Positions 1 to 64,000 of a stretch of DNA of 64,000 nucleotides are shown here, one piece after another. A program made the translations under genes and the position numbers. The DNA is from Microbacterium sp. Marseille-Q6648 (lineage in GTDB: Bacteria; Actinomycetota; Actinomycetes; Actinomycetales; Microbacteriaceae), in NCBI RefSeq assembly GCF_943181415.1, contig NZ_CALPBZ010000003.1, positions 310,001 through 374,000 on the forward strand, read 5' to 3'. The notes beneath the pieces are model-generated. The model was not told the origin of the DNA. It was given only the letters and a program-made list of their open reading frames with translations, and made no database searches. Within the stretch, counting starts at the first letter, position 1. Every line of letters begins with the position of its first letter.

Positions 1-427
1 CTCCGGGGGTGATGATGCCGGGGCAGTTCGGACCGATGATGCGGGTCGCGTTGCCCTTGGACTGCGCGTAGGCCCAGGCCTCGGCGCTGTCGCCGACCGG
101 TACGCCTTCGGTGATGACGACGAGCAGCGGGATCTCGGCGTCGATGGCCTCGATCATCGCGGCCTTGGTGAAGGCTGCGGGCACGAACGCGATCGACACG
201 TCCGCCCCCGTCTTCTCCATCGCCTCGGCGACCGAGCCGAAGACGGGGAGTTCGACGCTGGCGCCGTCCTTGTCCTTGTGCAGCACCGTGGTGCCGGCCT
301 TGCGCGCGTTCACGCCGCCGACGACGTTGGTACCCGCCTTCAGCATGAGCGCGGTGTGCTTGGTGCCCTCGCCGCCGGTGATGCCCTGGACGATGACCTT
401 GGAGTCCTTGTTGAGGAAGATCGACAT
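1..427 (-). CDS. sucD: Succinyl-CoA ligase, alpha subunit (3'-truncated by window edge)
   Basis: Alpha subunit of succinyl-CoA synthetase, which interconverts succinyl-CoA and succinate in the TCA cycle with formation of a nucleoside triphosphate; cytoplasmic heteromer with SucC. The first 142 codons are visible, starting [21 protein letters not shown], with the CoA-binding Rossmann motif at residues 14-21 and the GPNCPGI motif near the cut. The active-site His region lies outside the window. It follows sucC by 22 bases on the same strand, the usual sucC-sucD operon order. The ATG is preceded by AAGGACTTCCAG, a plausible ribosome site. Confidence 0.97.
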
Positions 428-449
428 ATCTGGAAGTCCTTATCCGGGA

Positions 450-1613
450 TCAGGCGTTGGCGAGCTCGGCGGCCTTGTCGGCGCCTTCGTCCATGGTCGC
501 AGCGAGGGTGACAAGCGGGTGGCCGGCGTCTTCGAGGATCTTGCGGCCCTCTTCGACGCGGTTGCCGTCCAGACGCACCACGAGGGGCTTGGATGCCGTC
601 GAGCCGAGCTCGGCGAGCGCACCGACGATGCCCTTGGCGACGGCGTCGCACGCGGTGATGCCGCCGAAGACGTTGACGAACACCGACTTCACCTGCGGGT
701 CGCCGAGGATGACGTCCAGGCCCGCGGCCATGACCTCGGCCGAGGCGCCGCCGCCGATGTCGAGGAAGTTGGCGGGCTTGACGCCGCCGTGGTTCTCGCC
801 GGCGTAGGCGACCACGTCGAGGGTCGACATGACCAGGCCCGCGCCGTTGCCGATGATGCCGACCTGTCCGTCGAGCTTGACGTAGTTGAGGTCGTTCTCC
901 TTGGCCTTGGCCTCGAGCGGGTCGGCCGCGTCCTTGTCCTCGAGCAGCGTGTGCGAGGCGTGACGGAACTCGGCGTTCTCGTCGAGCGAGACCTTGCCGT
1001 CGAGGGCGATGATGTCGCCGTCCTCGGTCCGGACGAGGGGGTTGACCTCGACCAGGGTGGCGTCCTCGCCCTTGTACACGGCGAAGAGCTTGACGAAGAC
1101 GTCGGCGACCTTGGGCACGAGCTCGTCGGGGAAGTTCGCGGCGCGGGCGATCTCGAGCGCCTTGGCCTGGTCGATGCCGGTCAGCGGGTCGACCTCGATC
1201 CTCGCGAGGGCCTCGGGCTTCTCGACCGCGAGCTGCTCGATCTCCATGCCGCCCTCGACCGAGCACAGGCTCAGGTAGGAGCGGTTGGCGCGGTCCAGCA
1301 GCACGGAGAAGTAGTACTCCTCGGCGATGCGGGCGCCTGCGGCGACCATGACGCGCTTGACGACGTGGCCCTTGATGTCGAGGCCGAGGATGGCCTTGGC
1401 CGCCTCGTATGCCTCGTCGGGGTTCTTGGCGACCTTGACGCCGCCGGCCTTTCCTCGTCCGCCGGTCTTGACCTGGGCCTTGACGACGACGACGCCGCCG
1501 AGCTTCTCAGCGGCCGCCTTCACTTCTTCTGGGGTGTCCGCGACGATGCCGGCGAGCACCGGCACCTCGTACTTCTCGAACAGATCGCGTGCCTGGTACT
1601 CGTAGAGATCCAC
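450..1613 (-). CDS. sucC: Succinyl-CoA ligase [ADP-forming], beta subunit
   Basis: Beta (nucleotide-binding) subunit of succinyl-CoA synthetase, 387 residues, the usual family length. The N-terminal ATP-grasp fold begins [18 protein letters not shown] and carries [19 protein letters not shown] around residues 38-56. The C-terminal CoA-ligase-like half has the [10 protein letters not shown] signature. The reading frame stays open far upstream, but a GTG start at 1613 fits the family N-terminus and has GAAGGAC eight bases before it. First gene of the sucCD operon; no clear promoter seen in the short gap to the neighbouring oxidoreductase. Confidence 0.97.
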
Positions 1614-1702
1614 GTGCAGTCCTTCGCTGTGGCGAATGGGCGGCGCCGACATCAGCGCCGGATTGTCTTGACGTCGAGATATTCGACCGGTCACCCAGCC
1701 TA

Positions 1703-3280
1703 CTACCGCCGCTCCTGCGCCCTCGACCGCGTGACGCCGGGGTCGCCCTCGACCGCGGGTGCGGACGAGTCGTCGAGGCGCGGCAGATCGTCGAGGGCGG
1801 GGCCTTCGATGCGTTCGCCGTCCGCGGTGAATCGCGACGCATGCAGCGGGCAGTCCCACGTGCACTCCGCGTCGTTCCACGACAGCACGCCGCCGAGGTG
1901 CGTGCACACGGCGCTCACCGCGCGTGTGACACCGTCCACGGTCGAAACCCCGACCGGCTGCCCACCACGGCTGGCCACGACCCCCTCGCCTTCGGCGGGC
2001 CGCGGGACCGGAACCGGCACGCGCTGGGCACCGAGCCACCCGGATGCCGCTTCCCACCCGACGCGGATGTTCTCGACACCGCCGCGACCGAGATCGGCCG
2101 GCACGGTCAGCCGGTGCGCGATCACCGACATCCACCGCGGGCGCTCCCTGCGGGGAACGCGGCGGATCTCGGCGCTCAGCCGCAGCGCGGCCGCCGGACC
2201 GTTCGACAGCCCCCACTTGCCGTAGCCGGTGGCGAAGCGCACCCGGCCGAGGCTGCGCGGCAGCGCGCCCACGAACGGGATGAGGTTGTGCGACTCGTAG
2301 TCCTGCGCACTCCAGTGGGCGACCGGTTCCGCACCGGGGAAGTGCTCCCGCGTCCACGCGACGATGTCGTCGACGCGCTCCTGCTCGGACTTGACGCGGC
2401 CCACGGGGTGGCCGTTCCCTCCGACGATCAGCTGGGCACGATCGCCCGGGCCGTCCTCGGGAGTCACCGAGCGGATCGAGCGCGTCGGACCGTCGACCGA
2501 CAGGTACAGGCCGTCGGGCACGTCGCCGTCGTAGGCGAAGGCGACGCAGTACGAGCGCAGTCCCCGGGTCTTGGCGAAGTACAGCCCGCGGTCGAGGATG
2601 GCCGCGCCGGTCGCGAGCACGATGTGGTCGGCGCGCATCGACCCGGCATCCGTCTCGATGCAGGGGGACGGCACGGCGTGCACGCGGGTGACGCGCGCGC
2701 CGGTGTGCAGGGTCCCTCCCGCGGCCAGGAACGCCCGCGCGAGCGCGTGCAGCAGTCGCTGCGGGTCGAGGGCCGCCTGGTCGTCGAGCGCGACGGCGGC
2801 GGCGAACGGGAACGGGAGGTCTGCGTCCGCCCCGGCCGGCACGCGGCGCACCGGCAGCCCGGCTTCGGCCGCCGCGGCCGTCTCGTCGTCGATGGTCGAG
2901 GCGCCGGCATCCGATTGCGCATAGCTGAACGCGGTGCGGGACGAGAGCGGCACGCCCGCTTCCGCCGCGAAGTCCCGGAGCCACTGCGCCCCGTCGCGAT
3001 TGGCCTCGACGTACGCCCGCGCGAGCGAGGCGGGGTGGTGCCGGCGGAGCGTGGAGAGCACGCTCCCCTGCAGCAGCGACAGCTTGCCGGTGTTCGCGCC
3101 ACTGGCGAGCGCCCCGATCCGCTCGGCCTCGACGACCGCGACGTCGTACCCCTCTCTCACGAGCATGAGGGCGGTGGTGAGCCCGGTCACGCCCGCCCCG
3201 ACGACGATCACGTCGTGCGTGGCTCCGGGAACGAGCGGGGTGTCGTCGGGGCCGTCGTCGGCCCGCCACAGGAGTTCCAT
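1703..3280 (-). CDS. FAD-dependent oxidoreductase with C-terminal Rieske [2Fe-2S] domain
   Basis: DAO-type flavoprotein fused to a Rieske domain, 525 residues from the ATG chosen. The FAD-binding motif [18 protein letters not shown] is at about residues 24-41. Near the C-terminus CTH (459-461) and CPLH (477-480) supply the two Cys-His pairs for a [2Fe-2S] cluster. The pairing resembles Bacillus YhfW-like proteins of unknown substrate. A GTG at 3316 would add 12 residues but has no ribosome site; the ATG at 3280 follows GGGTGGGTGG. Divergent from a TetR regulator, which may control it. Substrate unknown. Confidence 0.88.
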
Positions 3281-3357
3281 CCACCCACCCAACGCCGTTT
3301 CCCCGTCGGACTCCACGGGGTTGACACCGCACCGGGCATGGTGCCACGCGGCACGCG

Positions 3358-3374
3358 CGTCGATAGGCTCGACG
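3358..3374. promoter_or_regulatory. Candidate TetR-type operator
   Basis: Inverted repeat CGTCGA-TAGGC-TCGACG with perfect 6-bp arms. It covers the -10 box of the tetR gene that starts at 3376, which is the expected position for an autorepressor site. A second short palindrome, GTGCC-ACGC-GGCAC, lies just upstream at 3341-3354. Binding by the adjacent regulator is inferred from position only. Confidence 0.4.
3364..3369 (+). promoter_or_regulatory. -10 box for tetR (leaderless)
   Basis: TAGGCT, 6 bases before the GTG start at 3376. No clear -35 element. Confidence 0.5.
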
Positions 3375-3375
3375 G

Positions 3376-4056
3376 GTGACAGACGAGGCCGCGCCCCCCG
3401 CCGCGAGAACCGCGGTCGTCGGAGCCGCCCTCGAGCTGTTCGCGCAGCAGGGCTTCGACCAGACCTCCGTCGAGCAGATCGCGCGGGCGGCGGGAGTGTC
3501 GCGGTCGACCTTCTTCCGCCAGTTCGGCGGCAAGGACGACGTCGTCTTCGCCGATCACGAGCTGCTGCTCGACGAGCTGCGGGGCTTCCTCGCCGAGGCC
3601 CACGAGAACCCGTGGGCGGCGGTGTGCGAGGCCTCCATCCGGGTCTTCACGCACTTCGCCGCCGACCCCGAGCTCGCCCGGCGCCGCTACGAGGTCGTCC
3701 GGCAGGTGCCGGCGCTCCGCGAGCGCGAGATCGTGACCGTGTTCCGGTACGAGCGCCTCTTCGACGAGTACCTCCGGCGCGCGCTGCCCGGCATCGACCC
3801 GATCGACGCCGTCGGGTTCGCCGCCCTCGTCACCGCCGTGCACAACCACGTGCTCCGCCAGCTGCTGCGCGGCCCGAAGCGGGTGCCGGTCTCGTCGCTG
3901 CGACACGCCCTCGACGACGCGATGCGCCGCTTCGGCGTCCTCGATGCCGCGGACGCCCGCGACGACGACGTCGTGGTCGCCGTCTTCCCCAAGCGGATGC
4001 CGCACGCCGAGGTCGCCCGACGCCTTCAGGATCAGCTTCGCGACCCAGACGCCTGA
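3376..4056 (+). CDS. TetR/AcrR family transcriptional regulator
   Basis: DNA-binding repressor of 226 residues. The N-terminal helix-turn-helix spans about residues 10-55 ([34 protein letters not shown]), followed by the all-helical ligand-binding half. Start is a GTG six bases after a TAGGCT -10 box and without a Shine-Dalgarno. It lies between a divergent FAD/Rieske oxidoreductase and a downstream acyl-CoA dehydrogenase, so either could be its target; the palindrome over its own promoter suggests autoregulation. Ligand unknown. Confidence 0.92.
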
Positions 4057-4091
4057 GACGCAGTTCCAGCTTCTCTGAGATCCGGTTCCGT

Positions 4092-4097
4092 TACACT
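4092..4097 (+). promoter_or_regulatory. -10 box for acyl-CoA dehydrogenase (leaderless)
   Basis: TACACT, 6 bases before the ATG at 4104, so this gene probably has its own transcript separate from tetR. Confidence 0.5.
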
Positions 4098-4103
4098 CGC
4101 CAC

Positions 4104-5339
4104 ATGAGCGAGTTCCTGCCCGTGCCCGGCCAGCAGACGGAGTCCTACGACGTCTCGCGCGCCCTCGACACCGACTACTACGCCGTGTTCTCCGATCTGA
4201 GTCCCGCCGAGCGCGAGGCATGGCAGCGGGCGCGGACGTTCGTGGACGAGATCCTCCCCGACATCGACGGGTATTGGGACCGCGGCGAGTACAACCTCGG
4301 CTTCGCGCGCCGCATGGGAGAGCTCGACCTCTTCACCGACGGCATCGACCACGCGGGCCTGACCCGCCTGTCCCCCCTGGCGGCGGGCCTGGTCAACATG
4401 GAGGTCTCGCGCGGCGACGGCTCGATGGGCACGATCCTGGCCGTGCAGGGCGGCCTCGCGCTGCGGACGCTGGCGCTGTTCGGCAGCGACGCGCAGAAGA
4501 GCGCCCACCTCCAGCCGCTGGCACGAGGCGAGGTGCTGGGCTCGTTCGCCCTGACCGAGCCCGATCACGGCTCGGACTCGGTCTCGCTCGAGACGCGAGC
4601 GCGGCGCGAGCCCGACGGCTCGTACGTGATCGACGGGGCGAAGAAGTGGATCGGCAACGGCGCCTCCGGCGGCATCACCTTCGTGTGGGCGCGGGTCGCC
4701 GCACCCGGTGATGACGACGACGGCGCGGTGCGCTGCTTCCTCGTCCCGCAGGACGCCGCCGGCTACCGCGGCGAGCCGATCCTCGCCAAGGCCTCGCTGC
4801 GGGCGATCCACCAGGCCCACATCACCCTCTCCGGTGTGCACGTGCCCGCCGACGCGCTCCTGCCCGGTGCCCGCTCGTTCAAGGACGCCTCCACCGTCCT
4901 GTACTCCACGCGGTCGGGCGTGGCCTGGTCGGCGCTCGGGCACGCCACCGCCTGCTACGAGGCGGCACTTCAGTACGCCCAGCAGCGCCAGCAGTTCGGC
5001 AAGCCCCTGGCGAGGTTCCAGATGGTGCAGGAGCGCCTGGCCCAGATGCTCGAGGAGCTGACGGCGATGCAGCTGTACTGCCGTCATCTCGCCGACCTCG
5101 AGGCCTCGGGCGGTCTGCGCCCCACGCAGGCGTCGCTGGCGAAGTACCACAACACCCGTGCGGCGCGTCGGATCGCGGCGACCGCACGCGACCTCCTCGG
5201 CGGCAACGGCATCCTGCTGCAGTATCGCGTGATGCAGCACATGGCCGACATCGAGGCCATCCACACGTACGAGGGCACCGAGAGCGTGCAGGCGCTGCTC
5301 ATCGGCCGTGACATCACCGGGATGAGCGCGTTCGCCTGA
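4104..5339 (+). CDS. Acyl-CoA dehydrogenase (glutaryl-CoA dehydrogenase-like)
   Basis: FAD flavoenzyme of 411 residues that oxidises an acyl-CoA to the enoyl-CoA. It carries the FAD-contact stretch GSFALTEPDHGSDS (about residues 150-163) and KKWIGNG (about 180-186). Near the C-terminus TYEGTESVQALLIGRDITG contains the catalytic-base region used by glutaryl-CoA-type members. No Shine-Dalgarno; the ATG sits six bases after a TACACT box. The long open frame upstream is a GC artefact. Exact acyl substrate cannot be told from sequence alone. Confidence 0.93.
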   Translation: MSEFLPVPGQQTESYDVSRALDTDYYAVFSDLSPAEREAWQRARTFVDEILPDIDGYWDRGEYNLGFARRMGELDLFTDGIDHAGLTRLSPLAAGLVNMEVSRGDGSMGTILAVQGGLALRTLALFGSDAQKSAHLQPLARGEVLGSFALTEPDHGSDSVSLETRARREPDGSYVIDGAKKWIGNGASGGITFVWARVAAPGDDDDGAVRCFLVPQDAAGYRGEPILAKASLRAIHQAHITLSGVHVPADALLPGARSFKDASTVLYSTRSGVAWSALGHATACYEAALQYAQQRQQFGKPLARFQMVQERLAQMLEELTAMQLYCRHLADLEASGGLRPTQASLAKYHNTRAARRIAATARDLLGGNGILLQYRVMQHMADIEAIHTYEGTESVQALLIGRDITGMSAFA

Positions 5340-5422
5340 TCCCCCGACCCGCCGCCGGCGGGCGACGGCGTAGTGGTTCCCTCGCGCACGCGCAAGGCTT
5401 CTGCGCCGGATCGCCGGACGGC

Positions 5423-5428
5423 TACTGT
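5423..5428 (+). promoter_or_regulatory. -10 box for AI-2E-type permease (leaderless)
   Basis: TACTGT, 7 bases before the ATG at 5436. It supports that start over an upstream GTG at 5373. Confidence 0.4.
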
Positions 5429-5435
5429 CGCTGTC

Positions 5436-6584
5436 ATGGGATTGTTCCGACGCACCACCGACCGCGCTGGCGCGGCCGCTCCGATCGCCGCCGCGATTCC
5501 CCCCGTCAGACTGTGGAGCGACGGGTTCGGCAAGCTCGCCACCCGCGCCCTGCAGGTGCTCATCGTGGTCGCCCTCGCGACGCTGATGATCTTCGGCATC
5601 CGTCAGCTCACGCTCGTGACCATTCCGCTGGTCATCGCGCTCATCCTCGCGTGCGCCTTCCACCCCGTGATGGCGTTCATGCGGCGCAGGGGGGTGCCGT
5701 CCGCCCTGGCGACGGTGATCACGCTGCTGTCGATCGTGCTGCTGCTCACCGGCATCGGCTGGCTCATCGTGTGGGCGGTGCGCGACCAGTGGGACGAGCT
5801 GTACGCGCAGGCCGAGACGGGCCTGCAGTCGGTCGTCGAGTGGGCGCAGAACCTCCCCTTCGCGCCGACCCAGCAGCAGCTCGACGAGTGGCTGCAGGCG
5901 GTGACCGACTTCCTCACCAGCGCGCAGTTCGGCTCGGGCGCCCTGGCCGGCGTGAACGCCGTGTTCAACTTCGTGACCGGGTTCATCCTCATGGTCACGA
6001 TCCTGTTCTTCTTCCTGAAGGACGGCCCCCGTATGTGGGAGTTCCTGCTGCGACCGTTCCGCGGTGAGGACTACGACCGCGCCCACCGGATCGGCTACAA
6101 GACGGTCTCGGTGCTCGGGTCGTACGTCCGCGGGACGGCCACCGTGGCCGCGGTCGACGCGATCGGCATCCTGATCGGCCTGCTGATCCTGCAGGTGCCG
6201 CTGGCGATCCCCCTGGCGGTGCTGGTCTTCCTCCTGGCCTTCATCCCGATCGTCGGAGCGACGCTCGCCGGCATCCTGGCCGCGCTCGTGGCCCTCGTCG
6301 CCAACGGCTGGGTCAACGCGCTCATCGTCGTCGGCGTCGTCGTGCTGGTCAACCAGCTCGAGGGCAACTTCCTGCAGCCCGTGCTGATGGGCCGCTCGAT
6401 GAAGCTCCACGCGTTCGTGATCCTCGTCGCCTTGACCGTCGGCGCCGTACTCGGCGGCATCGTCGGGGCGGTCCTGGCCGTCCCGATCGCCGCGGCCGCG
6501 TGGGGCGTCGTGCAGGTGTGGGACGGGCCGAAGACTCCCGCGCGCTGGGCGCGACCGAAGCAGGCCGAGCTCGAGAAGGAGTAG
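5436..6584 (+). CDS. AI-2E family transporter (TqsA/PerM-like membrane protein)
   Basis: Polytopic membrane protein of 382 residues. Two hydrophobic segments near residues 28-60 are followed by an amphipathic soluble stretch, then a cluster of long hydrophobic helices from about residue 170. The conserved region around LVFLLAFIPIVGATLAGILAAL and the NQLEGNFLQPVLMG motif are typical of the family. Members include autoinducer-2 exporters and Na+/H+ antiporters, so the transported species is open. Only two bases separate it from ligC, suggesting cotranscription. Confidence 0.9.
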   Translation: MGLFRRTTDRAGAAAPIAAAIPPVRLWSDGFGKLATRALQVLIVVALATLMIFGIRQLTLVTIPLVIALILACAFHPVMAFMRRRGVPSALATVITLLSIVLLLTGIGWLIVWAVRDQWDELYAQAETGLQSVVEWAQNLPFAPTQQQLDEWLQAVTDFLTSAQFGSGALAGVNAVFNFVTGFILMVTILFFFLKDGPRMWEFLLRPFRGEDYDRAHRIGYKTVSVLGSYVRGTATVAAVDAIGILIGLLILQVPLAIPLAVLVFLLAFIPIVGATLAGILAALVALVANGWVNALIVVGVVVLVNQLEGNFLQPVLMGRSMKLHAFVILVALTVGAVLGGIVGAVLAVPIAAAAWGVVQVWDGPKTPARWARPKQAELEKE

Positions 6585-6586
6585 CC

Positions 6587-7633
6587 GTGCCGTACGAGAT
6601 CCCCGCGCCGATGCTGGCGAAGTCGGTTCCCGAGGTGCCCGAGCAGGATGCCGCGACCGGCGGCTTCAGCTACGAGCCCAAATGGGACGGCTTCCGCGGA
6701 CTGGTGTCGTGGGACGGCGAGACGGTCGAGATCGGCTCGCGAGGCGCCAAGCCCCTCACGCGGTACTTCCCCGAGTTGGTCGAGGCGTTCTCACGGCTCC
6801 TGCCCGAACCCTGCCTGCTGGACGGCGAGGTCGTCGTTCCCCGCGGCGAGCCGGGGTCGCAGCGGCTGGACTGGGACTCGCTCACGCAGCGCATCCATCC
6901 GGCCGCCTCCCGCGTGACGATGCTGTCCGAGACCACCCCGGCGATGTTCATCGCCTTCGACCTCCTCGCCCGCGGCGACCGCGATCTGCAGAGCGAGCCG
7001 TTCGAAGAGCGCCGGGCGCAGCTGGTCGAGCTGGTCGCCGGGCTGCCGCATCCGATCCATGTCACCCGCACGACGAGGGATGCCGCGATCGCGCGCCGCT
7101 GGCTGAACGAGTTCGAGGGGGCCGGGCTCGACGGCGTCATCGCCAAGCCGCTCGCGCAGCCCTACGCCCCCAACAAGCGCACGATGTTCAAGATCAAGCA
7201 CGCGCGCACCGCCGATGTCGTGGCGATCGGGTACCGCATCCACAAGTCCGGTCGCGGCGTCGGCTCGCTGCTGGTCGGCCTCTACGACGACGGCGGGACG
7301 CTGCGGAACGTGGGTGCGGTGTCGGCGTGGAGCGACAAGCGGCGTCTGGAACTCGTGGACGAGCTGGCTCCGCTCGTCGAGACCGACGAATCGGGGGCGG
7401 CGCTGACGGGCGAGGGCGAGAAGTCGCGATTCTCTGCGGCCGACCGCGACTCGTCGTTCGTCAGGCTGCGACCCGAGCGGGTGCTCGAGGTGCGCTACGA
7501 CCAGCTCGAGAAGAACCGGTTCCGCCACACGGTCCAGTTCGCCCGCTGGCGTCCCGACCGCGATCCCGCATCGTGCCGGTTCGATCAGCTCGAGGCGGTG
7601 TCGGCGTACGACGTCGGTGCGGTGCTCGAGTAG
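6587..7633 (+). CDS. ligC: ATP-dependent DNA ligase, LigC-type
   Basis: Stand-alone ATP-dependent DNA ligase of 348 residues that seals nicks through a lysyl-AMP intermediate. Visible ligase motifs in order: KWDGFRG (motif I, nucleophile Lys near residue 30), DGEVVV (motif III, near 80), DGVIAKP (motif IV, near 183) and FKIKHAR (motif V, near 202), followed by an OB-fold C-terminus. It lacks the polymerase and nuclease domains of full LigD. A GTG start two bases after the transporter stop indicates coupling. Tail-to-tail with a LigD-type polymerase gene (2-bp gap), so ligase and polymerase of an end-joining-like pathway sit side by side as separate proteins. Confidence 0.93.
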   Translation: MPYEIPAPMLAKSVPEVPEQDAATGGFSYEPKWDGFRGLVSWDGETVEIGSRGAKPLTRYFPELVEAFSRLLPEPCLLDGEVVVPRGEPGSQRLDWDSLTQRIHPAASRVTMLSETTPAMFIAFDLLARGDRDLQSEPFEERRAQLVELVAGLPHPIHVTRTTRDAAIARRWLNEFEGAGLDGVIAKPLAQPYAPNKRTMFKIKHARTADVVAIGYRIHKSGRGVGSLLVGLYDDGGTLRNVGAVSAWSDKRRLELVDELAPLVETDESGAALTGEGEKSRFSAADRDSSFVRLRPERVLEVRYDQLEKNRFRHTVQFARWRPDRDPASCRFDQLEAVSAYDVGAVLE

Positions 7634-7635
7634 CG

Positions 7636-8658
7636 CTAGTCCGGCTTCTTCGCGCGGCTCGGCTGGACGCGCGGGGGCTCGCCGGGCATCTTGGGGAACT
7701 CCGGCGGGAACGCCAGCTCTCCCAGACCGGCATCGAGATCGCGCTGCCACCACTCCAGCAGCGTGTCGATCCGTCCCGGCTCGGCGAGCACGTCTGCCCA
7801 CGGGTCGCCGACATCGGCGAGCCGCTGCGGGACGGTGCGGACGGTGAAGTCCGCCGGGTCGATGTGGGCGAGCTCGTCCCACGTGATCGGCGTCGACACC
7901 GTCGCCGCAGGAAGCGCCCGGGGCGAGTACGCGCCGGCCATCGTGCGGTCGCGGTTGGCCTGGTTGAAGTCGATGAAGACGCGTTCGCCTCGCTCCTCCT
8001 TCCACCAGTTCATGGTGACCTTGTCGGGCAGGCGACGTTCCAGCTCGCGACCGGCGGCGATGACCGCGTGCCGCACGTCGAGGAACTCGTGGGTGGGCTC
8101 GATGGCGCAGAACACGTGGATGCCCCGGTTGCCGCTCGTCTTGAGGAAGGCGGTGAGTCCCGCTTCGGCCAGCACCTCTCGCAGCGCGGGAGCGACAGCG
8201 GCGGCATCCGAGAAACCCGTCCCGGGCTGCGGATCGAGGTCGATGCGCAGCTCCACCGGGTTGTCGGTGTTCGCCGTGAGCGAGGCCCATGGGTGGAAGA
8301 CGACGGTGTTCATCTGCGCCGCCCACACCACCGTGGCAGTTTCGGTGAGCACGATCTGCGGGTGCCGCCGGCCGCTGTTGTAACGGACGGTGACCGTCTC
8401 GAGATAGGCAGGAGCCCCCCTGGGCGGGTTCTTGGAGTAGAACCGCTCACCGTCCACGCCCTCGGGGAACCGCTCGAGCGAGACCGGCCGATCGCCGTTG
8501 GCCGCGAGGAACGGTCCGGAAACCGCGATCAGGTATTCGGCGAGCTCGCGCTTGGTGATGCCGAGTTCGGGCCACAGCACGCGGTTCGGACTCGACAGTC
8601 CGACCTCGCGGTCGCCGTCGGGTCCGGGGACGGTGAGGGTGATCCGCTCGGAGGCCAT
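7636..8658 (-). CDS. LigD-type DNA polymerase/primase (AEP superfamily), copy 1
   Basis: Stand-alone homologue of the polymerase domain of LigD (archaeo-eukaryotic primase superfamily), 340 residues. Such enzymes add NTPs or dNTPs during gap filling at DNA ends or in excision repair. The metal-binding RIDLDPQPG motif is near residues 138-146; KTSGNRGIHVF and NWWKEERGERVFIDFNQANRDRT follow, as expected. No ligase or nuclease domain is fused, and no ku gene is in the window. A TACCTT box six bases before the ATG suggests a leaderless transcript. A second, longer copy lies at 28541-29764. Confidence 0.92.
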   Translation of the reverse strand: MASERITLTVPGPDGDREVGLSSPNRVLWPELGITKRELAEYLIAVSGPFLAANGDRPVSLERFPEGVDGERFYSKNPPRGAPAYLETVTVRYNSGRRHPQIVLTETATVVWAAQMNTVVFHPWASLTANTDNPVELRIDLDPQPGTGFSDAAAVAPALREVLAEAGLTAFLKTSGNRGIHVFCAIEPTHEFLDVRHAVIAAGRELERRLPDKVTMNWWKEERGERVFIDFNQANRDRTMAGAYSPRALPAATVSTPITWDELAHIDPADFTVRTVPQRLADVGDPWADVLAEPGRIDTLLEWWQRDLDAGLGELAFPPEFPKMPGEPPRVQPSRAKKPD

Positions 8659-8664
8659 GATGCC

Positions 8665-8670
8665 AAGGTA
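8665..8670 (-). promoter_or_regulatory. -10 box for LigD-type polymerase copy 1 (leaderless)
   Basis: TACCTT on the minus strand, 6 bases before the ATG at 8658. Confidence 0.45.
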
Positions 8671-8681
8671 GCGGTGCGACG

Positions 8682-9722
8682 TCAGTCGGCGAGGGCGAGA
8701 ACGGGTGCGAGATCGTCCCGCGTCAGACGGAGGAACGGTCCGCGCGGATCGACGATGACACCCGTGAGGTTCGCGTCGCCGCGCAGTGAACGGGCGAGCT
8801 GGTCGCCCGTGATGGGCGCGGCCTGGTCGCCGCGACCCCCGGCGACGACCTCGAGCGGGTGCGAGTACACCTCCAGGTAGCGGGAGCCGTCGCTCGAGCG
8901 GGACTCGGCGACGCCCACCGGGCCGTCCTCCTCGGCGCGGTTGACAGCGACCCAGAGCTTGGCGTGCGTGAGAGCCTGGGCCACGCGCGCCGCGGTGTCA
9001 GGGCCGCGTTCGCCGGCGAGGAGCGATTTGAGGGTGAGCTCCTCGTCGAAGTTCTCGACCATCTTCTCCAGCAGCGCCTTCGGCAGCACGGCGCGCGCCG
9101 GTGCGGAGGCGTGGTCGATGACCAGACCGTCGTAGTCGCCGCTGAGCACGTGGCGGATCACCGCGACGACGGGCTGACCCATGGCCGAGGTGGCGGTGTC
9201 GCCGTCGGCGCGGACGCTCGCCTGCAGCGCGGCGCCGCTGCTGTAGGCGAGGGCGAACTTCTTCTCGCCGAGGGTGGCCATGGCCAGCGGCAGGTTCTTG
9301 CCTTCGGCGATGAGAGCGCGCGCGTCTCCCTTGACCCGGAGGAAGAGGTGCCCCTGCAGCAGCTGACGCGCGACATTCATCAGATCCACGCCGTCGGGCT
9401 GTTCGGGCAGTGTCGCGAGAGTGGCCGCGACGAGCGTGTTGTCGCGCAGGCCCGGAAGCGTCTCGGTGGGCACCGGGGCGACCTCGGGGGCCTGCGACCG
9501 GGGCTTCGGAGGGCGCTTCGCCGCGGCAGCAGGCGCCGCGGGAGCGGGCTGCCCGAAGGTCGACAGCGAGATCCCGACGTGCGGCACCGGTTCGACCGGG
9601 GTCTCCCCCGCCGCCGCGCCTTCAGCCGCCCGCATGTCGTCGCCCGGCTCCGTCGCGGGGACGTCGGGAGTCTGCTCGGCTGCTCGATCGTTCGAACGCT
9701 TGCCTCGTGAGAAGATCGCCAT
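8682..9722 (-). CDS. SseB-like protein
   Basis: Protein of 346 residues. A low-complexity N-terminal 85 residues rich in Pro, Ala and Glu is followed by two SseB-type globular units, roughly residues 95-215 and 225-346. The first includes GHLFLRVKGDARALIAEGKNLPLAMATLGEKKFALAYSSG in outline; the second ends with GVIVDPRGPFLRLTRDDL. SseB family proteins have ill-defined roles; in this lineage they are usually soluble single genes. No signal peptide. The ATG follows a TAGGCT box by six bases. Confidence 0.75.
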   Translation of the reverse strand: MAIFSRGKRSNDRAAEQTPDVPATEPGDDMRAAEGAAAGETPVEPVPHVGISLSTFGQPAPAAPAAAAKRPPKPRSQAPEVAPVPTETLPGLRDNTLVAATLATLPEQPDGVDLMNVARQLLQGHLFLRVKGDARALIAEGKNLPLAMATLGEKKFALAYSSGAALQASVRADGDTATSAMGQPVVAVIRHVLSGDYDGLVIDHASAPARAVLPKALLEKMVENFDEELTLKSLLAGERGPDTAARVAQALTHAKLWVAVNRAEEDGPVGVAESRSSDGSRYLEVYSHPLEVVAGGRGDQAAPITGDQLARSLRGDANLTGVIVDPRGPFLRLTRDDLAPVLALAD

Positions 9723-9728
9723 CGTTCG

Positions 9729-9734
9729 AGCCTA
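9729..9734 (-). promoter_or_regulatory. -10 box for SseB-like gene (leaderless)
   Basis: TAGGCT on the minus strand, 6 bases before the ATG at 9722. Confidence 0.5.
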
Positions 9735-9759
9735 GCCCGCCGGTCTCACCCCGCGACGG

Positions 9760-11841
9760 TCACAGCTTCGACTTCCGGTAACCGGCCGACACCGCGGCGG
9801 TCTCGGTCCGGAAGCACTCCTCGGGCTGGGTCGCGCTGTAATAGCGCCCACCGGGCATGTGGTAGATCATCGAGTCGGCGTTGCCTTTGATGGGCGCCCA
9901 CGACGGACAGTTCCACGTGCTGATCGGGGCTGTCCGAGTCGGGTAGCCGACGGTCGCCGACGCGGCGGACGTCTTGGAGATGGTGGCATAGCCCGACAGC
10001 CGCCCCGTCACCTTCACGGTGATCCGCTTGCCGACGTGCGAGGTCGTGAGCTTCAGCGTGGAGCCGGTGGCGCCGCTGATCGCCGAGCCGTTGGCGTACC
10101 ACTGGTACGAGAACGACGTCCCGCTCGTCCACGTGCCCCGATAGGCGGTCAGGGTCTTGGTGACCTGGGTCGTGCCGCCGATCGCGGGCGTGCCGGCCCG
10201 CAGGATCTGCGATGTCGCCGACGAGGTCAGCGACACCGTCGCGTACCCCGAGGCCCGACCTGTCACCTTCACCGTGATCCGCTTGCCCTCGGTGCCCGAC
10301 GACAGCCGGTAGGTGGATCCGGTCGCGCCCGAGATGGCGTTGCCGTTCGCGTACCACTGGTAGCTGTACGTGGTGCCCGAGGTCCAGGTGCCCCGCTTGG
10401 CCGTCAGTGTCGCCCCGACCGCGCGGGTGCCCGAGATGGACGGGGTGATCGCGGTGCCGACTTTGCCCGAGACGGCCGACGTCCTCGACACCGTCGTGTG
10501 ACCGGACTTCTTGCCGGTGACCTTCACCGAGATCCGCTTGCCCTTGAGCGTGCTCGGAATCTTGTACGACGAAGACGTCGCGCCCGAGATCGCCCGGCCG
10601 TCGGCGTACCACTGGTACGTGAACGCCGCCCCCGACGTCCACGTGCCCCGGTCCACGCGAACCGTGTGACCCGCCGCGATCGGACCGGCGATCTTGGGCG
10701 TGGCGAATCTCATGACCGCCGCTGTCTGACCCGACGTCTTGGTCACCGTCGTGTACCCGAGCTTGGTCCCGGTGACGGCGACGGAGATCCTCTTCCCGTC
10801 CTGCGCCGTCGTCACGGTGAACGACGAGCTCGTCGCCCCCGCGATGGCGATCCCATCAGCCAGCCATTGGTAGGTGAGCGTCGCTGCCGTGGTCCACGTG
10901 TTCGGCTTCGCCGTCATCAGCGCGCCGACGGCGGCAGTGCCCGAGATGCTCGGCGTCGCGGCCGCGAGGTGGACCAGCAGGTCCGCGCTGACCTCGCGCT
11001 CCTCCCCGCGTGCGAGGGTGAGCATGGTCGAGTCGTCGAAGGTCGTCGTGTCGTCCCACCACTCGCCGCGGAAGCTGACCGACGGCGGCGCGTACTCGAC
11101 CAGATAGTCGCCGGCAGGCAGCTGCACGAAGACGAAGCCGTACTCGTTCGTGGACGCCTGCAGGATCGGCTGGAAGAAGGCGCTCCCGGTCTCGTCCGCA
11201 CCGTCGGTCGCCCACAGCGTGACGGTGACGCCGGGCAGGGGATTACCCGTGCGGGCGTTCGTGACCACGCCGTAGGCGGCCCCCGCCTCGTACATCCTGC
11301 GCGGCTCGAGGTGGACGGAGCCGCCCTCGGTCACGGTGGCGGGGATCGCATACGAGGGCACGGCGAAGCCTGCGTACCAGCCCCAGGCCAGGTCGGTGCG
11401 CTCGGCGGGGTCGAAGAAGAAGTCGTACTCGCCGACCGGCAGCGTCGCGAAGGCGTACGCGCCGGCATCGTCGGTGGCCACCGTCTGGACGAACTCGTAC
11501 TCCTCGCCGATCAGACGGAATGCGCTCACCTGAACGCCGGCGATGCCGGCGATGCCGTCTCCGTCCGTGACGGTGCCCGAGACACTCGGCGCGGCGACCT
11601 CCTCGGCCGATGTCTCGGCGGGCGCCGGCGGCGCGCCTTCGGCGAGCTGCAGCGCCTCCACCGTCGGACTCTCGGTCTCATCCAGTTCGATCGATTCCTC
11701 CGCGGCGGGCACCGACCCCGCGAGCGCATGCGCAGGGTCGACACCGATGAACAGCGCGCCCGCGAGGACGGAGCAGAGGAGGATCGCGAGCAGTATGCGC
11801 GCACGCGAGAAGAGAGCGTCGATCACAGTGGTGGCCTTCAC
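9760..11841 (-). CDS. Secreted multi-repeat protein with C-terminal sunset-type domain
   Basis: Exported protein of 693 residues. The N-terminus has a signal sequence (hydrophobic core LLAILLCSVLAGALFIGV, likely cut near AHA/LAG about residue 40). Two carboxypeptidase-regulatory-like beta domains follow (about 80-290). Then come four imperfect repeats of about 85 residues (297-632), each with GTWTSG, YQWYANG-ISGATGS and GKRITVKVTG signatures. The last 60 residues contain CPSW, GN, YHMPGG, YY, PEECF and AGYRKSKL, the pattern annotated elsewhere as a sunset domain. No LPXTG anchor or C-terminal membrane helix. Likely a cell-surface or secreted adhesin-like protein; function unproven. Start is GTG; the IS481 element lies 160 bases upstream. 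Confidence 0.8.
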   Translation of the reverse strand: MKATTVIDALFSRARILLAILLCSVLAGALFIGVDPAHALAGSVPAAEESIELDETESPTVEALQLAEGAPPAPAETSAEEVAAPSVSGTVTDGDGIAGIAGVQVSAFRLIGEEYEFVQTVATDDAGAYAFATLPVGEYDFFFDPAERTDLAWGWYAGFAVPSYAIPATVTEGGSVHLEPRRMYEAGAAYGVVTNARTGNPLPGVTVTLWATDGADETGSAFFQPILQASTNEYGFVFVQLPAGDYLVEYAPPSVSFRGEWWDDTTTFDDSTMLTLARGEEREVSADLLVHLAAATPSISGTAAVGALMTAKPNTWTTAATLTYQWLADGIAIAGATSSSFTVTTAQDGKRISVAVTGTKLGYTTVTKTSGQTAAVMRFATPKIAGPIAAGHTVRVDRGTWTSGAAFTYQWYADGRAISGATSSSYKIPSTLKGKRISVKVTGKKSGHTTVSRTSAVSGKVGTAITPSISGTRAVGATLTAKRGTWTSGTTYSYQWYANGNAISGATGSTYRLSSGTEGKRITVKVTGRASGYATVSLTSSATSQILRAGTPAIGGTTQVTKTLTAYRGTWTSGTSFSYQWYANGSAISGATGSTLKLTTSHVGKRITVKVTGRLSGYATISKTSAASATVGYPTRTAPISTWNCPSWAPIKGNADSMIYHMPGGRYYSATQPEECFRTETAAVSAGYRKSKL

Positions 11842-11995
11842 ATCACGCCGGGGCGCCGGCGGCGGCTCGCAGCACTGCGCTCGAACGATCCGACTCTAGG
11901 GGTGCGGTATGTTCCGACGCGAGCATGGTCCGCGCAGGGATCATAACGAACGGATAACGCTCTCCCGCCGGCGGCCCCGTCGATGCCGGAAGGCC

Positions 11996-12001
11996 GCTAG
12001 A
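11996..12001. repeat. Target-site duplication of the IS481 element, left copy
   Basis: GCTAGA, identical to 13079-13084 on the other side of the element. Confidence 0.9.
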
Positions 12002-13078
12002 TGTACCCGGCAGTCAGGTTGGTGACACCCGGCTGAGTGGGGTGCCGCTGATGGCTGAGTGGTATCGCTGAGTGTTGTAGTGCTCGATCCAGGGCGCAAG
12101 TGCGGCGGCGCGTTGGTCGTTCGAGGTGAAGATCTGTCGGTATGCCCATTCGGTCTGCAGGGTGCGGTTGAGTCGTTCAACCTTGCCGTTCTGCCAGGGG
12201 CAGTGGGGGCGGATCAGCACGTGTTTGGCGCCGAGCGCGGTGAGCACGTCGCGGACATCGTTGGAGAGCCGGTAGCTGAAGTGGTTGTCGGTCATGACCC
12301 GCTCGATGCGAGTGATGCCACGATCTCGGAAGTATGCGGCGGCCCGCGCGAGGAACGCGGCGCAGGTCGCGCCCTTCTCGTCCGGGTGGATCTCGGAGTA
12401 CGCCAGTCGGGAGTGATCATCGACGAGTGAGTGGACGTAGTCGAACCCGATCCGCGCCTTCTTGCGCGCGGCGGTGTCGCCGGCCGATCTGCCGTGCGCA
12501 CGCCAGCCACCACCCTCAGGGATGCGGCCCAGCTTCTTCACGTCCATGTGGACCAACTCGCCCGGTCGGGCGCGTTCGTAGCGGACAGTGGTGGTCTTCG
12601 ATGCGCGGATGACGACCCCGGTGAGCGGGTCGCACTCGACCAGACGCGGCACGTGATGCCGGCGCAAGATCGCGGTGATCGTGCGCGCAGGAACACCTGT
12701 CATCACGGCGAGGCGATCGGGGCCCTGCCGCAGCTGGCGACGCACCGTGACCACCCGCAACTCCACCTCGAGCGGCGTCCGGCGCGGCATGGAATGCGGA
12801 CGCGAGGACCGGTCACCGAGGCCGGCGACACCCTCAGCCCGGAACCTGTTGACCCAGCGGTGCGCGCATTGACGCGACACCCCAAGCTCTTTGGCGACGT
12901 GAGAGACCGGACGATGCTGCACCAGCACCCGCTCGACGAGCAGAACTCGGCCACGGACATTCAGTCGGGCATTAGCGTGAGACACGAGACCTCCTGGCAG
13001 TGAAGAACTAGACAGCTCCACTAAGCCAGGAGGTCTCCTCATCTCACAAGAACGTCACCAACGTCCCTGCCGGGTACA
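12002..13078. mobile_element. IS481-family insertion sequence (complete, 1077 bp)
   Basis: The element is bounded by terminal inverted repeats that both read TGTACCCGGCAG inward and continue with a shared GTTGGTGAC block (left end 12002-12026, right end about 13054-13078). It is flanked by an exact 6-bp target duplication GCTAGA at 11996-12001 and 13079-13084. One transposase gene fills it. Intact ends and duplication point to a recent, still mobile copy. The right-hand duplication contains the TAG stop codon of pcrA. Confidence 0.96.
12014..12985 (-). CDS. IS481-family transposase
   Basis: DDE integrase-type transposase of 323 residues. The N-terminal helix-turn-helix contains VAKELGVSRQCAHRWVNRF (about residues 30-48). 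The catalytic core shows HMDVKKLG (first Asp), VMTDNHFSY (second Asp) and NGKVERLNRTL (Glu). The GTG start at 12985 has a canonical AGGAGG five bases upstream and gives the usual family N-terminus SHANARLNVRGR; an open frame further upstream runs into the terminal repeat and is not used. The frame is intact. Confidence 0.96.
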   Translation of the reverse strand: MSHANARLNVRGRVLLVERVLVQHRPVSHVAKELGVSRQCAHRWVNRFRAEGVAGLGDRSSRPHSMPRRTPLEVELRVVTVRRQLRQGPDRLAVMTGVPARTITAILRRHHVPRLVECDPLTGVVIRASKTTTVRYERARPGELVHMDVKKLGRIPEGGGWRAHGRSAGDTAARKKARIGFDYVHSLVDDHSRLAYSEIHPDEKGATCAAFLARAAAYFRDRGITRIERVMTDNHFSYRLSNDVRDVLTALGAKHVLIRPHCPWQNGKVERLNRTLQTEWAYRQIFTSNDQRAAALAPWIEHYNTQRYHSAISGTPLSRVSPT

Positions 13079-13084
13079 GCTAGA
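13079..13084. repeat. Target-site duplication of the IS481 element, right copy
   Basis: GCTAGA; read on the minus strand it carries the pcrA stop codon TAG (13082-13080). Confidence 0.9.
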
Positions 13085-15530
13085 GCTTCTGGATCGGCGC
13101 GATCTTGATCAGCAGCTTCTTGGCACCCGCACCGTCGAAACGCACGTGCGCCACCCGCTTCGCGCCCTCCCCCGTCACGGCGTCGATGCGTCCTTCGCCG
13201 AAGTCCTCATGACGGATGCGGTCTCCGGCGGCCAGCTCCATGTCGCCGTTGTCGCGTACCTTCGCGGGAATGCGGTTGGCGAACTTCTCGATGTCGGCGC
13301 GCGGCTCGCGGCGCGCCAGTGGCACGAGGTCGTCGCCGTACCGCTTCGCTCCGCCGCCGAATCCCCCGCCCGGCCCGCGCCGCGCGTTCAAGGCGCGGGA
13401 CTGCGTGCCGCCCCGCGAATTCACGTCGCCGGGCGACTGGCGCCAGTGGAGCAGCTCGGCCGGGATCTCCTGCAGGAAGCGACTCGGCATGGCCACGGTG
13501 ACCTCGCCGAACTGCGCGCGGGTCATCGCGAGCGACAGGTAGAGACGCTTCCGTGCCCGCGTGATGCCGACGTAGAAGAGGCGACGCTCCTCCTGCGGCC
13601 CGCCCGGCTCGCCCGCCGAGATCCGGTGCGGGATGAGGTCCTCTTCGACGCCGGTGAGGAAGACCGCGTCGTACTCCAGTCCCTTGGCGGTATGCAGTGT
13701 CATGAGCGAGACCGAACCGGTCGCGTCGTCGAGATCATCGGCATCCGAGACCAGCGCGACCTCGCCGAGGAAGTCGATGACGGTGCCCTCGGGGTTGTTG
13801 CGTGCGAACTCGCGCGCGACGGCCACGAGCTCGTCGAGGTTCTCGAGACGCGCTTCGTCCTGCGGGTCCTTGCTGGCGCGCAGTGCGTCGCTGTAGCCGC
13901 TCTTGTTCAGCAGCAGCTGCAGTCCTTCGGCCACGGCCGTCGGCGGGGCGAGTTCACCCGAAGCCGGGAGCATCACCGCGGTGGCCTCGGCCAGCACGGC
14001 GTCGAGGCGGGCGATGGCCGCCTGGATCTTCGGTCCGACCGCGAGCGCCGAGGAGTTGGCGAGCGCGTCGCGGAACGTGATCTGCTCGTCCTGCGCGTAT
14101 CGCGAGATGGCCTCGATCGTGACGTCTCCGATGCCCCGGCGCGGCCGGTTGATGATGCGGCGCATGGCCATCTCGTCGGCGGGGTTGGACACAGCGACGA
14201 GGTATGCCAGGGCGTCCTTGATCTCGGCACGCTCGTAGAACTTGGTGCCGCCCATGATCTTGTACGGGACGGCCGAGCGGATGAAGATCTCCTCGAGCGC
14301 GCGCGACTGCGAGTTCGTGCGATAGAACACCGCCATCTGCGCGTAGTCGACCCCCGCGCGTCGCAGCTGCTCGATCTCGTCGGCGACGAACTGCGCCTCG
14401 TCGTGCTGCGAATAGCCGGTGAACCCGACGATCTGCTCCCCCGCGCCCACATCGGTCCACAGCTTCTTGTCTTTGCGGTCGAAGTTGTGGCTGATCACCG
14501 CGTTGGCCGCCGACAGGATGTTCTGCGTCGATCGGTAGTTCTGCTCGAGCAGCACGACCTTCGCGCCGGGATAGTCGCGTTCGAACTCGGTGATGTTGCG
14601 GATGTCCGCACCGCGGAAGGCGTAGATCGACTGATCCGAGTCACCGACCACGGTGAGGGATGCGGCATCCTCCGCGTCGGGCTCCGCCTCGAAGATCATC
14701 ATTCCGCCGCCCGCGGCGAGTGGCGCGGCATCCGACCCGATCGGCTTGGTCAGCTCGTTGATGAGCGCGTACTGCGCGTGATTGGTGTCTTGATACTCGT
14801 CGACGAGGATGTGCCGGAAGCGGCGGCGATAGACGTCGGCGACCTTCGGGAAGGCGCGGAAGAGGTACACCGTCTGCGCGATGAGATCGTCGAAGTCGAA
14901 CGCGTTCGCCCGCTGCAGGGCGCGCTGGTAGTCGGCGAACACATCGACGAAGACGCGCTCGGCGGGGTCGTTCATGTTGGCCTGGCGGGCGTAGGACTCG
15001 GCGTCGGCGAGCTCGTTCTTGAGTTTGGAGATGCGTCCCTGCGTGGCCGCCGGGGTGAGACCGTACGCGTCGGCCTCGTGCTCTTTCACGAGTCGTTTGA
15101 TGAGCGCTCGCGAATCGCCGGAGTCGTAGATGGTGAACGCCTTCGTGAACCCGAACTGGTCGGCCTCACGGCGCAGGATCCGCACGCACGCCGAGTGGAA
15201 CGTCGAGATCCACATCCCCTGGGCATGGTCGCCGATGAGCTGCCGAACCCGCTCGCGCATCTCGCCGGCGGCCTTGTTGGTGAAGGTGATCGCGAGGATC
15301 TGGCTCGGCCACGCGTCCTTCGTGCGCAGCAGCGAGGCGACCCTGCGGGTGAGCACGCTCGTCTTGCCCGATCCCGCACCCGCGACGATGAGCAGAGCGG
15401 GGCCGCGGTAGAGCACGGCTTCGCGCTGTTGGGGATTGAGTCCGGCGAGCAGGTCTTCGTCAGGGCGCACGGCACCGGGGCGAGGCCCGCGGTCACCGCC
15501 GACGATAAGGGGGATGGAGGCGTCGGTCAT
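13080..15530 (-). CDS. pcrA: ATP-dependent DNA helicase PcrA/UvrD
   Basis: Superfamily 1A 3'-5' helicase of 816 residues acting in nucleotide-excision repair and clearance of RecA filaments and stalled RNA polymerase. Walker A is AGAGSGKT at about residues 50-57; ITFTNKAAGEMRERV (motif Ia), VDEYQDTN (motif II), VVGDSDQSIYAFRGAD (motif III), LEQNYRST (motif IV), LMTLHTAKGLEYDAVFLTGVEE (motif V) and YVGITRARKRLYL (motif VI) follow. The Gly-rich linker near residue 725 leads to the small C-terminal fold typical of PcrA. Its TAG stop lies inside the IS481 target duplication, so the protein end is unchanged by the insertion. Confidence 0.97.
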   Translation of the reverse strand: MTDASIPLIVGGDRGPRPGAVRPDEDLLAGLNPQQREAVLYRGPALLIVAGAGSGKTSVLTRRVASLLRTKDAWPSQILAITFTNKAAGEMRERVRQLIGDHAQGMWISTFHSACVRILRREADQFGFTKAFTIYDSGDSRALIKRLVKEHEADAYGLTPAATQGRISKLKNELADAESYARQANMNDPAERVFVDVFADYQRALQRANAFDFDDLIAQTVYLFRAFPKVADVYRRRFRHILVDEYQDTNHAQYALINELTKPIGSDAAPLAAGGGMMIFEAEPDAEDAASLTVVGDSDQSIYAFRGADIRNITEFERDYPGAKVVLLEQNYRSTQNILSAANAVISHNFDRKDKKLWTDVGAGEQIVGFTGYSQHDEAQFVADEIEQLRRAGVDYAQMAVFYRTNSQSRALEEIFIRSAVPYKIMGGTKFYERAEIKDALAYLVAVSNPADEMAMRRIINRPRRGIGDVTIEAISRYAQDEQITFRDALANSSALAVGPKIQAAIARLDAVLAEATAVMLPASGELAPPTAVAEGLQLLLNKSGYSDALRASKDPQDEARLENLDELVAVAREFARNNPEGTVIDFLGEVALVSDADDLDDATGSVSLMTLHTAKGLEYDAVFLTGVEEDLIPHRISAGEPGGPQEERRLFYVGITRARKRLYLSLAMTRAQFGEVTVAMPSRFLQEIPAELLHWRQSPGDVNSRGGTQSRALNARRGPGGGFGGGAKRYGDDLVPLARREPRADIEKFANRIPAKVRDNGDMELAAGDRIRHEDFGEGRIDAVTGEGAKRVAHVRFDGAGAKKLLIKIAPIQKL

Positions 15531-15611
15531 GGCCCGACAAGTCTAGGTCGAGGTGCCGACAGCCGCGCCGTGCGCGATGTGCGCCGCCGTCCCCACGCCG
15601 ATCCGCCGAGC

Positions 15612-16502
15612 TCAGGACGGAAGCCGCCCGGCGGCGGCGCGCGCCCGGGCGACCGCGTCGTCGACCTCGTGGAGCGCGCGCTCGCCCCCGGCCTGGACAT
15701 GGGAGATGAGCACGTCGTAGCCGGCGACCGGCTCACCGGCGCGACCGGCACGCGCCCGGGTCAGCTCGAGCGAGCGCCCGAGCACCAGGGCGTCGCGGTG
15801 GTCTCCCAGGGCGTCGTGGAGCGCATCGCCCGCTTCCGCCAGCTCCGACAGCTCGTCGCCGAACAGATCGGGAGCCGCGGCGAGCACGGCCTCCGCGTTG
15901 TACCTCAGCCGACGACCCGCCTTGCGCAGATCGTGCAGGGTCTCGATCGTCCCGTCCGCGCCCTTGGCCGCGCGGCGGACGCGCCGGGCCTCGCGTCGCA
16001 GAGTGCGCGCCAGTGCCGATCGAGCGGATGCCGCGGGCTCCACGATCGGCGGATCGTCGGCGAACACGGCGAGCAGACGCTCCCGCTCGTGTGCTCTCGG
16101 GTGGTCCGCGAGCACGAGCAGTCGCGCGTGTGCGCGCTGGTACTCCGCGCGCACGTCGGTCACGAGCCGCCGGGACATGTTCGCATCGTCGATGCCGCAG
16201 TCCTCGAGCGCCGACCGGGCGAGCTCGGCGAGGACCTCGAGGTCGCGCACCGTGCCGAGTTCGGCGCCCCATTCGTCGAAGCGCACGCGCAGCCGCCGGG
16301 CGGCGGCGGGATCGAGCACGTCGCGCAGCCCGGCGAGGATGCTGCGCAGCCGTCGCACGCGCACCCGGTGCTGGTGGACGCCGTCGGGCTCGTCGGCCTT
16401 CGCGGCATCCCACGTCTGGCGGACCTCGTCCGCCGCCGCGCGCACGATCCTCGCGGCGACATCGCCCAGGGCGCCGCCCGGGTCGTCGTCAGACCCGGTC
16501 AC
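15612..16502 (-). CDS. CHAD domain-containing protein
   Basis: Helical protein of 296 residues, rich in Arg, Ala and His. It carries the conserved VHQHRVRVRRLRSIL motif near residue 40 and a second LHDLRKAGRRLRYNAE motif near 200, the two halves of a CHAD fold. CHAD domains bind polyphosphate through these basic helices. The chosen GTG overlaps the stop of the upstream membrane-protein gene by 14 bases, so the two are translationally linked. A more distant in-frame start at 16541 is possible but would deepen the overlap. No CYTH domain is attached. Confidence 0.85.
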   Translation of the reverse strand: MTGSDDDPGGALGDVAARIVRAAADEVRQTWDAAKADEPDGVHQHRVRVRRLRSILAGLRDVLDPAAARRLRVRFDEWGAELGTVRDLEVLAELARSALEDCGIDDANMSRRLVTDVRAEYQRAHARLLVLADHPRAHERERLLAVFADDPPIVEPAASARSALARTLRREARRVRRAAKGADGTIETLHDLRKAGRRLRYNAEAVLAAAPDLFGDELSELAEAGDALHDALGDHRDALVLGRSLELTRARAGRAGEPVAGYDVLISHVQAGGERALHEVDDAVARARAAAGRLPS

Positions 16503-17367
16503 GGACCGCTCGCTCGCCCACGACCAGGGCGGTGACCGCACCTGCGACGGCCACCAGCGCGGCCACGACCGCGACCGCCCACGGCGAGGGCAGCGCCGTG
16601 GGCCCGGCCGGGTCCTCGAGGACGGCGAGGAGGGTGGCGGTCACCGCGACGCCGGCACCGACTCCCGCGAGCATCATGCCCGCCGCGCGGCGAGCACCGA
16701 ACGTTCCGGCGAGCGCCCAGCCGCCCGCCACGAACGTCCACGCCATGGCGGCGAACGCGAGCGCCGCGCTGACGGTGAGCAGAATGCGCGACGACGCGAG
16801 GGCGCCCCACCACTGGTCGGGTCCGCCGATCGAGGTGACGGCCAGGGCCAGGATGCTGTGGATCACGACGCCGCCGCCGACCGCCGCGATGACCGGCCAC
16901 GGCGAGCGCCGGCCGACCAGGAGCCTCACGACGCCGGCGAAGACGGCCCACCCCGCCAGGACGGCGATCAGGTGGCTCCAGGCGGTGAGCTCGGACTGCA
17001 GGACCCGTGTCCCGACCAGAAGCGCCGCCGGCACGCCGAGCATGAGCCACCGGTCGAGCGGGAGCAGCCCGAGCGAGGACTCGCGCGCGCGCCACGGCCG
17101 CGTCGACGAGATCCATGTCGCCCGGGCCGCAGCCGCACCGGGACGCCGGACGAGACGGGTGCGGGCGGCCAGCATCCCGATCACGAGCCACGCGAGCGCG
17201 AGGAAGAGGAGCCCGCGCGCAGCCCAGGTGAGCGCTGGTGCGTCGCCGGCCGCCCCGGGGCGCACGAGGAAGAGCGCGGCGGTGAGCGGAACGGCGATCC
17301 CGCCCAGCACCGCCAGGCCGGTGGCGAGGGCCACCGCGAGTGTGCCCTTGCGCGCCGCCGTCGCCAT
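16489..17367 (-). CDS. Polytopic membrane protein, function unknown
   Basis: Integral membrane protein of 292 residues with about eight hydrophobic segments, starting at residues 10-33 and ending with AVAVVAALVAVAGAVTALVVG near the C-terminus. No catalytic motif recognised. It overlaps the CHAD gene and likely forms a two-gene unit with it. The ATG is six bases after a TAGGGT box, so translation is probably leaderless. I cannot place it in a named family with confidence. Confidence 0.7.
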   Translation of the reverse strand: MATAARKGTLAVALATGLAVLGGIAVPLTAALFLVRPGAAGDAPALTWAARGLLFLALAWLVIGMLAARTRLVRRPGAAAARATWISSTRPWRARESSLGLLPLDRWLMLGVPAALLVGTRVLQSELTAWSHLIAVLAGWAVFAGVVRLLVGRRSPWPVIAAVGGGVVIHSILALAVTSIGGPDQWWGALASSRILLTVSAALAFAAMAWTFVAGGWALAGTFGARRAAGMMLAGVGAGVAVTATLLAVLEDPAGPTALPSPWAVAVVAALVAVAGAVTALVVGERAVRDRV

Positions 17368-17373
17368 CGTTCC

Positions 17374-17379
17374 ACCCTA
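17374..17379 (-). promoter_or_regulatory. -10 box for the membrane protein-CHAD operon (leaderless)
   Basis: TAGGGT on the minus strand, 6 bases before the ATG at 17367. Confidence 0.45.
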
Positions 17380-17473
17380 GACCGCCCCGGGCGTGTCGCG
17401 AGACGTCGGGGCGAGGTCACGTCGCGTCCCACGTGCGGGTCGAAGGTCCCTCCCGGACGCGCGCAGCCGGCCC

Positions 17474-17479
17474 TACACT
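17474..17479 (+). promoter_or_regulatory. -10 box for DUF998-like gene (leaderless)
   Basis: TACACT, 6 bases before the ATG at 17486. Confidence 0.5.
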
Positions 17480-17485
17480 GTGGCC

Positions 17486-18619
17486 ATGACGGCGCCCTCG
17501 CCCACCTCGCCCGCTGTCCCCGCATCCTCGGGCGCGCCTCCGGCGCGCCCGACACTGCGCGCGGAATCCGAAGCCGTCTACGCCGCACTCGGCACCGGTG
17601 TCGTCGGTGCACTGTGGGGCTTGATCGTCGCGCTGATCTGGCCCGCCCTGCCCCTCTCCGGCGAGGACTGGTCGTTCGGCACGGCTGCAGCGATCGGGGC
17701 CGCGATCGTCGCCGGAGCGGCATCCGGCACGGGCTACTGGCGCTCCCGGGGCCTGACCGGCCAGGAGTGGCGCCTGCGCCTGTCGTCATGGAAGTTCACG
17801 GTGAACACCACGTCGGTGGTCGTGGTCCACGTCGTCCTCGCGGCTCTGGCGACCCTGGTGGTCTACCTCGTGCTCAGCCGCGGCTTCATCGGGCTGGGCG
17901 TCAGCAGGTTCTGGTCGATCACCCTCATGGCGATCACCCTCGGGCTGACGGCCTACCTGGTCTACCTCTCGGTGTCGCGCATCGACACCCAGCGCATGTC
18001 GTCGCTGCTCATGGCGTTCATCGTCATCGGCACCCTGACCGCCATGGTCACCACGCCCGATCCGCAGTGGTGGATGATCCATTTCAGCCACCTCGGCAGC
18101 TTCTGGGCGCTATCGAGCCTGGTGTTCAACGGCACCCTCATCGCGGGCGGACTGCTCGTGACGACGTTCGCCGTCTACATCGCCGCCGACATGGAGTCGC
18201 TGGTCGCCGAGGGCAAGCTCGCACGCACGGGCTCGCCGCGGTTCGTGTCGGTGCTGTTCGTGGTGATGGGCATCATGCTGGCGTGCGTGGGGATCTTCCC
18301 CGTCAACGTCAATCTCCTGCTTCACAACCTCTCGGCCATGGGGATGGCGGTGATGTTCCTCGTACTGCTCGCCAGCGGGCCGCGCATGCTGCGAGGGATG
18401 CCGCGCACCTACTTCCTGTCGTCGTGGGCGTTCCTGGCTGCGCTGGTCGTCTCGCTCGTGCTGTTCGTCGCGCAGTACTTCTCCCTGACGGCCTTCGAGA
18501 TCATCGTGTTCGCCCTCATCTTCGGGTGGATCGCGGTGTTCATCCGCTTCCTCGGAGTCACCGGACAGCCGGACTCAGCGTCGACGCGCCGCTCATCAGC
18601 ACGGCCGCCTGCCGCCTGA
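17486..18619 (+). CDS. DUF998-like polytopic membrane protein
   Basis: Membrane protein of 377 residues with a Pro/Ala-rich cytoplasmic N-terminus and about nine hydrophobic helices. Family-like features are HFSHLGSFWALSSLVFNGTLIAGGL (about residues 197-221) and HNLSAMGMAVMFLVLLASG (about 280-298). DUF998 proteins have no agreed function. Its last 62 bases overlap the 3' end of the oppositely oriented glycosyltransferase gene, so the tail after residue 357 is constrained on both strands. Assignment to DUF998 is by eye. Confidence 0.7.
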   Translation: MTAPSPTSPAVPASSGAPPARPTLRAESEAVYAALGTGVVGALWGLIVALIWPALPLSGEDWSFGTAAAIGAAIVAGAASGTGYWRSRGLTGQEWRLRLSSWKFTVNTTSVVVVHVVLAALATLVVYLVLSRGFIGLGVSRFWSITLMAITLGLTAYLVYLSVSRIDTQRMSSLLMAFIVIGTLTAMVTTPDPQWWMIHFSHLGSFWALSSLVFNGTLIAGGLLVTTFAVYIAADMESLVAEGKLARTGSPRFVSVLFVVMGIMLACVGIFPVNVNLLLHNLSAMGMAVMFLVLLASGPRMLRGMPRTYFLSSWAFLAALVVSLVLFVAQYFSLTAFEIIVFALIFGWIAVFIRFLGVTGQPDSASTRRSSARPPAA

Positions 18620-19289
18620 CGAACTCGGCATACCCGCCCGGCGTGCGGCCGACGAACCGGCCCGAGGTCAGCACCTCGGCGACATCGCTCGCGACGACCC
18701 GTGCGCCGGCGGCACGCGCCCGGGTGACGAGGTCGACGTCCTCGTGCTCCCTCAGCCCGCCGAAACCGCCGACCGCGTCGTACACCTCGGCCCGGATGCC
18801 GAGGCTCGCGCCGTGGACGTTCCCCGCCGGCCGGCCCCGCACATGCGTCGCCCTCCAATGACGCTCGTACACCGCCGGCAGTTCGGCGAAGTCGGGCCGC
18901 ACCGTGCCGAGGTAGACGTCGGCGCCGGCCGCAGCGGCGTCGAGCTGCGCGGTGATCCAGTTCTCGGGAACCGCGGAATCCGCGTCGGTGTTCGCGATCC
19001 ACACGCCCCGCGCATCCTCGACGGCCTCGAGGGCGTCGGCGATGCCGGCCGCCCGGGCATACCCGACCGCAGCGTGCGCGACACTCACCACCGGCGCCCT
19101 GTGGCGCGCGGCGACGAGCGCCGATCCGTCCGAGCAGTCATCCAGCACCACCCTCACGACGCAGCGCACTCCCCGCGCCTCGGCGCGCACCACCGCGCGG
19201 TCGAGAGCGGTGAGGCACCGCCCGAGCAGCAGCTCTTCGTCGTGCGCGGGCACGACGACGACGACGGTGCGCACCGGCATCCGGGTCAT
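18558..19289 (-). CDS. Glycosyltransferase family 2
   Basis: GT-A fold glycosyltransferase of 243 residues. VVVPAHDEELLLGRCLTAL (about residues 10-28) is the nucleotide-sugar binding start, VVLDDCSDGS follows near 47-56, and ANTDADSAVPENWI (about 98-111) supplies the DxD metal site. EHEDVDLVTRARAAGARV matches the acceptor-side ED motif. No membrane anchor. Its ATG overlaps the stop of the deacetylase/methyltransferase gene by 4 bases (ATGA). It is last in a three-gene operon that probably assembles or edits a glycoconjugate. Confidence 0.9.
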   Translation of the reverse strand: MTRMPVRTVVVVVPAHDEELLLGRCLTALDRAVVRAEARGVRCVVRVVLDDCSDGSALVAARHRAPVVSVAHAAVGYARAAGIADALEAVEDARGVWIANTDADSAVPENWITAQLDAAAAGADVYLGTVRPDFAELPAVYERHWRATHVRGRPAGNVHGASLGIRAEVYDAVGGFGGLREHEDVDLVTRARAAGARVVASDVAEVLTSGRFVGRTPGGYAEFVRRQAAVLMSGASTLSPAVR

Positions 19290-20692
19290 GCGAGCCCCTC
19301 CCGCTCGGCCACCGACGACACCGGCGACCTCTCGAAGACCTCGAGCACGAAGTCGCGCTCGAGATGCGACACCGACACCCCCCAGCCGGGGTGCGCGCGC
19401 AGGGCGCGGTGGACGCTGTCGCCGCTGCGCGGATAGTCGGCCACGGGATGCCGCCAATGGCACGCCACGAGCGCGCCGTCCGCGGCGAGCGCACCGTCCA
19501 TGCGGGCGACGGCCGCGGCGAGGTCGTCGTCCGAGAGGTAGTACCCCACCTCCGACAGCACGATGGTGTCGAACGTGCCGGACGGCCACTGCCCGGGCAC
19601 GTCCAGCCGGGTCACCGTGACCCGCTCGCCGTGCGGCTCGCCGGCCAGACGCGCGCGCGCCCGATCGACCGCGGCCTGAGCGACGTCCACGGCGAGCACG
19701 CTATCGGCGCGCAAGGCGAGCTCGGCGGTCAGCGCACCGGTGGCGCAGCCGATCTCGAGCACCCTGCCGAGCCCGCGGGTGGGCAGCGCTGCCAGCAGCA
19801 CGCTGCGCTTGCGCTCCTCGTACCACCGGGAGTCGAAGCCCCACGGGTCGTCGTGCCGCCCGAAGAACTGCTCGAAGTACTCCCCCGTCAGCGTCGCATC
19901 GCCGGGACCGTTGCGCCCGGCTCCGTGCGCGTACTCGCCCTCCACGACGAAGACCTCGAGATCACGATCGAAGTGCTCGAGCGCGCGGTCGTGCAGGATC
20001 GGCTCGTCGCCCGGCGCGTCCGACAGCGGCTCCGTCTGCGAGACGTGCAGCGCGAGCGCCGCGGCCTTCGCACCCCGCGCGTCCGCGTCCAGGCGCACGC
20101 CGCGGGCCGACTCCCACGGCAGGTCATCGGGTGCACCCCAGTGCCACAGCCAGATGGGATACCCCAGGTGCAGCGCCGCCCGGCCCGCGCAGACGTCGGA
20201 GACCACCTCGGCCACGATGCGGTGGTCACGGTGCCCGTCACCGGACCACGGAGCGGCGACGACCGCCCGATCGCCGCCGTGGTCGCCCCGCACCTCGAGC
20301 TCCGCCGCGACGCGTGCGGCGAGGTCATCGCGGCGATCGTCCAGACCACCGTCGGGGAGCCCCGCGAAGACGAGCGTCGCACCCGGGGCGAGATGCTGCA
20401 CCGCGGCGGTCACCTCGGCCCGGCGGAGGGCCGCGAGCCGTGCCGGCGTGTGCGTGGGCGAGTCGGGGTGCGAGCGGTCGCCGTCGGTCGCGACGACCAC
20501 CGTGACGCGTCCTCCGGCCCGGTGCACGGTGCGCATGAGCCCGCCCGCGCCGATGGTCTCGTCATCGGGATGCGCGGCCACCACCACGAGATGGTCCACC
20601 GGCTCCGCCCACGACGGCAGTCGCAGCATCCGCTCATCTTCCCGCCAGACGCGCTCGGGCGTCCCGGCGTCGAGGTGGGAGAAGGCCGGCAT
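19286..20692 (-). CDS. Bifunctional PIG-L family deacetylase / NodS-like SAM methyltransferase
   Basis: Fusion of 468 residues. The N-terminal half is a LmbE/PIG-L zinc deacetylase: AAHPDDETIGAGG (about residues 39-51) and GHRDHRIV (about 152-159) provide the metal ligands, suggesting removal of an N-acetyl group from an amino sugar. The C-terminal half starts near DDPWGFDSRWYEERK (about 282) and has the SAM site LEIGCATGALT, then LSEVGYYLSDDDL and ACHWRHPVADYPRSGDSVH, a pattern close to NodS N-methyltransferases. Its start overlaps the upstream stop by one base (TGATG) and its stop overlaps the glycosyltransferase start. Deacetylation followed by N-methylation of the same amino sugar is the obvious inference; the product is unknown. 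Confidence 0.88.
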   Translation of the reverse strand: MPAFSHLDAGTPERVWREDERMLRLPSWAEPVDHLVVVAAHPDDETIGAGGLMRTVHRAGGRVTVVVATDGDRSHPDSPTHTPARLAALRRAEVTAAVQHLAPGATLVFAGLPDGGLDDRRDDLAARVAAELEVRGDHGGDRAVVAAPWSGDGHRDHRIVAEVVSDVCAGRAALHLGYPIWLWHWGAPDDLPWESARGVRLDADARGAKAAALALHVSQTEPLSDAPGDEPILHDRALEHFDRDLEVFVVEGEYAHGAGRNGPGDATLTGEYFEQFFGRHDDPWGFDSRWYEERKRSVLLAALPTRGLGRVLEIGCATGALTAELALRADSVLAVDVAQAAVDRARARLAGEPHGERVTVTRLDVPGQWPSGTFDTIVLSEVGYYLSDDDLAAAVARMDGALAADGALVACHWRHPVADYPRSGDSVHRALRAHPGWGVSVSHLERDFVLEVFERSPVSSVAEREGLA

Positions 20693-21813
20693 CACGCATT
20701 CCTCAGCACGTCGCGGCCGATGCGGGCGACGTCTCTGGCCGCGTGGTCCTGCCGCAGATACAGGTGCAGGTCGGCGACGCGGGCGGCGTGGTGCTCGTCC
20801 GCCACGAGCGGGCCCGGTCCGAGCGCGGCATCGGCCTCGGCGAGCACGCGGGCGGCCGCCTGGGCGACGACGGTGCGGACGCGCTGGGCGAGCAGTCCGT
20901 GATCGACCGCGGTGGGGGCGTCGGGCTGAGCGCCGGCGCCCATGGGGTCGCTGTCGCGGGCCGGAGCGCCGGCGTCGGCGTCGATGAGGGTCGCCGCCTC
21001 GGCGAGGACGGCGCGCGCCGACCACAGGGCCGCGTCCGCGGTGCCGAGGTGCACGAGCGACAGCTGATCGGCCCGTTCGGACGACGCCGCCCGTTCGAGC
21101 GGTGACCGCAGGCCTTCGGCCGCTCCCCACCACACGGCGGCGACCGACATGCCGCCCCACGCGAAGCCCGGGCGCCGCAGGTACCACCCCGGTCCTCCGA
21201 CCGGCACCGCCGGTGCGTCGGCGAAGTCGACGGGGGCGCTCACCACCTGACGGAGTCCGCGCGCGTGCCATGGGCCGGCGTGGGGTGCGACTCCGGCGTC
21301 GCGCAGGTCGACGGCGAAGAGCGCGCGCTCGGTGTCGTCGACGAACGCGGTGACGAGCGCGTGACTCAGGTGCTGAGCGAGCGAGCACCACGGCTTGGTG
21401 CCCGTGAGCGTCCAGCCGTCCGCCGTCTCGGTCGCGCGCACCCGGCCGTGCGGCCCCTCGGCGGCGAACACTCCCCACGTCGCGTCAGAGTCCGCGGCGA
21501 TGCCCTCGAGATCGACGTCCCCGGCCTGCGCGAGGATCGTCAGCGCGTCCAGGTGCGGCTCGAGCATGCGACCGGCCGCGACGCTCAGCCGGGCGGTGCC
21601 CGCCAGCAGCTCCCACAGCTCGCGCGTGCGCCCTTCGCCCGCGCGCGGCGCCCACCGGCCGACCTCTCGGCACCAGTCCAGCGTCGCGCCGAGGTCGGTG
21701 CCGAAGCCCTCGATCGCCGCGGCGGTGTGGAGCGCGGTGGCGACGGTCTCGGGAGCGGGCTGCCCGGGCACGAGGCTGAGCGAGTGCGGGACGGCGTGGC
21801 TGTCGTGCGGCAA
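20692..21813 (-). CDS. Acyl-CoA dehydrogenase-like flavoprotein
   Basis: Protein of 373 residues with the acyl-CoA dehydrogenase fold (GWTLTGTKPWCSLAQHLSHALV near residues 132-153). It lacks the usual EPD-GSD flavin stretch and the C-terminal YEGT-type catalytic region; instead it ends with DLHLYLRQDHAARDVARIG, as in a divergent subgroup. It may therefore be a monooxygenase-like or non-classical member. The start is TTG at 21813, preceded by a strong AGGAGGTG, a clear case where the ribosome site decides the start. First gene of the operon with the PIG-L/NodS fusion and the glycosyltransferase. Confidence 0.8.
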   Translation of the reverse strand: MPHDSHAVPHSLSLVPGQPAPETVATALHTAAAIEGFGTDLGATLDWCREVGRWAPRAGEGRTRELWELLAGTARLSVAAGRMLEPHLDALTILAQAGDVDLEGIAADSDATWGVFAAEGPHGRVRATETADGWTLTGTKPWCSLAQHLSHALVTAFVDDTERALFAVDLRDAGVAPHAGPWHARGLRQVVSAPVDFADAPAVPVGGPGWYLRRPGFAWGGMSVAAVWWGAAEGLRSPLERAASSERADQLSLVHLGTADAALWSARAVLAEAATLIDADAGAPARDSDPMGAGAQPDAPTAVDHGLLAQRVRTVVAQAAARVLAEADAALGPGPLVADEHHAARVADLHLYLRQDHAARDVARIGRDVLRNA

Positions 21814-21873
21814 GGGGCACCTCCTGTCGCGAAGCTACCCGACGGCCCCGTTCCGCACGGCAGGGTTGACAGG

Positions 21874-22017
21874 GCGCCACCACGCCGCACCGCACACCAC
21901 ACCACCGCGCCACCTCACGGCATCCGCGCCACCACGCCGCACCGCACGCCACACCACCGCGCTACCTTGCGGCATCCGCGCCACCGATCGACACAGCGGA
22001 TGCCGCAACCTGGCGCG
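21874..22017. repeat. 52-bp tandem repeat ending in a long hairpin (locus A)
   Basis: Two near-identical 52-bp units start at 21874 and 21926 and a third begins at 21978. The third turns into a hairpin: arms 21958-21979 and 21996-22017, with 13 inner pairs built on TTGCGGCATCCGC and a 16-nt loop GCCACCGATCGACACA. It fills most of the 246-bp gap between the acyl-CoA dehydrogenase-like gene and the ABC permease gene. A related structure occurs at 56811-56973. Confidence 0.85.
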
Positions 22018-22059
22018 CCGGCGTGAAAGCCGACCCCGAGCGCGGCCGACTCCGGCAGG

Positions 22060-23157
22060 TCAGGCGATGCGCGTCCCGGGTGGCAGCTGACGTGCGGGCG
22101 TGCGCGTGCGCGCCCACGCCCACCACAGCAGCCCGGCGGCGAGGACCACCTGCAGCGCGAGGCCGACGAACCAGCTCGGCGTGGACCCGTCGATCATCTC
22201 CTCGGGCGTGGGGTAGTCCTCCATCACCAGGGGTGCGCAGTCGTCCCAGCGCGTCTCGAGGTCCGGCGGCTGCTGAGCCTGCCTGACCCCGGTCTTGATC
22301 TGGCCGAACAGATCGACCGGGTACCCGGACTCGTCGAACCGCGACGGAGTCGCGTCGGCGAGGATCACGAACGGGTTGGGGGCCAGCATCCACCACACGC
22401 GGTCGAACCGCGGCACCTCGTAGGTGTCGGTCTGCCAGTCTCCGCACTCGATCTCGAGCTCCGGATCGCACGGGTAGTCCGCCGAGGGCTCCTCGCCCGG
22501 AAAGCACGGGAACGACCCCGACGCGCCGGTTCCCACGTCGTAGGACCGATAGGAGTTCGTCGCCTCGGAACGCACGGTGTAGCCGCTCAGGGCGAACGCG
22601 ATGAGCGTCCCGATCACGAGCGCGGCCACGACGAGGTAGGTGCTGGCCACCGAGAACAGCGGGCGAGCGAGGATGCCGCTCAACGCCACTCCGACGGCCG
22701 AGATCACCCCGATCTCGATCACGAGGATCACCAGCGACACCAGCACCGTCAGCGGGTCCGCTCCGCCGCCGATCGTGGCGATGAGCAGGAACGGCACCGA
22801 CACGGCGACGAAGGCCAGACCGGTGATCCATGCCGCCAGGAACTTGCCGGCGATGATCTCCCCCGTCGTGGCGAGGGTGACCTGCACCGGAGCGAGCGTC
22901 GCGGCATCCCGATCGCCGTTGACGGCGTTTCCGCTCAAGGTCGGCGAGACGAGCACGACCAGCAGCAGCGTGATGTACACGATGGTCGAGAAGATCGCCG
23001 ATCCGGGCTCCTCGGCGAAGCCCCACGCGGCGAACGACAGCACGGTGACGATGATGAGCAGCACCGCGAACACGCCTAGCAGCACGAACCATGCCAGGCT
23101 CCGGGTGCGCTGGGTGAGCTCCAGGCGCACGATGGTGCCGATGCGCGAGGCGCTCAT
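22060..23157 (-). CDS. ABC transporter permease (ABC-2 type)
   Basis: Membrane component of an ABC exporter, 365 residues. Six hydrophobic segments: about 22-45, 60-80, 115-135, 142-165, 180-205 and a last one at 330-350. A large extracytoplasmic loop of about 120 residues (210-325) contains three Cys (PCFPG, YPCDP, IECGDW) that could form a disulphide. It overlaps the ATPase gene by 4 bases (ATGA), so both are made together. Substrate unknown; similar pairs export antibiotics, lipids or peptides. Confidence 0.85.
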   Translation of the reverse strand: MSASRIGTIVRLELTQRTRSLAWFVLLGVFAVLLIIVTVLSFAAWGFAEEPGSAIFSTIVYITLLLVVLVSPTLSGNAVNGDRDAATLAPVQVTLATTGEIIAGKFLAAWITGLAFVAVSVPFLLIATIGGGADPLTVLVSLVILVIEIGVISAVGVALSGILARPLFSVASTYLVVAALVIGTLIAFALSGYTVRSEATNSYRSYDVGTGASGSFPCFPGEEPSADYPCDPELEIECGDWQTDTYEVPRFDRVWWMLAPNPFVILADATPSRFDESGYPVDLFGQIKTGVRQAQQPPDLETRWDDCAPLVMEDYPTPEEMIDGSTPSWFVGLALQVVLAAGLLWWAWARTRTPARQLPPGTRIA

Positions 23158-24212
23158 GCTCGTCCCTCCGGTGCGTCCGTCGACGGGGCCGGGTCGGCGG
23201 ATGCCGGTGGCGCACCGGCTTCCAGGTCGAGGAAGGTGCGTTCCAGACTCCCCTGGGCCGCGGCGAATTCCACCACCGGCATACCCGCGGCGATCAGCTC
23301 CCGCAGGGCGGCCGCGGCATCGTCGTCCGAGGCGAACGACACGAGGAGGTCGCGACGATCCGTTCCGACCAGCGCGGCGTCGAGCCGAAGCGCGGCGGAC
23401 ACGGCTGCGGCCGCGTCGAGAGGCGCCATGCCGGCGAGACGCACGCGCCACGGCTGCGCGCGCCGGGATGCCGCTTCGACGCGCGCGGGATCGACGGTGC
23501 GGCCCTCGAGCAGGAACACCGCGTCGTCGACGACCTCTTCGAGCTCGGACAGCACGTGGCTCGAGACCAGGATCGTCCGGCCCTCGGCGGCGAGCCGGCG
23601 AAGCAGCAGCCGCAGGTCGATGCGCGCCTGCGGGTCGAGACCCGAGGCGGGTTCGTCCAGCAGCAGCACCCGCGGGTCGTGGACGAGAGCGCGCGCCAAT
23701 CCCAACCGCTGCTTCTGTCCGCGGGACAGCACGCGCGCCGGCGCGTCGGCGAGGTCGGTCAGTCCGACGTCCGCCAGCAGCGCATCGGCGCGCTGCGAGG
23801 CCTCGGCCGCCGGCAGGTCGTAGAGCCGCCCGGTCACCCGCAGCGTCTCGCGCGAGGTCAGCGAGCCCCACGCGCCGAGCGCGTCGGGCATCCAGCCGAG
23901 CAGCGCCCGCGCCTTCTGCGGCTCGGCGACCGGGTCGATGCCCGCGATCCGGATCTCGCCCGCGTCGGGGGCCAGCAGCGACGACAGCATCAGCAGCAGC
24001 GTCGTCTTGCCCGAGCCGTTCGGGCCGACCAGACCCGTCACCCGTCCGGCGGGCACGTCGAGGGACACGTCGCGCACGGCGTGGACGGAACCGAAAGACC
24101 GCCGCACCCCTCTCGCATGAATTCCCGTCGCGGGAATGTCCGTCGCGGGAATGTCCGTCGCGGGAATGTCCGTCGCCGGGTCACCCGTCGAATCGCTTCC
24201 GGCGCTCGTCAT
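23154..24212 (-). CDS. ABC transporter ATP-binding protein
   Basis: Exporter-type ATPase of 352 residues. Walker A GPNGSGKTT (about residues 63-71), signature LSRGQKQRLGLARAL (about 161-175), Walker B RVLLLDEPASGLDP and the H-loop SSH are all present; the signature has SRGQ in place of SGGQ, common in this subclass. After the ATPase a 100-residue C-terminal domain follows, ending in a Pro/Ala tail. The N-terminus carries a PATDI repeat (three units in a row) coded by an exact 15-bp tandem repeat. ATG six bases after a TAGGCT box. Confidence 0.93.
   Translation of the reverse strand: MTSAGSDSTGDPATDIPATDIPATDIPATGIHARGVRRSFGSVHAVRDVSLDVPAGRVTGLVGPNGSGKTTLLLMLSSLLAPDAGEIRIAGIDPVAEPQKARALLGWMPDALGAWGSLTSRETLRVTGRLYDLPAAEASQRADALLADVGLTDLADAPARVLSRGQKQRLGLARALVHDPRVLLLDEPASGLDPQARIDLRLLLRRLAAEGRTILVSSHVLSELEEVVDDAVFLLEGRTVDPARVEAASRRAQPWRVRLAGMAPLDAAAAVSAALRLDAALVGTDRRDLLVSFASDDDAAAALRELIAAGMPVVEFAAAQGSLERTFLDLEAGAPPASADPAPSTDAPEGRA
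24126..24170. repeat. 15-bp in-frame tandem repeat in ABC ATPase N-terminus
   Basis: Three exact copies of CGTCGCGGGAATGTC with a further partial copy on each side. Length is a multiple of three, so copy-number change would add or remove PATDI units without a frameshift. Confidence 0.9.
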
Positions 24213-24218
24213 GGCGTC

Positions 24219-24224
24219 AGCCTA
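24219..24224 (-). promoter_or_regulatory. -10 box for ABC exporter operon (leaderless)
   Basis: TAGGCT on the minus strand, 6 bases before the ATG at 24212. Confidence 0.5.
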
Positions 24225-24244
24225 GGGGGACGCCATGACGGGGC

Positions 24245-25261
24245 TCAGACCGACGAGCCGAAGAAGTCCACACCCAGATCGGGGTGGTCGACGAAGACGC
24301 CGTCGATGCCGGCATCCCGGATCACCGCCCACTCCGACTCGTACTCCCCGTAGCCGCCGGGGCCCCCGCCGCGGCGCAGGCTGCGCATCAGGAAGCGGTT
24401 CTCGGGCCGGCACGTCCACGTGAACACGCGCAGCCCGCGGGCGTGGGCATCGGCGATCACGGGCGACGGCCCGGTGATGCGCCCGAGCTTGTCGGGGGCG
24501 AGGATCATGCGCTTGTCGACGCTGATGCCGTCGACACGCCCCGCGAGGGCGTCCAGTCCCGCGGGTGCGGCCATGGCCCGATAGGTGGGTGCTGCCGCGC
24601 CCCGGGCCGCGACGAGGTCGAACGGGCTCCCCGACGCCTCGAGCAGATAGATGTACGAGCCCCGGATGCCGCGCTGCTTCACGTCGTGGAGCAGCGTCGA
24701 CTCGAACGACTCCACGATCAGCGGCAGCTCGCCGTCCGCCCAGCCCGCCGCCCGCAGCTCGTCCTCGATGAGGGCGGCGACATCCCAGCCCACCGAGGCG
24801 AAATACGTCGGATGCTTCACCTCGAGCACCACGCCGATCTCACGTCCCTGCGCGAGTCCCCCGGCACGGACCAGATCGAGCACGTCCCGGAGCCGCAGCA
24901 CCGGCTGCTGATCGTCGAACGTGGCGCTGTGGGGGCGGACGTCCGGCAGCCGCTCGCGGCAGCGGAGGGTCGAGAGCTCCTCCCACGTGAAGTCCTCGGT
25001 GAACCAGCCCGTGAGCTCGATGCCGTCGACGCGCTTGCGCGTACGGCGATCGGCGAACTCCGGCCGGTCGGCTACGTCGGTCGTCCCCGAGATCTCGTTC
25101 TCGTGCCGGACCACCAGCACCCCGTCGCGCGAGACGACGATGTCGGGCTCGACGGCGTCGACCCCCATCTCGAGGGCGAGGTCGTACGACGACCGCGAGT
25201 GCTCCGGGCGGTAGCCGGGAGCTCCGCGGTGGCCGATGACGAGCGGTCTGCGGCGCGGCAC
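24245..25261 (-). CDS. Glycerophosphodiester phosphodiesterase
   Basis: TIM-barrel phosphodiesterase of 338 residues that hydrolyses glycerophosphodiesters to glycerol-3-phosphate and an alcohol. IGHRGAPGYRPEHS (about residues 9-22), DAVEPDIVVSRDGVLVVRHE (about 35-54) and VLEVKH (about 145-150) give the catalytic His pair and the metal-binding acidic residues. No signal peptide, so a cytoplasmic enzyme is likely. The GTG start follows a TAGCCT box by six bases. Divergent from the BI-1 family gene. Confidence 0.92.
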   Translation of the reverse strand: MPRRRPLVIGHRGAPGYRPEHSRSSYDLALEMGVDAVEPDIVVSRDGVLVVRHENEISGTTDVADRPEFADRRTRKRVDGIELTGWFTEDFTWEELSTLRCRERLPDVRPHSATFDDQQPVLRLRDVLDLVRAGGLAQGREIGVVLEVKHPTYFASVGWDVAALIEDELRAAGWADGELPLIVESFESTLLHDVKQRGIRGSYIYLLEASGSPFDLVAARGAAAPTYRAMAAPAGLDALAGRVDGISVDKRMILAPDKLGRITGPSPVIADAHARGLRVFTWTCRPENRFLMRSLRRGGGPGGYGEYESEWAVIRDAGIDGVFVDHPDLGVDFFGSSV

Positions 25262-25267
25262 CGTCTC

Positions 25268-25273
25268 AGGCTA
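25268..25273 (-). promoter_or_regulatory. -10 box for glycerophosphodiesterase (leaderless)
   Basis: TAGCCT on the minus strand, 6 bases before the GTG at 25261. Confidence 0.45.
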
Positions 25274-25388
25274 CCCTCGCGCGGCTCCGAGTCCTCTCTC
25301 AGCGGACAACGGCGGAAAACCGCGGGTTCTCGGCTATCGTGGATCCACAGCACGGTGCTGTATACCCCGACTTTGGAGTGTGAGAGCA

Positions 25389-26306
25389 GTGGCCCTCAAC
25401 AACCCCGCGTTCAACAACCCGGCGTTCCAGGACCCTCGAGCCGTTCAGACCTACCCGGGCGGCCCTCAGGCCGCAGGCATCGGCGGGCCCGGACAGTTCT
25501 CCTCCGCGCAGCGGATGGGTGCGGACGTCGCAGCCCAGGCGCAGATGGAGGGCATGTACGCCGCTCCCGCCGCCGGTGCCCGTGAGACCGACCGCATGAC
25601 CGTCGAGGACACCGTCGTCAAGACCGTGAGCCTCTTCGCGATCCTCGTCGCCACCGCCGTCGTCGGCTGGGTGTGGACGATGTCCCCCGTCGCCGAGACC
25701 GGCGCCCCCACCATCCTCCCCTGGATCATCGGCGGCCTCGTCGGCTTCGTGCTGTCGATGGTCATCATCTTCACCTCGCGCAAGAAGGTCCGCCCGGCGC
25801 TCATCTTCGCCTACGCGGCCGCAGAGGGTCTGTTCGTCGGCGGCATCTCGGCCTTCTTCGAGATGCTCTTCCCCGGCATCGTCATGCAGGCCACGCTCGG
25901 CACTCTCGCGGTCGTCGGCGTGACCCTCGCCCTCTTCGCCAGCGGCAAGGTCCGCGCCTCGAAGCGCGCCACGAAGATCTTCATGATCGCGATGATCGGC
26001 TACCTGGTGTTCTCGCTGCTGAACGTGGGGCTCATGTTCTTCGGCGTGCTGCCCGAGGGCGCGATGTTCGGCCTCCACAGCTCGGTCGAGATCATGGGCA
26101 TTCCGCTGGGCGTCATCATCGGCGTCCTGGTGGTGCTCATGGCCGCGTACTCGCTCGTGCTCGACTTCGACCAGATCCAGCAGGGTGTGCGCAACGGCGC
26201 TCCCCGCCAGTACGGCTGGCTCGGCGGCTTCGGCATCATGGTCACCGTCGTGTGGCTGTACGTCGAGATCCTGCGCATCATCGCGATCGTCCGCAGCAGC
26301 AACTGA
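25389..26306 (+). CDS. Bax inhibitor-1/YccA family membrane protein
   Basis: Seven-helix membrane protein of 305 residues. A soluble N-terminal 70 residues with a repeated NNPAF motif precedes the hydrophobic helices from about residue 75 to the end. Conserved family features are the acidic-rich last loop YSLVLDFDQIQQGVRNGAP (about 257-275), where Asp residues form the pH-sensing pair in BI-1 homologues. Unlike many genes here it has a leader: GGAG precedes the GTG and a TATACC box lies at 25361-25366. Followed by a strong terminator. Confidence 0.92.
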   Translation: MALNNPAFNNPAFQDPRAVQTYPGGPQAAGIGGPGQFSSAQRMGADVAAQAQMEGMYAAPAAGARETDRMTVEDTVVKTVSLFAILVATAVVGWVWTMSPVAETGAPTILPWIIGGLVGFVLSMVIIFTSRKKVRPALIFAYAAAEGLFVGGISAFFEMLFPGIVMQATLGTLAVVGVTLALFASGKVRASKRATKIFMIAMIGYLVFSLLNVGLMFFGVLPEGAMFGLHSSVEIMGIPLGVIIGVLVVLMAAYSLVLDFDQIQQGVRNGAPRQYGWLGGFGIMVTVVWLYVEILRIIAIVRSSN

Positions 26307-26332
26307 CGCGGCGCACGTCGCACCTGACGCAT

Positions 26333-26374
26333 CACGACGAAGGGGGTCGCCCGAGGGCGGCCCCCTTCGTCGTG
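26333..26374 (+). terminator. Hairpin terminator after BI-1 family gene
   Basis: Stem of 20 pairs built on CACGACGAAGGGGG with one G-T-type mismatch and a GAG-centred loop, 26 bases after the stop. There is no T-run, as is common in high-GC actinobacteria. Confidence 0.8.
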
Positions 26375-26412
26375 TCCGGCGCGGGTCGCGCGTGACCGTC
26401 CGTGAACCTCCG

Positions 26413-26418
26413 TATAGT
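26413..26418 (+). promoter_or_regulatory. -10 box for TAP-like hydrolase (leaderless)
   Basis: TATAGT, 6 bases before the ATG at 26425. It supports that the signal-peptide frame is the real start of the gene. Confidence 0.5.
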
Positions 26419-26424
26419 GACGGC

Positions 26425-28544
26425 ATGGTCGCCGCTCGCACGCCGTCTGCGCCGAGGGCACGAGTGGGGGCCATCACGGCGGCGGTGCTGACGTCGCTCG
26501 TGCTGGGACTCGCACCCGCTTCCGCCTCCGCCGCACCCACCGCTTCGCCGGCAGCCGCTTCGCCCGCCACCCCGCCCCCCCCGCCCCCGCCGGCATCGCC
26601 GCGTTCGAGGTGGAGCCCGAGCCCATCGAGCGCACGGAGTGCCCGGTCCCGGTGCCCGCCACGGCGGTCGATCGCGTGGAGTGCGGCGTGCTCATCGTGC
26701 CGGAGCGCCGCGGCGACGACAACGATCCCGAACGGGTCATCCGGATCCCCTACGCGGTCATCTCCGCGACGGGCGCCGAGCGCCGCGAAGACCCGCTCAT
26801 CGTCCCGGTCGGGCGCCCCGCGACCGTCTCGGCCGAGGGCGCATTCGCCCACACGGTGCGCACCTTCGCCGCCGACGGCGCCTGGGCGAACGCGGACCGC
26901 GACGTCATCGTGATCGAGCAGCGCGGCGGAGGCCTGTCCGAGCCCACGCTCGACTGCCCCGAAGTCGCGATCGACCGGCTCGCGTCCGACGACGTCGTCG
27001 CCTCGGGAGACACCCGCGGCGATCGCCGGCTCGCGGGCCTGCAGGCGTGCCGCGACCGCCTCGTGGAGGACGGCGTCGACCTCGCCGCGTACACGACCCG
27101 CGCGTCCGCGGGAGACCTCGCCGACCTGCGAGCGGCTCTCGGCTACGAGACCTGGAACCTGTTCGCCGTCTCGTACGACACGCGTCTGGCGCTGACGGTG
27201 CTGCGCGACCAGGCGGCGGGTCTGCGCGCACTCATCCTCGACGGGCCCGCGCCGCTGCACGTCGACGTCTACCAGCGCACGCCCGTGGCGTTCGCCCAGG
27301 CGGTGGACCAGCTGGTCGCCTCGTGCGAGGCGGATGCCGCCTGCGCCGACCGGTACCCGGACCTCGACGACACCCTCGCGGGCGTGCTCGAGGATGCTGC
27401 GCGCTCACCGCTCGAAGTGGCGGTGGACAGCCCCGCGGACGGCTCACTGCTCACGGTCAAGCTGGACGACGCCGTCCTCGCGCAGGGCCTGTCCGACGCC
27501 CTGGCACGCGGCGACGCCACCCGCTCGCTGCCCTTCCTCATCGACCAGCTCGATCGCGGGAACGTCTCGTCGGCCCTGCCGCTCGTCCAGCGCAGCGTCG
27601 ACCGCGCGGACGCGCGCGTGGAGGGCCTCGAACTCTCGCTCGAGTGCGCGGAGGAGGTGCCGTTCAACGACCCCGCCGCCGTCGTCGAGGTCGCGGCCGG
27701 CGACCCGATCTCAGCCCACCTCGTCCCGGTGCCGGACCGTTTCGCGGAGTGCGAGATCTGGCAGGTGCCGGCGCTCGGCGACCGTGAGAACAGCCCGGTC
27801 GCCGGCGAGGTGCCGACGCTCATCCTGACCGGCACGTTCGACCCGCTCACGCCCCACCGCTGGGGACTCGTGACGGCAGAGACGCTCTCGGCCGCAACGG
27901 TGGCGCTCGTCTCCGGGGCGGGACACGGCACGATCGGGGCCCGAGAGCCAGCGAATGCGGGAGCGTGCGCCCGCGCGCTCGCCCGCCAGTTCCTGGCCGA
28001 TCCGGCGCAGGATCTCGAGGCGTCGTGCCTTGCGGCATCCGGACCGGCCGCCTTCCTCACCACGGCCGACATCGACCCGACCACGGCGATCTACCGCCTC
28101 GACCGCGACGTCCTCGAGCAGCGAGACCCTGTGCAGCTCGGCGTGCTCGGAGTCTCGCTCATCCTGCTGCTGGCGACCCTGGTCTACGGTGCCGTCGTGG
28201 CCCTGCGCAGTCGCCTGCGGCTGAGCGGAGACATCCCCGAGGGCGGCGTGCTCGCCGCCGTCACCTCCGCGGCCCTGCATCTCGGGTTCGCGGGGATCCT
28301 CGGCCTGATCCTGGTGAACGCCGATCGGCAGCTGCTCGCGTTCGGCCTGCCGCCGGCGGTGTGGCCCGCCCTTCTGCTGCCGCTCGGCGCCCTCGTCACG
28401 ACGGTGCTGCTGATCGTGCTCCTCGTGCGCGCGTGGGTGCAGGACGACGGCACGCTGCTGCACCGCATCCTGCTGTCGGTGTCGGCGGCGGCATCGCTGA
28501 CCTTCTTCCTGTGGCTGCTGCTGCGGGGCATGCTGGCGCTATGA
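26425..28544 (+). CDS. TAP-like alpha/beta hydrolase with C-terminal membrane domain (frameshifted at a C8 tract)
   Basis: The ATG at 26425 opens a signal peptide (core AAVLTSLVLGLAPASASA) that runs into a Pro-rich stretch. The mature hydrolase lies in another frame, open to 28544 and readable from GTG 26610. The frames join at C8 (26575-26582): one extra C would give a continuous protein of about 706 residues. The hydrolase resembles tripeptidyl aminopeptidases (VIVIEQRGGGLSEPTLDC, FDPLTPHRWG, GAGHG), but the nucleophile elbow reads AVSYD rather than GxSxG. Four hydrophobic helices close the C-terminus. It overlaps the next gene by 4 bases. It may be a sequencing error, a phase-variable tract or a decaying gene. 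Confidence 0.75.
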
Positions 28545-29764
28545 GCCCGTCGAGATCGGATGCCGTCACCGTCGAGGCCGCCGGGCACGAGGTGCGGGTG
28601 TCGAGCCCCACGCGGGTGGTCTTCCCCGAACCGGGCCTGACCAAGCTCGACCTCGTGCGCTACTACCTGTCGGTCGCCGACGGCGCCCTGCGCGGAGCCG
28701 GCGGTCGCCCCATGGTGCTCAAGCGCTTCCCGAAAGGCATCGACGCCGAGCCGTTCTTCCAGAAGCGGGTGCCCGAGAACCACCCGTCCTTCGTCGACAC
28801 CGCGACCTTGCACTACGCGCGGGGGACGTCGGCCGAAGAAGCCGTGATCCGGGATGCCGCAGGGCTGGCGTGGGTGGTCAATCTCGGCTGCCTCGACCTG
28901 AACCCGCACCCGGTCCGCGCCGAGGACCTCGATCATCCCGACGAGCTGCGCATCGACCTCGACCCCATGCCGGGCGTGGACTGGGCCCAGATCGTCGACG
29001 CGGCGTTCGTGGCGCGCGACGTGCTCGACGATGTCGGCCTCGTGGGGTGGCCGAAGACGAGTGGGTCGCGCGGCATCCACATCCTCGTGCGCATCGCACC
29101 GCGGTGGACGTACACCCAGGTACGCCTGGCGGCCGAGACCCTGGCACGCGAGGTCGAGAACCGGGCGCCGGGTCTGGCGACCGCCCGCTGGTGGAAGGAG
29201 GAGCGCGGCGAGAGCGTGTTCGTCGACTTCAACCAGAACGCCAAGGACCGCACCGTCGCCTCGGCGTACTCCATCCGGCCGCTCGCGGACGCACGCGTGT
29301 CGACACCGCTGGCATGGGACGAGGTGCGCGCCTGCCGACCCGAGCAGTTCACCGTGCTCACCGTGCCCGAGCGCTTCGCCGCGATCGGCGATCCGCACGC
29401 CGGGCTCGACGACGCGGTGGGCACCCTCGACGGCCTGCTCGCCCTCGCCGAGGAACTGGGTCCGGCCGAGAAACCGCCGCGCGGCTCGAGTGGCGACGGG
29501 CGGCGGCAGTCGGTGATGCCGCTCATCGAGGTCGCGCGCACCAAGACCAAGCCCGAGGCGCTGGAGGCGCTCGAGGAGTGGAAGGCGCGGCATCCGGGCC
29601 CCGTCTCGCACCTGCACCCCGCCGACGTGCTCGTCGACGGCATGCGGGGTTCGAGCTCGCTGTGGTACCGCGTGCGGGTGAACCTGCAGCACGTGCCCGA
29701 GGACGAGCGCCCGGCGCAGGAGGACCTCATCGCGGACTACGACCCGTGGGAGGGCCGGACCTGA
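28541..29764 (+). CDS. LigD-type DNA polymerase/primase (AEP superfamily), copy 2
   Basis: Second stand-alone LigD polymerase-domain homologue, 407 residues. It has RIDLDPMPGVDW (metal-binding Asp pair, about residues 137-148), KTSGSRGIHILVRI (about 171-184) and RWWKEERGESVFVDFNQNAKDRT (about 217-239). Compared with copy 1 it carries an extra C-terminal region of about 100 residues (EVARTKTKPEALEALEEWK onward) seen in actinobacterial single-domain homologues. Its ATG overlaps the hydrolase stop (ATGA), so it depends on the upstream gene for transcription and perhaps translation. Divergence from copy 1 suggests a distinct repair role rather than a recent duplication. Confidence 0.92.
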   Translation: MSPSRSDAVTVEAAGHEVRVSSPTRVVFPEPGLTKLDLVRYYLSVADGALRGAGGRPMVLKRFPKGIDAEPFFQKRVPENHPSFVDTATLHYARGTSAEEAVIRDAAGLAWVVNLGCLDLNPHPVRAEDLDHPDELRIDLDPMPGVDWAQIVDAAFVARDVLDDVGLVGWPKTSGSRGIHILVRIAPRWTYTQVRLAAETLAREVENRAPGLATARWWKEERGESVFVDFNQNAKDRTVASAYSIRPLADARVSTPLAWDEVRACRPEQFTVLTVPERFAAIGDPHAGLDDAVGTLDGLLALAEELGPAEKPPRGSSGDGRRQSVMPLIEVARTKTKPEALEALEEWKARHPGPVSHLHPADVLVDGMRGSSSLWYRVRVNLQHVPEDERPAQEDLIADYDPWEGRT

Positions 29765-29784
29765 CGGGTCAGCAGACCTGACGG

Positions 29785-31179
29785 TCAGCCGCGGCGCGAG
29801 GGACGCGACAGCACGTCGCGCGCGGCCTGCGCGAGGGCCGTCATGGCGTGCTCCGGGTCGACCCGGCGCGCGGCGGTGATCGCCTCGCGGGCGAGGCGGG
29901 CGTGCTCGTCGGGATCGGATAGCACGCGGACGAGGGCGTCGGCGAGCGCGCCGATGTCCCCGTCGGGAACCAGCACCCCTCCCCCCTCGGCGAGCAGCTC
30001 TCGCGGCCCGTAGCGCACGTCGAAGGCCACCACCGGGGTGCCGTGCACGAGCGCCTCGGCCAGCGACAGCCCCTGGCCCTCGTAGGCCGACGTCGACACG
30101 AACACCGACGCGGCGTCGAGCACGCGTCCGGGGTCCTCCGTCGTGCCGTGGAGCACCACGTGGGCGCCGAGACCGAGCGCGTCCACGAGCTGCTGGAGCG
30201 CCTCCTGCTCGGCGCCGGCGCCGAAGATGTCGAGGGTCGCGTGCGGCACGCGCGCGATGACGTCGACGAACGCGTGGACGGCGAGGTCCACCCGCTTGCC
30301 GGGCGCCAGCCGGTTCAGCATCACGGCGCGGCCGGGCACGCGATCGGATGCCGGAATCACCGACGACCCGGCGGGCACCGCGTGCGGCACCACGACGTGG
30401 ACGCCCGCGTCGCCGAAGCGCGCGGCGACGTCGGCGCGCTGCGCGCGCGTCGGCCACAGCACGGCGTCGAACTTCTCGGCCACGGTGAACCAGCGCGACC
30501 ACAGCGGGTTGAGGTCGGCCTCGGGATCGAACGGGGGCTCGAGGTGGATGGTGTGGATGGCGTGCACGAGGCGGACGCCCGGATCGGCCCAGCCGGCCAG
30601 CAGCTCGCCGAGCTGCCGGGACTCGCACACCACGACCACCGGACGTGCCGGGTCGCCCGCGCGCAGTTCCGCCACGACGTGATCCAGCCACGCCCGGTAG
30701 AGCGCGCCGAAGCCGTCGACGATGCCCGCGACGCGTCCCCCGCTGCCGTAGACCACGACCGGCGCGTCGCTGATGTGCCAGTCCGGGTCGCCCGCGATCA
30801 CGGGGAGCGCGACGGCGGGCGAGCCGTCGCGCCCGGCGACGACGCGGTACTGCAGCGCGGGGTCGGCTTCGCCGGGGTGGGATGCCGCGCGCAGCCAGTC
30901 CGCCGCGCCGCCGTGAGCGGCATCCGACTCATCGAACAGGTTGCGCATGCGCGACGGATCGACGACCAGGTCGCGTCCGTCGAAGGTCGCCCGGTGGCGG
31001 GCGTGGTCCTCGCGCGTTCCGGGATCGACCGTCAGCAGCAGCGGACCTGCGCCGCCGTGCACTCCCGCCGCCGCCATCTGACGGGCACGTGCGAGGGTCG
31101 CGAAGGTGTACCCGCCGTCGTGGTCCGGGATGAGCCGGCTCGACAGGATCAGGTACTCGGCGTCGGGGAAGGTCGTCAC
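29785..31179 (-). CDS. Glycosyltransferase family 4 (TagE/GtfA-like)
   Basis: GT-B fold retaining glycosyltransferase of 464 residues. The C-terminal donor-binding half shows LNRLAPGKRVDLAVHAF (about residues 290-306), FGAGAEQEALQQLV (about 322-335) and STSAYEGQGLSLAEALVHGTPVVAFDV (about 368-394), whose Glu contacts the nucleotide sugar. The N-terminal half resembles poly(glycerol-phosphate) glucosyltransferases. No membrane segment. The GTG at 31179 is 20 bases downstream of guaA on the same strand; a start inside guaA is less likely. Acceptor, perhaps a cell-wall polymer, is inferred. Confidence 0.85.
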   Translation of the reverse strand: MTTFPDAEYLILSSRLIPDHDGGYTFATLARARQMAAAGVHGGAGPLLLTVDPGTREDHARHRATFDGRDLVVDPSRMRNLFDESDAAHGGAADWLRAASHPGEADPALQYRVVAGRDGSPAVALPVIAGDPDWHISDAPVVVYGSGGRVAGIVDGFGALYRAWLDHVVAELRAGDPARPVVVVCESRQLGELLAGWADPGVRLVHAIHTIHLEPPFDPEADLNPLWSRWFTVAEKFDAVLWPTRAQRADVAARFGDAGVHVVVPHAVPAGSSVIPASDRVPGRAVMLNRLAPGKRVDLAVHAFVDVIARVPHATLDIFGAGAEQEALQQLVDALGLGAHVVLHGTTEDPGRVLDAASVFVSTSAYEGQGLSLAEALVHGTPVVAFDVRYGPRELLAEGGGVLVPDGDIGALADALVRVLSDPDEHARLAREAITAARRVDPEHAMTALAQAARDVLSRPSRRG

Positions 31180-31198
31180 CGTCCCATCTTGCCGCGAC

Positions 31199-32824
31199 TC
31201 ACTCCCATTCGATGGTCCCCGGGGGCTTGCTCGTGACATCGAGCACGACGCGGTTGACATCGCGCACCTCGTTGGTGATGCGGTTCGAGATGCGGGCGAG
31301 CACGTCGTAGGGCAGGCGCGTCCAGTCGGCGGTCATGGCGTCCTCGGACGACACCGGCCGCAGCACGATGGGATGCCCGTACGTGCGACCGTCGCCCTGC
31401 ACGCCGACGGAGCGGACGTCGGCGAGGAGCACCACCGGGCACTGCCAGATCTCGGCGTCGAGGCCGGCCTTCGTCAGCTCGGCGCGGGCGATGGCGTCGG
31501 CGTCCTGCAGAATCTCGAGGCGGTCAGCGGTGACCTCGCCCACGATCCGGATGCCGAGGCCGGGGCCCGGAAAGGGCTGGCGCGCGACGATGACCTCGGG
31601 CAGTCCCAGCTCGCGCCCGATCGCGCGGACCTCGTCCTTGAACAGGGTGCGCAACGGCTCCACCAGGTCGAACTGCAGGTCGTCGGGGAGACCGCCCACG
31701 TTGTGGTGGCTCTTGATGTTCGCGGTGCCCGATCCGCCGCCGGACTCGACGACGTCGGGATACAGGGTGCCCTGCACCAGGAAGCGCACCGGCTCGCCGT
31801 CGGCGGCCGCTTCGGCGACGAGCTCCTTCTCGGCCTGCTCGAACGTGCGGATGAACTCGCGGCCGATGATCTTGCGCTTCTGCTCGGGGTCGCTGACGCC
31901 GGCCAGCGCCGTGAGGAAGCGCTCGCGCGCGTCGACGGTCACCAGGCGCACGCCCGTCGAGGCGACGTAATCCTGCTCGACCTGCTCGCGCTCGCCCTTC
32001 CGCAGCAGCCCGTGGTCGACGAAGATGCAGACGAGCTGGTCGCCCACGGCCTTGTGGACGAGCGCCGCCGCGACGGCGGAATCGACGCCGCCCGACAGAC
32101 CGCAGATGACCCGGGCCGAGCCGACCTGCTCGCGGATGCGGGCGACCTGCTCGGCGATGACGTTGCCGCTGTTCCAGTCGGCGGGCAGCCCCGCGGCCTT
32201 GTGCAGGAAGTTCTCGATGATGCGCTGGCCGTGGTCGCTGTGCTTGACCTCGGGGTGCCACTGCACGCCGTACATCCTGCGCTCGGCACTGCCGAACGCC
32301 GCGACCGGGGTGGCACCGGTCCGGGCGAGAACCTCGAAGCCGGCGGGGGCCTTCGAGACCTGGTCGCCGTGACTCATCCACACGTTCTGCTCGACCGGCT
32401 GCCCGTCGAAGAGGATGTCCTCCTCGTGGATGATGCTCGCGTCGGTGGCTCCGTACTCGCGCAGCCCGGAGTGGGCGACCTCGCCGCCGAGCGCCTGCGC
32501 CATCACCTGGAAGCCGTAGCAGATGCCGAGCGTGGGAACGTTCAGGTCGAACACGCCGCTGTCCAGCTGCGGCGCTCCCTCCTCGTACACCGACGACGGT
32601 CCCCCCGAGAGGATGATGCCGACCGGATTCTTCGCGGCGATGTCGTCGGCCGACGCGGTGTGCGGGACGATCTCGCTGTAGACGCCGGCCTCTCGCACGC
32701 GCCGCGCGATCAGCTGCGCGTACTGGGCGCCGAAGTCCACGACGAGGACGGGGCGCTGCTCGGTGGCCGAAGCCTGATCGGGCGACGTGTCGGTATCGGG
32801 CGACGTGTCGGTCTGTTCGGTCAC
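31199..32824 (-). CDS. guaA: GMP synthase (glutamine-hydrolysing)
   Basis: Converts XMP to GMP with glutamine as nitrogen donor; 541 residues. The class I glutamine amidotransferase half has [17 protein letters not shown], the nucleophile in GICYGFQ (about residue 100) and GVQWHPEV for His/Glu. The ATP-pyrophosphatase half has the PP-loop [10 protein letters not shown] (about 243-252) and the dimerisation domain ending [10 protein letters not shown] Ser/Thr/Asp-rich tag of about 22 residues precedes the amidotransferase. Its GTG overlaps the DUF3817 stop by 4 bases. Part of a guanine-nucleotide block with guaB3 and guaB. Confidence 0.98.
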
Positions 32825-33351
32825 CGGGTGCCTTCCGCTGTGGGGACGCTGTCAGGGGCGGATGCCGCAACGGCGGCCTCCCGCGAGTCGAGGTAAGTGC
32901 GGACCTCACGGGCCACGCGGGTCTCCATGAAGAACGACAGGAGCGGCACGATGCCGCCGAGCGCCAGCAGGATGAACCGCGGGAACGGCCAGCGCATGAG
33001 GCTCCAGATGCGGAAGCACGCGAACAGGTACACCACGTAGAACCAGCCGTGGGCGACCAGGATCGCCAGCGAGATGTTGATGCCGTCGCCGGTCGAGATC
33101 ATCTCGCACCCCTGGCCGCCGGGGATGAAGAGGGAGTACCAGAGGCATTCCGGTCCGGCGATCGCGGGAGCGAACCAGAGGAAGCCGCCGGAGCCGCCGA
33201 GGAACAGCTCGACGTGCAGCGGCGTGTACTTCAGGATCATCTCGGCGACCAGCAGCAGCAGGCCCACACCGGTGATGATCGAGGCGATCTGGTAGAACCT
33301 GAGCGCTCCGCGGATCGCCGGAAAAGACGAGAGTCTGGGGGCGCGAGGCAT
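32821..33351 (-). CDS. DUF3817 domain-containing membrane protein
   Basis: Small integral membrane protein of 176 residues. Hydrophobic segments lie at about 22-40, 88-108 and 118-138; the core [21 protein letters not shown] and [21 protein letters not shown] match the DUF3817 pattern. Next to guaA as commonly seen in actinobacteria. A GTG two codons upstream is possible, but the ATG at 33351 lies 7 bases after a TAGACT box, so it is preferred. Function unknown. Confidence 0.85.
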
Positions 33352-33358
33352 GGCCACC

Positions 33359-33364
33359 AGTCTA
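33359..33364 (-). promoter_or_regulatory. -10 box for DUF3817-guaA operon (leaderless)
   Basis: TAGACT on the minus strand, 7 bases before the ATG at 33351. Its TAG is also the SURF1 stop codon, so the promoter overlaps the end of the previous gene. Confidence 0.45.
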
Positions 33365-34246
33365 ACCGTCGCCCGGATCGCCCAGATCCTCGAGGTCCTC
33401 CAGCTCCTTCTCCCACGCGTCCTTGGCGAGGCGGTACCAGAGGTAGAAGGCGAAGCCGGCGAAGACGGCCCACTCCGCGGCGTAGAAGATGTTGAGCCAG
33501 TTGACGCTGGAGCCTTCGGCCGGCGCGGGCGACGAGATCGACTGCAGACCGCCGGCGGGCTCGTCGGCGATGAGGTGCGGGCGGTAGACGACGAGGTCCT
33601 CGGTCTCGGACCACTGCCCGAGAAGGGCGGCCGACGACATCCGGGTCATGACCTGCGGGTCGACGTCGCGCGGCGGGAGGGCGGGTCCTTCGTCCGACAC
33701 CAGGCGCCCGGTGAGCTCGAGGGGTGCGTCCGCATCCCTCGAGGCGAAGTCGGCCTCGAGGGCGGATGCGGCATCCTGGGCCTGCTCGAAGGTCTCGGCC
33801 CAGCCGACGGCGACGGCAAGCGACACCGGCGGCGTCTGATCGAAGCCTCCCTCGCCGTCCCACAGCCGGAACTGCCCCGTGACCCAATAGCCCTCGACGC
33901 CGTCGTTGAAGCGCGAGTGGACGACGAGGAAGTCGGTGTCGATCCACCAGCCGGCGACCTGGACCTTCTGCCCGACGAGCGGCTCGGGAAGATAGGCGCC
34001 CGGCTCGACGACATCGCCGATCGGCTTCACCTGCTCGGTGGCGCCGGGGGGCAGAGGGTCGGTGTCGATGGCGCGGCCGAGCTGCCACTGGCCCAGCCAT
34101 CCCAGGACGCCGGCGACGACGAGGCACAGCAGCAGCAGCGCGATCCACCGCGGACGCAGCATGACCTCGCGCAGCGTCGGCGGGAAGACTTCGACCTCGG
34201 GCTCGGGCCCGACGTCGGGCTCGGCCGGTGTCGGGGCGTCGGTCAT
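33362..34246 (-). CDS. SURF1 family cytochrome oxidase assembly protein
   Basis: Membrane protein of 294 residues involved in assembly of haem-copper cytochrome c oxidase. One membrane helix near residues 34-53 (WIALLLLCLVVAGVLGWLGQWQLGRA, with the conserved GxWQLxR) and one near 258-276 flank a large extracytoplasmic domain. Starts in a 4-base ATGA overlap with the guaB3 stop, so it is translationally coupled to that gene. The acidic C-terminal tail (ELEDLEDLGDPGDG) is cytoplasmic. Confidence 0.92.
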   Translation of the reverse strand: MTDAPTPAEPDVGPEPEVEVFPPTLREVMLRPRWIALLLLCLVVAGVLGWLGQWQLGRAIDTDPLPPGATEQVKPIGDVVEPGAYLPEPLVGQKVQVAGWWIDTDFLVVHSRFNDGVEGYWVTGQFRLWDGEGGFDQTPPVSLAVAVGWAETFEQAQDAASALEADFASRDADAPLELTGRLVSDEGPALPPRDVDPQVMTRMSSAALLGQWSETEDLVVYRPHLIADEPAGGLQSISSPAPAEGSSVNWLNIFYAAEWAVFAGFAFYLWYRLAKDAWEKELEDLEDLGDPGDG

Positions 34247-35367
34247 CTCCTGCTGTACGGCGCGACCACGACCTCGACGCGCTGGAACTCCTTCAGGTCG
34301 GAGTACCCGGTCGTGGCCATGGACTTGCGGAGCGCCCCGATGAGGTTCGCGGTGCCGTCGGCGACGGGTGCCGGGCCGAAGAGCACCGACTCGAGTGTGG
34401 TGATCTGGTCGACGGCGACGCGGCGCCCACGGGGCAGCTTGGCGTGGTGGGCTTCGGGACCCCAGTGGAATCCCCGGCCGGGCGCGTCGGTGGCGCGGGC
34501 GAGGGCGACGCCCAGCATGACGGCGTCCGCACCCATGGCGAGCGCCTTGACGATGTCGCCGGAGGTGCCCACGCCGCCGTCCGCGATGACGTGGACGTAG
34601 CGTCCGCCCGACTCGTCGAGGTAGTCGCGGCGTGCGCCGGCGACGTCGGCGACGGCCGTCGCCATCGGAGCGTGCAGACCCAGGGTGGCGCGCGTCGTGG
34701 AGGCCGCTCCCCCGCCGAAGCCGACGAGGACGCCCGCGGCGCCGGTGCGCATGAGGTGGAGCGCCGCAGTGTAGGTCGCGGCGCCGCCGACGATCACGGG
34801 CACGTCGAGGTCGTAGATGAACTTCTTGAGGTTCAGCGGCTGATCGACGCTCGAGACGTGCTCCGCCGAGACGGTCGTGCCGCGGATGACGAACAGGTCG
34901 ACGCCCGCGGCGACCACCGTCTCGTACAGCTCCTGCGTGCGCTGCGGGGTCAGGGCTCCGGCGACCGTGACACCGGCGGCGCGGATCTCGGCGAGACGGT
35001 CGCGCACGAGCTCGGGTTTGATGGGCTCGGAGTACAGCTCCTGCATGCGGCGCGTCGCCCCGGCATCCGGAAGCGAGGCGATCTCTTCGAGCAGTGGCGC
35101 CGGGTCGTCGTACCGGGTCCAGAGGCCCTCGAGGTCGAGGACGCCGAGGCCCCCGAGCCGTCCGAGCGCGATCGCGGTCTCGGGGCTGACGACCGAGTCC
35201 ATCGGCGCCCCGAGCACGGGGATGTCGAACTGGAAGGCGTCGATGGTCCACGCCGTCGACACGTCCTCGGGGTTGCGGGTGCGGCGCGAGGGCACGACCG
35301 CGATGTCGTCGAACGTGTAGGCGCGACGGGCCCGCTTGGCGCGGCCGAGCTCGATCTCCATGGTCAC
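34243..35367 (-). CDS. guaB3: GuaB3 family IMP dehydrogenase-related protein
   Basis: TIM-barrel protein of 374 residues related to IMP dehydrogenase but without CBS domains. YTFDDIAVVPSRRTRNPEDVSTAW and PVLGAPMDSVVSPETA mark the N-terminus; VHVIADGGVGTSGDIVKALAMGADAVMLG is the phosphate-binding end. The SICTT catalytic loop seen in the neighbouring guaB has no direct equivalent; VIRGTTVSAEHV is at a comparable place. The GTG at 35367 lies 7 bases after TAGGCT and is preferred; an ATG two codons later is an alternative. First gene of an operon with SURF1. Confidence 0.92.
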   Translation of the reverse strand: MTMEIELGRAKRARRAYTFDDIAVVPSRRTRNPEDVSTAWTIDAFQFDIPVLGAPMDSVVSPETAIALGRLGGLGVLDLEGLWTRYDDPAPLLEEIASLPDAGATRRMQELYSEPIKPELVRDRLAEIRAAGVTVAGALTPQRTQELYETVVAAGVDLFVIRGTTVSAEHVSSVDQPLNLKKFIYDLDVPVIVGGAATYTAALHLMRTGAAGVLVGFGGGAASTTRATLGLHAPMATAVADVAGARRDYLDESGGRYVHVIADGGVGTSGDIVKALAMGADAVMLGVALARATDAPGRGFHWGPEAHHAKLPRGRRVAVDQITTLESVLFGPAPVADGTANLIGALRKSMATTGYSDLKEFQRVEVVVAPYSRR

Positions 35368-35374
35368 GGGGTCA

Positions 35375-35380
35375 AGCCTA
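35375..35380 (-). promoter_or_regulatory. -10 box for guaB3-SURF1 (leaderless)
   Basis: TAGGCT on the minus strand, 7 bases before the GTG at 35367. Confidence 0.45.
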
Positions 35381-35403
35381 CCCGCCGGGGCTCACGCCGC
35401 CGC

Positions 35404-35431
35404 GGGGGCGGGGGCGGGGCGGTGGGGCGGG
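35404..35431 (+). other. G-quadruplex-forming motif upstream of guaB3
   Basis: Five G-runs in 28 bases: G5 (35404-35408), G5 (35410-35414), G4 (35416-35419), G4 (35424-35427) and G3 (35429-35431), separated by one to four bases. This satisfies the usual four-tract quadruplex pattern with very short loops. It lies in the 82-bp gap between the guaB3 promoter and the end of the DUF2277 gene. Confidence 0.6.
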
Positions 35432-35449
35432 CGGTCGGACGGCCCCCCG

Positions 35450-35728
35450 TCAGGCGGCGGAGTAGCGGCCGGAGGCGACGGCGCGGGCGCGCGCCTTGGC
35501 CGCCTCCTCCTCCCGGTTCTTGGGCGGGGTGGTGGCGACGAGGTCGGCGAGCAGGTGCTGGGTGGCGTGCGCGATGTCGTGGACCGCCCGGTCGAAGGCC
35601 TCCTGGTTGGCCTTGGGCGGCTTGGTCGTCCCGGCGATCTTGCGGACGTACTGCAGCGCGGCGGCGTTCACCTCGTCCGAGGTGGCGGCGGGCTCGAAGT
35701 TGTGGAGCGTGTGGATGTTCCGGCACAT
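35450..35728 (-). CDS. DUF2277 domain-containing protein
   Basis: Small soluble protein of 92 residues starting MCRNIHTLHNFEPAATSDEV, the signature N-terminus of DUF2277, followed by EVNAAALQYVRKIAGTTKP and a Lys/Ala-rich tail. The invariant Cys2 and His residues near the start are typical. Upstream in-frame codons belong to no recognisable domain; the ATG at 35728 lies 7 bases after TATCCT. Function unknown. Confidence 0.9.
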   Translation of the reverse strand: MCRNIHTLHNFEPAATSDEVNAAALQYVRKIAGTTKPPKANQEAFDRAVHDIAHATQHLLADLVATTPPKNREEEAAKARARAVASGRYSAA

Positions 35729-35735
35729 GCCCGCG

Positions 35736-35741
35736 AGGATA
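35736..35741 (-). promoter_or_regulatory. -10 box for DUF2277 gene (leaderless)
   Basis: TATCCT on the minus strand, 7 bases before the ATG at 35728. Confidence 0.45.
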
Positions 35742-35786
35742 CGCCGCGTCGCGGCATCCGTCACGGGGGTCCTCAGCGCGCGGGGC

Positions 35787-37397
<1,611 letters not shown>

Positions 37398-37521
37398 TTA
37401 GGTCACGTCTTGCGAGCGTGTCTCGCCCGAAACACCGCGGACACATTACGCTCGTACCGTCGTTCATCACGGCCGATGCGACCCGGTAATCGGCGCGCGG
37501 TGTGCCGTACTGGGAGGTTTC

Positions 37522-38844
37522 GTGAGTCCTGTGACTGAGGTCTCGATGCGCGCCGCGCGTCCGAGAACGGTCTTCGCACTCTTCGCCCTGTTCCTGGTGC
37601 TCCTCGGGATCTTCGCGACGTCGGCGCCCGCCTTCGCCGCCGAGGACGACCCGTACCGCATCAGCGGCAACGTGCAGCTCGACGGGGAGCCGCTCGAAGG
37701 AGTGAGGCTCACCATCGACGGTCCCGGCGGGCTGCAGGAGGTCGAGACCGACGAGAACGGGCAGTGGCGCGTGGGCGTCCCCGAACGGGGCGAGGAGTAC
37801 GTCATCACGCTCGACGAGAACACGCTCCCCGAGGGCATCGCCGTGGTCGACGACGAGGACGACACCCCCAACGTCAAAGAGGTGGAGATGTCGCAGGGCG
37901 GTCGGGTGACCGTCAACTTCTTCATCGGCGAGGGCGAGCGCAACGTCACCGGCTTCTTCGACCAGCTTGTGCAGCGTCTCGTGCAGGGGATCAGCTTCGG
38001 CCTCATGCTGGCCCTGGCCGCCGTCGGCCTCACCCTGGTCTACGGCACGACCGGCATCTCGAACTTCGCGCATGGCGAGATGGTGACCTTCGGCGCCGTC
38101 GCCGCCCTGATCCTGGTGGGGCCGGCGAGCCTCGCCCTGCCGTGGTGGCTCGGCTTCCCCGTGGCGGTGATCCTCAGCGCCGTGCTGGGACTCGTCCTCG
38201 ACATGATCATCTGGCGACCCCTGCGTCGTCGTCGTGTCGGGGTCGTCCAGCTGATGATCGTCTCGATCGGCCTTTCGCTGGCGATGCGCTACCTGTTCCA
38301 GTTCTTCATCGGCGGCGGCACGGCACAGCTGCCCTTCTCGTCGACGCCGAAGATCCCGCTGTTCGGGGTCGTGCAGATGAGCGTCATCGACATGGTGTCG
38401 ATCGGCATCTCGATCGTCGTGATCGTCGCCTTCGCCCTGTGGCTGACCCGCTCCAAGCTCGGCAAGGCGACGCGGGCGATCTCGGACAATCCGTCGCTGG
38501 CCGCGGCGTCCGGCATCGACGTCGACGCCGTCGTGCGGGTGGTGTGGATCGTCGCGGGGGGTCTGGCCGGCCTCGCGGGCGTGCTCTACGCGTACTACCG
38601 TCCCGGCATCCGATGGGACATGGGTGCGCAGGTGCTGCTGCTCATGTTCGCCGCGGTCGTCCTCGGCGGTCTCGGCACGGCGTACGGCGCCCTCGTCGGA
38701 GCGCTGATCGTCGGCATCCTCGTCGAGGCGTCGAGCCTGTGGATCCCGGCGGACCTGAAGTTCGCCAGCGCGCTGTTCATCCTCATCGTGATCCTGCTGT
38801 TCCGGCCACAGGGCATCCTCGGCCGGCGCGAGAGAATAGGTTAG
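37522..38844 (+). CDS. livH: Branched-chain amino-acid-type ABC permease LivH with extracytoplasmic N-terminal domain
   Basis: Permease of 440 residues. The first 40 are a signal-like helix (FALFALFLVLLGIFATSAPAFA), then about 110 residues form a beta-rich carboxypeptidase-regulatory-like domain (ISGNVQLDGEPLEGVRLTIDG). The LivH core follows from about residue 150 with eight hydrophobic helices, GTTGISNFAHGEMVTFGA and RAISDNPSLAAASGIDVD. Normal LivH has no such domain, so this is a fusion. GTG preceded by GGGAGG. First gene of livHMGF. Confidence 0.92.
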   Translation: MSPVTEVSMRAARPRTVFALFALFLVLLGIFATSAPAFAAEDDPYRISGNVQLDGEPLEGVRLTIDGPGGLQEVETDENGQWRVGVPERGEEYVITLDENTLPEGIAVVDDEDDTPNVKEVEMSQGGRVTVNFFIGEGERNVTGFFDQLVQRLVQGISFGLMLALAAVGLTLVYGTTGISNFAHGEMVTFGAVAALILVGPASLALPWWLGFPVAVILSAVLGLVLDMIIWRPLRRRRVGVVQLMIVSIGLSLAMRYLFQFFIGGGTAQLPFSSTPKIPLFGVVQMSVIDMVSIGISIVVIVAFALWLTRSKLGKATRAISDNPSLAAASGIDVDAVVRVVWIVAGGLAGLAGVLYAYYRPGIRWDMGAQVLLLMFAAVVLGGLGTAYGALVGALIVGILVEASSLWIPADLKFASALFILIVILLFRPQGILGRRERIG

Positions 38845-38852
38845 GCGAACCC

Positions 38853-39833
38853 ATGGACTGGTTGCAGATTCTCTCCAACTCCGCCTCGTCGATCCTGAGC
38901 CCGGCGACGATGGGCTACGCCCTCGCCGCACTGGGTCTCGCGATGCACTTCGGCTACGCGGGCCTGATCAACATGGGCATCGCGGGCTTCATGGCCATCG
39001 GCGCCTACGGCTACGCGATCTCGATCCTCACCTTCGGGCTGCCGTGGTGGCTCGCGGCGATCCTCGGGCTCGTGGCTGCGGCGATCTTCGCGCTCATCCT
39101 CGGCATCCCGACGCTGCGACTGCGCGGCGACTACCTCGCGATCGTCACGATCGCCGCCGCCGAGGTGCTGCGCCTGCTGTTCCTCACGACGGCCTTCGAC
39201 GACGTGACGGGTTCGGCTGACGGCCTGAGCGGGTACCACGCCAGCTTCCGCGCATCCAACCCGATCCCCGACGGCATCTACGGGTTCGGTCCGTGGACCT
39301 ACAACGAGACGCAGTGGTGGGTGCGCATCATGGGCGTCATCACGATCGCGATCGCGGCGCTCGTGGTGTGGATGCTGACGCACAGCCCCTGGGGACGTGC
39401 GCTCAAGGGCATCCGCGAGGACGAGGACGCCGTGCGCTCGCTCGGCAAGAACGTCTACGCGTACAAGATGCAGTCCCTGGTCCTCGGCGGGGTGATCGCC
39501 GCGGCGGGAGGGATCGTCTACGCCTTGCCGGCGGCGATCAGCCCCGGCGTCTATGTGACCTCGCTGACGTTCTTCGTCTGGACGGCTCTGCTGCTGGGCG
39601 GCGCGGCGACGGTCTTCGGACCGCTGCTCGGATCGCTCATCTTCTGGGTGCTGCAGACGTTCCTCTCGAACGTGCTCCCCGCTCTGGCGTCGGCCGGCCT
39701 GCTGTTCGGCATGTCGTCGATCCAGGCGGCCACACTGCGGTTCATCCTCGTCGGCGTCGCGCTGATGCTGCTGGTGATCTTCATGCCGCAGGGGCTGCTC
39801 GGAAACAAGAAGGAGCTGACCTTTGTCAAGTGA
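38853..39833 (+). CDS. livM: Branched-chain amino-acid-type ABC permease LivM
   Basis: Second membrane subunit, 326 residues, about nine hydrophobic helices. HFGYAGLINMGIAGFMAIGAYGYA near residues 30-53, PTLRLRGDYLAIVTIAAAEVLRL near 85-107 and GRALKGIREDEDAVRSLGKNVYAYKMQS near 178-205 are the LivM signatures; the last is the coupling loop for the ATPases. Eight bases after livH. The livG TTG start lies 11 bases inside its 3' end. Confidence 0.94.
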   Translation: MDWLQILSNSASSILSPATMGYALAALGLAMHFGYAGLINMGIAGFMAIGAYGYAISILTFGLPWWLAAILGLVAAAIFALILGIPTLRLRGDYLAIVTIAAAEVLRLLFLTTAFDDVTGSADGLSGYHASFRASNPIPDGIYGFGPWTYNETQWWVRIMGVITIAIAALVVWMLTHSPWGRALKGIREDEDAVRSLGKNVYAYKMQSLVLGGVIAAAGGIVYALPAAISPGVYVTSLTFFVWTALLLGGAATVFGPLLGSLIFWVLQTFLSNVLPALASAGLLFGMSSIQAATLRFILVGVALMLLVIFMPQGLLGNKKELTFVK

Positions 39834-40854
39834 CTCCGCCTACGAGGCTCCGGCCGAGCCGCCGACGTCGACCGCGCCGGTCGCCCGGCCCAAGACCACG
39901 GGCCTGCACAAGGGCGACGCCGCACCCGGATGCGCCAAGATCGACCCGATCATCATCGCCCACGGCGTGCGTCGCTCGTTCGGCGGCGTGCACGCCGTCG
40001 ACGTCGACCACCTCGAGGTCCCCCGCGGCGCCATCACCGCGCTCATCGGCCCGAACGGCGCCGGCAAGACCACCCTGTTCAACCTGCTGACCGGGTTCGA
40101 CAAGCCCAACGAGGGCACGTGGAGCTACGACGGCAAGGACCTCTCGGGCGTCCCCGCGTACAAGGTCTCGCGGATGGGACTCGTGCGCACGTTCCAGCTC
40201 ACCAAGGCGCTGGGACTGCTCACGGTGCTCGAGAACATGAAACTCGGCGCGAAGGACCAGCGCGGCGAGAAGTTCTTCGCCAGCCTCATCCCGGCGCTGT
40301 GGCGCAAGCAGGACCAGGCGCTCGAGACGCGGGCGATGCAGATCCTCAGGAAGTTCAAGCTCGACACGAAGGCGTCCGACTTCGCCGCCAGCCTCTCGGG
40401 CGGCCAGCGGAAGCTCCTCGAGATGGCGCGCTCCCTCATGACCGAGCCGACGCTGGTCATGCTCGACGAGCCGATGGCCGGGGTCAACCCGGCCCTCACG
40501 CAGTCGCTGCTGGACCACATCCTCGACCTCAAGGACGAGGGCATGACGGTGCTGTTCGTCGAGCACGACATGCACATGGTCCGCCACATCGCCGACTGGG
40601 TGGTCGTGATGGCCGAGGGCCGCATCGTCGCGGAGGGCGACCCGTACAGCGTCATGCGCGACCCCGCCGTGATCGACGCCTACCTCGGGGCCCACCAAGA
40701 GGTCGACCTCGGTGTCGTGACAGGACGCATCGACGTCGTCGATGCGGACCGGACGACGGATGCCGCGGCATCCGCTCGGGCCAGCGCAGACCAGATCGAG
40801 GCCGAAGCCGCCGCCGAACTCGAGTCCGAAGAGAAGCAGGGGGACGCGAAGTGA
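39823..40854 (+). CDS. livG: Branched-chain amino-acid-type ABC ATP-binding protein LivG
   Basis: ATPase of 343 residues. After a 45-residue N-terminal extension come GVRRSFGGVHAV, Walker A GPNGAGKTT (about 68-76), signature LSGGQRKLLEMARSL (about 193-207), Walker B TLVMLDEPMAGVNP and FVEHDMHMV. A 55-residue Ala/Glu/Asp-rich tail is extra. The start is TTG, supported by AAGGAG nine bases upstream inside livM; no ATG or GTG fits. Overlaps livM by 11 bases and livF by 4. Confidence 0.94.
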   Translation: MSSDSAYEAPAEPPTSTAPVARPKTTGLHKGDAAPGCAKIDPIIIAHGVRRSFGGVHAVDVDHLEVPRGAITALIGPNGAGKTTLFNLLTGFDKPNEGTWSYDGKDLSGVPAYKVSRMGLVRTFQLTKALGLLTVLENMKLGAKDQRGEKFFASLIPALWRKQDQALETRAMQILRKFKLDTKASDFAASLSGGQRKLLEMARSLMTEPTLVMLDEPMAGVNPALTQSLLDHILDLKDEGMTVLFVEHDMHMVRHIADWVVVMAEGRIVAEGDPYSVMRDPAVIDAYLGAHQEVDLGVVTGRIDVVDADRTTDAAASARASADQIEAEAAAELESEEKQGDAK

Positions 40855-41591
40855 CCAGCGCCACCGCCACCGGGACACCGGTCGTCGTCGTCGAGGACGT
40901 CCACGCGGGCTACCTCCCCGGTGTGAACATCCTCAACGGCTGCAACCTCGTCGCACACAAGGGCGAGCTCATCGGCATCATCGGCCCGAACGGCGCCGGC
41001 AAGTCGACGCTGTTGAAGGCGATCTTCGGGCAGGTCAACGTCCGCGGCGGCGTCGTGACCCTCGAAGGTGACGACATCACCGGGCTCAAGGCCAACCAGC
41101 TCGTCTCACGCGGAGTGGGGTTCATCCCGCAGACCAACAACGTCTTCCCGTCGCTGACGATCGAAGAGAACCTGCAGATGGGGCTGTACCAGCGCCCCTC
41201 CGCGTACGCCGAGCGGCTCGAGTTCGTCACCGGCATCTTCGGCGAGCTGAAGAAGCGCCTGAAGCAGCGCGCCGGCTCGCTCTCGGGCGGCGAGCGGCAG
41301 ATGGTCGCGATGAGCCGCGCACTCATGATGGACCCGAAGGTGCTGCTGCTCGACGAGCCTTCGGCTGGTCTGTCGCCCGTCCGTCAGGACGAGGCGTTCA
41401 TCCGCGTCTCCGAGATCAACAAGGCCGGCGTCACGTGCATCATGGTGGAGCAGAACGCCCGCCGGTGCCTGCAGATCTGCGACCGCGGCTACGTCCTCGA
41501 CCAGGGGCGCGACGCGTACACCGGGTCGGGCCGCGACCTGCTGAACGACCCGAAGGTCACCGAGCTCTACCTCGGCACGCTCGGCACCTGA
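40851..41591 (+). CDS. livF: Branched-chain amino-acid-type ABC ATP-binding protein LivF
   Basis: Second ATPase, 246 residues. Walker A GPNGAGKST (about residues 43-51), signature LSGGERQMVAMSRAL (about 141-155), Walker B KVLLLDEPSAGLSP and MVEQNARRCL follow the LivF pattern. GTGA overlap with livG. Last gene of the operon; a perfect hairpin at 41775-41810 lies 184 bases downstream and can also serve the convergent binding-protein gene. Confidence 0.95.
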   Translation: MTSATATGTPVVVVEDVHAGYLPGVNILNGCNLVAHKGELIGIIGPNGAGKSTLLKAIFGQVNVRGGVVTLEGDDITGLKANQLVSRGVGFIPQTNNVFPSLTIEENLQMGLYQRPSAYAERLEFVTGIFGELKKRLKQRAGSLSGGERQMVAMSRALMMDPKVLLLDEPSAGLSPVRQDEAFIRVSEINKAGVTCIMVEQNARRCLQICDRGYVLDQGRDAYTGSGRDLLNDPKVTELYLGTLGT

Positions 41592-41650
41592 CCACCCCGC
41601 CGCGCGGGGCGGGTGGTCGGGCACACGCCAGGCCAGGCCGGGGCGCCGAG

Positions 41651-41723
41651 CCGGGGCGCGTGCGCACGCGGCACACGCGTGCGTGATTCCCCCGCACGCC
41701 GGGGGCGCGTGCGCACGCGGCAC
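41651..41723. repeat. Direct repeat of a palindromic CGCGTGCGCACGCG block
   Basis: A stretch of about 22 bases containing the perfect 14-bp palindrome CGCGTGCGCACGCG followed by GCAC occurs at about 41653-41674 and again at about 41702-41723, in the gap between livF and the shared terminator. The interval contains further CGCGTGCG/CGCACGC fragments. No gene is seen here. Confidence 0.7.
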
Positions 41724-41774
41724 CCCGGCGCCCACCGGCGAAACCAGCGCCGGCGGAGCACGGCCGCCGCATGA

Positions 41775-41810
41775 GTGAGGGCCCCGGATCCGAAGATCCG
41801 GGGCCCTCAC
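41775..41810. terminator. Bidirectional hairpin terminator between livF and livJ
   Basis: Perfect 16-bp stem (GTGAGGGCCCCGGATC on the left) with a CGAA tetraloop. It sits 20 bases after the livJ stop on the minus strand and downstream of livF on the plus strand. No T-run on either side. Confidence 0.9.
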
Positions 41811-41830
41811 GGTGTCAGCGCGAGAGGTGC

Positions 41831-43114
41831 TCAGCCCTCGTACGCGACGTAGTTGTTGTCCTCGCCGTACTCGTAGATCCCGATCGACGCCTCGGTCGGG
41901 TCGCCGACCTCGTCGAAGGTGATCGGACCCGAGATGCCGTCGTAGTCGGCGACGCCGCCTCCGACGATGATCTCGGCGCACGCGGCGTAGGTGTCGCACT
42001 TCTCACCCTCGCCCGAGCCGCCCGAGACCTCGATGAGCTTCTCGGCGATGGCCGCCGGGTCGTTCGAGGCTGCGGCCAGCGACGCGAGCGCCAGCAGCAC
42101 GGTGGCGTCGAACGACTCCGCCGCGTAGCTGTACTCGGTCAGCGGGTCGTCGCCCTCTTCTTCGAGGAAGGCGTCGAGCTCCGACGTGAAGTCGGTCAGG
42201 GTGTCGATCGACAGACCGGGCAGGGTGCCCTTGGCGCCGGTCAGCGAGCCCTCGGGAAGGTCCTCCCCGAAGTTCGACAGGTTGCCGTCGACGAAGTAGA
42301 GCTTCTCGCCGGGGAACTCGCCGAGCAGGCTCGGAAGGATCGTGGCGACCTCTTCGAACGTGATCAGGGCGATCGCGTCGGGATCGGCCGCGACGACCTC
42401 GCTGATCTGCGCGTCGAACGTGGTGTCGCCGGTGTTGTACGTGGGCGCTGCCACGACCTCGCCGCCGGCTGCCTCGAACGCCTCGGTGACGTAACGGGCC
42501 AGGCCCGTGCCGTACGAGTCGTTCAGCACGATCATGCCGAGGGTCTGGTTGCCGTCCTCGGCGATCAGGTTGCCGAGCACGTCGCCCTGCAGCACGTCCG
42601 AGGGCGCGGTGCGGAAGTACAGCCCGTTGTCCTCGTAGGTGGTGAAGGCGTCCGAGGTGTTGGCCGGCGAGAACTGGATGACGCCGGCGCCGACGAGCTG
42701 GTCGATGAACTGCAGCGACGTGCCCGAGGATGCCGCGCCGATCACGGCCGAGACGTCCTCGCCCAGGAGGCGGGGGATCTCGGTCTCGTACGCCTTGTTG
42801 TCGGTGTCGCCGGAGTCGCCGTAGACGACCTCGATGTCGAGTCCGGTCTCTTCGGACACCTCGTTGATCTGCGCCGCAGCGAAGGCGACGCCGGCCTCTT
42901 CGGGCGGACCGAGGAAGGCCAGGTTTCCGGTCTGGGGCAGGGCCGTGCCGATCTTGAGACTGATCTCGTCCATCGGCTCCGCGGGACCGTCGGAGTCATC
43001 CGTGCCACCGCCGCCGTTGGTCGAGCTGCAGCCGGCCAGGATGAGTGCGCTGACGCCGACCGCGGCGATGCCGCCGAGGAACTTGCCGGCGCGAGAACGT
43101 GTGAAGACGCTCAT
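41831..43114 (-). CDS. livJ: Branched-chain amino-acid-type ABC substrate-binding lipoprotein
   Basis: Extracytoplasmic binding protein of 427 residues. Signal peptide with lipobox LAGC (Cys29) and a Gly/Asp linker, then a type I periplasmic-binding fold: KIGTALPQTGNLAFLGPPEEAGV, AVIGAASSGTSLQFIDQLVGAG, NDSYGTGLARYVTEAF and LPGLSIDTLTDF. The ligand-contact SSGTS motif is present. AAGGAG precedes the ATG. It is convergent with livHMGF rather than part of it, so supply of the binding protein is set by a separate promoter. Ligand (Leu/Ile/Val, amide or urea) is not proven. Confidence 0.93.
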   Translation of the reverse strand: MSVFTRSRAGKFLGGIAAVGVSALILAGCSSTNGGGGTDDSDGPAEPMDEISLKIGTALPQTGNLAFLGPPEEAGVAFAAAQINEVSEETGLDIEVVYGDSGDTDNKAYETEIPRLLGEDVSAVIGAASSGTSLQFIDQLVGAGVIQFSPANTSDAFTTYEDNGLYFRTAPSDVLQGDVLGNLIAEDGNQTLGMIVLNDSYGTGLARYVTEAFEAAGGEVVAAPTYNTGDTTFDAQISEVVAADPDAIALITFEEVATILPSLLGEFPGEKLYFVDGNLSNFGEDLPEGSLTGAKGTLPGLSIDTLTDFTSELDAFLEEEGDDPLTEYSYAAESFDATVLLALASLAAASNDPAAIAEKLIEVSGGSGEGEKCDTYAACAEIIVGGGVADYDGISGPITFDEVGDPTEASIGIYEYGEDNNYVAYEG

Positions 43115-43252
43115 TGTGCTCCTTGCTGTGTGTGAGTCGGGCAGGCCCGAGGGCCCCCAGTTCCCCTAAACCTAGCCCTGGGAGCGTCTCGCGAATGTTG
43201 CCATTCGTTAACGATGTGTAACGGACCCGAAAGCCTCACCGGCGGCCCCTGC

Positions 43253-43269
43253 ATACCCCTGAGGCGTAT
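43253..43269. promoter_or_regulatory. CsoR-type operator 1 upstream of copZ
   Basis: ATACCCCTGAGGCGTAT, an imperfect palindrome of the CsoR type (TACCCC-GGGGTA). Its last TAT begins the -10 box TATACA (43267-43272), placing it in the promoter spacer. Confidence 0.65.
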
Positions 43270-43272
43270 ACA
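43267..43272 (+). promoter_or_regulatory. -10 box for copZ-copA-csoR
   Basis: TATACA, giving a leader of about 43 bases before copZ. Flanked by CsoR-type sites on both sides. Confidence 0.5.
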
Positions 43273-43284
43273 CTCGAGGAGCAG

Positions 43285-43299
43285 TACCCCCAAGGGGTA
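43285..43299. promoter_or_regulatory. CsoR-type operator 2 upstream of copZ
   Basis: TACCCCCAAGGGGTA, a nearly perfect CsoR palindrome just after the expected transcription start, 23 bases before copZ. Confidence 0.75.
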
Positions 43300-43321
43300 T
43301 CCCCGAGCGAAAGGCGAAACG

Positions 43322-43534
43322 ATGACCGAGAAGTACGAGTACCGCGTGACCGGCATGACCTGCGGCCACTGCGAGGCCAGCGTCCGCAGCGAGGTGTCGC
43401 AGCTCACCGGCGTGACCGGGGTCGACGTCAGCGCGAAGACCGGCACGCTCGTGGTCGAGTCCGAGGCGCCCCTGGCCGATGCCGACGTGCTCGCCGCTGT
43501 CGACGAGGCCGGCTACGCGGCGGTCCGGGCCTGA
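43322..43534 (+). CDS. copZ: Copper chaperone, heavy-metal-associated domain
   Basis: HMA-domain protein of 70 residues with the Cu(I)-binding GMTCGHC motif at about residues 11-17. It hands copper to the CopA exporter coded next. GAAAGGCG precedes the ATG. Its stop overlaps the copA ATG by one base, so chaperone and pump are coupled. Expression is expected to rise with copper through the two operator palindromes upstream. Confidence 0.95.
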
Positions 43535-45807
43535 TGACCTCTGCGTCCGCGACCGGCGGCGGCCTCGCGGGCGCGCGCGTCGAACTCCAGATCGGAGGCA
43601 TGACGTGCGCGTCGTGTGCGGCGCGCATCGAGAAGAAGCTCAACCGGATGCCGGGGGTTGCGGCATCCGTCAATTACGCGACCGAGAAGGCACTCGTCTC
43701 GGTTCCCCCCGATGTCGACGCCGCCGCGCTCATCGCCGTGGTCGAGAAGACCGGATACACCGCCGCCGTCCCCGCTCCCCCGCGGAGCGAGCCCGCGGCG
43801 GACTCCGCGCCGGCCGAGGACGCCGATCTGACGAGGCTGCGCCAGCGCGTCATCGGGTCGGCGATCCTCTCGGTGCCGGTGATCCTCCTGGCGATGATCC
43901 CCGCACTTCAGTTCACGTACTGGCAGTGGGCGTCGCTGGCGCTGGCCGCCCCCGTCGTGGTGTGGGGGGCGTGGCCCTTCCACCGCGCCGCCGCGGTGAA
44001 TCTGCGCCACGGCGCGGCCACCATGGACACCCTCGTGTCGATGGGGGTCTCGGCCGCCTTCCTGTGGTCGCTCTATGCACTGTTCCTCGGCCACGCCGGG
44101 ATGCCGGGCATGACGCACGCGTTCGAGTGGACGATCCAGCGCTCCGACGGCGCCGGCGACATCTATCTGGAGGTCGCCGCCGGTGTGACGACGTTCGTCC
44201 TCGCCGGACGCTATTTCGAGCTGCGGTCGAAGCGCCGCGCGGGCGCCGCCCTGCGGGCGCTGCTGGACGTCGGCGCGAAAGACGCGGCGGTCCTGCGCGG
44301 CGGCGTCGAGCTGCGGGTTCCCGTGGCCCAGCTGCTCGTCGGCGACGAGTTCGTCGTGCGGCCCGGCGAGAAGATCGCCACCGACGGCGTCGTCGTCTCG
44401 GGATCGTCGGCGGTCGACGCCTCGACGGTCACCGGCGAGTCGGTGCCCGTCGAAGTGGAGCCCGGAGACCCCGTCGTCGGCGCGACGGTCAACGCCGGCG
44501 GCCGGCTGGTCGTCCGCGCGACCCGGGTGGGCGATGACACGCAGCTCGCCCAGATGGCACGGCTGGTCGAGCAGGCGCAGTCGGGCAAGGCCGACGTGCA
44601 GCGGCTGGCCGACCGGATCTCGGGCGTCTTCGTGCCCATCGTCCTGGTCATCGCCCTCGCGGCCCTCGCCGTGTGGCTGCTGCTGGGCTTCCCCGCCGCT
44701 TCGGCCGTGACCGCGGCCGTCACGGTCCTCATCATCGCGTGCCCGTGCGCCCTCGGACTCGCCACGCCGACGGCGCTGCTGGTCGGCACCGGACGGGGCG
44801 CGCAGCTGGGCATCCTCATCCGCGGCCCGGAGATCCTCGAGTCCACCCGCCGGGTCGACACCATCGTGCTCGACAAGACCGGAACCGTCACCACCGGGCG
44901 CATGGCGCTCGTCGACGTCGTCCCGGCCGCCGGTCAGGATCGCGCCGAGCTGCTGCGACGGGCCGGCGCGGTCGAGCACGCCTCGGAGCATCCGATCGCC
45001 CGCGCGATCGCCGACGCCGGCGGCGACCTGCCCGCGGTCGAGGACTTCCGCTCCCACGCCGGCCACGGCGTCACGGGCGTCGTCGAGGGCCATGCGGTCG
45101 TCGTGGGTCGCCGAGCCCTTCTCGCGGAGTGGGCCGTGGCGCTGCCCGCCGATCTCGAGCAGGCGATGACGGATGCCGAGGCGCACGGCCGCACGGCGGT
45201 GGCGGTCGCGTGGGACGGCACGGCTCGCGGTGTCCTCGTCGTGGCCGATCAGGTCAAGCCCACCAGCGCCGAAGCGGTCGCGCAGCTGCGCGCCCTCGGA
45301 CTCGAGCCGGTGCTGCTGACCGGCGACAACGCCACGGCCGCCGCCGCGATCGCACGCCAGGTCGGTATCGACCGGGTCACCGCCGAGGTGCTCCCCGCCG
45401 ACAAGGTCGCCGTGGTGCGGGCGCTGCAGGCCGAGGGACGGACCGTCGCGATGGTCGGGGACGGCGTCAACGACGCCGCCGCGCTCGCGCAGGCCGATCT
45501 CGGCATGGCGATGGGCACCGGCACCGACGCCGCCATCGAGGCCTCCGACATCACGCTCGTGCGGGGCGACCTGCGCAGCGCGGCCGATGCCGTCCGCCTT
45601 TCGCGCGCGACGCTCGGTACGATCAAGACCAATCTGTTCTGGGCTTTCGCCTACAACGTCGCCGCGATCCCGCTCGCGGCGCTCGGGATGCTCAACCCCA
45701 TGATCGCCGGCGCGGCGATGGCGTTCTCGAGCGTGTTCGTCGTCGGCAACAGTCTGCGGCTGCGGCGCTTCCGCAGTCGGAACCTCCCCCGTCAGGAGCA
45801 CTCATGA
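43534..45807 (+). CDS. copA: Copper-translocating P1B-type ATPase
   Basis: Cu(I) exporter of 757 residues. N-terminal metal-binding domain with GMTCASC (22-28), then eight membrane helices. The transport site CPC ([16 protein letters not shown]), TGES (actuator), DKTGT with the phosphorylated Asp447, the SEHPIARAI His-Pro motif and [16 protein letters not shown] are all intact. Late helices carry YN ([14 protein letters not shown]) and [18 protein letters not shown], the Cu(I) subclass signature. Overlaps csoR by 4 bases. Confidence 0.97.
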
Positions 45808-46157
45808 CACTCGAAGCACCGGCATCCACCTCGGTCGAGGCATCCGGCCCCGTCGAGGCCGACGCCGAAGAGCACGCCCACCACGGCTACATCACCGACA
45901 AGGCGAAGTACCTCAATCGGCTCAAGCGCATCGAGGGTCAGGCGCGCGGGATCCACAAGATGGTCGAGGACGAGAAGTACTGCATCGACATCCTGACGCA
46001 GGTCTCAGCGCTGACCTCGGCCCTCGAGGCCGTCGCGCTGGGGCTGCTCGACGATCACCTGCGGCACTGCGTGGTCGACGCCGCGCGCACCGGCGGTGCG
46101 GATGCCGAGGCGAAGATCACCGAAGCTTCGCAGGCGATCGCGCGCCTCGTGCGCTGA
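45804..46157 (+). CDS. csoR: Copper-sensing transcriptional repressor, CsoR family
   Basis: All-helical repressor of 117 residues. The Cu(I) ligands are visible as Cys60, His85 and Cys89, with the 25- and 4-residue spacing of the CsoR Cys-His-Cys site. [20 protein letters not shown] is the conserved DNA-side helix. The extra N-terminal 28 residues are Glu/Ala/His-rich (EEHAHHG). Last gene of copZ-copA-csoR, so autoregulated. Its last 41 bases overlap the convergent rarD gene. Confidence 0.95.
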
Positions 46158-47079
46158 GCGAGTCGATCGTCAGCACCGTCAGGGCGACCCACACGAGGGC
46201 GAAGCCGATCCAGCGCTCGAGGGGCATCGGCTCGCCCAGCAGCCACGCGCCGGTGATGAACTGCAGGATGGGCGCGACGAACTGCAGCAGCCCGATGAGG
46301 GTGAGCGGGGCGCGGCGGGCGCCGGCGGCGAAGAACAGCAGGGGCGTCGCGGTCATGACGCCCGCCAGCAGCAGCAGCGTCGTGTGCCACGGTCCGAGGG
46401 TTCCGAGGGTGATGCCCGCCGTCGCCGCGACCGCGATCAGCTGGGCGACGGCCACCGGCGCGAGCCACAGGGACTCCAGGGTCAGGCCGCTGACGGCGTC
46501 GACGGAGGGCCCGATCCGCTTCTTCACCAGCCCGTACAGGGCGAACGAGCAGGCCAGTGACAGCGCGATCCACGGGAACGTGCCGTAGCCGACGATGATC
46601 ACCGCCACGGCGACACCGGCGATGCCGAGCGCCACCCACTGCGTGATCCGCAGCCGCTCGCGCAGGATGAGCACGCCCAGCAGCACCGTGAAGATCGGGT
46701 TGATGAAGTAGCCCAGGCTCGTCTCGATCACGTGCCCGGTGAGGGTGGCGATGAGGAAGACCTGCCAGTTGACGTAGATCAGCCCGCCGGCCAGCACCGT
46801 CCACAGCACGAGCCGGCGGTTGCGAAGGATCGCCCAGAGCTTCCGCCACGTGCGGGTGACCGTCAGCAGCACGGCGCAGAAGGCCAGCGACAGCAGGATG
46901 CGCCATGCGACGACCTCCCACGGACCGGTCGGTGCGAGCGCGAGGAAGTACAGCGGCAGGAAGCCCCACAGCAGGTACGCGGTGAAGGCGTACACACCGC
47001 CCAGCGCGCGTTCACGGGGGTCGTCGGCAGCGGGCTCCGCGGGCACGACCGTGTCGGCCGTGCGGGGATCTGGGTTCAC
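46117..47079 (-). CDS. rarD: EamA family transporter, RarD type
   Basis: Drug/metabolite transporter superfamily permease of 320 residues with ten hydrophobic helices. GVYAFTAYLLWGFLPLYF at the start, YFINPIFTVLLGVLILRERLR (about 124-144) and LLQFVAPILQFITGAWLLGE (about 262-281) match RarD. Substrate unknown; the name comes from a chloramphenicol-sensitivity phenotype of a homologue. GTG start six bases after TAGGCT. Its 3' end overlaps csoR by 41 bases. Confidence 0.92.
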   Translation of the reverse strand: MNPDPRTADTVVPAEPAADDPRERALGGVYAFTAYLLWGFLPLYFLALAPTGPWEVVAWRILLSLAFCAVLLTVTRTWRKLWAILRNRRLVLWTVLAGGLIYVNWQVFLIATLTGHVIETSLGYFINPIFTVLLGVLILRERLRITQWVALGIAGVAVAVIIVGYGTFPWIALSLACSFALYGLVKKRIGPSVDAVSGLTLESLWLAPVAVAQLIAVAATAGITLGTLGPWHTTLLLLAGVMTATPLLFFAAGARRAPLTLIGLLQFVAPILQFITGAWLLGEPMPLERWIGFALVWVALTVLTIDSLSARGARSPAKLR

Positions 47080-47085
47080 CGGATC

Positions 47086-47091
47086 AGCCTA
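47086..47091 (-). promoter_or_regulatory. -10 box for rarD (leaderless)
   Basis: TAGGCT on the minus strand, 6 bases before the GTG at 47079. Confidence 0.5.
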
Positions 47092-47105
47092 CGGCCGGAC
47101 GACGA

Positions 47106-47137
47106 AGAGGGCCGGATGCCGAAGCATCCGACCCTCT
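47106..47137 (-). terminator. Hairpin terminator after groES
   Basis: Stem of 14 pairs (AGAGGGCCGGATGC on the left, one mismatch) with a CGAA tetraloop, 23 bases after the groES stop. Uses the same loop as the livF/livJ terminator. Confidence 0.75.
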
Positions 47138-47160
47138 CTGTGCGCGTGGTGCGCGAAGCG

Positions 47161-47457
47161 TCAGCGAACGACGACGGCGAGGACGTCGCGAGCCGACAGG
47201 ACGAGGAACTCGTCACCGCCGAACTTGACCTCGGTGCCGCCGTACTTGCTGTAGATCACACGGTCGCCGACGGCGACGTCGAGCGGGACGCGGTTGCCGT
47301 TGTCGTCGATACGGCCCGGTCCGACCGCCACGACCTCGCCCTCCTGGGGCTTCTCCTTGGCGGTGTCGGGAATGACCAGACCGCTGGACGTGGTCTGCTC
47401 GGCCTCGACCTGCTTGATGACGATGCGGTCCTCGAGCGGCTTGATGGAAACCGACAC
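47161..47457 (-). CDS. groES: Co-chaperonin GroES
   Basis: Ten-kDa chaperonin of 98 residues, the usual length. [43 protein letters not shown] includes the mobile loop that binds Gro[32 protein letters not shown] closes the fold. GTG at 47457 preceded by GAGGTAG. Two CIRCE operators upstream point to HrcA control. No groEL gene adjoins it: upstream is a divergent methyltransferase gene and downstream is rarD. Confidence 0.97.
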
Positions 47458-47493
47458 GGGTCTACCTCTGCTTTCCTTGAGAATCAAGACTCG

Positions 47494-47520
47494 TTAGCAC
47501 CCACACGCTGAGAGTGCTAA
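47494..47520. promoter_or_regulatory. CIRCE operator 1 (HrcA site)
   Basis: TTAGCACCC-N9-GAGTGCTAA, one mismatch from the consensus, 36 bases upstream of groES. Confidence 0.9.
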
Positions 47521-47539
47521 CGAGAGTCTAGGCAAGCAC

Positions 47540-47566
47540 CTGGCACTCTCGCAACGTGAGTGCCAG
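47540..47566. promoter_or_regulatory. CIRCE operator 2 (HrcA site)
   Basis: CTGGCACTC-N9-GAGTGCCAG with perfect 9-bp arms, 19 bases beyond the first site and between groES and the divergent methyltransferase gene. Confidence 0.88.
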
Positions 47567-47619
47567 ATGATGACGGATGCCGCATCCGCCGCCCCCGCAG
47601 CGCCCACCGCGAGCGCGCC

Positions 47620-47625
47620 TAGGCT
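47620..47625 (+). promoter_or_regulatory. -10 box for THUMP-like methyltransferase (leaderless)
   Basis: TAGGCT, 6 bases before the ATG at 47632. Confidence 0.5.
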
Positions 47626-47631
47626 GGTGCG

Positions 47632-48852
47632 ATGGACATGGCCGAGCTGACCGCCCTGCTCACTCCCGAGGGCCTGCGCCTGCTCGACGATCTGGGCACG
47701 GTGACGTCGACCGATGAGGTCGCCGCGGCCGTCTCGCGCCTGCGGAAGGCGGGCCACTCCCCCGACCTGGTGTCGGCCGTCGTCGGTCAGGCACGACTGC
47801 GGGCCAAGGGGGCCGCGAAGTTCGGCCCCTTCGCCGACCGCATGCTCTTCACCCGCGCGGGCCTCGAGCAGGCCACGCGCCTCGGCGTCGCCGCCCGCCA
47901 TGCGGCGCGCTTCCGCGATGCCGGCTTCACGCGGGTCGCCGATCTCGGCTGCGGCATCGGCGGAGACGCCCTCGGACTCGCCGCGCTCGGCATCACGGTC
48001 GACGCCGTCGACGCCGACGAGGTGACCGCGGCGATCGCGGCGTACAACCTCGCTCCGTTCGGCGAGACCGCACGGGTGCGTCACGCGACGGCCGAGCAGG
48101 CGGCGGAAGACCTGTTCGCCGAAGACGCGAGCGAGGCTGCGCAGGCGGTGTGGCTGGACCCGGCCCGGCGGGCGGCGGGCCACGGCGAGACCTCGCGGAC
48201 CGCGCCGGCGGACTGGTCGCCGTCGCTGGAGTGGTCGTTCGCTCTGGCCGATCGGGTGCCGGCGGGCATCAAGCTCGGGCCGGGGCTCGACCGCGACCTG
48301 CTGCCGGACGGCGTCGAGGCCCAGTGGGTGAGCGCGGACGGGTCGACGATCGAGCTCGTGATCTGGTCGGGGGCGCTGGCGCGCCCCGGCGTCGCGCGGG
48401 CGGCGCTGGTGATGCGCGGGGACGCGGCGTGGGAGCTGACGGCGGCCGCCGATGCCGAGGACGAGCCGGCCCGCGAGCTCGGCGCGTTCCTGCACGAACC
48501 CGATGGCGCGGTGATCCGCGCACGCCTCATCGGCGAGGTGGCGCGCTCGCTCGAGGCCGGCACGCTCGATCCCCGCATCGCATACCTCACCGGCGACACC
48601 GCGGTGACGAGCCCGTTCGTGCAGTCCTTCCGCGTCCGCGAGGTGCTGCCCAGCGACACCAAGGCGCTCGGCGCGGCGCTGCGGGCGCGCGGCATCGGGC
48701 GTCTGGAGATCAAGAAGCGCGGCGTCGACATCGATCCCGCGACGCTGCGCACGAAGCTGAAGCTGCGCGGCGACGAGGCCGCGACGCTGTTCGTCACCCG
48801 CATCGGGTCGAGGCGCACGACGATCCTCGCCGACCGCGTCGACGCCGCCTGA
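47632..48852 (+). CDS. Class I SAM-dependent methyltransferase with THUMP-like C-terminal domain
   Basis: Protein of 406 residues. A helical N-terminus of about 80 residues precedes the SAM site VADLGCGIGGDALGLAALG (about 102-120) and AVDADEVT; WLDPARRAAG (about 173-182) is at the catalytic position. The C-terminal third (SFRVREVLPSDTKALGAALRARGIGRLEIKKRGVDIDP) matches the THUMP-like domain, suggesting an RNA substrate. It resembles uncharacterised actinobacterial methyltransferases. Divergent from groES across the CIRCE sites. Confidence 0.85.
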   Translation: MDMAELTALLTPEGLRLLDDLGTVTSTDEVAAAVSRLRKAGHSPDLVSAVVGQARLRAKGAAKFGPFADRMLFTRAGLEQATRLGVAARHAARFRDAGFTRVADLGCGIGGDALGLAALGITVDAVDADEVTAAIAAYNLAPFGETARVRHATAEQAAEDLFAEDASEAAQAVWLDPARRAAGHGETSRTAPADWSPSLEWSFALADRVPAGIKLGPGLDRDLLPDGVEAQWVSADGSTIELVIWSGALARPGVARAALVMRGDAAWELTAAADAEDEPARELGAFLHEPDGAVIRARLIGEVARSLEAGTLDPRIAYLTGDTAVTSPFVQSFRVREVLPSDTKALGAALRARGIGRLEIKKRGVDIDPATLRTKLKLRGDEAATLFVTRIGSRRTTILADRVDAA

Positions 48853-48871
48853 CACCGGTTCGACAGCCGGC

Positions 48872-49342
48872 TCAGCCCAGGAAGTTCGTCGGGATCGCGC
48901 TCAGCAGGTTGGCCTGCGTGGCGGCGAACCACAGCCACCCCGCGCTGTAGAGGATCGACAGCACGGCCAGGACGATGGCCCAGATCGCCACCGAACGGCT
49001 CTCGGTGGGCCGGCGGAGGGCGAGGATGCCCGAGATCACCGCGACGAGCCCGATCGGGAAGCCCCAGCCGACGAAGAGCGAGGCGGCGAGCCCCATCACC
49101 GCGAAGGCGAGCGCCCACGCCGCCAGGCCCCGCTGTGGTCCGGCGGGCTGGATCGGCGCCCAGACCGCGTCGGTGTCGACGGTCGGGCCGGTGGGGACGG
49201 TGACGTCCACCGGACCGGTGGGCAGGCGCGAGAAGCCGCCGCGGTGCTGGCCGGGCAGCGTCGACGAGGCCGCGGACGACTCGACGTCCGACGACGGCGG
49301 CTCGACCCGCAGCTGCGGCTTCTCGGCGGCGGGATCGCTCAT
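48872..49342 (-). CDS. DUF4190-like membrane protein
   Basis: Protein of 156 residues. The first 70 are disordered (Pro/Ser/Thr-rich), followed by two hydrophobic hairpins (about 74-108 and 118-142). The core [35 protein letters not shown] matches DUF4190. Its ATG overlaps the tsaD stop by 4 bases, making it the last gene of the long acpS-alr-tsa cluster. Function unknown. Confidence 0.75.
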
Positions 49343-50451
49343 GCGGCGTCGCCGTCTCTATCGCGGCTGTCGTCCGGGTCGCCTGCGGTGCGCGCGGCGA
49401 CCTGGATCTCGGTGACCGGCAGGGTCGAGTCGGCGCCGAACTCCAGCGTCGACGGCGGCCGACCGGATCGGATCAGCTCGGCGGCGAGCGCGGCAATCAT
49501 GGCCCCATTGTCGGTGCACAGCGACAGCGGAGGGATGCGGACCGTGACGCCCGCGGCATCCGCTCTCTCGATCGCGGCGTCGCGAAGCCGCTTGTTGGCG
49601 ATGACGCCGCCGCCCAGCAGGAGGCGCGGGACGCCGTGGTCGTGGCACGCCGCGAGCGCCTTGGTGACGAGCACGTCGACGACCGCTTCGCGGAAGGATG
49701 CCGCGACGTCCGCGACCGGGATGTCACCGCCCTCGGCGGTGCGCTGCTCGACCCACCGCGCGACGGCGGTCTTGAGCCCCGAGAACGAGAAGTCGTACCG
49801 GTGCCGCGCCATGTCGGAGGCGCGCGAGAGCCCGCGCGGGAAGCGGATCGCCGCGGGGTCGCCGCTCGCGGCCGCGCGGTCGATCTCAGGGCCGCCGGGA
49901 TAAGGCAGGCCGAGCAGACGCGCGACCTTGTCGAACGCCTCGCCGGCGGCGTCGTCCATGGTCTCGCCCAGCATCTCGACGTCCGAGGTGAGGTCGCGCA
50001 CGAGCAGCAGCGAGGTGTGGCCGCCCGAGACGAGCAGCGCGACCGTCGGGTACTCGATCGGGGGCGCCGAGGCGTCCAGGATGTCGGCGGCGATGTGTCC
50101 GACGAGGTGGTTGACGGCGTAGAGCGGCCGATCGAGCGAGACTGCCAGGGCCTTCGCGGCGCCGACGCCGACCATGAGCGCACCGGCGAGCCCGGGGCCG
50201 CTCGTCACCGCGACGGCGTCGAGGTCGCCGAGGGTGACTCCGGCTTCGGCGAGGGCGGCGCGGATCGCCGGTTGAAGCGCCTCGAGGTGGGCGCGTGCGG
50301 CCACCTCGGGCACGACGCCGCCGTAGCGGGCGTGCTCGTCCATGGAACTGGCGATGGTGTTGCTCAGCAGCGTCCGGCCGCGGACGATGCCGATGCCGGT
50401 CTCGTCGCAGCTGGTCTCGATGCCGAGCACCAGGGGTTCGTCGCGGTTCAT
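49339..50451 (-). CDS. tsaD: tRNA N6-adenosine threonylcarbamoyltransferase TsaD
   Basis: Catalytic subunit that transfers the threonylcarbamoyl group to A37 of ANN-decoding tRNAs; 370 residues. [15 protein letters not shown] opens the ASKHA fold, [11 protein letters not shown] holds the metal-binding HxxxH, and [12 protein letters not shown] and [22 protein letters not shown] are conserved. ATG at 50451 overlaps the rimI stop by 4 bases; the frame upstream belongs to rimI on another frame. Works with TsaB and TsaE coded in the same operon. Confidence 0.97.
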
Positions 50452-50909
50452 GCCGCCGCCCATCCGGCGACCTTCAGTCGCATGACGACGGCGTCCACGC
50501 CGTCCGGCTGGTAGTAGTTCGCCCGGCGGCCGAGCTCCTGGAAGCCCTCCGAGGCGTACAGTGCCTGCGCGACCGGGTTGTCGGCGCGCACCTCGAGGAA
50601 GAGGTCGTGGGCACCCCGTCGCGCGGCCTCGGCGATGAGCGTGCGCAGCAGCGCGCGGCCGCGACCGCGGCCACGCGCGCCGTCGGCGATCGCGATGGTC
50701 TGGACGTCGGCATCCGCCGCCCCCTGCACAGCCCGCAGGCCCGCGTACCCGATGAGGCGCCCGGCCTCCTCGACCACCACGTACCAGCCGTGGGGCGAGG
50801 CGAGTTCTTCGCGCATCATCGACGGCGACCACGCGTCGGTCGGGAACGAGGCGCGCTCGAGCGCCATGATCGCGTCGAGGTCGTCGACGGTCGCGGGGCG
50901 CGTGGTCAT
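50448..50909 (-). CDS. rimI: Ribosomal-protein-alanine N-acetyltransferase
   Basis: GNAT acetyltransferase of 153 residues. [24 protein letters not shown] at the start and the acetyl-CoA loop [18 protein letters not shown] (about 78-95) are clear; [28 protein letters not shown] is the RimI signature. Located between tsaB and tsaD with 4-base overlaps on both sides, a standard arrangement. RimI acetylates the N-terminus of ribosomal protein S18 in E. coli; substrate here is by homology. Confidence 0.93.
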
Positions 50910-51565
50910 GCCGTCACCCGCTTCGGGCCGGTCGGCGCGGTCACGTCGGGCGAGCGCAGGTACAGCGCGTCGGCGGGACCGATCGTGCGTCCGGCGGCGA
51001 GGGCGCGGGCACCGGCGAGCGCGAGCATGGCGGCGGGGATGCGCTCGGCATCCCGGCGCAGCGCCCCCCGGCCCTCGAGGACGCCGTCAAGCTCGTCGCG
51101 GGGCACGAGGGCGGCCTCGGAGAGGCGGACGGGCAGTCCGTCGTCGTCGAGGCCGCGGTAGACGGTGTAGGCGTACTCGCGCCGTCGCGCGTCGGTGGCC
51201 ACCGCGAAGGGCTGGTCGATCGACTCCTCGTAGCCCCCGGTGAGGGCGTCGTGCAGCAGCAGCTCGAGGGCGACGGCGTCGTGGCTCGGCACCGGAATGA
51301 CCGGCACGTCGCGGCCGAGGGCGAAGGTGCGCGCGGCGGCGATCCCGACGCGCAGACCGGTGAAGGGTCCGGGACCCATGCCCGCGGCGACGTGCGTGAT
51401 GTCGGATGCCGCGACCTGCGCCTCGGCGAGCACCCTCTGCAGGAGCGTGCCGATGACTTCGGCGTGCCCGCGCGGATCGGCGCTCTCGAGCTGGGCCCGG
51501 ACGACGCCGTCGTGCTCGACGACCGCCACCGCGGTGCCGAGGGACGTGTCTATGCCGAGGATCAC
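50906..51565 (-). CDS. tsaB: tRNA threonylcarbamoyladenosine biosynthesis protein TsaB
   Basis: Non-catalytic partner of TsaD, 219 residues. [19 protein letters not shown] and [26 protein letters not shown] give the truncated ASKHA fold. The C-terminal half is degenerate, as normal for TsaB. GTG start 7 bases after a TAACCT box whose TAA is the tsaE stop, so tsaB-rimI-tsaD may also have its own transcript. Overlaps rimI by 4 bases. Confidence 0.95.
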
Positions 51566-51572
51566 GCGTACC

Positions 51573-51578
51573 AGGTTA
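51573..51578 (-). promoter_or_regulatory. Internal -10 box for tsaB-rimI-tsaD (leaderless)
   Basis: TAACCT on the minus strand, 7 bases before the GTG at 51565 and overlapping the tsaE stop codon. Confidence 0.4.
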
Positions 51579-52085
51579 GTCGCGCGCCCGGCGGGTGATC
51601 GTGACGAGGCGGGGGGCGTCGGCGTCGAGCTCTGCGGTGGCCTGGGGATTCACCGCGCACGCGTCGTCCATGCCGCGGCCGTGCCACTCCCGGTCGAGCT
51701 CGACCTCCCACCACGTGTCACGGAGGGCGTCGACCATCCCGCGTCCCCACTCCACGATGGTGACCGAGGCGTCGAGGTCGATGTCGAGATCGTCCAGTTC
51801 GACGGCGGAGCCGAGGCGGTAGGCGTCCACGTGGACGAGCGGGGCTCCGCCGACGAGCGACGGGTGCGTCCGCGCGATCACGAAGGTCGGGCTCTGCACG
51901 GGTCCGCGCACGCCCAGTCCCGCCGCGATGCCGCGCGTGAGGGTGGTCTTGCCTGCTCCGAGCGGACCGGTCAGGACGACCAGGTCGCCGGGGCGCAGCA
52001 TCCGGCCCATCTCTTCACCGAGCGCCTCCATGTCGTCGGGCGAGGCGATCTCGCGGCGCCCGGCCAGCGCGTCGAGTCCGGTCAT
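51576..52085 (-). CDS. tsaE: tRNA threonylcarbamoyladenosine biosynthesis ATPase TsaE
   Basis: P-loop ATPase of 169 residues required for turnover of the TsaB-TsaD complex. Walker A GPLGAGKTTLTRGIAAGLG (about 40-58), then VQSPTFVIARTH and VHVDAYRLGSAVELDDLDID; VTIVEWGRGM is the Walker B equivalent. A C-terminal tail of about 40 residues is added relative to short homologues. It follows alr by 16 bases. Confidence 0.95.
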   Translation of the reverse strand: MTGLDALAGRREIASPDDMEALGEEMGRMLRPGDLVVLTGPLGAGKTTLTRGIAAGLGVRGPVQSPTFVIARTHPSLVGGAPLVHVDAYRLGSAVELDDLDIDLDASVTIVEWGRGMVDALRDTWWEVELDREWHGRGMDDACAVNPQATAELDADAPRLVTITRRARD

Positions 52086-52101
52086 GGGCGTCCTCCCCCG
52101 C

Positions 52102-53226
52102 TCACTGCGACACCTGCCGCCGCGCCACGCGCGGCCCGATGCGGGTGACGATCTCGTAGTTGATGGTGCCGGCGGCGTCGCCCCAGTCGTCGGCCGACGG
52201 GACGCCGAGGGTGGCGTCGCCGAACAGCACGGCCTCGTCGCCGACGGTGACGGGGTGGTCGCCGACGTCGACGACGAACTGATCCATCGCGATGCGGCCG
52301 GCCACCGTGAAGCGGCGGCCGCCGATGGTCACCGGGCCCCACGTGGACGCCTGCCGGGGAACGCCGTCGGCGTACCCCAGCGGCACGAGCGCGAGGGTCG
52401 TGTCGCGGGTCGTGCGGTGGACGTAGCCGTACGACACGCCCTGACCTGCCGGCACCCGGCGGACGGCCGCGATCGCGCCGCGGAGGGTCATGGCCGGCCG
52501 CAGTCCGAGGTCGGCCGAGGTGCGGTCGGCGAAGGGCGAGAGCCCGTAGATGCCGATGCCCAGGCGCACGCACCCGAGGCGGGTCTCGGGCAGGTCAATG
52601 GCGGCGTGCGTGGCGGCGATGTGCCGCAGCGGCGGGGCCAGCCCGACGGATGCCGCGACGCCGAGCCCCTCGTGGAACGAGCGCAGCGCGGCGCGGTCGT
52701 CGTCGGCGGATGTGTTCGACAGGTGGCTGAAGATGCCGAGGACGCGGAGCTTGCCAATGCGCTCCAGCCGCGCGGCCTCGCTGAGCACGACACGCCAGTC
52801 GGACGGCGCGATGCCGTTGCGGCTGAGGCCGGTCTCGAGCTTGAGGTGCACCGAGACCGGACGGTCGACCGTCGCCGCGGCGGCGGCCTGGAGGAGCTGG
52901 TCGGAGCTCGAGACGCCGAGTTCGATGTTCAGGGCGGCCGCTTCGGCGAACGAAGCGCCGGGAGCATGCAGCCACGCCACGAGGGGCGCGTCGATCCCCG
53001 CGCGCCGGAGGGCGATCGCCTCGGCCACGTCGGCGACGCCCAGTCGTGCCGCACCGCCCTCGAGGGCGGCCGTCGCCGAGCGCACCGCGCCGTGGCCGTA
53101 GCCGTCGGCCTTCACCACCGCGATGACCTCGCTGTCGGTGAGGCGCCGCAGATGGCGCACGTTCGCGGTGATAGCCGAGACGTCGATGAGCGCCTCGCGC
53201 ATGACGCCGGGAGGCATGCGGGTCAT
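52102..53226 (-). CDS. alr: Alanine racemase
   Basis: PLP enzyme interconverting L- and D-alanine for peptidoglycan; 374 residues. VIAVVKADGYGHGAV (about 35-49) holds the PLP-binding Lys; RLGIGIYGLSP and VSYGYVHRTTRDTTLALVPLGYADG (about 265-289) include the catalytic Tyr region; RIAMDQFVVDVG closes the active site. ATG overlaps the acpS stop by 4 bases. Sits between acpS and tsaE, a common actinobacterial arrangement. Confidence 0.97.
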   Translation of the reverse strand: MTRMPPGVMREALIDVSAITANVRHLRRLTDSEVIAVVKADGYGHGAVRSATAALEGGAARLGVADVAEAIALRRAGIDAPLVAWLHAPGASFAEAAALNIELGVSSSDQLLQAAAAATVDRPVSVHLKLETGLSRNGIAPSDWRVVLSEAARLERIGKLRVLGIFSHLSNTSADDDRAALRSFHEGLGVAASVGLAPPLRHIAATHAAIDLPETRLGCVRLGIGIYGLSPFADRTSADLGLRPAMTLRGAIAAVRRVPAGQGVSYGYVHRTTRDTTLALVPLGYADGVPRQASTWGPVTIGGRRFTVAGRIAMDQFVVDVGDHPVTVGDEAVLFGDATLGVPSADDWGDAAGTINYEIVTRIGPRVARRQVSQ

Positions 53227-53657
53227 GCGGAGCCTCCCGTGGGCGACGTGGCGGCGAGCTCGTTCACAGACGCCGATGCGGACGCCGATGCGGACGCCGA
53301 TGCGGGCTCCGACTCGGCGACGACGTAGGCGGTGGCCAGGCCCGCATCGTGCGACATCGACAGGTGCAGCGCCGTGATGCCGCGCTCGCGGATGACGGCG
53401 GCGGTCGATCCGGTGAGGGTGAACCAGGGCCGGCCCGAGGCCTCGGGGGTGATCTCGATCTCGGTCCAGTGCAGCCCGTCCGAGCCGCCGAGCGCCTTGA
53501 TGAGGGCTTCTTTGGCGGCGTACCGCGCAGCGAGGGAGCGCGGTTTGAGGGCGCGTTCGGCGTCGGAGAACAGCCGCTCGAGGAGCCGCGGCGTGCGCTG
53601 GATCGTCCGCTCGAAGCGGGCGATGTCGACGAGATCGACCCCGATGCCGACGATCAC
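53223..53657 (-). CDS. acpS: Holo-[acyl-carrier-protein] synthase
   Basis: Transfers 4'-phosphopantetheine from CoA to acyl carrier protein; 144 residues. IVGIGVDLVDIARFERTI has the Mg-binding Asp, RYAAKEALIKALGG the catalytic Glu/Lys motif, and LSMSHDAGLATAYVVAE the end of the fold. The start is GTG at 53657 with GGGAGG upstream; the frame extends further but without similarity. A tail of about 30 residues, with an Ala-Ser run coded by an exact 12-bp repeat, is extra to the family. Confidence 0.95.
   Translation of the reverse strand: MIVGIGVDLVDIARFERTIQRTPRLLERLFSDAERALKPRSLAARYAAKEALIKALGGSDGLHWTEIEITPEASGRPWFTLTGSTAAVIRERGITALHLSMSHDAGLATAYVVAESEPASASASASASASVNELAATSPTGGSA
53269..53304. 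repeat. 12-bp in-frame tandem repeat in acpS tail
   Basis: Three exact copies of GACGCCGATGCG, coding an Ala-Ser run on the minus strand. Confidence 0.9.
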
Positions 53658-53743
53658 CGGTCCTCCCCTCGCGCCGCACCCGCGGCTCCGCCACCCTATC
53701 GCGCCGTTCCCACGCCCTGCCGGGACCCCTGTTCGACGCGGGT

Positions 53744-53864
53744 GGATCACAACTCCTGCAGGTACACCACCGGCGCCGTCGGCATCGGCGTCCGACCTGC
53801 AGGATTCCGCGGTTGCCGCACGAGACGGCTCCGCCCGGTGCAGGAGTTGTGATCCTGCACCGGG
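53744..53864. repeat. Intergenic nested inverted-repeat element between acpS and glmS
   Basis: Two perfect 17-bp arms, GGATCACAACTCCTGCA (53744-53760) and its complement (53839-53855), enclose 78 bases. The right arm is itself part of a 12-bp hairpin (53834-53864). Other CTGCAGG fragments occur inside (near 53810). It occupies about half of the 240-bp gap; no gene is seen. Confidence 0.8.
53834..53864 (-). terminator. Hairpin terminator after glmS
   Basis: CCCGGTGCAGGA with its perfect complement and a 7-nt loop, 34 bases after the glmS stop. Confidence 0.7.
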
Positions 53865-53897
53865 CCGGGAGCCGGTGGTGCCCCGAGCCCTACCGCC

Positions 53898-55751
<1,854 letters not shown>

Positions 55752-55758
55752 GCGCTCG

Positions 55759-55764
55759 ATGCTA
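55759..55764 (-). promoter_or_regulatory. -10 box for glmS (leaderless)
   Basis: TAGCAT on the minus strand, 7 bases before the ATG at 55751. Confidence 0.45.
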
Positions 55765-55834
55765 TCCCGGCCCGGCATGCGAGATGGCTGAACGGACCGG
55801 ATGCCGCGACAGCCGGGCGCGGCATCCCTGACGC

Positions 55835-55840
55835 TACGAT
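55835..55840 (+). promoter_or_regulatory. -10 box for coaA (leaderless)
   Basis: TACGAT, 7 bases before the ATG at 55848; this favours that ATG over the one at 55839, which the box would overlap. Confidence 0.45.
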
Positions 55841-55847
55841 GGGCGCG

Positions 55848-56801
55848 ATGTCCGCCGACGACGCGACCGCGACCGCACCCGCCCTCTCGCTATACCGCGA
55901 GATCGACCGGGCGGAGTGGTCGCGGCTGGCGGCCGGGATGGCGCAGCCGCTCAGCGAGACCGAGGTCGTCCAAATCCGGGGCCTCGGCGACCGTCTCGAC
56001 ATCGCCGAGGTGGCGCAGGTCTACCTGCCGCTGTCGCGCCTGCTGTCGCTGTACGCGGAGGCGACGAAGCGCCTGGGCGACGACACGGCCGAGTTCCTCG
56101 GGGATGCCGCGGCCACGACCCCGTTCGTGGTGGGGGTGGCCGGTTCCGTCGCCGTGGGCAAGTCCACGATCGCGCGCCTGCTGCGCGAGCTCATGAGCCG
56201 CTGGCCCGGAACCCCCCGCGTGGAGCTGGTGACGACGGACGGCTTCCTCTACCCCAACGCCGAGCTCGAGCGGCGGGGACTGATGGACCGGAAGGGGTTC
56301 CCGGAGTCCTACGACCGCCGTGCGCTCGTGGCCTTCCTCACCGAGGTCAAGAGCGGCGCGGCCGAGGCGCGGGCGCCCTTCTACTCGCACATGCGGTACG
56401 ACATCGTGCCGGACGCCCACGTGACCGTGCGCCGCCCCGACGTCGTCATCGTCGAGGGCCTGAACGTGCTGCAGCCGCCGCCCACGCCGAACGACGTGGC
56501 GGTGAGCGACCTGTTCGACTTCTCGATCTACGTCGACGCCGACACCGACGACATCACCCAGTGGTTCGTGAACCGCTTCCTGGCGCTGCGGCGCGGGGCG
56601 TTCGCCAACCCGAACTCGTTCTTCAACGTGTTCGCTCACCTCTCGGACGACGAGGCGGTCGAGACGGCGCTCGGCTACTGGAACGACATCAACCTGCCGA
56701 ACCTGCGCGAGAACGTCCTCCCCACCAAGCATCGCGCCACGCTCGTGCTCGAGAAGGCCGTGGACCACACGGTCGAACGCGTGCTGCTGCGCAAGCTCTG
56801 A
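55848..56801 (+). CDS. coaA: Type I pantothenate kinase
   Basis: First step of CoA synthesis, phosphorylation of pantothenate; 317 residues. Walker A GVAGSVAVGKSTIARLL (about 95-111), TTDGFLYPNAELERRGLMDRKGFPESYD (about 126-153), YSHMRYDIVPDA and VIVEGLNVLQ are the bacterial CoaA signatures. It sits divergently from glmS. The gap after it holds the 51-bp tandem repeat. Confidence 0.97.
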   Translation: MSADDATATAPALSLYREIDRAEWSRLAAGMAQPLSETEVVQIRGLGDRLDIAEVAQVYLPLSRLLSLYAEATKRLGDDTAEFLGDAAATTPFVVGVAGSVAVGKSTIARLLRELMSRWPGTPRVELVTTDGFLYPNAELERRGLMDRKGFPESYDRRALVAFLTEVKSGAAEARAPFYSHMRYDIVPDAHVTVRRPDVVIVEGLNVLQPPPTPNDVAVSDLFDFSIYVDADTDDITQWFVNRFLALRRGAFANPNSFFNVFAHLSDDEAVETALGYWNDINLPNLRENVLPTKHRATLVLEKAVDHTVERVLLRKL

Positions 56802-56810
56802 GACGAGACC

Positions 56811-56973
56811 CGCGGCAGGTTCCGGCATCCGCGCCACATCGCGGCAGCCGAGTCACACCGCCGCGGCAGGTTCCGGCATCCGCGCCACATCACGGCAGCC
56901 GAGTCACACCGCCGCGGCAGGTTCCGGCATCCGCGCCATCGATCGGTGTAGCGGATGCCGCGAACTGCCGCGG
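56811..56973. repeat. 51-bp tandem repeat ending in a long hairpin (locus B)
   Basis: Units start at 56811, 56862 and 56913; the first two are almost identical. The third passes into a hairpin with 23-nt arms (56912-56934 and 56951-56973), mostly paired, and a 16-nt loop GCCATCGATCGGTGTA. It lies between coaA and the convergent Cys-rich gene, so it may also end both transcripts. Same design as 21874-22017. Confidence 0.88.
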
Positions 56974-57041
56974 TGGGAGTCGCGCGCCCGTCGCGAGCGG
57001 AACCGACAGCCGGCCCCGCCGCGGATGCGGACTGACGGGAT

Positions 57042-57206
57042 CTACCCGCGGGCGAAGAGCTTCGCGAAGAACCCGGACGAGGGCGCCTGGTCGTGGCCCT
57101 GGCAGCGCTGCGAGTTCGGGATGCCCCGCAGCACCTGGTCGACGTGCTGACCGCAACCGGCCCACGTGGTCTTTCCGCAGGTGCGGCAGCTGACGGCTCG
57201 GCACAT
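57042..57206 (-). CDS. Small Cys-rich protein, candidate copper-regulated
   Basis: Protein of 54 residues starting MCRAVSCRTCGKTTWAGCGQ, with Cys at 2, 7, 10, 18 and 35 and His at 21 and 38, then a basic/aromatic tail FFAKLFARG. The CxxC pair and further thiols could bind a metal. Homologues with the same CRxCGKxTWxGCGxH core are annotated only as hypothetical in actinobacteria, as far as I recall. AGGAGAG precedes the ATG. Its promoter contains a perfect CsoR-type palindrome between a TTCACC-like -35 and a TATTAT -10, the same layout as copZ. Function unknown; copper or zinc binding is inference. Confidence 0.85.
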   Translation of the reverse strand: MCRAVSCRTCGKTTWAGCGQHVDQVLRGIPNSQRCQGHDQAPSSGFFAKLFARG

Positions 57207-57254
57207 GGGTGCTCTCCTGTTCTGCGCGACGACGATCGTCCGCGCTACGTGGAG

Positions 57255-57260
57255 ATAATA
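57255..57260 (-). promoter_or_regulatory. -10 box for the small Cys-rich gene
   Basis: TATTAT on the minus strand, leaving a leader of about 42 bases; overlaps the CsoR-type palindrome by three bases. Confidence 0.55.
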
Positions 57261-57273
57261 CCCCCGGGGGTAT
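57258..57273. promoter_or_regulatory. CsoR-type operator (perfect palindrome)
   Basis: ATACCCCCGGGGGTAT, perfect over 16 bases. It fits the CsoR pattern better than either copZ site. It lies in the promoter spacer of the Cys-rich gene and about 36 bases upstream of the ppx/gppA -10 box. Confidence 0.75.
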
Positions 57274-57308
57274 CTATCGGTGAAATCGGCGGGGGGACTC
57301 CGCACCAC

Positions 57309-57314
57309 TACCCT
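57309..57314 (+). promoter_or_regulatory. -10 box for Ppx/GppA phosphatase (leaderless)
   Basis: TACCCT, 6 bases before the GTG at 57321. Confidence 0.4.
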
Positions 57315-57320
57315 TGGTCC

Positions 57321-58265
57321 GTGCGCTTGGGAGTCCTCGACATCGGGTCGAACACCGTCCATCTGCTCGTCGCCGACGTCCGGCCCGGCGGTCGGCCCCT
57401 CGCGGCGACCAGTCAGCGCACGGTGCTGCGCCTGATGCGCTATCTCGGACCCGACGGCGAGATCACCGACGAGGGTGTCGCCGCGCTCGTGTCCGCGGTG
57501 TCGGAGGCGCGCCGGGTCGCCGCCGCCGAGAACGTCCACGAGCTCCTCGCGACGGCGACCTCGGCCGTTCGCGAGGCCGCCAACGGCACCGAGGTCATCG
57601 CCCGGATCGAGGAGGCCCTCGGGCAGCCCCTCCAGGTGCTCGGCGGCGAGACCGAGGCGCGCTACACCTTCCTCGCCGTCCGCCGGTGGTTCGGCTGGTC
57701 GGCGGGGCAGATCCTGCTGTTCGACATCGGCGGCGGGTCGCTCGAACTGGCCGCGGGCGGCGACGAGCTGCCCGACGTGGCCGAGTCGGTGCCGCTGGGC
57801 GCCGGCCGCATGACCGTGCAGTTCCTGCCGGACGATCCGCCGGGCGCCGACGCGATCGACGCCCTGCGCGCGCACGCGGCAGGGGTGCTCGCGCCGGTCG
57901 CCGAACGCTTCTCCGCCCAGCCGCGGCCCGATCACGTCGTCGGCTCGTCCAAGGCGATCCGCTCGCTCGCCAAGCTCGCCGGCTACCCGGTGCCCGGCTG
58001 GTCGGGCATCGAGCGCATGGTGCTCCCCCGCAAAGAGCTCAAGGCGTGGATCCCGCGGCTCGCGCGCATCCCCGCCGACACGCGGCAGGAGCTGCCCGGC
58101 ATCACCGCCGACCGGACGTTCCAGATCGTCGCGGGCGCGGTGGTGCTGCACCAGGCCATGAAGGCCATGGATGTCGAGGAGCTCGAAGTCTCGCCGTGGG
58201 CGCTTCGCGAAGGTGTGCTCCTGCGCTACATCGAGTCGCTCAGCTGGAACGCTCCGGGCGCGTAG
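57321..58265 (+). CDS. Ppx/GppA family exopolyphosphatase
   Basis: Phosphatase of 314 residues of the sugar kinase/Hsp70 fold, acting on polyphosphate or pppGpp. LGVLDIGSNTVHLLVADV (about 3-20) and LFDIGGGSLELA (about 133-144) are the two phosphate motifs; ATATSAVREAANG has the catalytic region. The short length matches the actinobacterial single-module form. GTG start chosen for the family N-terminus and the -10 box; earlier in-frame codons are unsupported. Overlaps the GH32-like gene 3' end by 26 bases. Confidence 0.92.
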   Translation: MRLGVLDIGSNTVHLLVADVRPGGRPLAATSQRTVLRLMRYLGPDGEITDEGVAALVSAVSEARRVAAAENVHELLATATSAVREAANGTEVIARIEEALGQPLQVLGGETEARYTFLAVRRWFGWSAGQILLFDIGGGSLELAAGGDELPDVAESVPLGAGRMTVQFLPDDPPGADAIDALRAHAAGVLAPVAERFSAQPRPDHVVGSSKAIRSLAKLAGYPVPGWSGIERMVLPRKELKAWIPRLARIPADTRQELPGITADRTFQIVAGAVVLHQAMKAMDVEELEVSPWALREGVLLRYIESLSWNAPGA

Positions 58266-59211
58266 CACCCTTCGCGACCAGTCGGTCTCCGTGCCAGGCC
58301 ACCGGCATCGGGTCGGTGACTCCGCCCACGAATCGTCCCTCGTCGTCGGCGTGGCGGAATGCGAACAGCAGCCACTGCCCGTCCTCGCGCCGCCGCAGCA
58401 GACGCCCGACGTACAGCGAGTCGTCGGTGAGCGGGTAGGCGGCGCTGATGTCGAACGGACCGAGCACGCTGTCGGCCGTCACCGCCCACGTGCCGCCGCG
58501 GGACCCGCGCCGCGCTGGGGTGGCCTGGCCCTCCAGGCATGAGAACAGCAGCACCGGGCGCCCGTCGACCACCTCGACCTGGAACACCTCGAGCTGACCG
58601 AAGCCGTCGTCGCTCGGGACCGACAGCGGCTCGCGCAGCTCCCAGTCGCGCAGGTCGGCCGACCACGCGTGGCCGACGACGCCGCGACCGTCGACGGGAC
58701 CCTCGGGCGCGCGTGCGGTGATGAGCATGTGCCAGCCGTTCCGCTCGGGATCGGCGAACACCCAGGGGTCGCGGAAGGCCTCGTCATGCCACGCGTCGCT
58801 GTCGAGCTTCTCGTACCAGGGCCCGGTGGCCTCGAGCACCGGCCCCCCGGACTTCGTCCACGTCAGCAGGTCGCGGGAGGTCGCATAGCCGATGCGCTGG
58901 ATGTTCTTCCCGTTCTCGGCCAGCGACGAGCCCGTGTAGAAGAGGAACCACGTGCCGTCCGGGTGACGGATGACCGACCCCGTCCACGTGGCGAGGTCGT
59001 CGAACGCGGGGGCGTCGCTGCGCACGAGGGCGTCGGCGACCTGCGTCCACTCGACGAGGTCGGTCGAGACGGCGTGGCCGATCGAGGCGCGGTAATGGCG
59101 CGCGTCGGGGTCGTGCAGCGCGCGTGAGGCGTACAGGAAGAACAGGTGGTACGTCTCGCCGTCGTCGGCGAACCAGTAGTCCCACACCCAGGAGCCGGGG
59201 AGGTCGAACAT
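58240..59211 (-). CDS. Glycoside hydrolase family 32-like protein
   Basis: Five-bladed beta-propeller hydrolase of 323 residues. The blade-1 site reads VWDYWFADDG in place of the usual WMNDPNG; FRDPWVFAD (about 148-156) is the RDP motif and FGQLEVFQVE (about 204-213) stands where the EC acid/base motif lies. No signal peptide, so it would act on imported sugars. Last gene of the sugar operon, 17 bases after a PfkB kinase gene. A fructosidase or sucrose-type activity is likely but the altered motifs leave room for another clan-J activity. Confidence 0.82.
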   Translation of the reverse strand: MFDLPGSWVWDYWFADDGETYHLFFLYASRALHDPDARHYRASIGHAVSTDLVEWTQVADALVRSDAPAFDDLATWTGSVIRHPDGTWFLFYTGSSLAENGKNIQRIGYATSRDLLTWTKSGGPVLEATGPWYEKLDSDAWHDEAFRDPWVFADPERNGWHMLITARAPEGPVDGRGVVGHAWSADLRDWELREPLSVPSDDGFGQLEVFQVEVVDGRPVLLFSCLEGQATPARRGSRGGTWAVTADSVLGPFDISAAYPLTDDSLYVGRLLRRREDGQWLLFAFRHADDEGRFVGGVTDPMPVAWHGDRLVAKGATRPERSS

Positions 59212-59228
59212 GGTGAATCCTTCGGTCG

Positions 59229-60191
59229 TCAGCGCGCGCTGGGCGCGGGGGTATGGGGGTGCGTGTCGAGCGGGTCGAGCTCGTCGCGGCGGGGTGGGTC
59301 GGCTCCGGGCCGCGAGACGGTGATGGCCGCGGCGCGGGCTGCGCGTCGCAGCATCCGTTCGAGGTCGTCGGGCCGGATGCCGCCCCCCGGCGCCCGCAGG
59401 CGGCCGGCGGTCGCGTCGAGCGAGACCAGGCCGTCGACGATCGCGCCCATGAAGGTGTCGCCGGCGCCGACGGTGTCGACGACGGCGGTTCGGACGGCGG
59501 GGATGCGGTGCACGCCGTCGGCGGTCACCGCGAGGGCGCCCTCGCCGCCGAGGGTGAGGACGACGAGCGCGGGACCGCGCCGCTGCCACTCCTGCGCGAC
59601 GTCTTCGACGGCACGGCCCGGGTGGAGCCACCGCACGTCCTCGTCGCTGGCCTTGACGACGTCCGCGAGCGAGATGAGCTCGTCCACCCGCGCACGCACG
59701 GCTGCGGGATCGTCGACGAGCGACGGGCGGATGTTGGGGTCGTACGTGACCGTCGCGGACGACCGCAGGCGTCGGACCAGCGCGACGACCTGGCCGGCGC
59801 CCGGCTCGATCACCGCGGCCACCGAGCCGATGTGCAGGATGCCCGCGGATGCCGCGGCCTCCCCCGCGGCATCCGCGGCCAGGTCCCACTCCAGGTCGAA
59901 CTCGTAGCGCGCGGCGCCGGTGGTGTCGAGGCGGGCAATCGCGGTCGAGGTGCGGGGCGCCGGAGTCGCGGTGACCTCGACGCCCGACGCGGCGAGCCAG
60001 CCGCGGATGCGCCGGCCGTGGTCGTCATCGGCGAGGCGGGTGATCAGCAGCGGGTCGCGTCCGAGGCGCCCGAGGGTGAGTGCGACGTTGGCGGGGCTGC
60101 CGCCCGGAGCTTCGTCGACGGTGCCGTCGACGCGGTGGACCACGTCGACGAGCGCCTCGCCCACCACGACGATGCGCGATCCCCCGGTCAT
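59229..60191 (-). CDS. PfkB family carbohydrate kinase, probable fructokinase
   Basis: Ribokinase-fold kinase of 320 residues. VVVGEALVDVVHRVDG and APGGSPANVALTLGRLG (about 29-45) form the sugar site, and VDTVGAGDTFMGAIVDGL (about 240-257) holds the catalytic Asp and anion hole. GSPANVA is typical for fructokinases. ATGA overlap with the permease. Together with the GH32-like enzyme it suggests intracellular release and phosphorylation of fructose. Confidence 0.9.
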   Translation of the reverse strand: MTGGSRIVVVGEALVDVVHRVDGTVDEAPGGSPANVALTLGRLGRDPLLITRLADDDHGRRIRGWLAASGVEVTATPAPRTSTAIARLDTTGAARYEFDLEWDLAADAAGEAAASAGILHIGSVAAVIEPGAGQVVALVRRLRSSATVTYDPNIRPSLVDDPAAVRARVDELISLADVVKASDEDVRWLHPGRAVEDVAQEWQRRGPALVVLTLGGEGALAVTADGVHRIPAVRTAVVDTVGAGDTFMGAIVDGLVSLDATAGRLRAPGGGIRPDDLERMLRRAARAAAITVSRPGADPPRRDELDPLDTHPHTPAPSAR

Positions 60192-61090
60192 CCCTTCACC
60201 CCGCTCGCGGCGATGCTCGAGACGAACGCCCGCTGGAACACCAGGAAGACGATGAGCACCGGCAACGTGATGAGCGACGTGTAGGCCATGACCTCGCCCC
60301 ACGCGGTGTTCAGCTGGAAGAAGTACTGCATGCCGACCATGACCGGGCGCAGCTCCTCCTTCTGCACGACCATGAGGGGCCACAGGTACTGGTTCCACGC
60401 CGGGAGGAAGGTGAGGATCGCCACGGTCGCGAACGCCGGTCCCGACAGGGGCACGAGGATGCGGCGATAGATCGTGAACCAGCTCGCACCGTCGATGCGC
60501 GCGGCCTCGTCGAGGGACTTCGGGATCGTGGAGAAGTACTGCGTGAACAGGAAGATCGAGAACGCGTTCGCGATGAACGGGACGATCTGGACCTCGTAGG
60601 TGTTCAGCCAGCCGAAGTCGTACTTGAGGATGCCGCCCTCCATCACGAGCGTCGGAAGCTGAGCGACCCAGTAGACCATCGGCACCGCGATCGTCTCGAA
60701 CGGGACGATGAGGGTGGCGATGACGATCGCGAGGACGACGAAGCGGCCCTTCCACTCCAGGCGCGACAAAGCGAACCCGGCCATGGAATTCACGACCAGT
60801 CCGAGCCCCACGGTCAGCACGGTGACGAGCACCGAGTTGAACAGGAACTGCGCGACGGGCACGCGGTCGAACACCCCGAAGTAGTTGTCGAGGCTGATGT
60901 CGCCGACGGGCAGGAACGCCATGGGCGAGTCGATGTCCTGCAGGATCTGCGCGTCCGGCTTGAGGCTCGAGACGAACATGAACACCAGCGGGAACAGGAA
61001 CAGGATGCCGAAGAGCGACATCGTGACGTAGAGCGCGATCTTGCCGCGGATGCGGTGGGACGACTCGCTCTGGGGCTTGGTGGCGGACAT
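60188..61090 (-). CDS. Carbohydrate ABC transporter permease (MalG type)
   Basis: Inner-membrane subunit of 300 residues with six hydrophobic helices. The EAA coupling loop DEAARIDGASWFTIYRRILVPL lies at about 194-215. The N-terminal soluble tail is short, as in MalG-type CUT1 permeases. One base after the MalF-type permease gene stop-start junction and in ATGA overlap with the kinase gene. Confidence 0.95.
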   Translation of the reverse strand: MSATKPQSESSHRIRGKIALYVTMSLFGILFLFPLVFMFVSSLKPDAQILQDIDSPMAFLPVGDISLDNYFGVFDRVPVAQFLFNSVLVTVLTVGLGLVVNSMAGFALSRLEWKGRFVVLAIVIATLIVPFETIAVPMVYWVAQLPTLVMEGGILKYDFGWLNTYEVQIVPFIANAFSIFLFTQYFSTIPKSLDEAARIDGASWFTIYRRILVPLSGPAFATVAILTFLPAWNQYLWPLMVVQKEELRPVMVGMQYFFQLNTAWGEVMAYTSLITLPVLIVFLVFQRAFVSSIAASGVKG

Positions 61091-61091
61091 G

Positions 61092-62033
61092 TCAGTCCTT
61101 CTCTCGCGTCAGCCGGCGCTGGATGAGCGCGATGATGAGCACGGCCACGAAGAAGATCAGCGAGATCGCGGCGGCGTAGCCGATCTCCTGCTGCTCGTAG
61201 CCCTTGCGCACGGCGTGGAAGACGATGGTGGAGGTGGAGTTCACGGGACCGCCCTGGGTCATGACGTCGATCTGGACGAACAGGCCGAGGGCCGCGATGG
61301 TGATGGTGACCAGGACGAAGACCATGGTGGGGCGAAGGCCCGGCCAGGTGACGTTGGTGAACTGGCGCCAGGGGCTCGCGCCGTCCATCTTCGCGGCCTC
61401 GTAGAGCTCCTCGGGGATGGTCTGCAGCCCCGACAGCCAGATGATCATGTGGAACCCGACGGCCTGCCAGATCGACAGCACGATGATGGCACCGAGCGCG
61501 GTGTCGGGGTTGTTCAGCCAGTCGGTGCCCTGCCAGGCACCGAACGTGACGGCGTCGATGAGCGAGTTGATGAGCCCGTCGCGCTGGTACATGAACTTCC
61601 ACAGGATGGACACCACGACGATCGAGGTGACGACCGGGATGAAGAAGATCACGCGGAACGCGGTGACCCCGCGCATCCGGCGGTTGACCAGCACCGCCAG
61701 CAGCAGTCCGATGCCGGCCTGAACGGGGACGACCACGAGGGCGAACAGCGCGGTGTTCCATGCCGACTGCACGAAGACGGGGTCGGCGGCGAAGGCGCGG
61801 ATGAAGTTGTCGAAGCCGACGAACCGCGGCGGGTTCGGCGAGATGAGTCGAGCGTTGGTGAACGACAGGGTGAAGGCGAGGATCACCGGGATGATCAGGA
61901 ACAGGACCAGCAGGATGCCCGCGGGGGCGATCATGCCGAATCCGGCCCAGGTCTCTCGGCCCCGGATGGAGCGGAAGCGACGGGAGGCGCGCCGAGGCTG
62001 CTCGGCTGCGACCGTCGGAGGTGTGACAGTCAT
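61092..62033 (-). CDS. Carbohydrate ABC transporter permease (MalF type)
   Basis: Partner permease of 313 residues, six hydrophobic helices beginning near residue 33. EAA loop EELYEAAKMDGASPWRQFTNVTWPGL at about 207-232. An in-frame extension upstream is basic low-complexity and ignored; the ATG at 62033 begins MTVTPPTVAAEQ. Separated from the binding-protein gene by 66 bases that contain a strong hairpin. Confidence 0.95.
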   Translation of the reverse strand: MTVTPPTVAAEQPRRASRRFRSIRGRETWAGFGMIAPAGILLVLFLIIPVILAFTLSFTNARLISPNPPRFVGFDNFIRAFAADPVFVQSAWNTALFALVVVPVQAGIGLLLAVLVNRRMRGVTAFRVIFFIPVVTSIVVVSILWKFMYQRDGLINSLIDAVTFGAWQGTDWLNNPDTALGAIIVLSIWQAVGFHMIIWLSGLQTIPEELYEAAKMDGASPWRQFTNVTWPGLRPTMVFVLVTITIAALGLFVQIDVMTQGGPVNSTSTIVFHAVRKGYEQQEIGYAAAISLIFFVAVLIIALIQRRLTREKD

Positions 62034-62051
62034 GGTGTGCTCTTCTCGAGC

Positions 62052-62085
62052 GCGCCGGCGGGAGCGGGATCGCCCCCGCCGGCGC
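62052..62085 (-). terminator. Intercistronic hairpin between binding protein and permease
   Basis: Stem of 15 pairs with one mismatch (GCGCCGGCGGGAGCG on the left) and a GGAT loop, 15 bases after the binding-protein stop. Such hairpins usually stabilise the upstream message and lower permease expression. Confidence 0.75.
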
Positions 62086-62099
62086 ACCTGGATGATGGG

Positions 62100-63389
62100 C
62101 TAGAAGCCGTAGCCGTCGTTCGAGGCGATGTTCGCGTCGATCTCGGAGACGGCGCGGTCGAGCGTCTCTTGGACGTCGGCGCCGTTCATGATGTCCTTCG
62201 CGGCCGTCTCGAAGGTGGTGGAGATCACCGCGTAGGCGGGGGTCTCGGGGCGCAGCACCGCGTACTCCTGCGAGAACTCCACGAACGGGCGCAGCTCGCC
62301 GTCGTCACCGAAGTACTGCGACGCCTGGGCGGCGCCCTCGGTCGCGGGGATCACGAACTGCTTGTCGGCGAACTCGGTGATGTACTCGTCCTGGAAGCTG
62401 AACTCCAGGTAGGCGCGGGCACCCTCGGGGTCGTTGCACTCGGACGAGATCGCCCACTGCCACGAGCCGCCGCCGATCTTCGGGCCGGTGCCGAGGTCCG
62501 GCGGGGGCAGGATGAGCAGGTCGTCGCCGACCGATTCCAGCGCCGCCGGGGCGTTCCAGACGCCGGTGTAGCTGAGGGCCACCTCGTCGTCGACGAACTC
62601 CTGGTTGCCCACCGTGCCGCCGTTGCCGGCGTAGCCGTCGGCGAAGAGCCCGGCGAACCACTCGCCCCATGCGACGGCCTCGGGGCCGTTGAGCACGCCG
62701 TCGGCGCTGAGCATGGAGTCGCGGTCGATGAGATCGCCGCCGAAGCTCTGCACGAAGGGCGAGTACGCGTACGGCCACCACTCGCCGGTGTCTTCGGCGC
62801 CGATGTCGAGCGGGGTCTCGTATCCGGCATCCTGAAGCGTGGCCAGCACCTCGCCGAACTCGTCCTGGGTCCAGGGCTCGTCCATGGTGGGGATCCGGAT
62901 GCCGTTCTCGGTCAGCACCGACTCGCGGGCGAAGATCGACAGTGCGGCGTCCCAGTAGCCGGCCGAGTAGATCTCGCCGTCCCACACGCCCACGGCGGTG
63001 GGCAGCAGCGAGTCGGTCAGCTCGGTGGGCAGGCCCAGCGGCTGGAGGTAGCCGGCCCACGCCCAGTTCGGCATGATCGGACCGTCGAGGTCGAGCAGGC
63101 AGGGCAGATCCCCGGATGCCGCGGCGGCGACGATCGCGTCGTTGTAGGCGCCCTGGGGGAAGGACTCCTGGACGACTTCGTAGTCGTCCTGCGAGTCGTT
63201 GAAGTCGGAGATGATCCGTTCGTAGACCTCGAGCTCGGCCGGGTTCCCGGCGGAGTGGGTCCACATCGTGAGCTGGGTGCGGCCGTCCTCGGTCGTGGCG
63301 TCGCCCTGACCCGCCTGCCCGCATCCGGTCAGGGCCAGAGCCCCGACGAGTCCTGCCGATACGAAGATCGGCGTCGTCCTGCGCATCAT
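62100..63389 (-). CDS. Carbohydrate ABC transporter substrate-binding lipoprotein
   Basis: CUT1 binding protein of 429 residues. Lipoprotein signal peptide with LTGC (Cys23). TQLTMWTHSAGNPAELEVYERIISDFN is the usual domain start; FPQGAYNDAIVAAAASGDLPCLLDLDGP and WPYAYSPFVQSFGGDL lie near the cleft. AAGGAAA precedes tandem ATG codons (63389 and 63386); the first is chosen. Ligand is unknown; operon content suggests a fructose-containing oligosaccharide. Confidence 0.94.
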   Translation of the reverse strand: MMRRTTPIFVSAGLVGALALTGCGQAGQGDATTEDGRTQLTMWTHSAGNPAELEVYERIISDFNDSQDDYEVVQESFPQGAYNDAIVAAAASGDLPCLLDLDGPIMPNWAWAGYLQPLGLPTELTDSLLPTAVGVWDGEIYSAGYWDAALSIFARESVLTENGIRIPTMDEPWTQDEFGEVLATLQDAGYETPLDIGAEDTGEWWPYAYSPFVQSFGGDLIDRDSMLSADGVLNGPEAVAWGEWFAGLFADGYAGNGGTVGNQEFVDDEVALSYTGVWNAPAALESVGDDLLILPPPDLGTGPKIGGGSWQWAISSECNDPEGARAYLEFSFQDEYITEFADKQFVIPATEGAAQASQYFGDDGELRPFVEFSQEYAVLRPETPAYAVISTTFETAAKDIMNGADVQETLDRAVSEIDANIASNDGYGF

Positions 63390-63406
63390 TGTGGTTTCCT
63401 TTTCTT

Positions 63407-63432
63407 GGTGCTCCACTCCCGCGTGGAGCACC
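63407..63432. promoter_or_regulatory. Inverted repeat upstream of the sugar-binding protein
   Basis: GGTGCTCCAC with its perfect complement and a 6-nt loop, 17 bases before the ATG. It could be the LacI-type operator, a terminator for the regulator gene, or an mRNA-stabilising hairpin. Confidence 0.5.
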
Positions 63433-63466
63433 GGTCGGGGGGCGCCGTCGGCGACCCTTCGGTGTG

Positions 63467-64000
63467 TCAAGCCCGTCGCCGGTTCTGTTTGCCGACATGC
63501 GCCGGCGGCGGGCCCACGGAGTCTCGTCGGATGACGGGGCACTCCATCAGGTGCGTGACGTCCTCGTCCCCCGCGCGGACGCCGAGCGCGACCTCCATCG
63601 CCCAGCGCCCCATGTCGTAATGGGGCAGCGCGATCGTGGTCAGTGGGGGGTCCTGCTCCGCGGCGATCAGCTGCTGGTCGTCGTACCCGACGACCGAGAG
63701 GTCTCGCGGAATCTCGAGGCCGCGGTGGTGCGCGGCGGTGTAGACGCCGACGGCCATGCGGTCGTTGAAGCAGAAGATGCCGGTGGGACGCTGGTCCTCG
63801 GGCAGCTCCAGCAGCCGGTCGGTGGCGATGCGGCCGCCGCGGGCCGTCGTCTCGGCGCGAACGTGGAGCGCCGGGTCCACCGCGATGCCCGCATCGGCGA
63901 GCACTTCGAGGTAGCCCTCATGGCGCAGCGCCGACGCGATCGGGGCGTCGTCGGTGTCGATGTAGGCGATGCGTCGGTGACCGGCGGCCACGAGTTCGCG
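63467..64000 (-). CDS. LacI family transcriptional regulator (5'-truncated by window edge)
   Basis: The C-terminal 177 residues of a LacI/GalR-type repressor are visible; the helix-turn-helix lies beyond the window. AAGHRRIAYIDTDDAPIASALRHEGYLEVLADAG and GIFCFNDRMAVGVYTAAHHRGLEIPRDLSVVGYDDQQLIA are the sugar-binding core, and LTTIALPHYDMGRWAMEVAL the dimer side. Directly upstream of the sugar ABC operon on the same strand, so it is the likely local repressor. Confidence 0.93.
   Translation of the reverse strand, partial: RELVAAGHRRIAYIDTDDAPIASALRHEGYLEVLADAGIAVDPALHVRAETTARGGRIATDRLLELPEDQRPTGIFCFNDRMAVGVYTAAHHRGLEIPRDLSVVGYDDQQLIAAEQDPPLTTIALPHYDMGRWAMEVALGVRAGDEDVTHLMECPVIRRDSVGPPPAHVGKQNRRRA

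Follow-up and report, generated by a model that had tools for sequence, protein, structure and literature searches.

A Small Cysteine-Rich Protein Gene of Microbacterium as a Probable Stand-Alone Member of a Persulfide Defence Regulon

The Small Gene and Its Promoter

The window analysed here, a stretch of 64,000 nucleotides from Microbacterium sp. Marseille-Q6648, contains on its minus strand a gene for a protein of 54 residues, five of which are cysteines (positions 2, 7, 10, 18, and 35). The gene lies between a coaA-like gene and a divergent gene of the Ppx/GppA exopolyphosphatase family (Table 1), and no sulfur gene adjoins it. The interval that separates the 3' end of the small gene from the coaA-like gene contains a tandem repeat (56810-56938; period 51, 2.5 copies, 98% matches). 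A first-pass annotation, made from the sequence alone, had reported a protein of this length with five Cys and no assigned function, and had proposed that it could be a copper buffer, chaperone, or sensor, controlled together with copZ by the CsoR encoded in the same window. The description of the gene holds, and the protein indeed remains below the cut-off of every Pfam and NCBIfam model, with no TusA- or DsrE-like match in either collection; it has a weak Pfam likeness to DUF702 (12.6 bits against a cut-off of 20.6). Our computational analysis found no evidence supporting a role as copper buffer, chaperone, or sensor.

Table 1. Features of the small-gene locus and of the copper-class features used for contrast (window coordinates).
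Feature	Position	Strand	Remark
54-aa Cys-rich protein gene (P0001)	57042..57206	-	ATG at 57206
Shine-Dalgarno-like AGGAGAG	57212..57218	-	read from sequence
Promoter TTCACC-18-TATTAT	57255..57284	-	operator in spacer, overlapping the -10 box
Operator ATACC-CCCGGG-GGTAT (ATACCCCCGGGGGTAT)	57258..57273		perfect 16-bp palindrome; exact match
Divergent Ppx/GppA exopolyphosphatase-family gene	57321..58265	+	probably not the owner of the operator
copZ operator 1	43253..43269		15-bp spacing, one mismatch; copper class
copZ operator 2	43285..43299		15-bp spacing; copper class
Copper-type CsoR	45804..46157	+	Cys and HxxxC kept

A promoter scan of the region 56750-57400 returned one promoter-like site only, the minus-strand TTCACC-18-TATTAT (57284-57255), and no terminator-like site was found in the same region. 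The perfect palindrome that had been noticed in the promoter of the small gene lies between the -35 and -10 boxes, and the scan agrees with the earlier reading that its final TAT forms the first bases of the -10 box TATTAT. When up to three mismatches are allowed, ATACCCCCGGGGGTAT occurs at this single place in the window; at the same limit, shuffled sequences gave a mean of 0.07 matches, and seven of 100 shuffles contained one. The distance from TAC to GTA in this operator (TACCC-N4-GGGTA) is 14 bp, and the site fits exactly the consensus ATACC-n6-GGTAT of the Streptomyces coelicolor repressor ScCsoR.

Because the operator ends only 47 bp before the start of the ppx gene, it might belong to that gene instead. 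We read 29 of 30 ppx loci from the genus (L231 was left out), and a site within 400 bp upstream, together with the small gene, is present in the locus of our own genome only, the other 28 having neither. The scan placed its sole promoter-like site on the minus strand, and among 39 named genera or groups there are 23 in which the operator accompanies the small gene. We judge ownership by ppx/gppA extremely unlikely. Since the other ppx loci read lack both, the small gene with its operator looks as if it had been inserted between the coaA-like gene and ppx.

A Family of Small Cysteine-Rich Proteins

Relatives of the 54-residue protein are present in 69 of the 149 genomes sampled from the genus and, when a part of the candidates was scored, in at least 43 of 346 genomes from the phylum. 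Ten residues are invariant in 110 diverse members (M1, C2, C7, C10, T14, G17, C18, G19, H21, and C35), and three more are nearly so (K12, W15, and V29). Ten aligned short members share a C35-x-C37 pattern, long members often have a tail like GFFARLFGR, and no C-terminal extension beyond 75 residues was seen in the family loci examined. Over 168 distinct family genes, the entropy at codon positions 1, 2, and 3 is 0.65, 0.53, and 1.25, respectively; this set leaves out loci in which no family gene was found by pattern (e.g., L035, L164, and L165) and genes whose first 60 bases duplicate those of another. The third positions vary approximately twice as much as the others, and the protein itself is therefore under selection.

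This conservation bears on the idea that the reading frame is a leader peptide that senses cysteine by attenuation. The product is short and Cys-rich, and Cys-rich leader peptides can precede actinobacterial sulfur genes. However, the protein is conserved, with invariant T, G, and H residues beside five spread Cys, and is under selection as a protein; the small gene is not followed by a sulfur gene on its own strand, and the scan found no terminator-like site in the region. A leader peptide is thus scarcely credible here.

Searches for known relatives gave little. Against Pfam, the 110 members produced two weak matches, each of a single member (DUF702, E 0.0032; DUF680, E 0.0068). A PDB search with a 13-row family profile gave nothing significant, the one chain returned being at chance level (E 0.33), and ten short members, two of them from virus contigs, had no family match in PHROGs. 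A literature search brought up nothing that we recognised as concerning the family, which does not imply that it is absent from print.

The family is also found on mobile elements. Seven IMG/VR virus contigs carry members (L240, L241, L242, L243, L244, L246, and L248), and two of these, L242 and L243 (both at 5001-5111), encode short forms of 37 residues at approximately 35% GC. L245, L247, and L249 duplicate L243, L242, and L240, respectively, and are counted once. A 63% identical copy lies unannotated in the phage record MT835623 (19139-19300), a "Bacteriophage sp." from human faeces. In PLSDB, 69 plasmid records matched; no gene is annotated under 38 of the 40 matches listed (the gene table is incomplete), and thus the gene may often be missed. 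It should be mentioned that a record titled as an Acidobacteria metagenome-assembled genome (L065/G491) contains three family genes and may be a misnamed or mixed bin.

Operator Spacing and Neighbouring Genes

The first-pass annotation had joined the small gene to copZ in one regulon, on the grounds that the copZ operator at 43253-43269 also runs into a -10 box, TATACA. That overlap is real, as is the CsoR in the window, which keeps the Cys and HxxxC copper ligands (a motif described in PMC4528141) and whose best NCBIfam match is RicR (138 bits, under the cut-off of 175). Two things had escaped notice: a second and better operator belongs to copZ, at 43285-43299, and the distance between TAC and GTA is 15 bp in the two copZ operators but 14 bp in the one at 57258. 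What stands is that the small gene has an operator of the CsoR-family type. What does not stand is its place in the copper regulon, and against this place speak the spacing, the neighbouring genes, the co-occurrence across genomes, and the presence of a separate, His-less repressor of the CstR type, as set out below.

Conservation of the palindrome upstream of orthologues, which had been suggested as a check, was examined across the family. A 14-bp site (TAC[CT]C-N4-G[AG]GTA) occurs within 200 bp upstream of 84 of the 168 genes, and the 15-bp form (N5) at none of them; the corresponding means in dinucleotide-shuffled upstream regions are 0.06 and 0.04. The median distance between the start codon and the nearest 14-bp site is 38.5 bp. 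Among named genera or groups, 23 of 39 have such sites of their own, at 50 of 86 genes, while none was seen at the genes of Agromyces (0/5), Corynebacterium (0/4), and Glutamicibacter (0/4). The available upstream sequence reaches 3 kb or more for 39 of the 84 genes that lack a site of their own, and for 29 of these 39 a 14-bp site is found within 5 kb (10 have none; the 15-bp control gave 0/39), as expected if the genes lie in operons. A 13-bp variant (TAC[CT]C-N3-G[AG]GTA), absent from the shuffles, is present at five family genes (L093, L131, L134, L146, and L058), four of which lack a 14-bp site.

The genome-wide operator search that had also been proposed separates the two spacings by their neighbours. 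The whole genome contains TACCC-N4-GGGTA at five places (two for the reversed-pattern control) and TACCC-N5-GGGTA at four (control, one), and the stricter TACCCC-N2-GGGGTA at three (control, none). The looser TACYC-N4-GRGTA gives 11 places and an equal 11 in its reversed control, so it reports background only. The four 15-bp sites belong to the csoR-copA cluster, copZ, a gene for a DUF305 lipoprotein, and a copper-ATPase gene. The 14-bp sites are at a rhodanese lipoprotein/thioredoxin-like pair, before a gene for a CoA-disulfide reductase/rhodanese (two sites), at 57258, and inside long open frames (one site). The first of these (C1:820733-820746, L005) lies between the rhodanese lipoprotein gene and a divergent thioredoxin-like gene and marks one more predicted member of the sulfur regulon.

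The same division is seen over 14 genomes of the genus, in which TACCCC-N2-GGGGTA occurs at 12 places (reversed control, five) and TACCCC-N3-GGGGTA at 25 (control, one). No copper gene adjoins any of the 12 places with 14-bp spacing. When 57258 is set aside, nine of the remaining 11 adjoin sulfur genes (rhodanese, thioredoxin, CoA-disulfide reductase, dioxygenase-like, or CstR-type repressor genes), two of the nine being neighbouring sites in one region. The other two adjoin genes of neither kind (L179, with a weak, distant TauE-like match only, and L184), and both come from genomes without the small-protein family. Among 21 sites with 15-bp spacing (20 of the 25 places, plus L001 of our own genome), 19 adjoin copper genes, none adjoins a sulfur gene, and two (L190 and L202) have no recognised copper gene beside them and may mark unlisted copper targets. 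Since the copper promoters were reached via the 15-bp pattern, these counts mean that neither pattern finds the genes of the other, and not that every copper promoter has 15-bp spacing. The small-protein family is present in six of the 14 genomes, all six of which have 14-bp sites, whereas 15-bp sites are present in 12. The overlap with the -10 box, in contrast, does not distinguish the classes: among the 84 family genes with 14-bp operators, 63 show a TATNNT overlap, and 12 of the 21 sites of the copper class show one on one side or the other; this geometry is therefore not diagnostic.

The neighbours of the family genes point in the same direction. Among the best-matching neighbours in loci over 5 kb (98 loci; shorter ones were left out, and L043-L062 were chosen by hand, favouring paralogues and tandem pairs), we counted CstR-type repressors in 56, CoA-disulfide reductase in 41, persulfide-dioxygenase-like proteins in 24, thioredoxin in 24, TauE in 16, rhodanese lipoprotein in 13, DUF4395 in six, CopA in five, and a CsoR like that of the window in none. 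A CstR-type neighbour is lacking in 42 of the 98 loci; in the named loci alone, counted by hand, it is present in 44 of 78. Rhodanese and/or TauE genes lie near the family gene in four of five plasmid stretches (pREL1, pA58H2, a Cnuibacter plasmid, and pC1a). Across the genus, a CstR-type gene (a score of at least 85 bits, the next best score being 62) is present in 67 of the 69 genomes with the family and in six of the 80 without it. The nominal Fisher value for this difference, 1.6e-32, makes it look stronger than it is, because the genomes are related and the counts are not independent. The exceptions are two genomes with the family and no strong CstR match and six with the reverse.

From these comparisons, the operator at 57258-57273 is assigned to the sulfur (CstR-like) class. 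The opposing account, in which the small gene is repressed by the CsoR of the window and its product serves as a buffer or carrier of Cu(I), can point to half-sites and a -10 overlap the same as at copZ, to a Cys-rich product, and to the csoR gene in the window. It can also point to a plasmid of Rhodococcus antarcticus on which a metal-sensitive regulator, a DUF4395 protein, a multicopper oxidase, and a sulfocyanin-like copper protein are encoded within 5 kb of the family gene, and to the published 14-bp consensus, which was drawn partly from copper sites. On the basis of spacing, neighbours, and co-occurrence, we nevertheless consider it very unlikely.

The published operators should be read with some care. 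The ScCsoR consensus, 14 bp from TAC to GTA, was built from inputs that included copper-type sites (those of Geobacillus CsoR and Mycobacterium tuberculosis RicR), to which it was called highly similar (PMC7533328). A number of copper CsoR sites have been described as TAC-X9-GTA, which spans 15 bp, and the copper site of M. tuberculosis CsoR has a quite different spacing (PMC3902906). In Thermus, a copper-type and a sulfur-type CsoR relative have separate sites and show little or no binding to each other's; that of the sulfur-type protein is a 20-bp palindrome (PMC10318464). These data are consistent with a rule of 14 versus 15 bp but are no proof of it; the basis for the rule is this genus with its kin.

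A Third Repressor in a Sulfur Gene Cluster

The search of the genome returned three CsoR-family genes. Those of the window and of the csoR-copA cluster encode proteins with the Cys and HxxxC copper ligands. The third (C1:1006324-1006611) retains both Cys but has Ala in the place of the copper His. It comes after the CoA-disulfide-reductase/rhodanese gene, behind the paired 14-bp sites, and the next gene encodes a 42-residue paralogue of the window protein. The same distinction is seen among the CsoR-family segments caught by sequence pattern in the loci examined: the copper His is absent in 87 of 87 distinct segments outside the copper-site loci and present in five of five inside them.

The protein of C1:1006324-1006611 is the most likely repressor of the small gene, as predicted from these sequence comparisons, and the CsoR of the window, which had been thought to read the site at 57258, is not the best candidate. 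A CsoR-family sensor of another kind, of the formaldehyde or nickel type, would be most improbable as the reader of this site. The C1 repressor does match the FrmR and RicR models weakly (36.6 bits against a cut-off of 133, and 34.3 against 175), but the only CsoR-family genes found are the two copper-type ones and the one in the sulfur cluster, and the neighbours of the relatives are sulfur genes.

Proposed Mechanism and Possible Roles

The gene at 57042-57206 is probably a stand-alone member of a persulfide (sulfane-sulfur) defence regulon. Four elements of this reading are shown by comparison at the level of sequence: the class of the operator, its overlap with the promoter, the presence among sulfur genes of a two-Cys repressor without the copper His, and the link between the family and that system. 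On this basis we propose the following sequence of events. A CstR-type repressor, most likely that of C1:1006324-1006611, would occupy the 14-bp palindrome, which reaches into the -10 box, and block transcription. Persulfide or polysulfide would then modify its two Cys and release it, in line with the persulfide release of repressors reported for S. coelicolor (PMC7533328) and Staphylococcus aureus (PMC5480029). The 54-residue protein would thus be made along with the CoA-disulfide reductase/rhodanese, the rhodanese, and the thioredoxin-like proteins, as the shared operators suggest.

What the protein does once it is made is a more tentative matter. In this small Cys/His (zinc-finger-like) protein, the five invariant Cys may handle sulfane sulfur; in the simplest case, the protein would be a carrier or acceptor that links rhodanese-type enzymes with the reductase or a dioxygenase. 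This role is plausible because a Bacillus cluster under a CstR-type repressor contains potential small carriers of sulfane sulfur: the DsrE- and TusA-like proteins of the Bacillus licheniformis YrkD cluster are so described (PMC9918477). We regard the carrier or acceptor role as a reasonable possibility, though less likely than not, and hold with similar reserve the broader suggestion that the family is a previously undescribed small sulfane-sulfur handler, with a Cys/His mini-fold that carries or senses persulfide. In other words, it might be the actinobacterial counterpart of TusA-type carriers, occurring both in sulfur clusters and as a stand-alone cassette that has a CstR-type operator to itself. 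Chromosomes and plasmids carry the family, as do a few virus contigs in the case of its short forms.

Alternatively, within the same regulon, the product could be a zinc store or a zinc-finger-like accessory protein that holds or delivers zinc under reactive-sulfur stress and moves no sulfur. The invariant C2, C7, C10, C18, H21, and C35 resemble metal ligands, as does C37 of the short members, and a zinc role is plausible because S. aureus mounts a zinc-limitation response to sulfide (PMC5480029). However, no zinc family is matched over its cut-off, the DUF702 likeness given above included, and we consider this role a possibility slightly less likely than that of a carrier or acceptor. An AlphaFold model of middling quality (mean pLDDT 74.5 and pTM 0.47; pLDDT approximately 82-84 over residues 1-30), with two predicted strands and short helices, does not decide between the sulfane-sulfur and zinc roles.

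Whichever role applies, an unnamed family gains a probable setting, the defence against reactive sulfur. It is also suggested that the copper and sulfur regulons of sister repressors in these genomes differ by a single base pair of operator spacing, a rule that is directly testable and can be used to find more members.

Comparison with Known Systems

In size and composition, the family resembles the mycobacterial metallothionein MymT, which has approximately 53 residues, is Cys-rich, and is likewise controlled by a CsoR-family protein, but is under copper control. The weak likeness to DUF702 (PF05142) covers residues 2-40 of the window protein below the gathering score, reaches an E value of 0.0032 in one of the 110 members, and is left as a lead.

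The copper CsoR regulon, as described for S. lividans (PMC3902906) and as seen at copZ in the window, shares with the small gene the TACCC/GGGTA half-sites and the overlap with the -10 box. It differs in its 15-bp TAC-X9-GTA spacing, in its copper genes, and in a repressor with both Cys and HxxxC. A likeness is also found in the cst operon of S. aureus with its repressor CstR and in the YrkD cluster of B. licheniformis, in which a two-Cys repressor controls sulfur-detoxifying genes (PMC5480029, PMC9918477). Unlike the potential carriers reported for the Bacillus cluster (PMC9918477), the 54-residue protein has no TusA- or DsrE-like match.

The sulfane-sulfur circuit of S. coelicolor, which comprises ScCsoR, the dioxygenase ScPDO, a rhodanese, and a sulfite transporter, is similar both in its operator (ATACC-n6-GGTAT) and in its two-Cys repressor of the CsoR family (PMC7533328). 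The sections of that paper on the circuit make no mention of the 54-residue family; rhodanese, dioxygenase-like, and TauE genes lie by many of the family members described here. Two differences from the S. coelicolor circuit as reported there can be pointed out: in Microbacterium one target stands alone between the coaA-like and ppx genes, and a gene for a CoA-disulfide reductase/rhodanese heads the cluster of the repressor.
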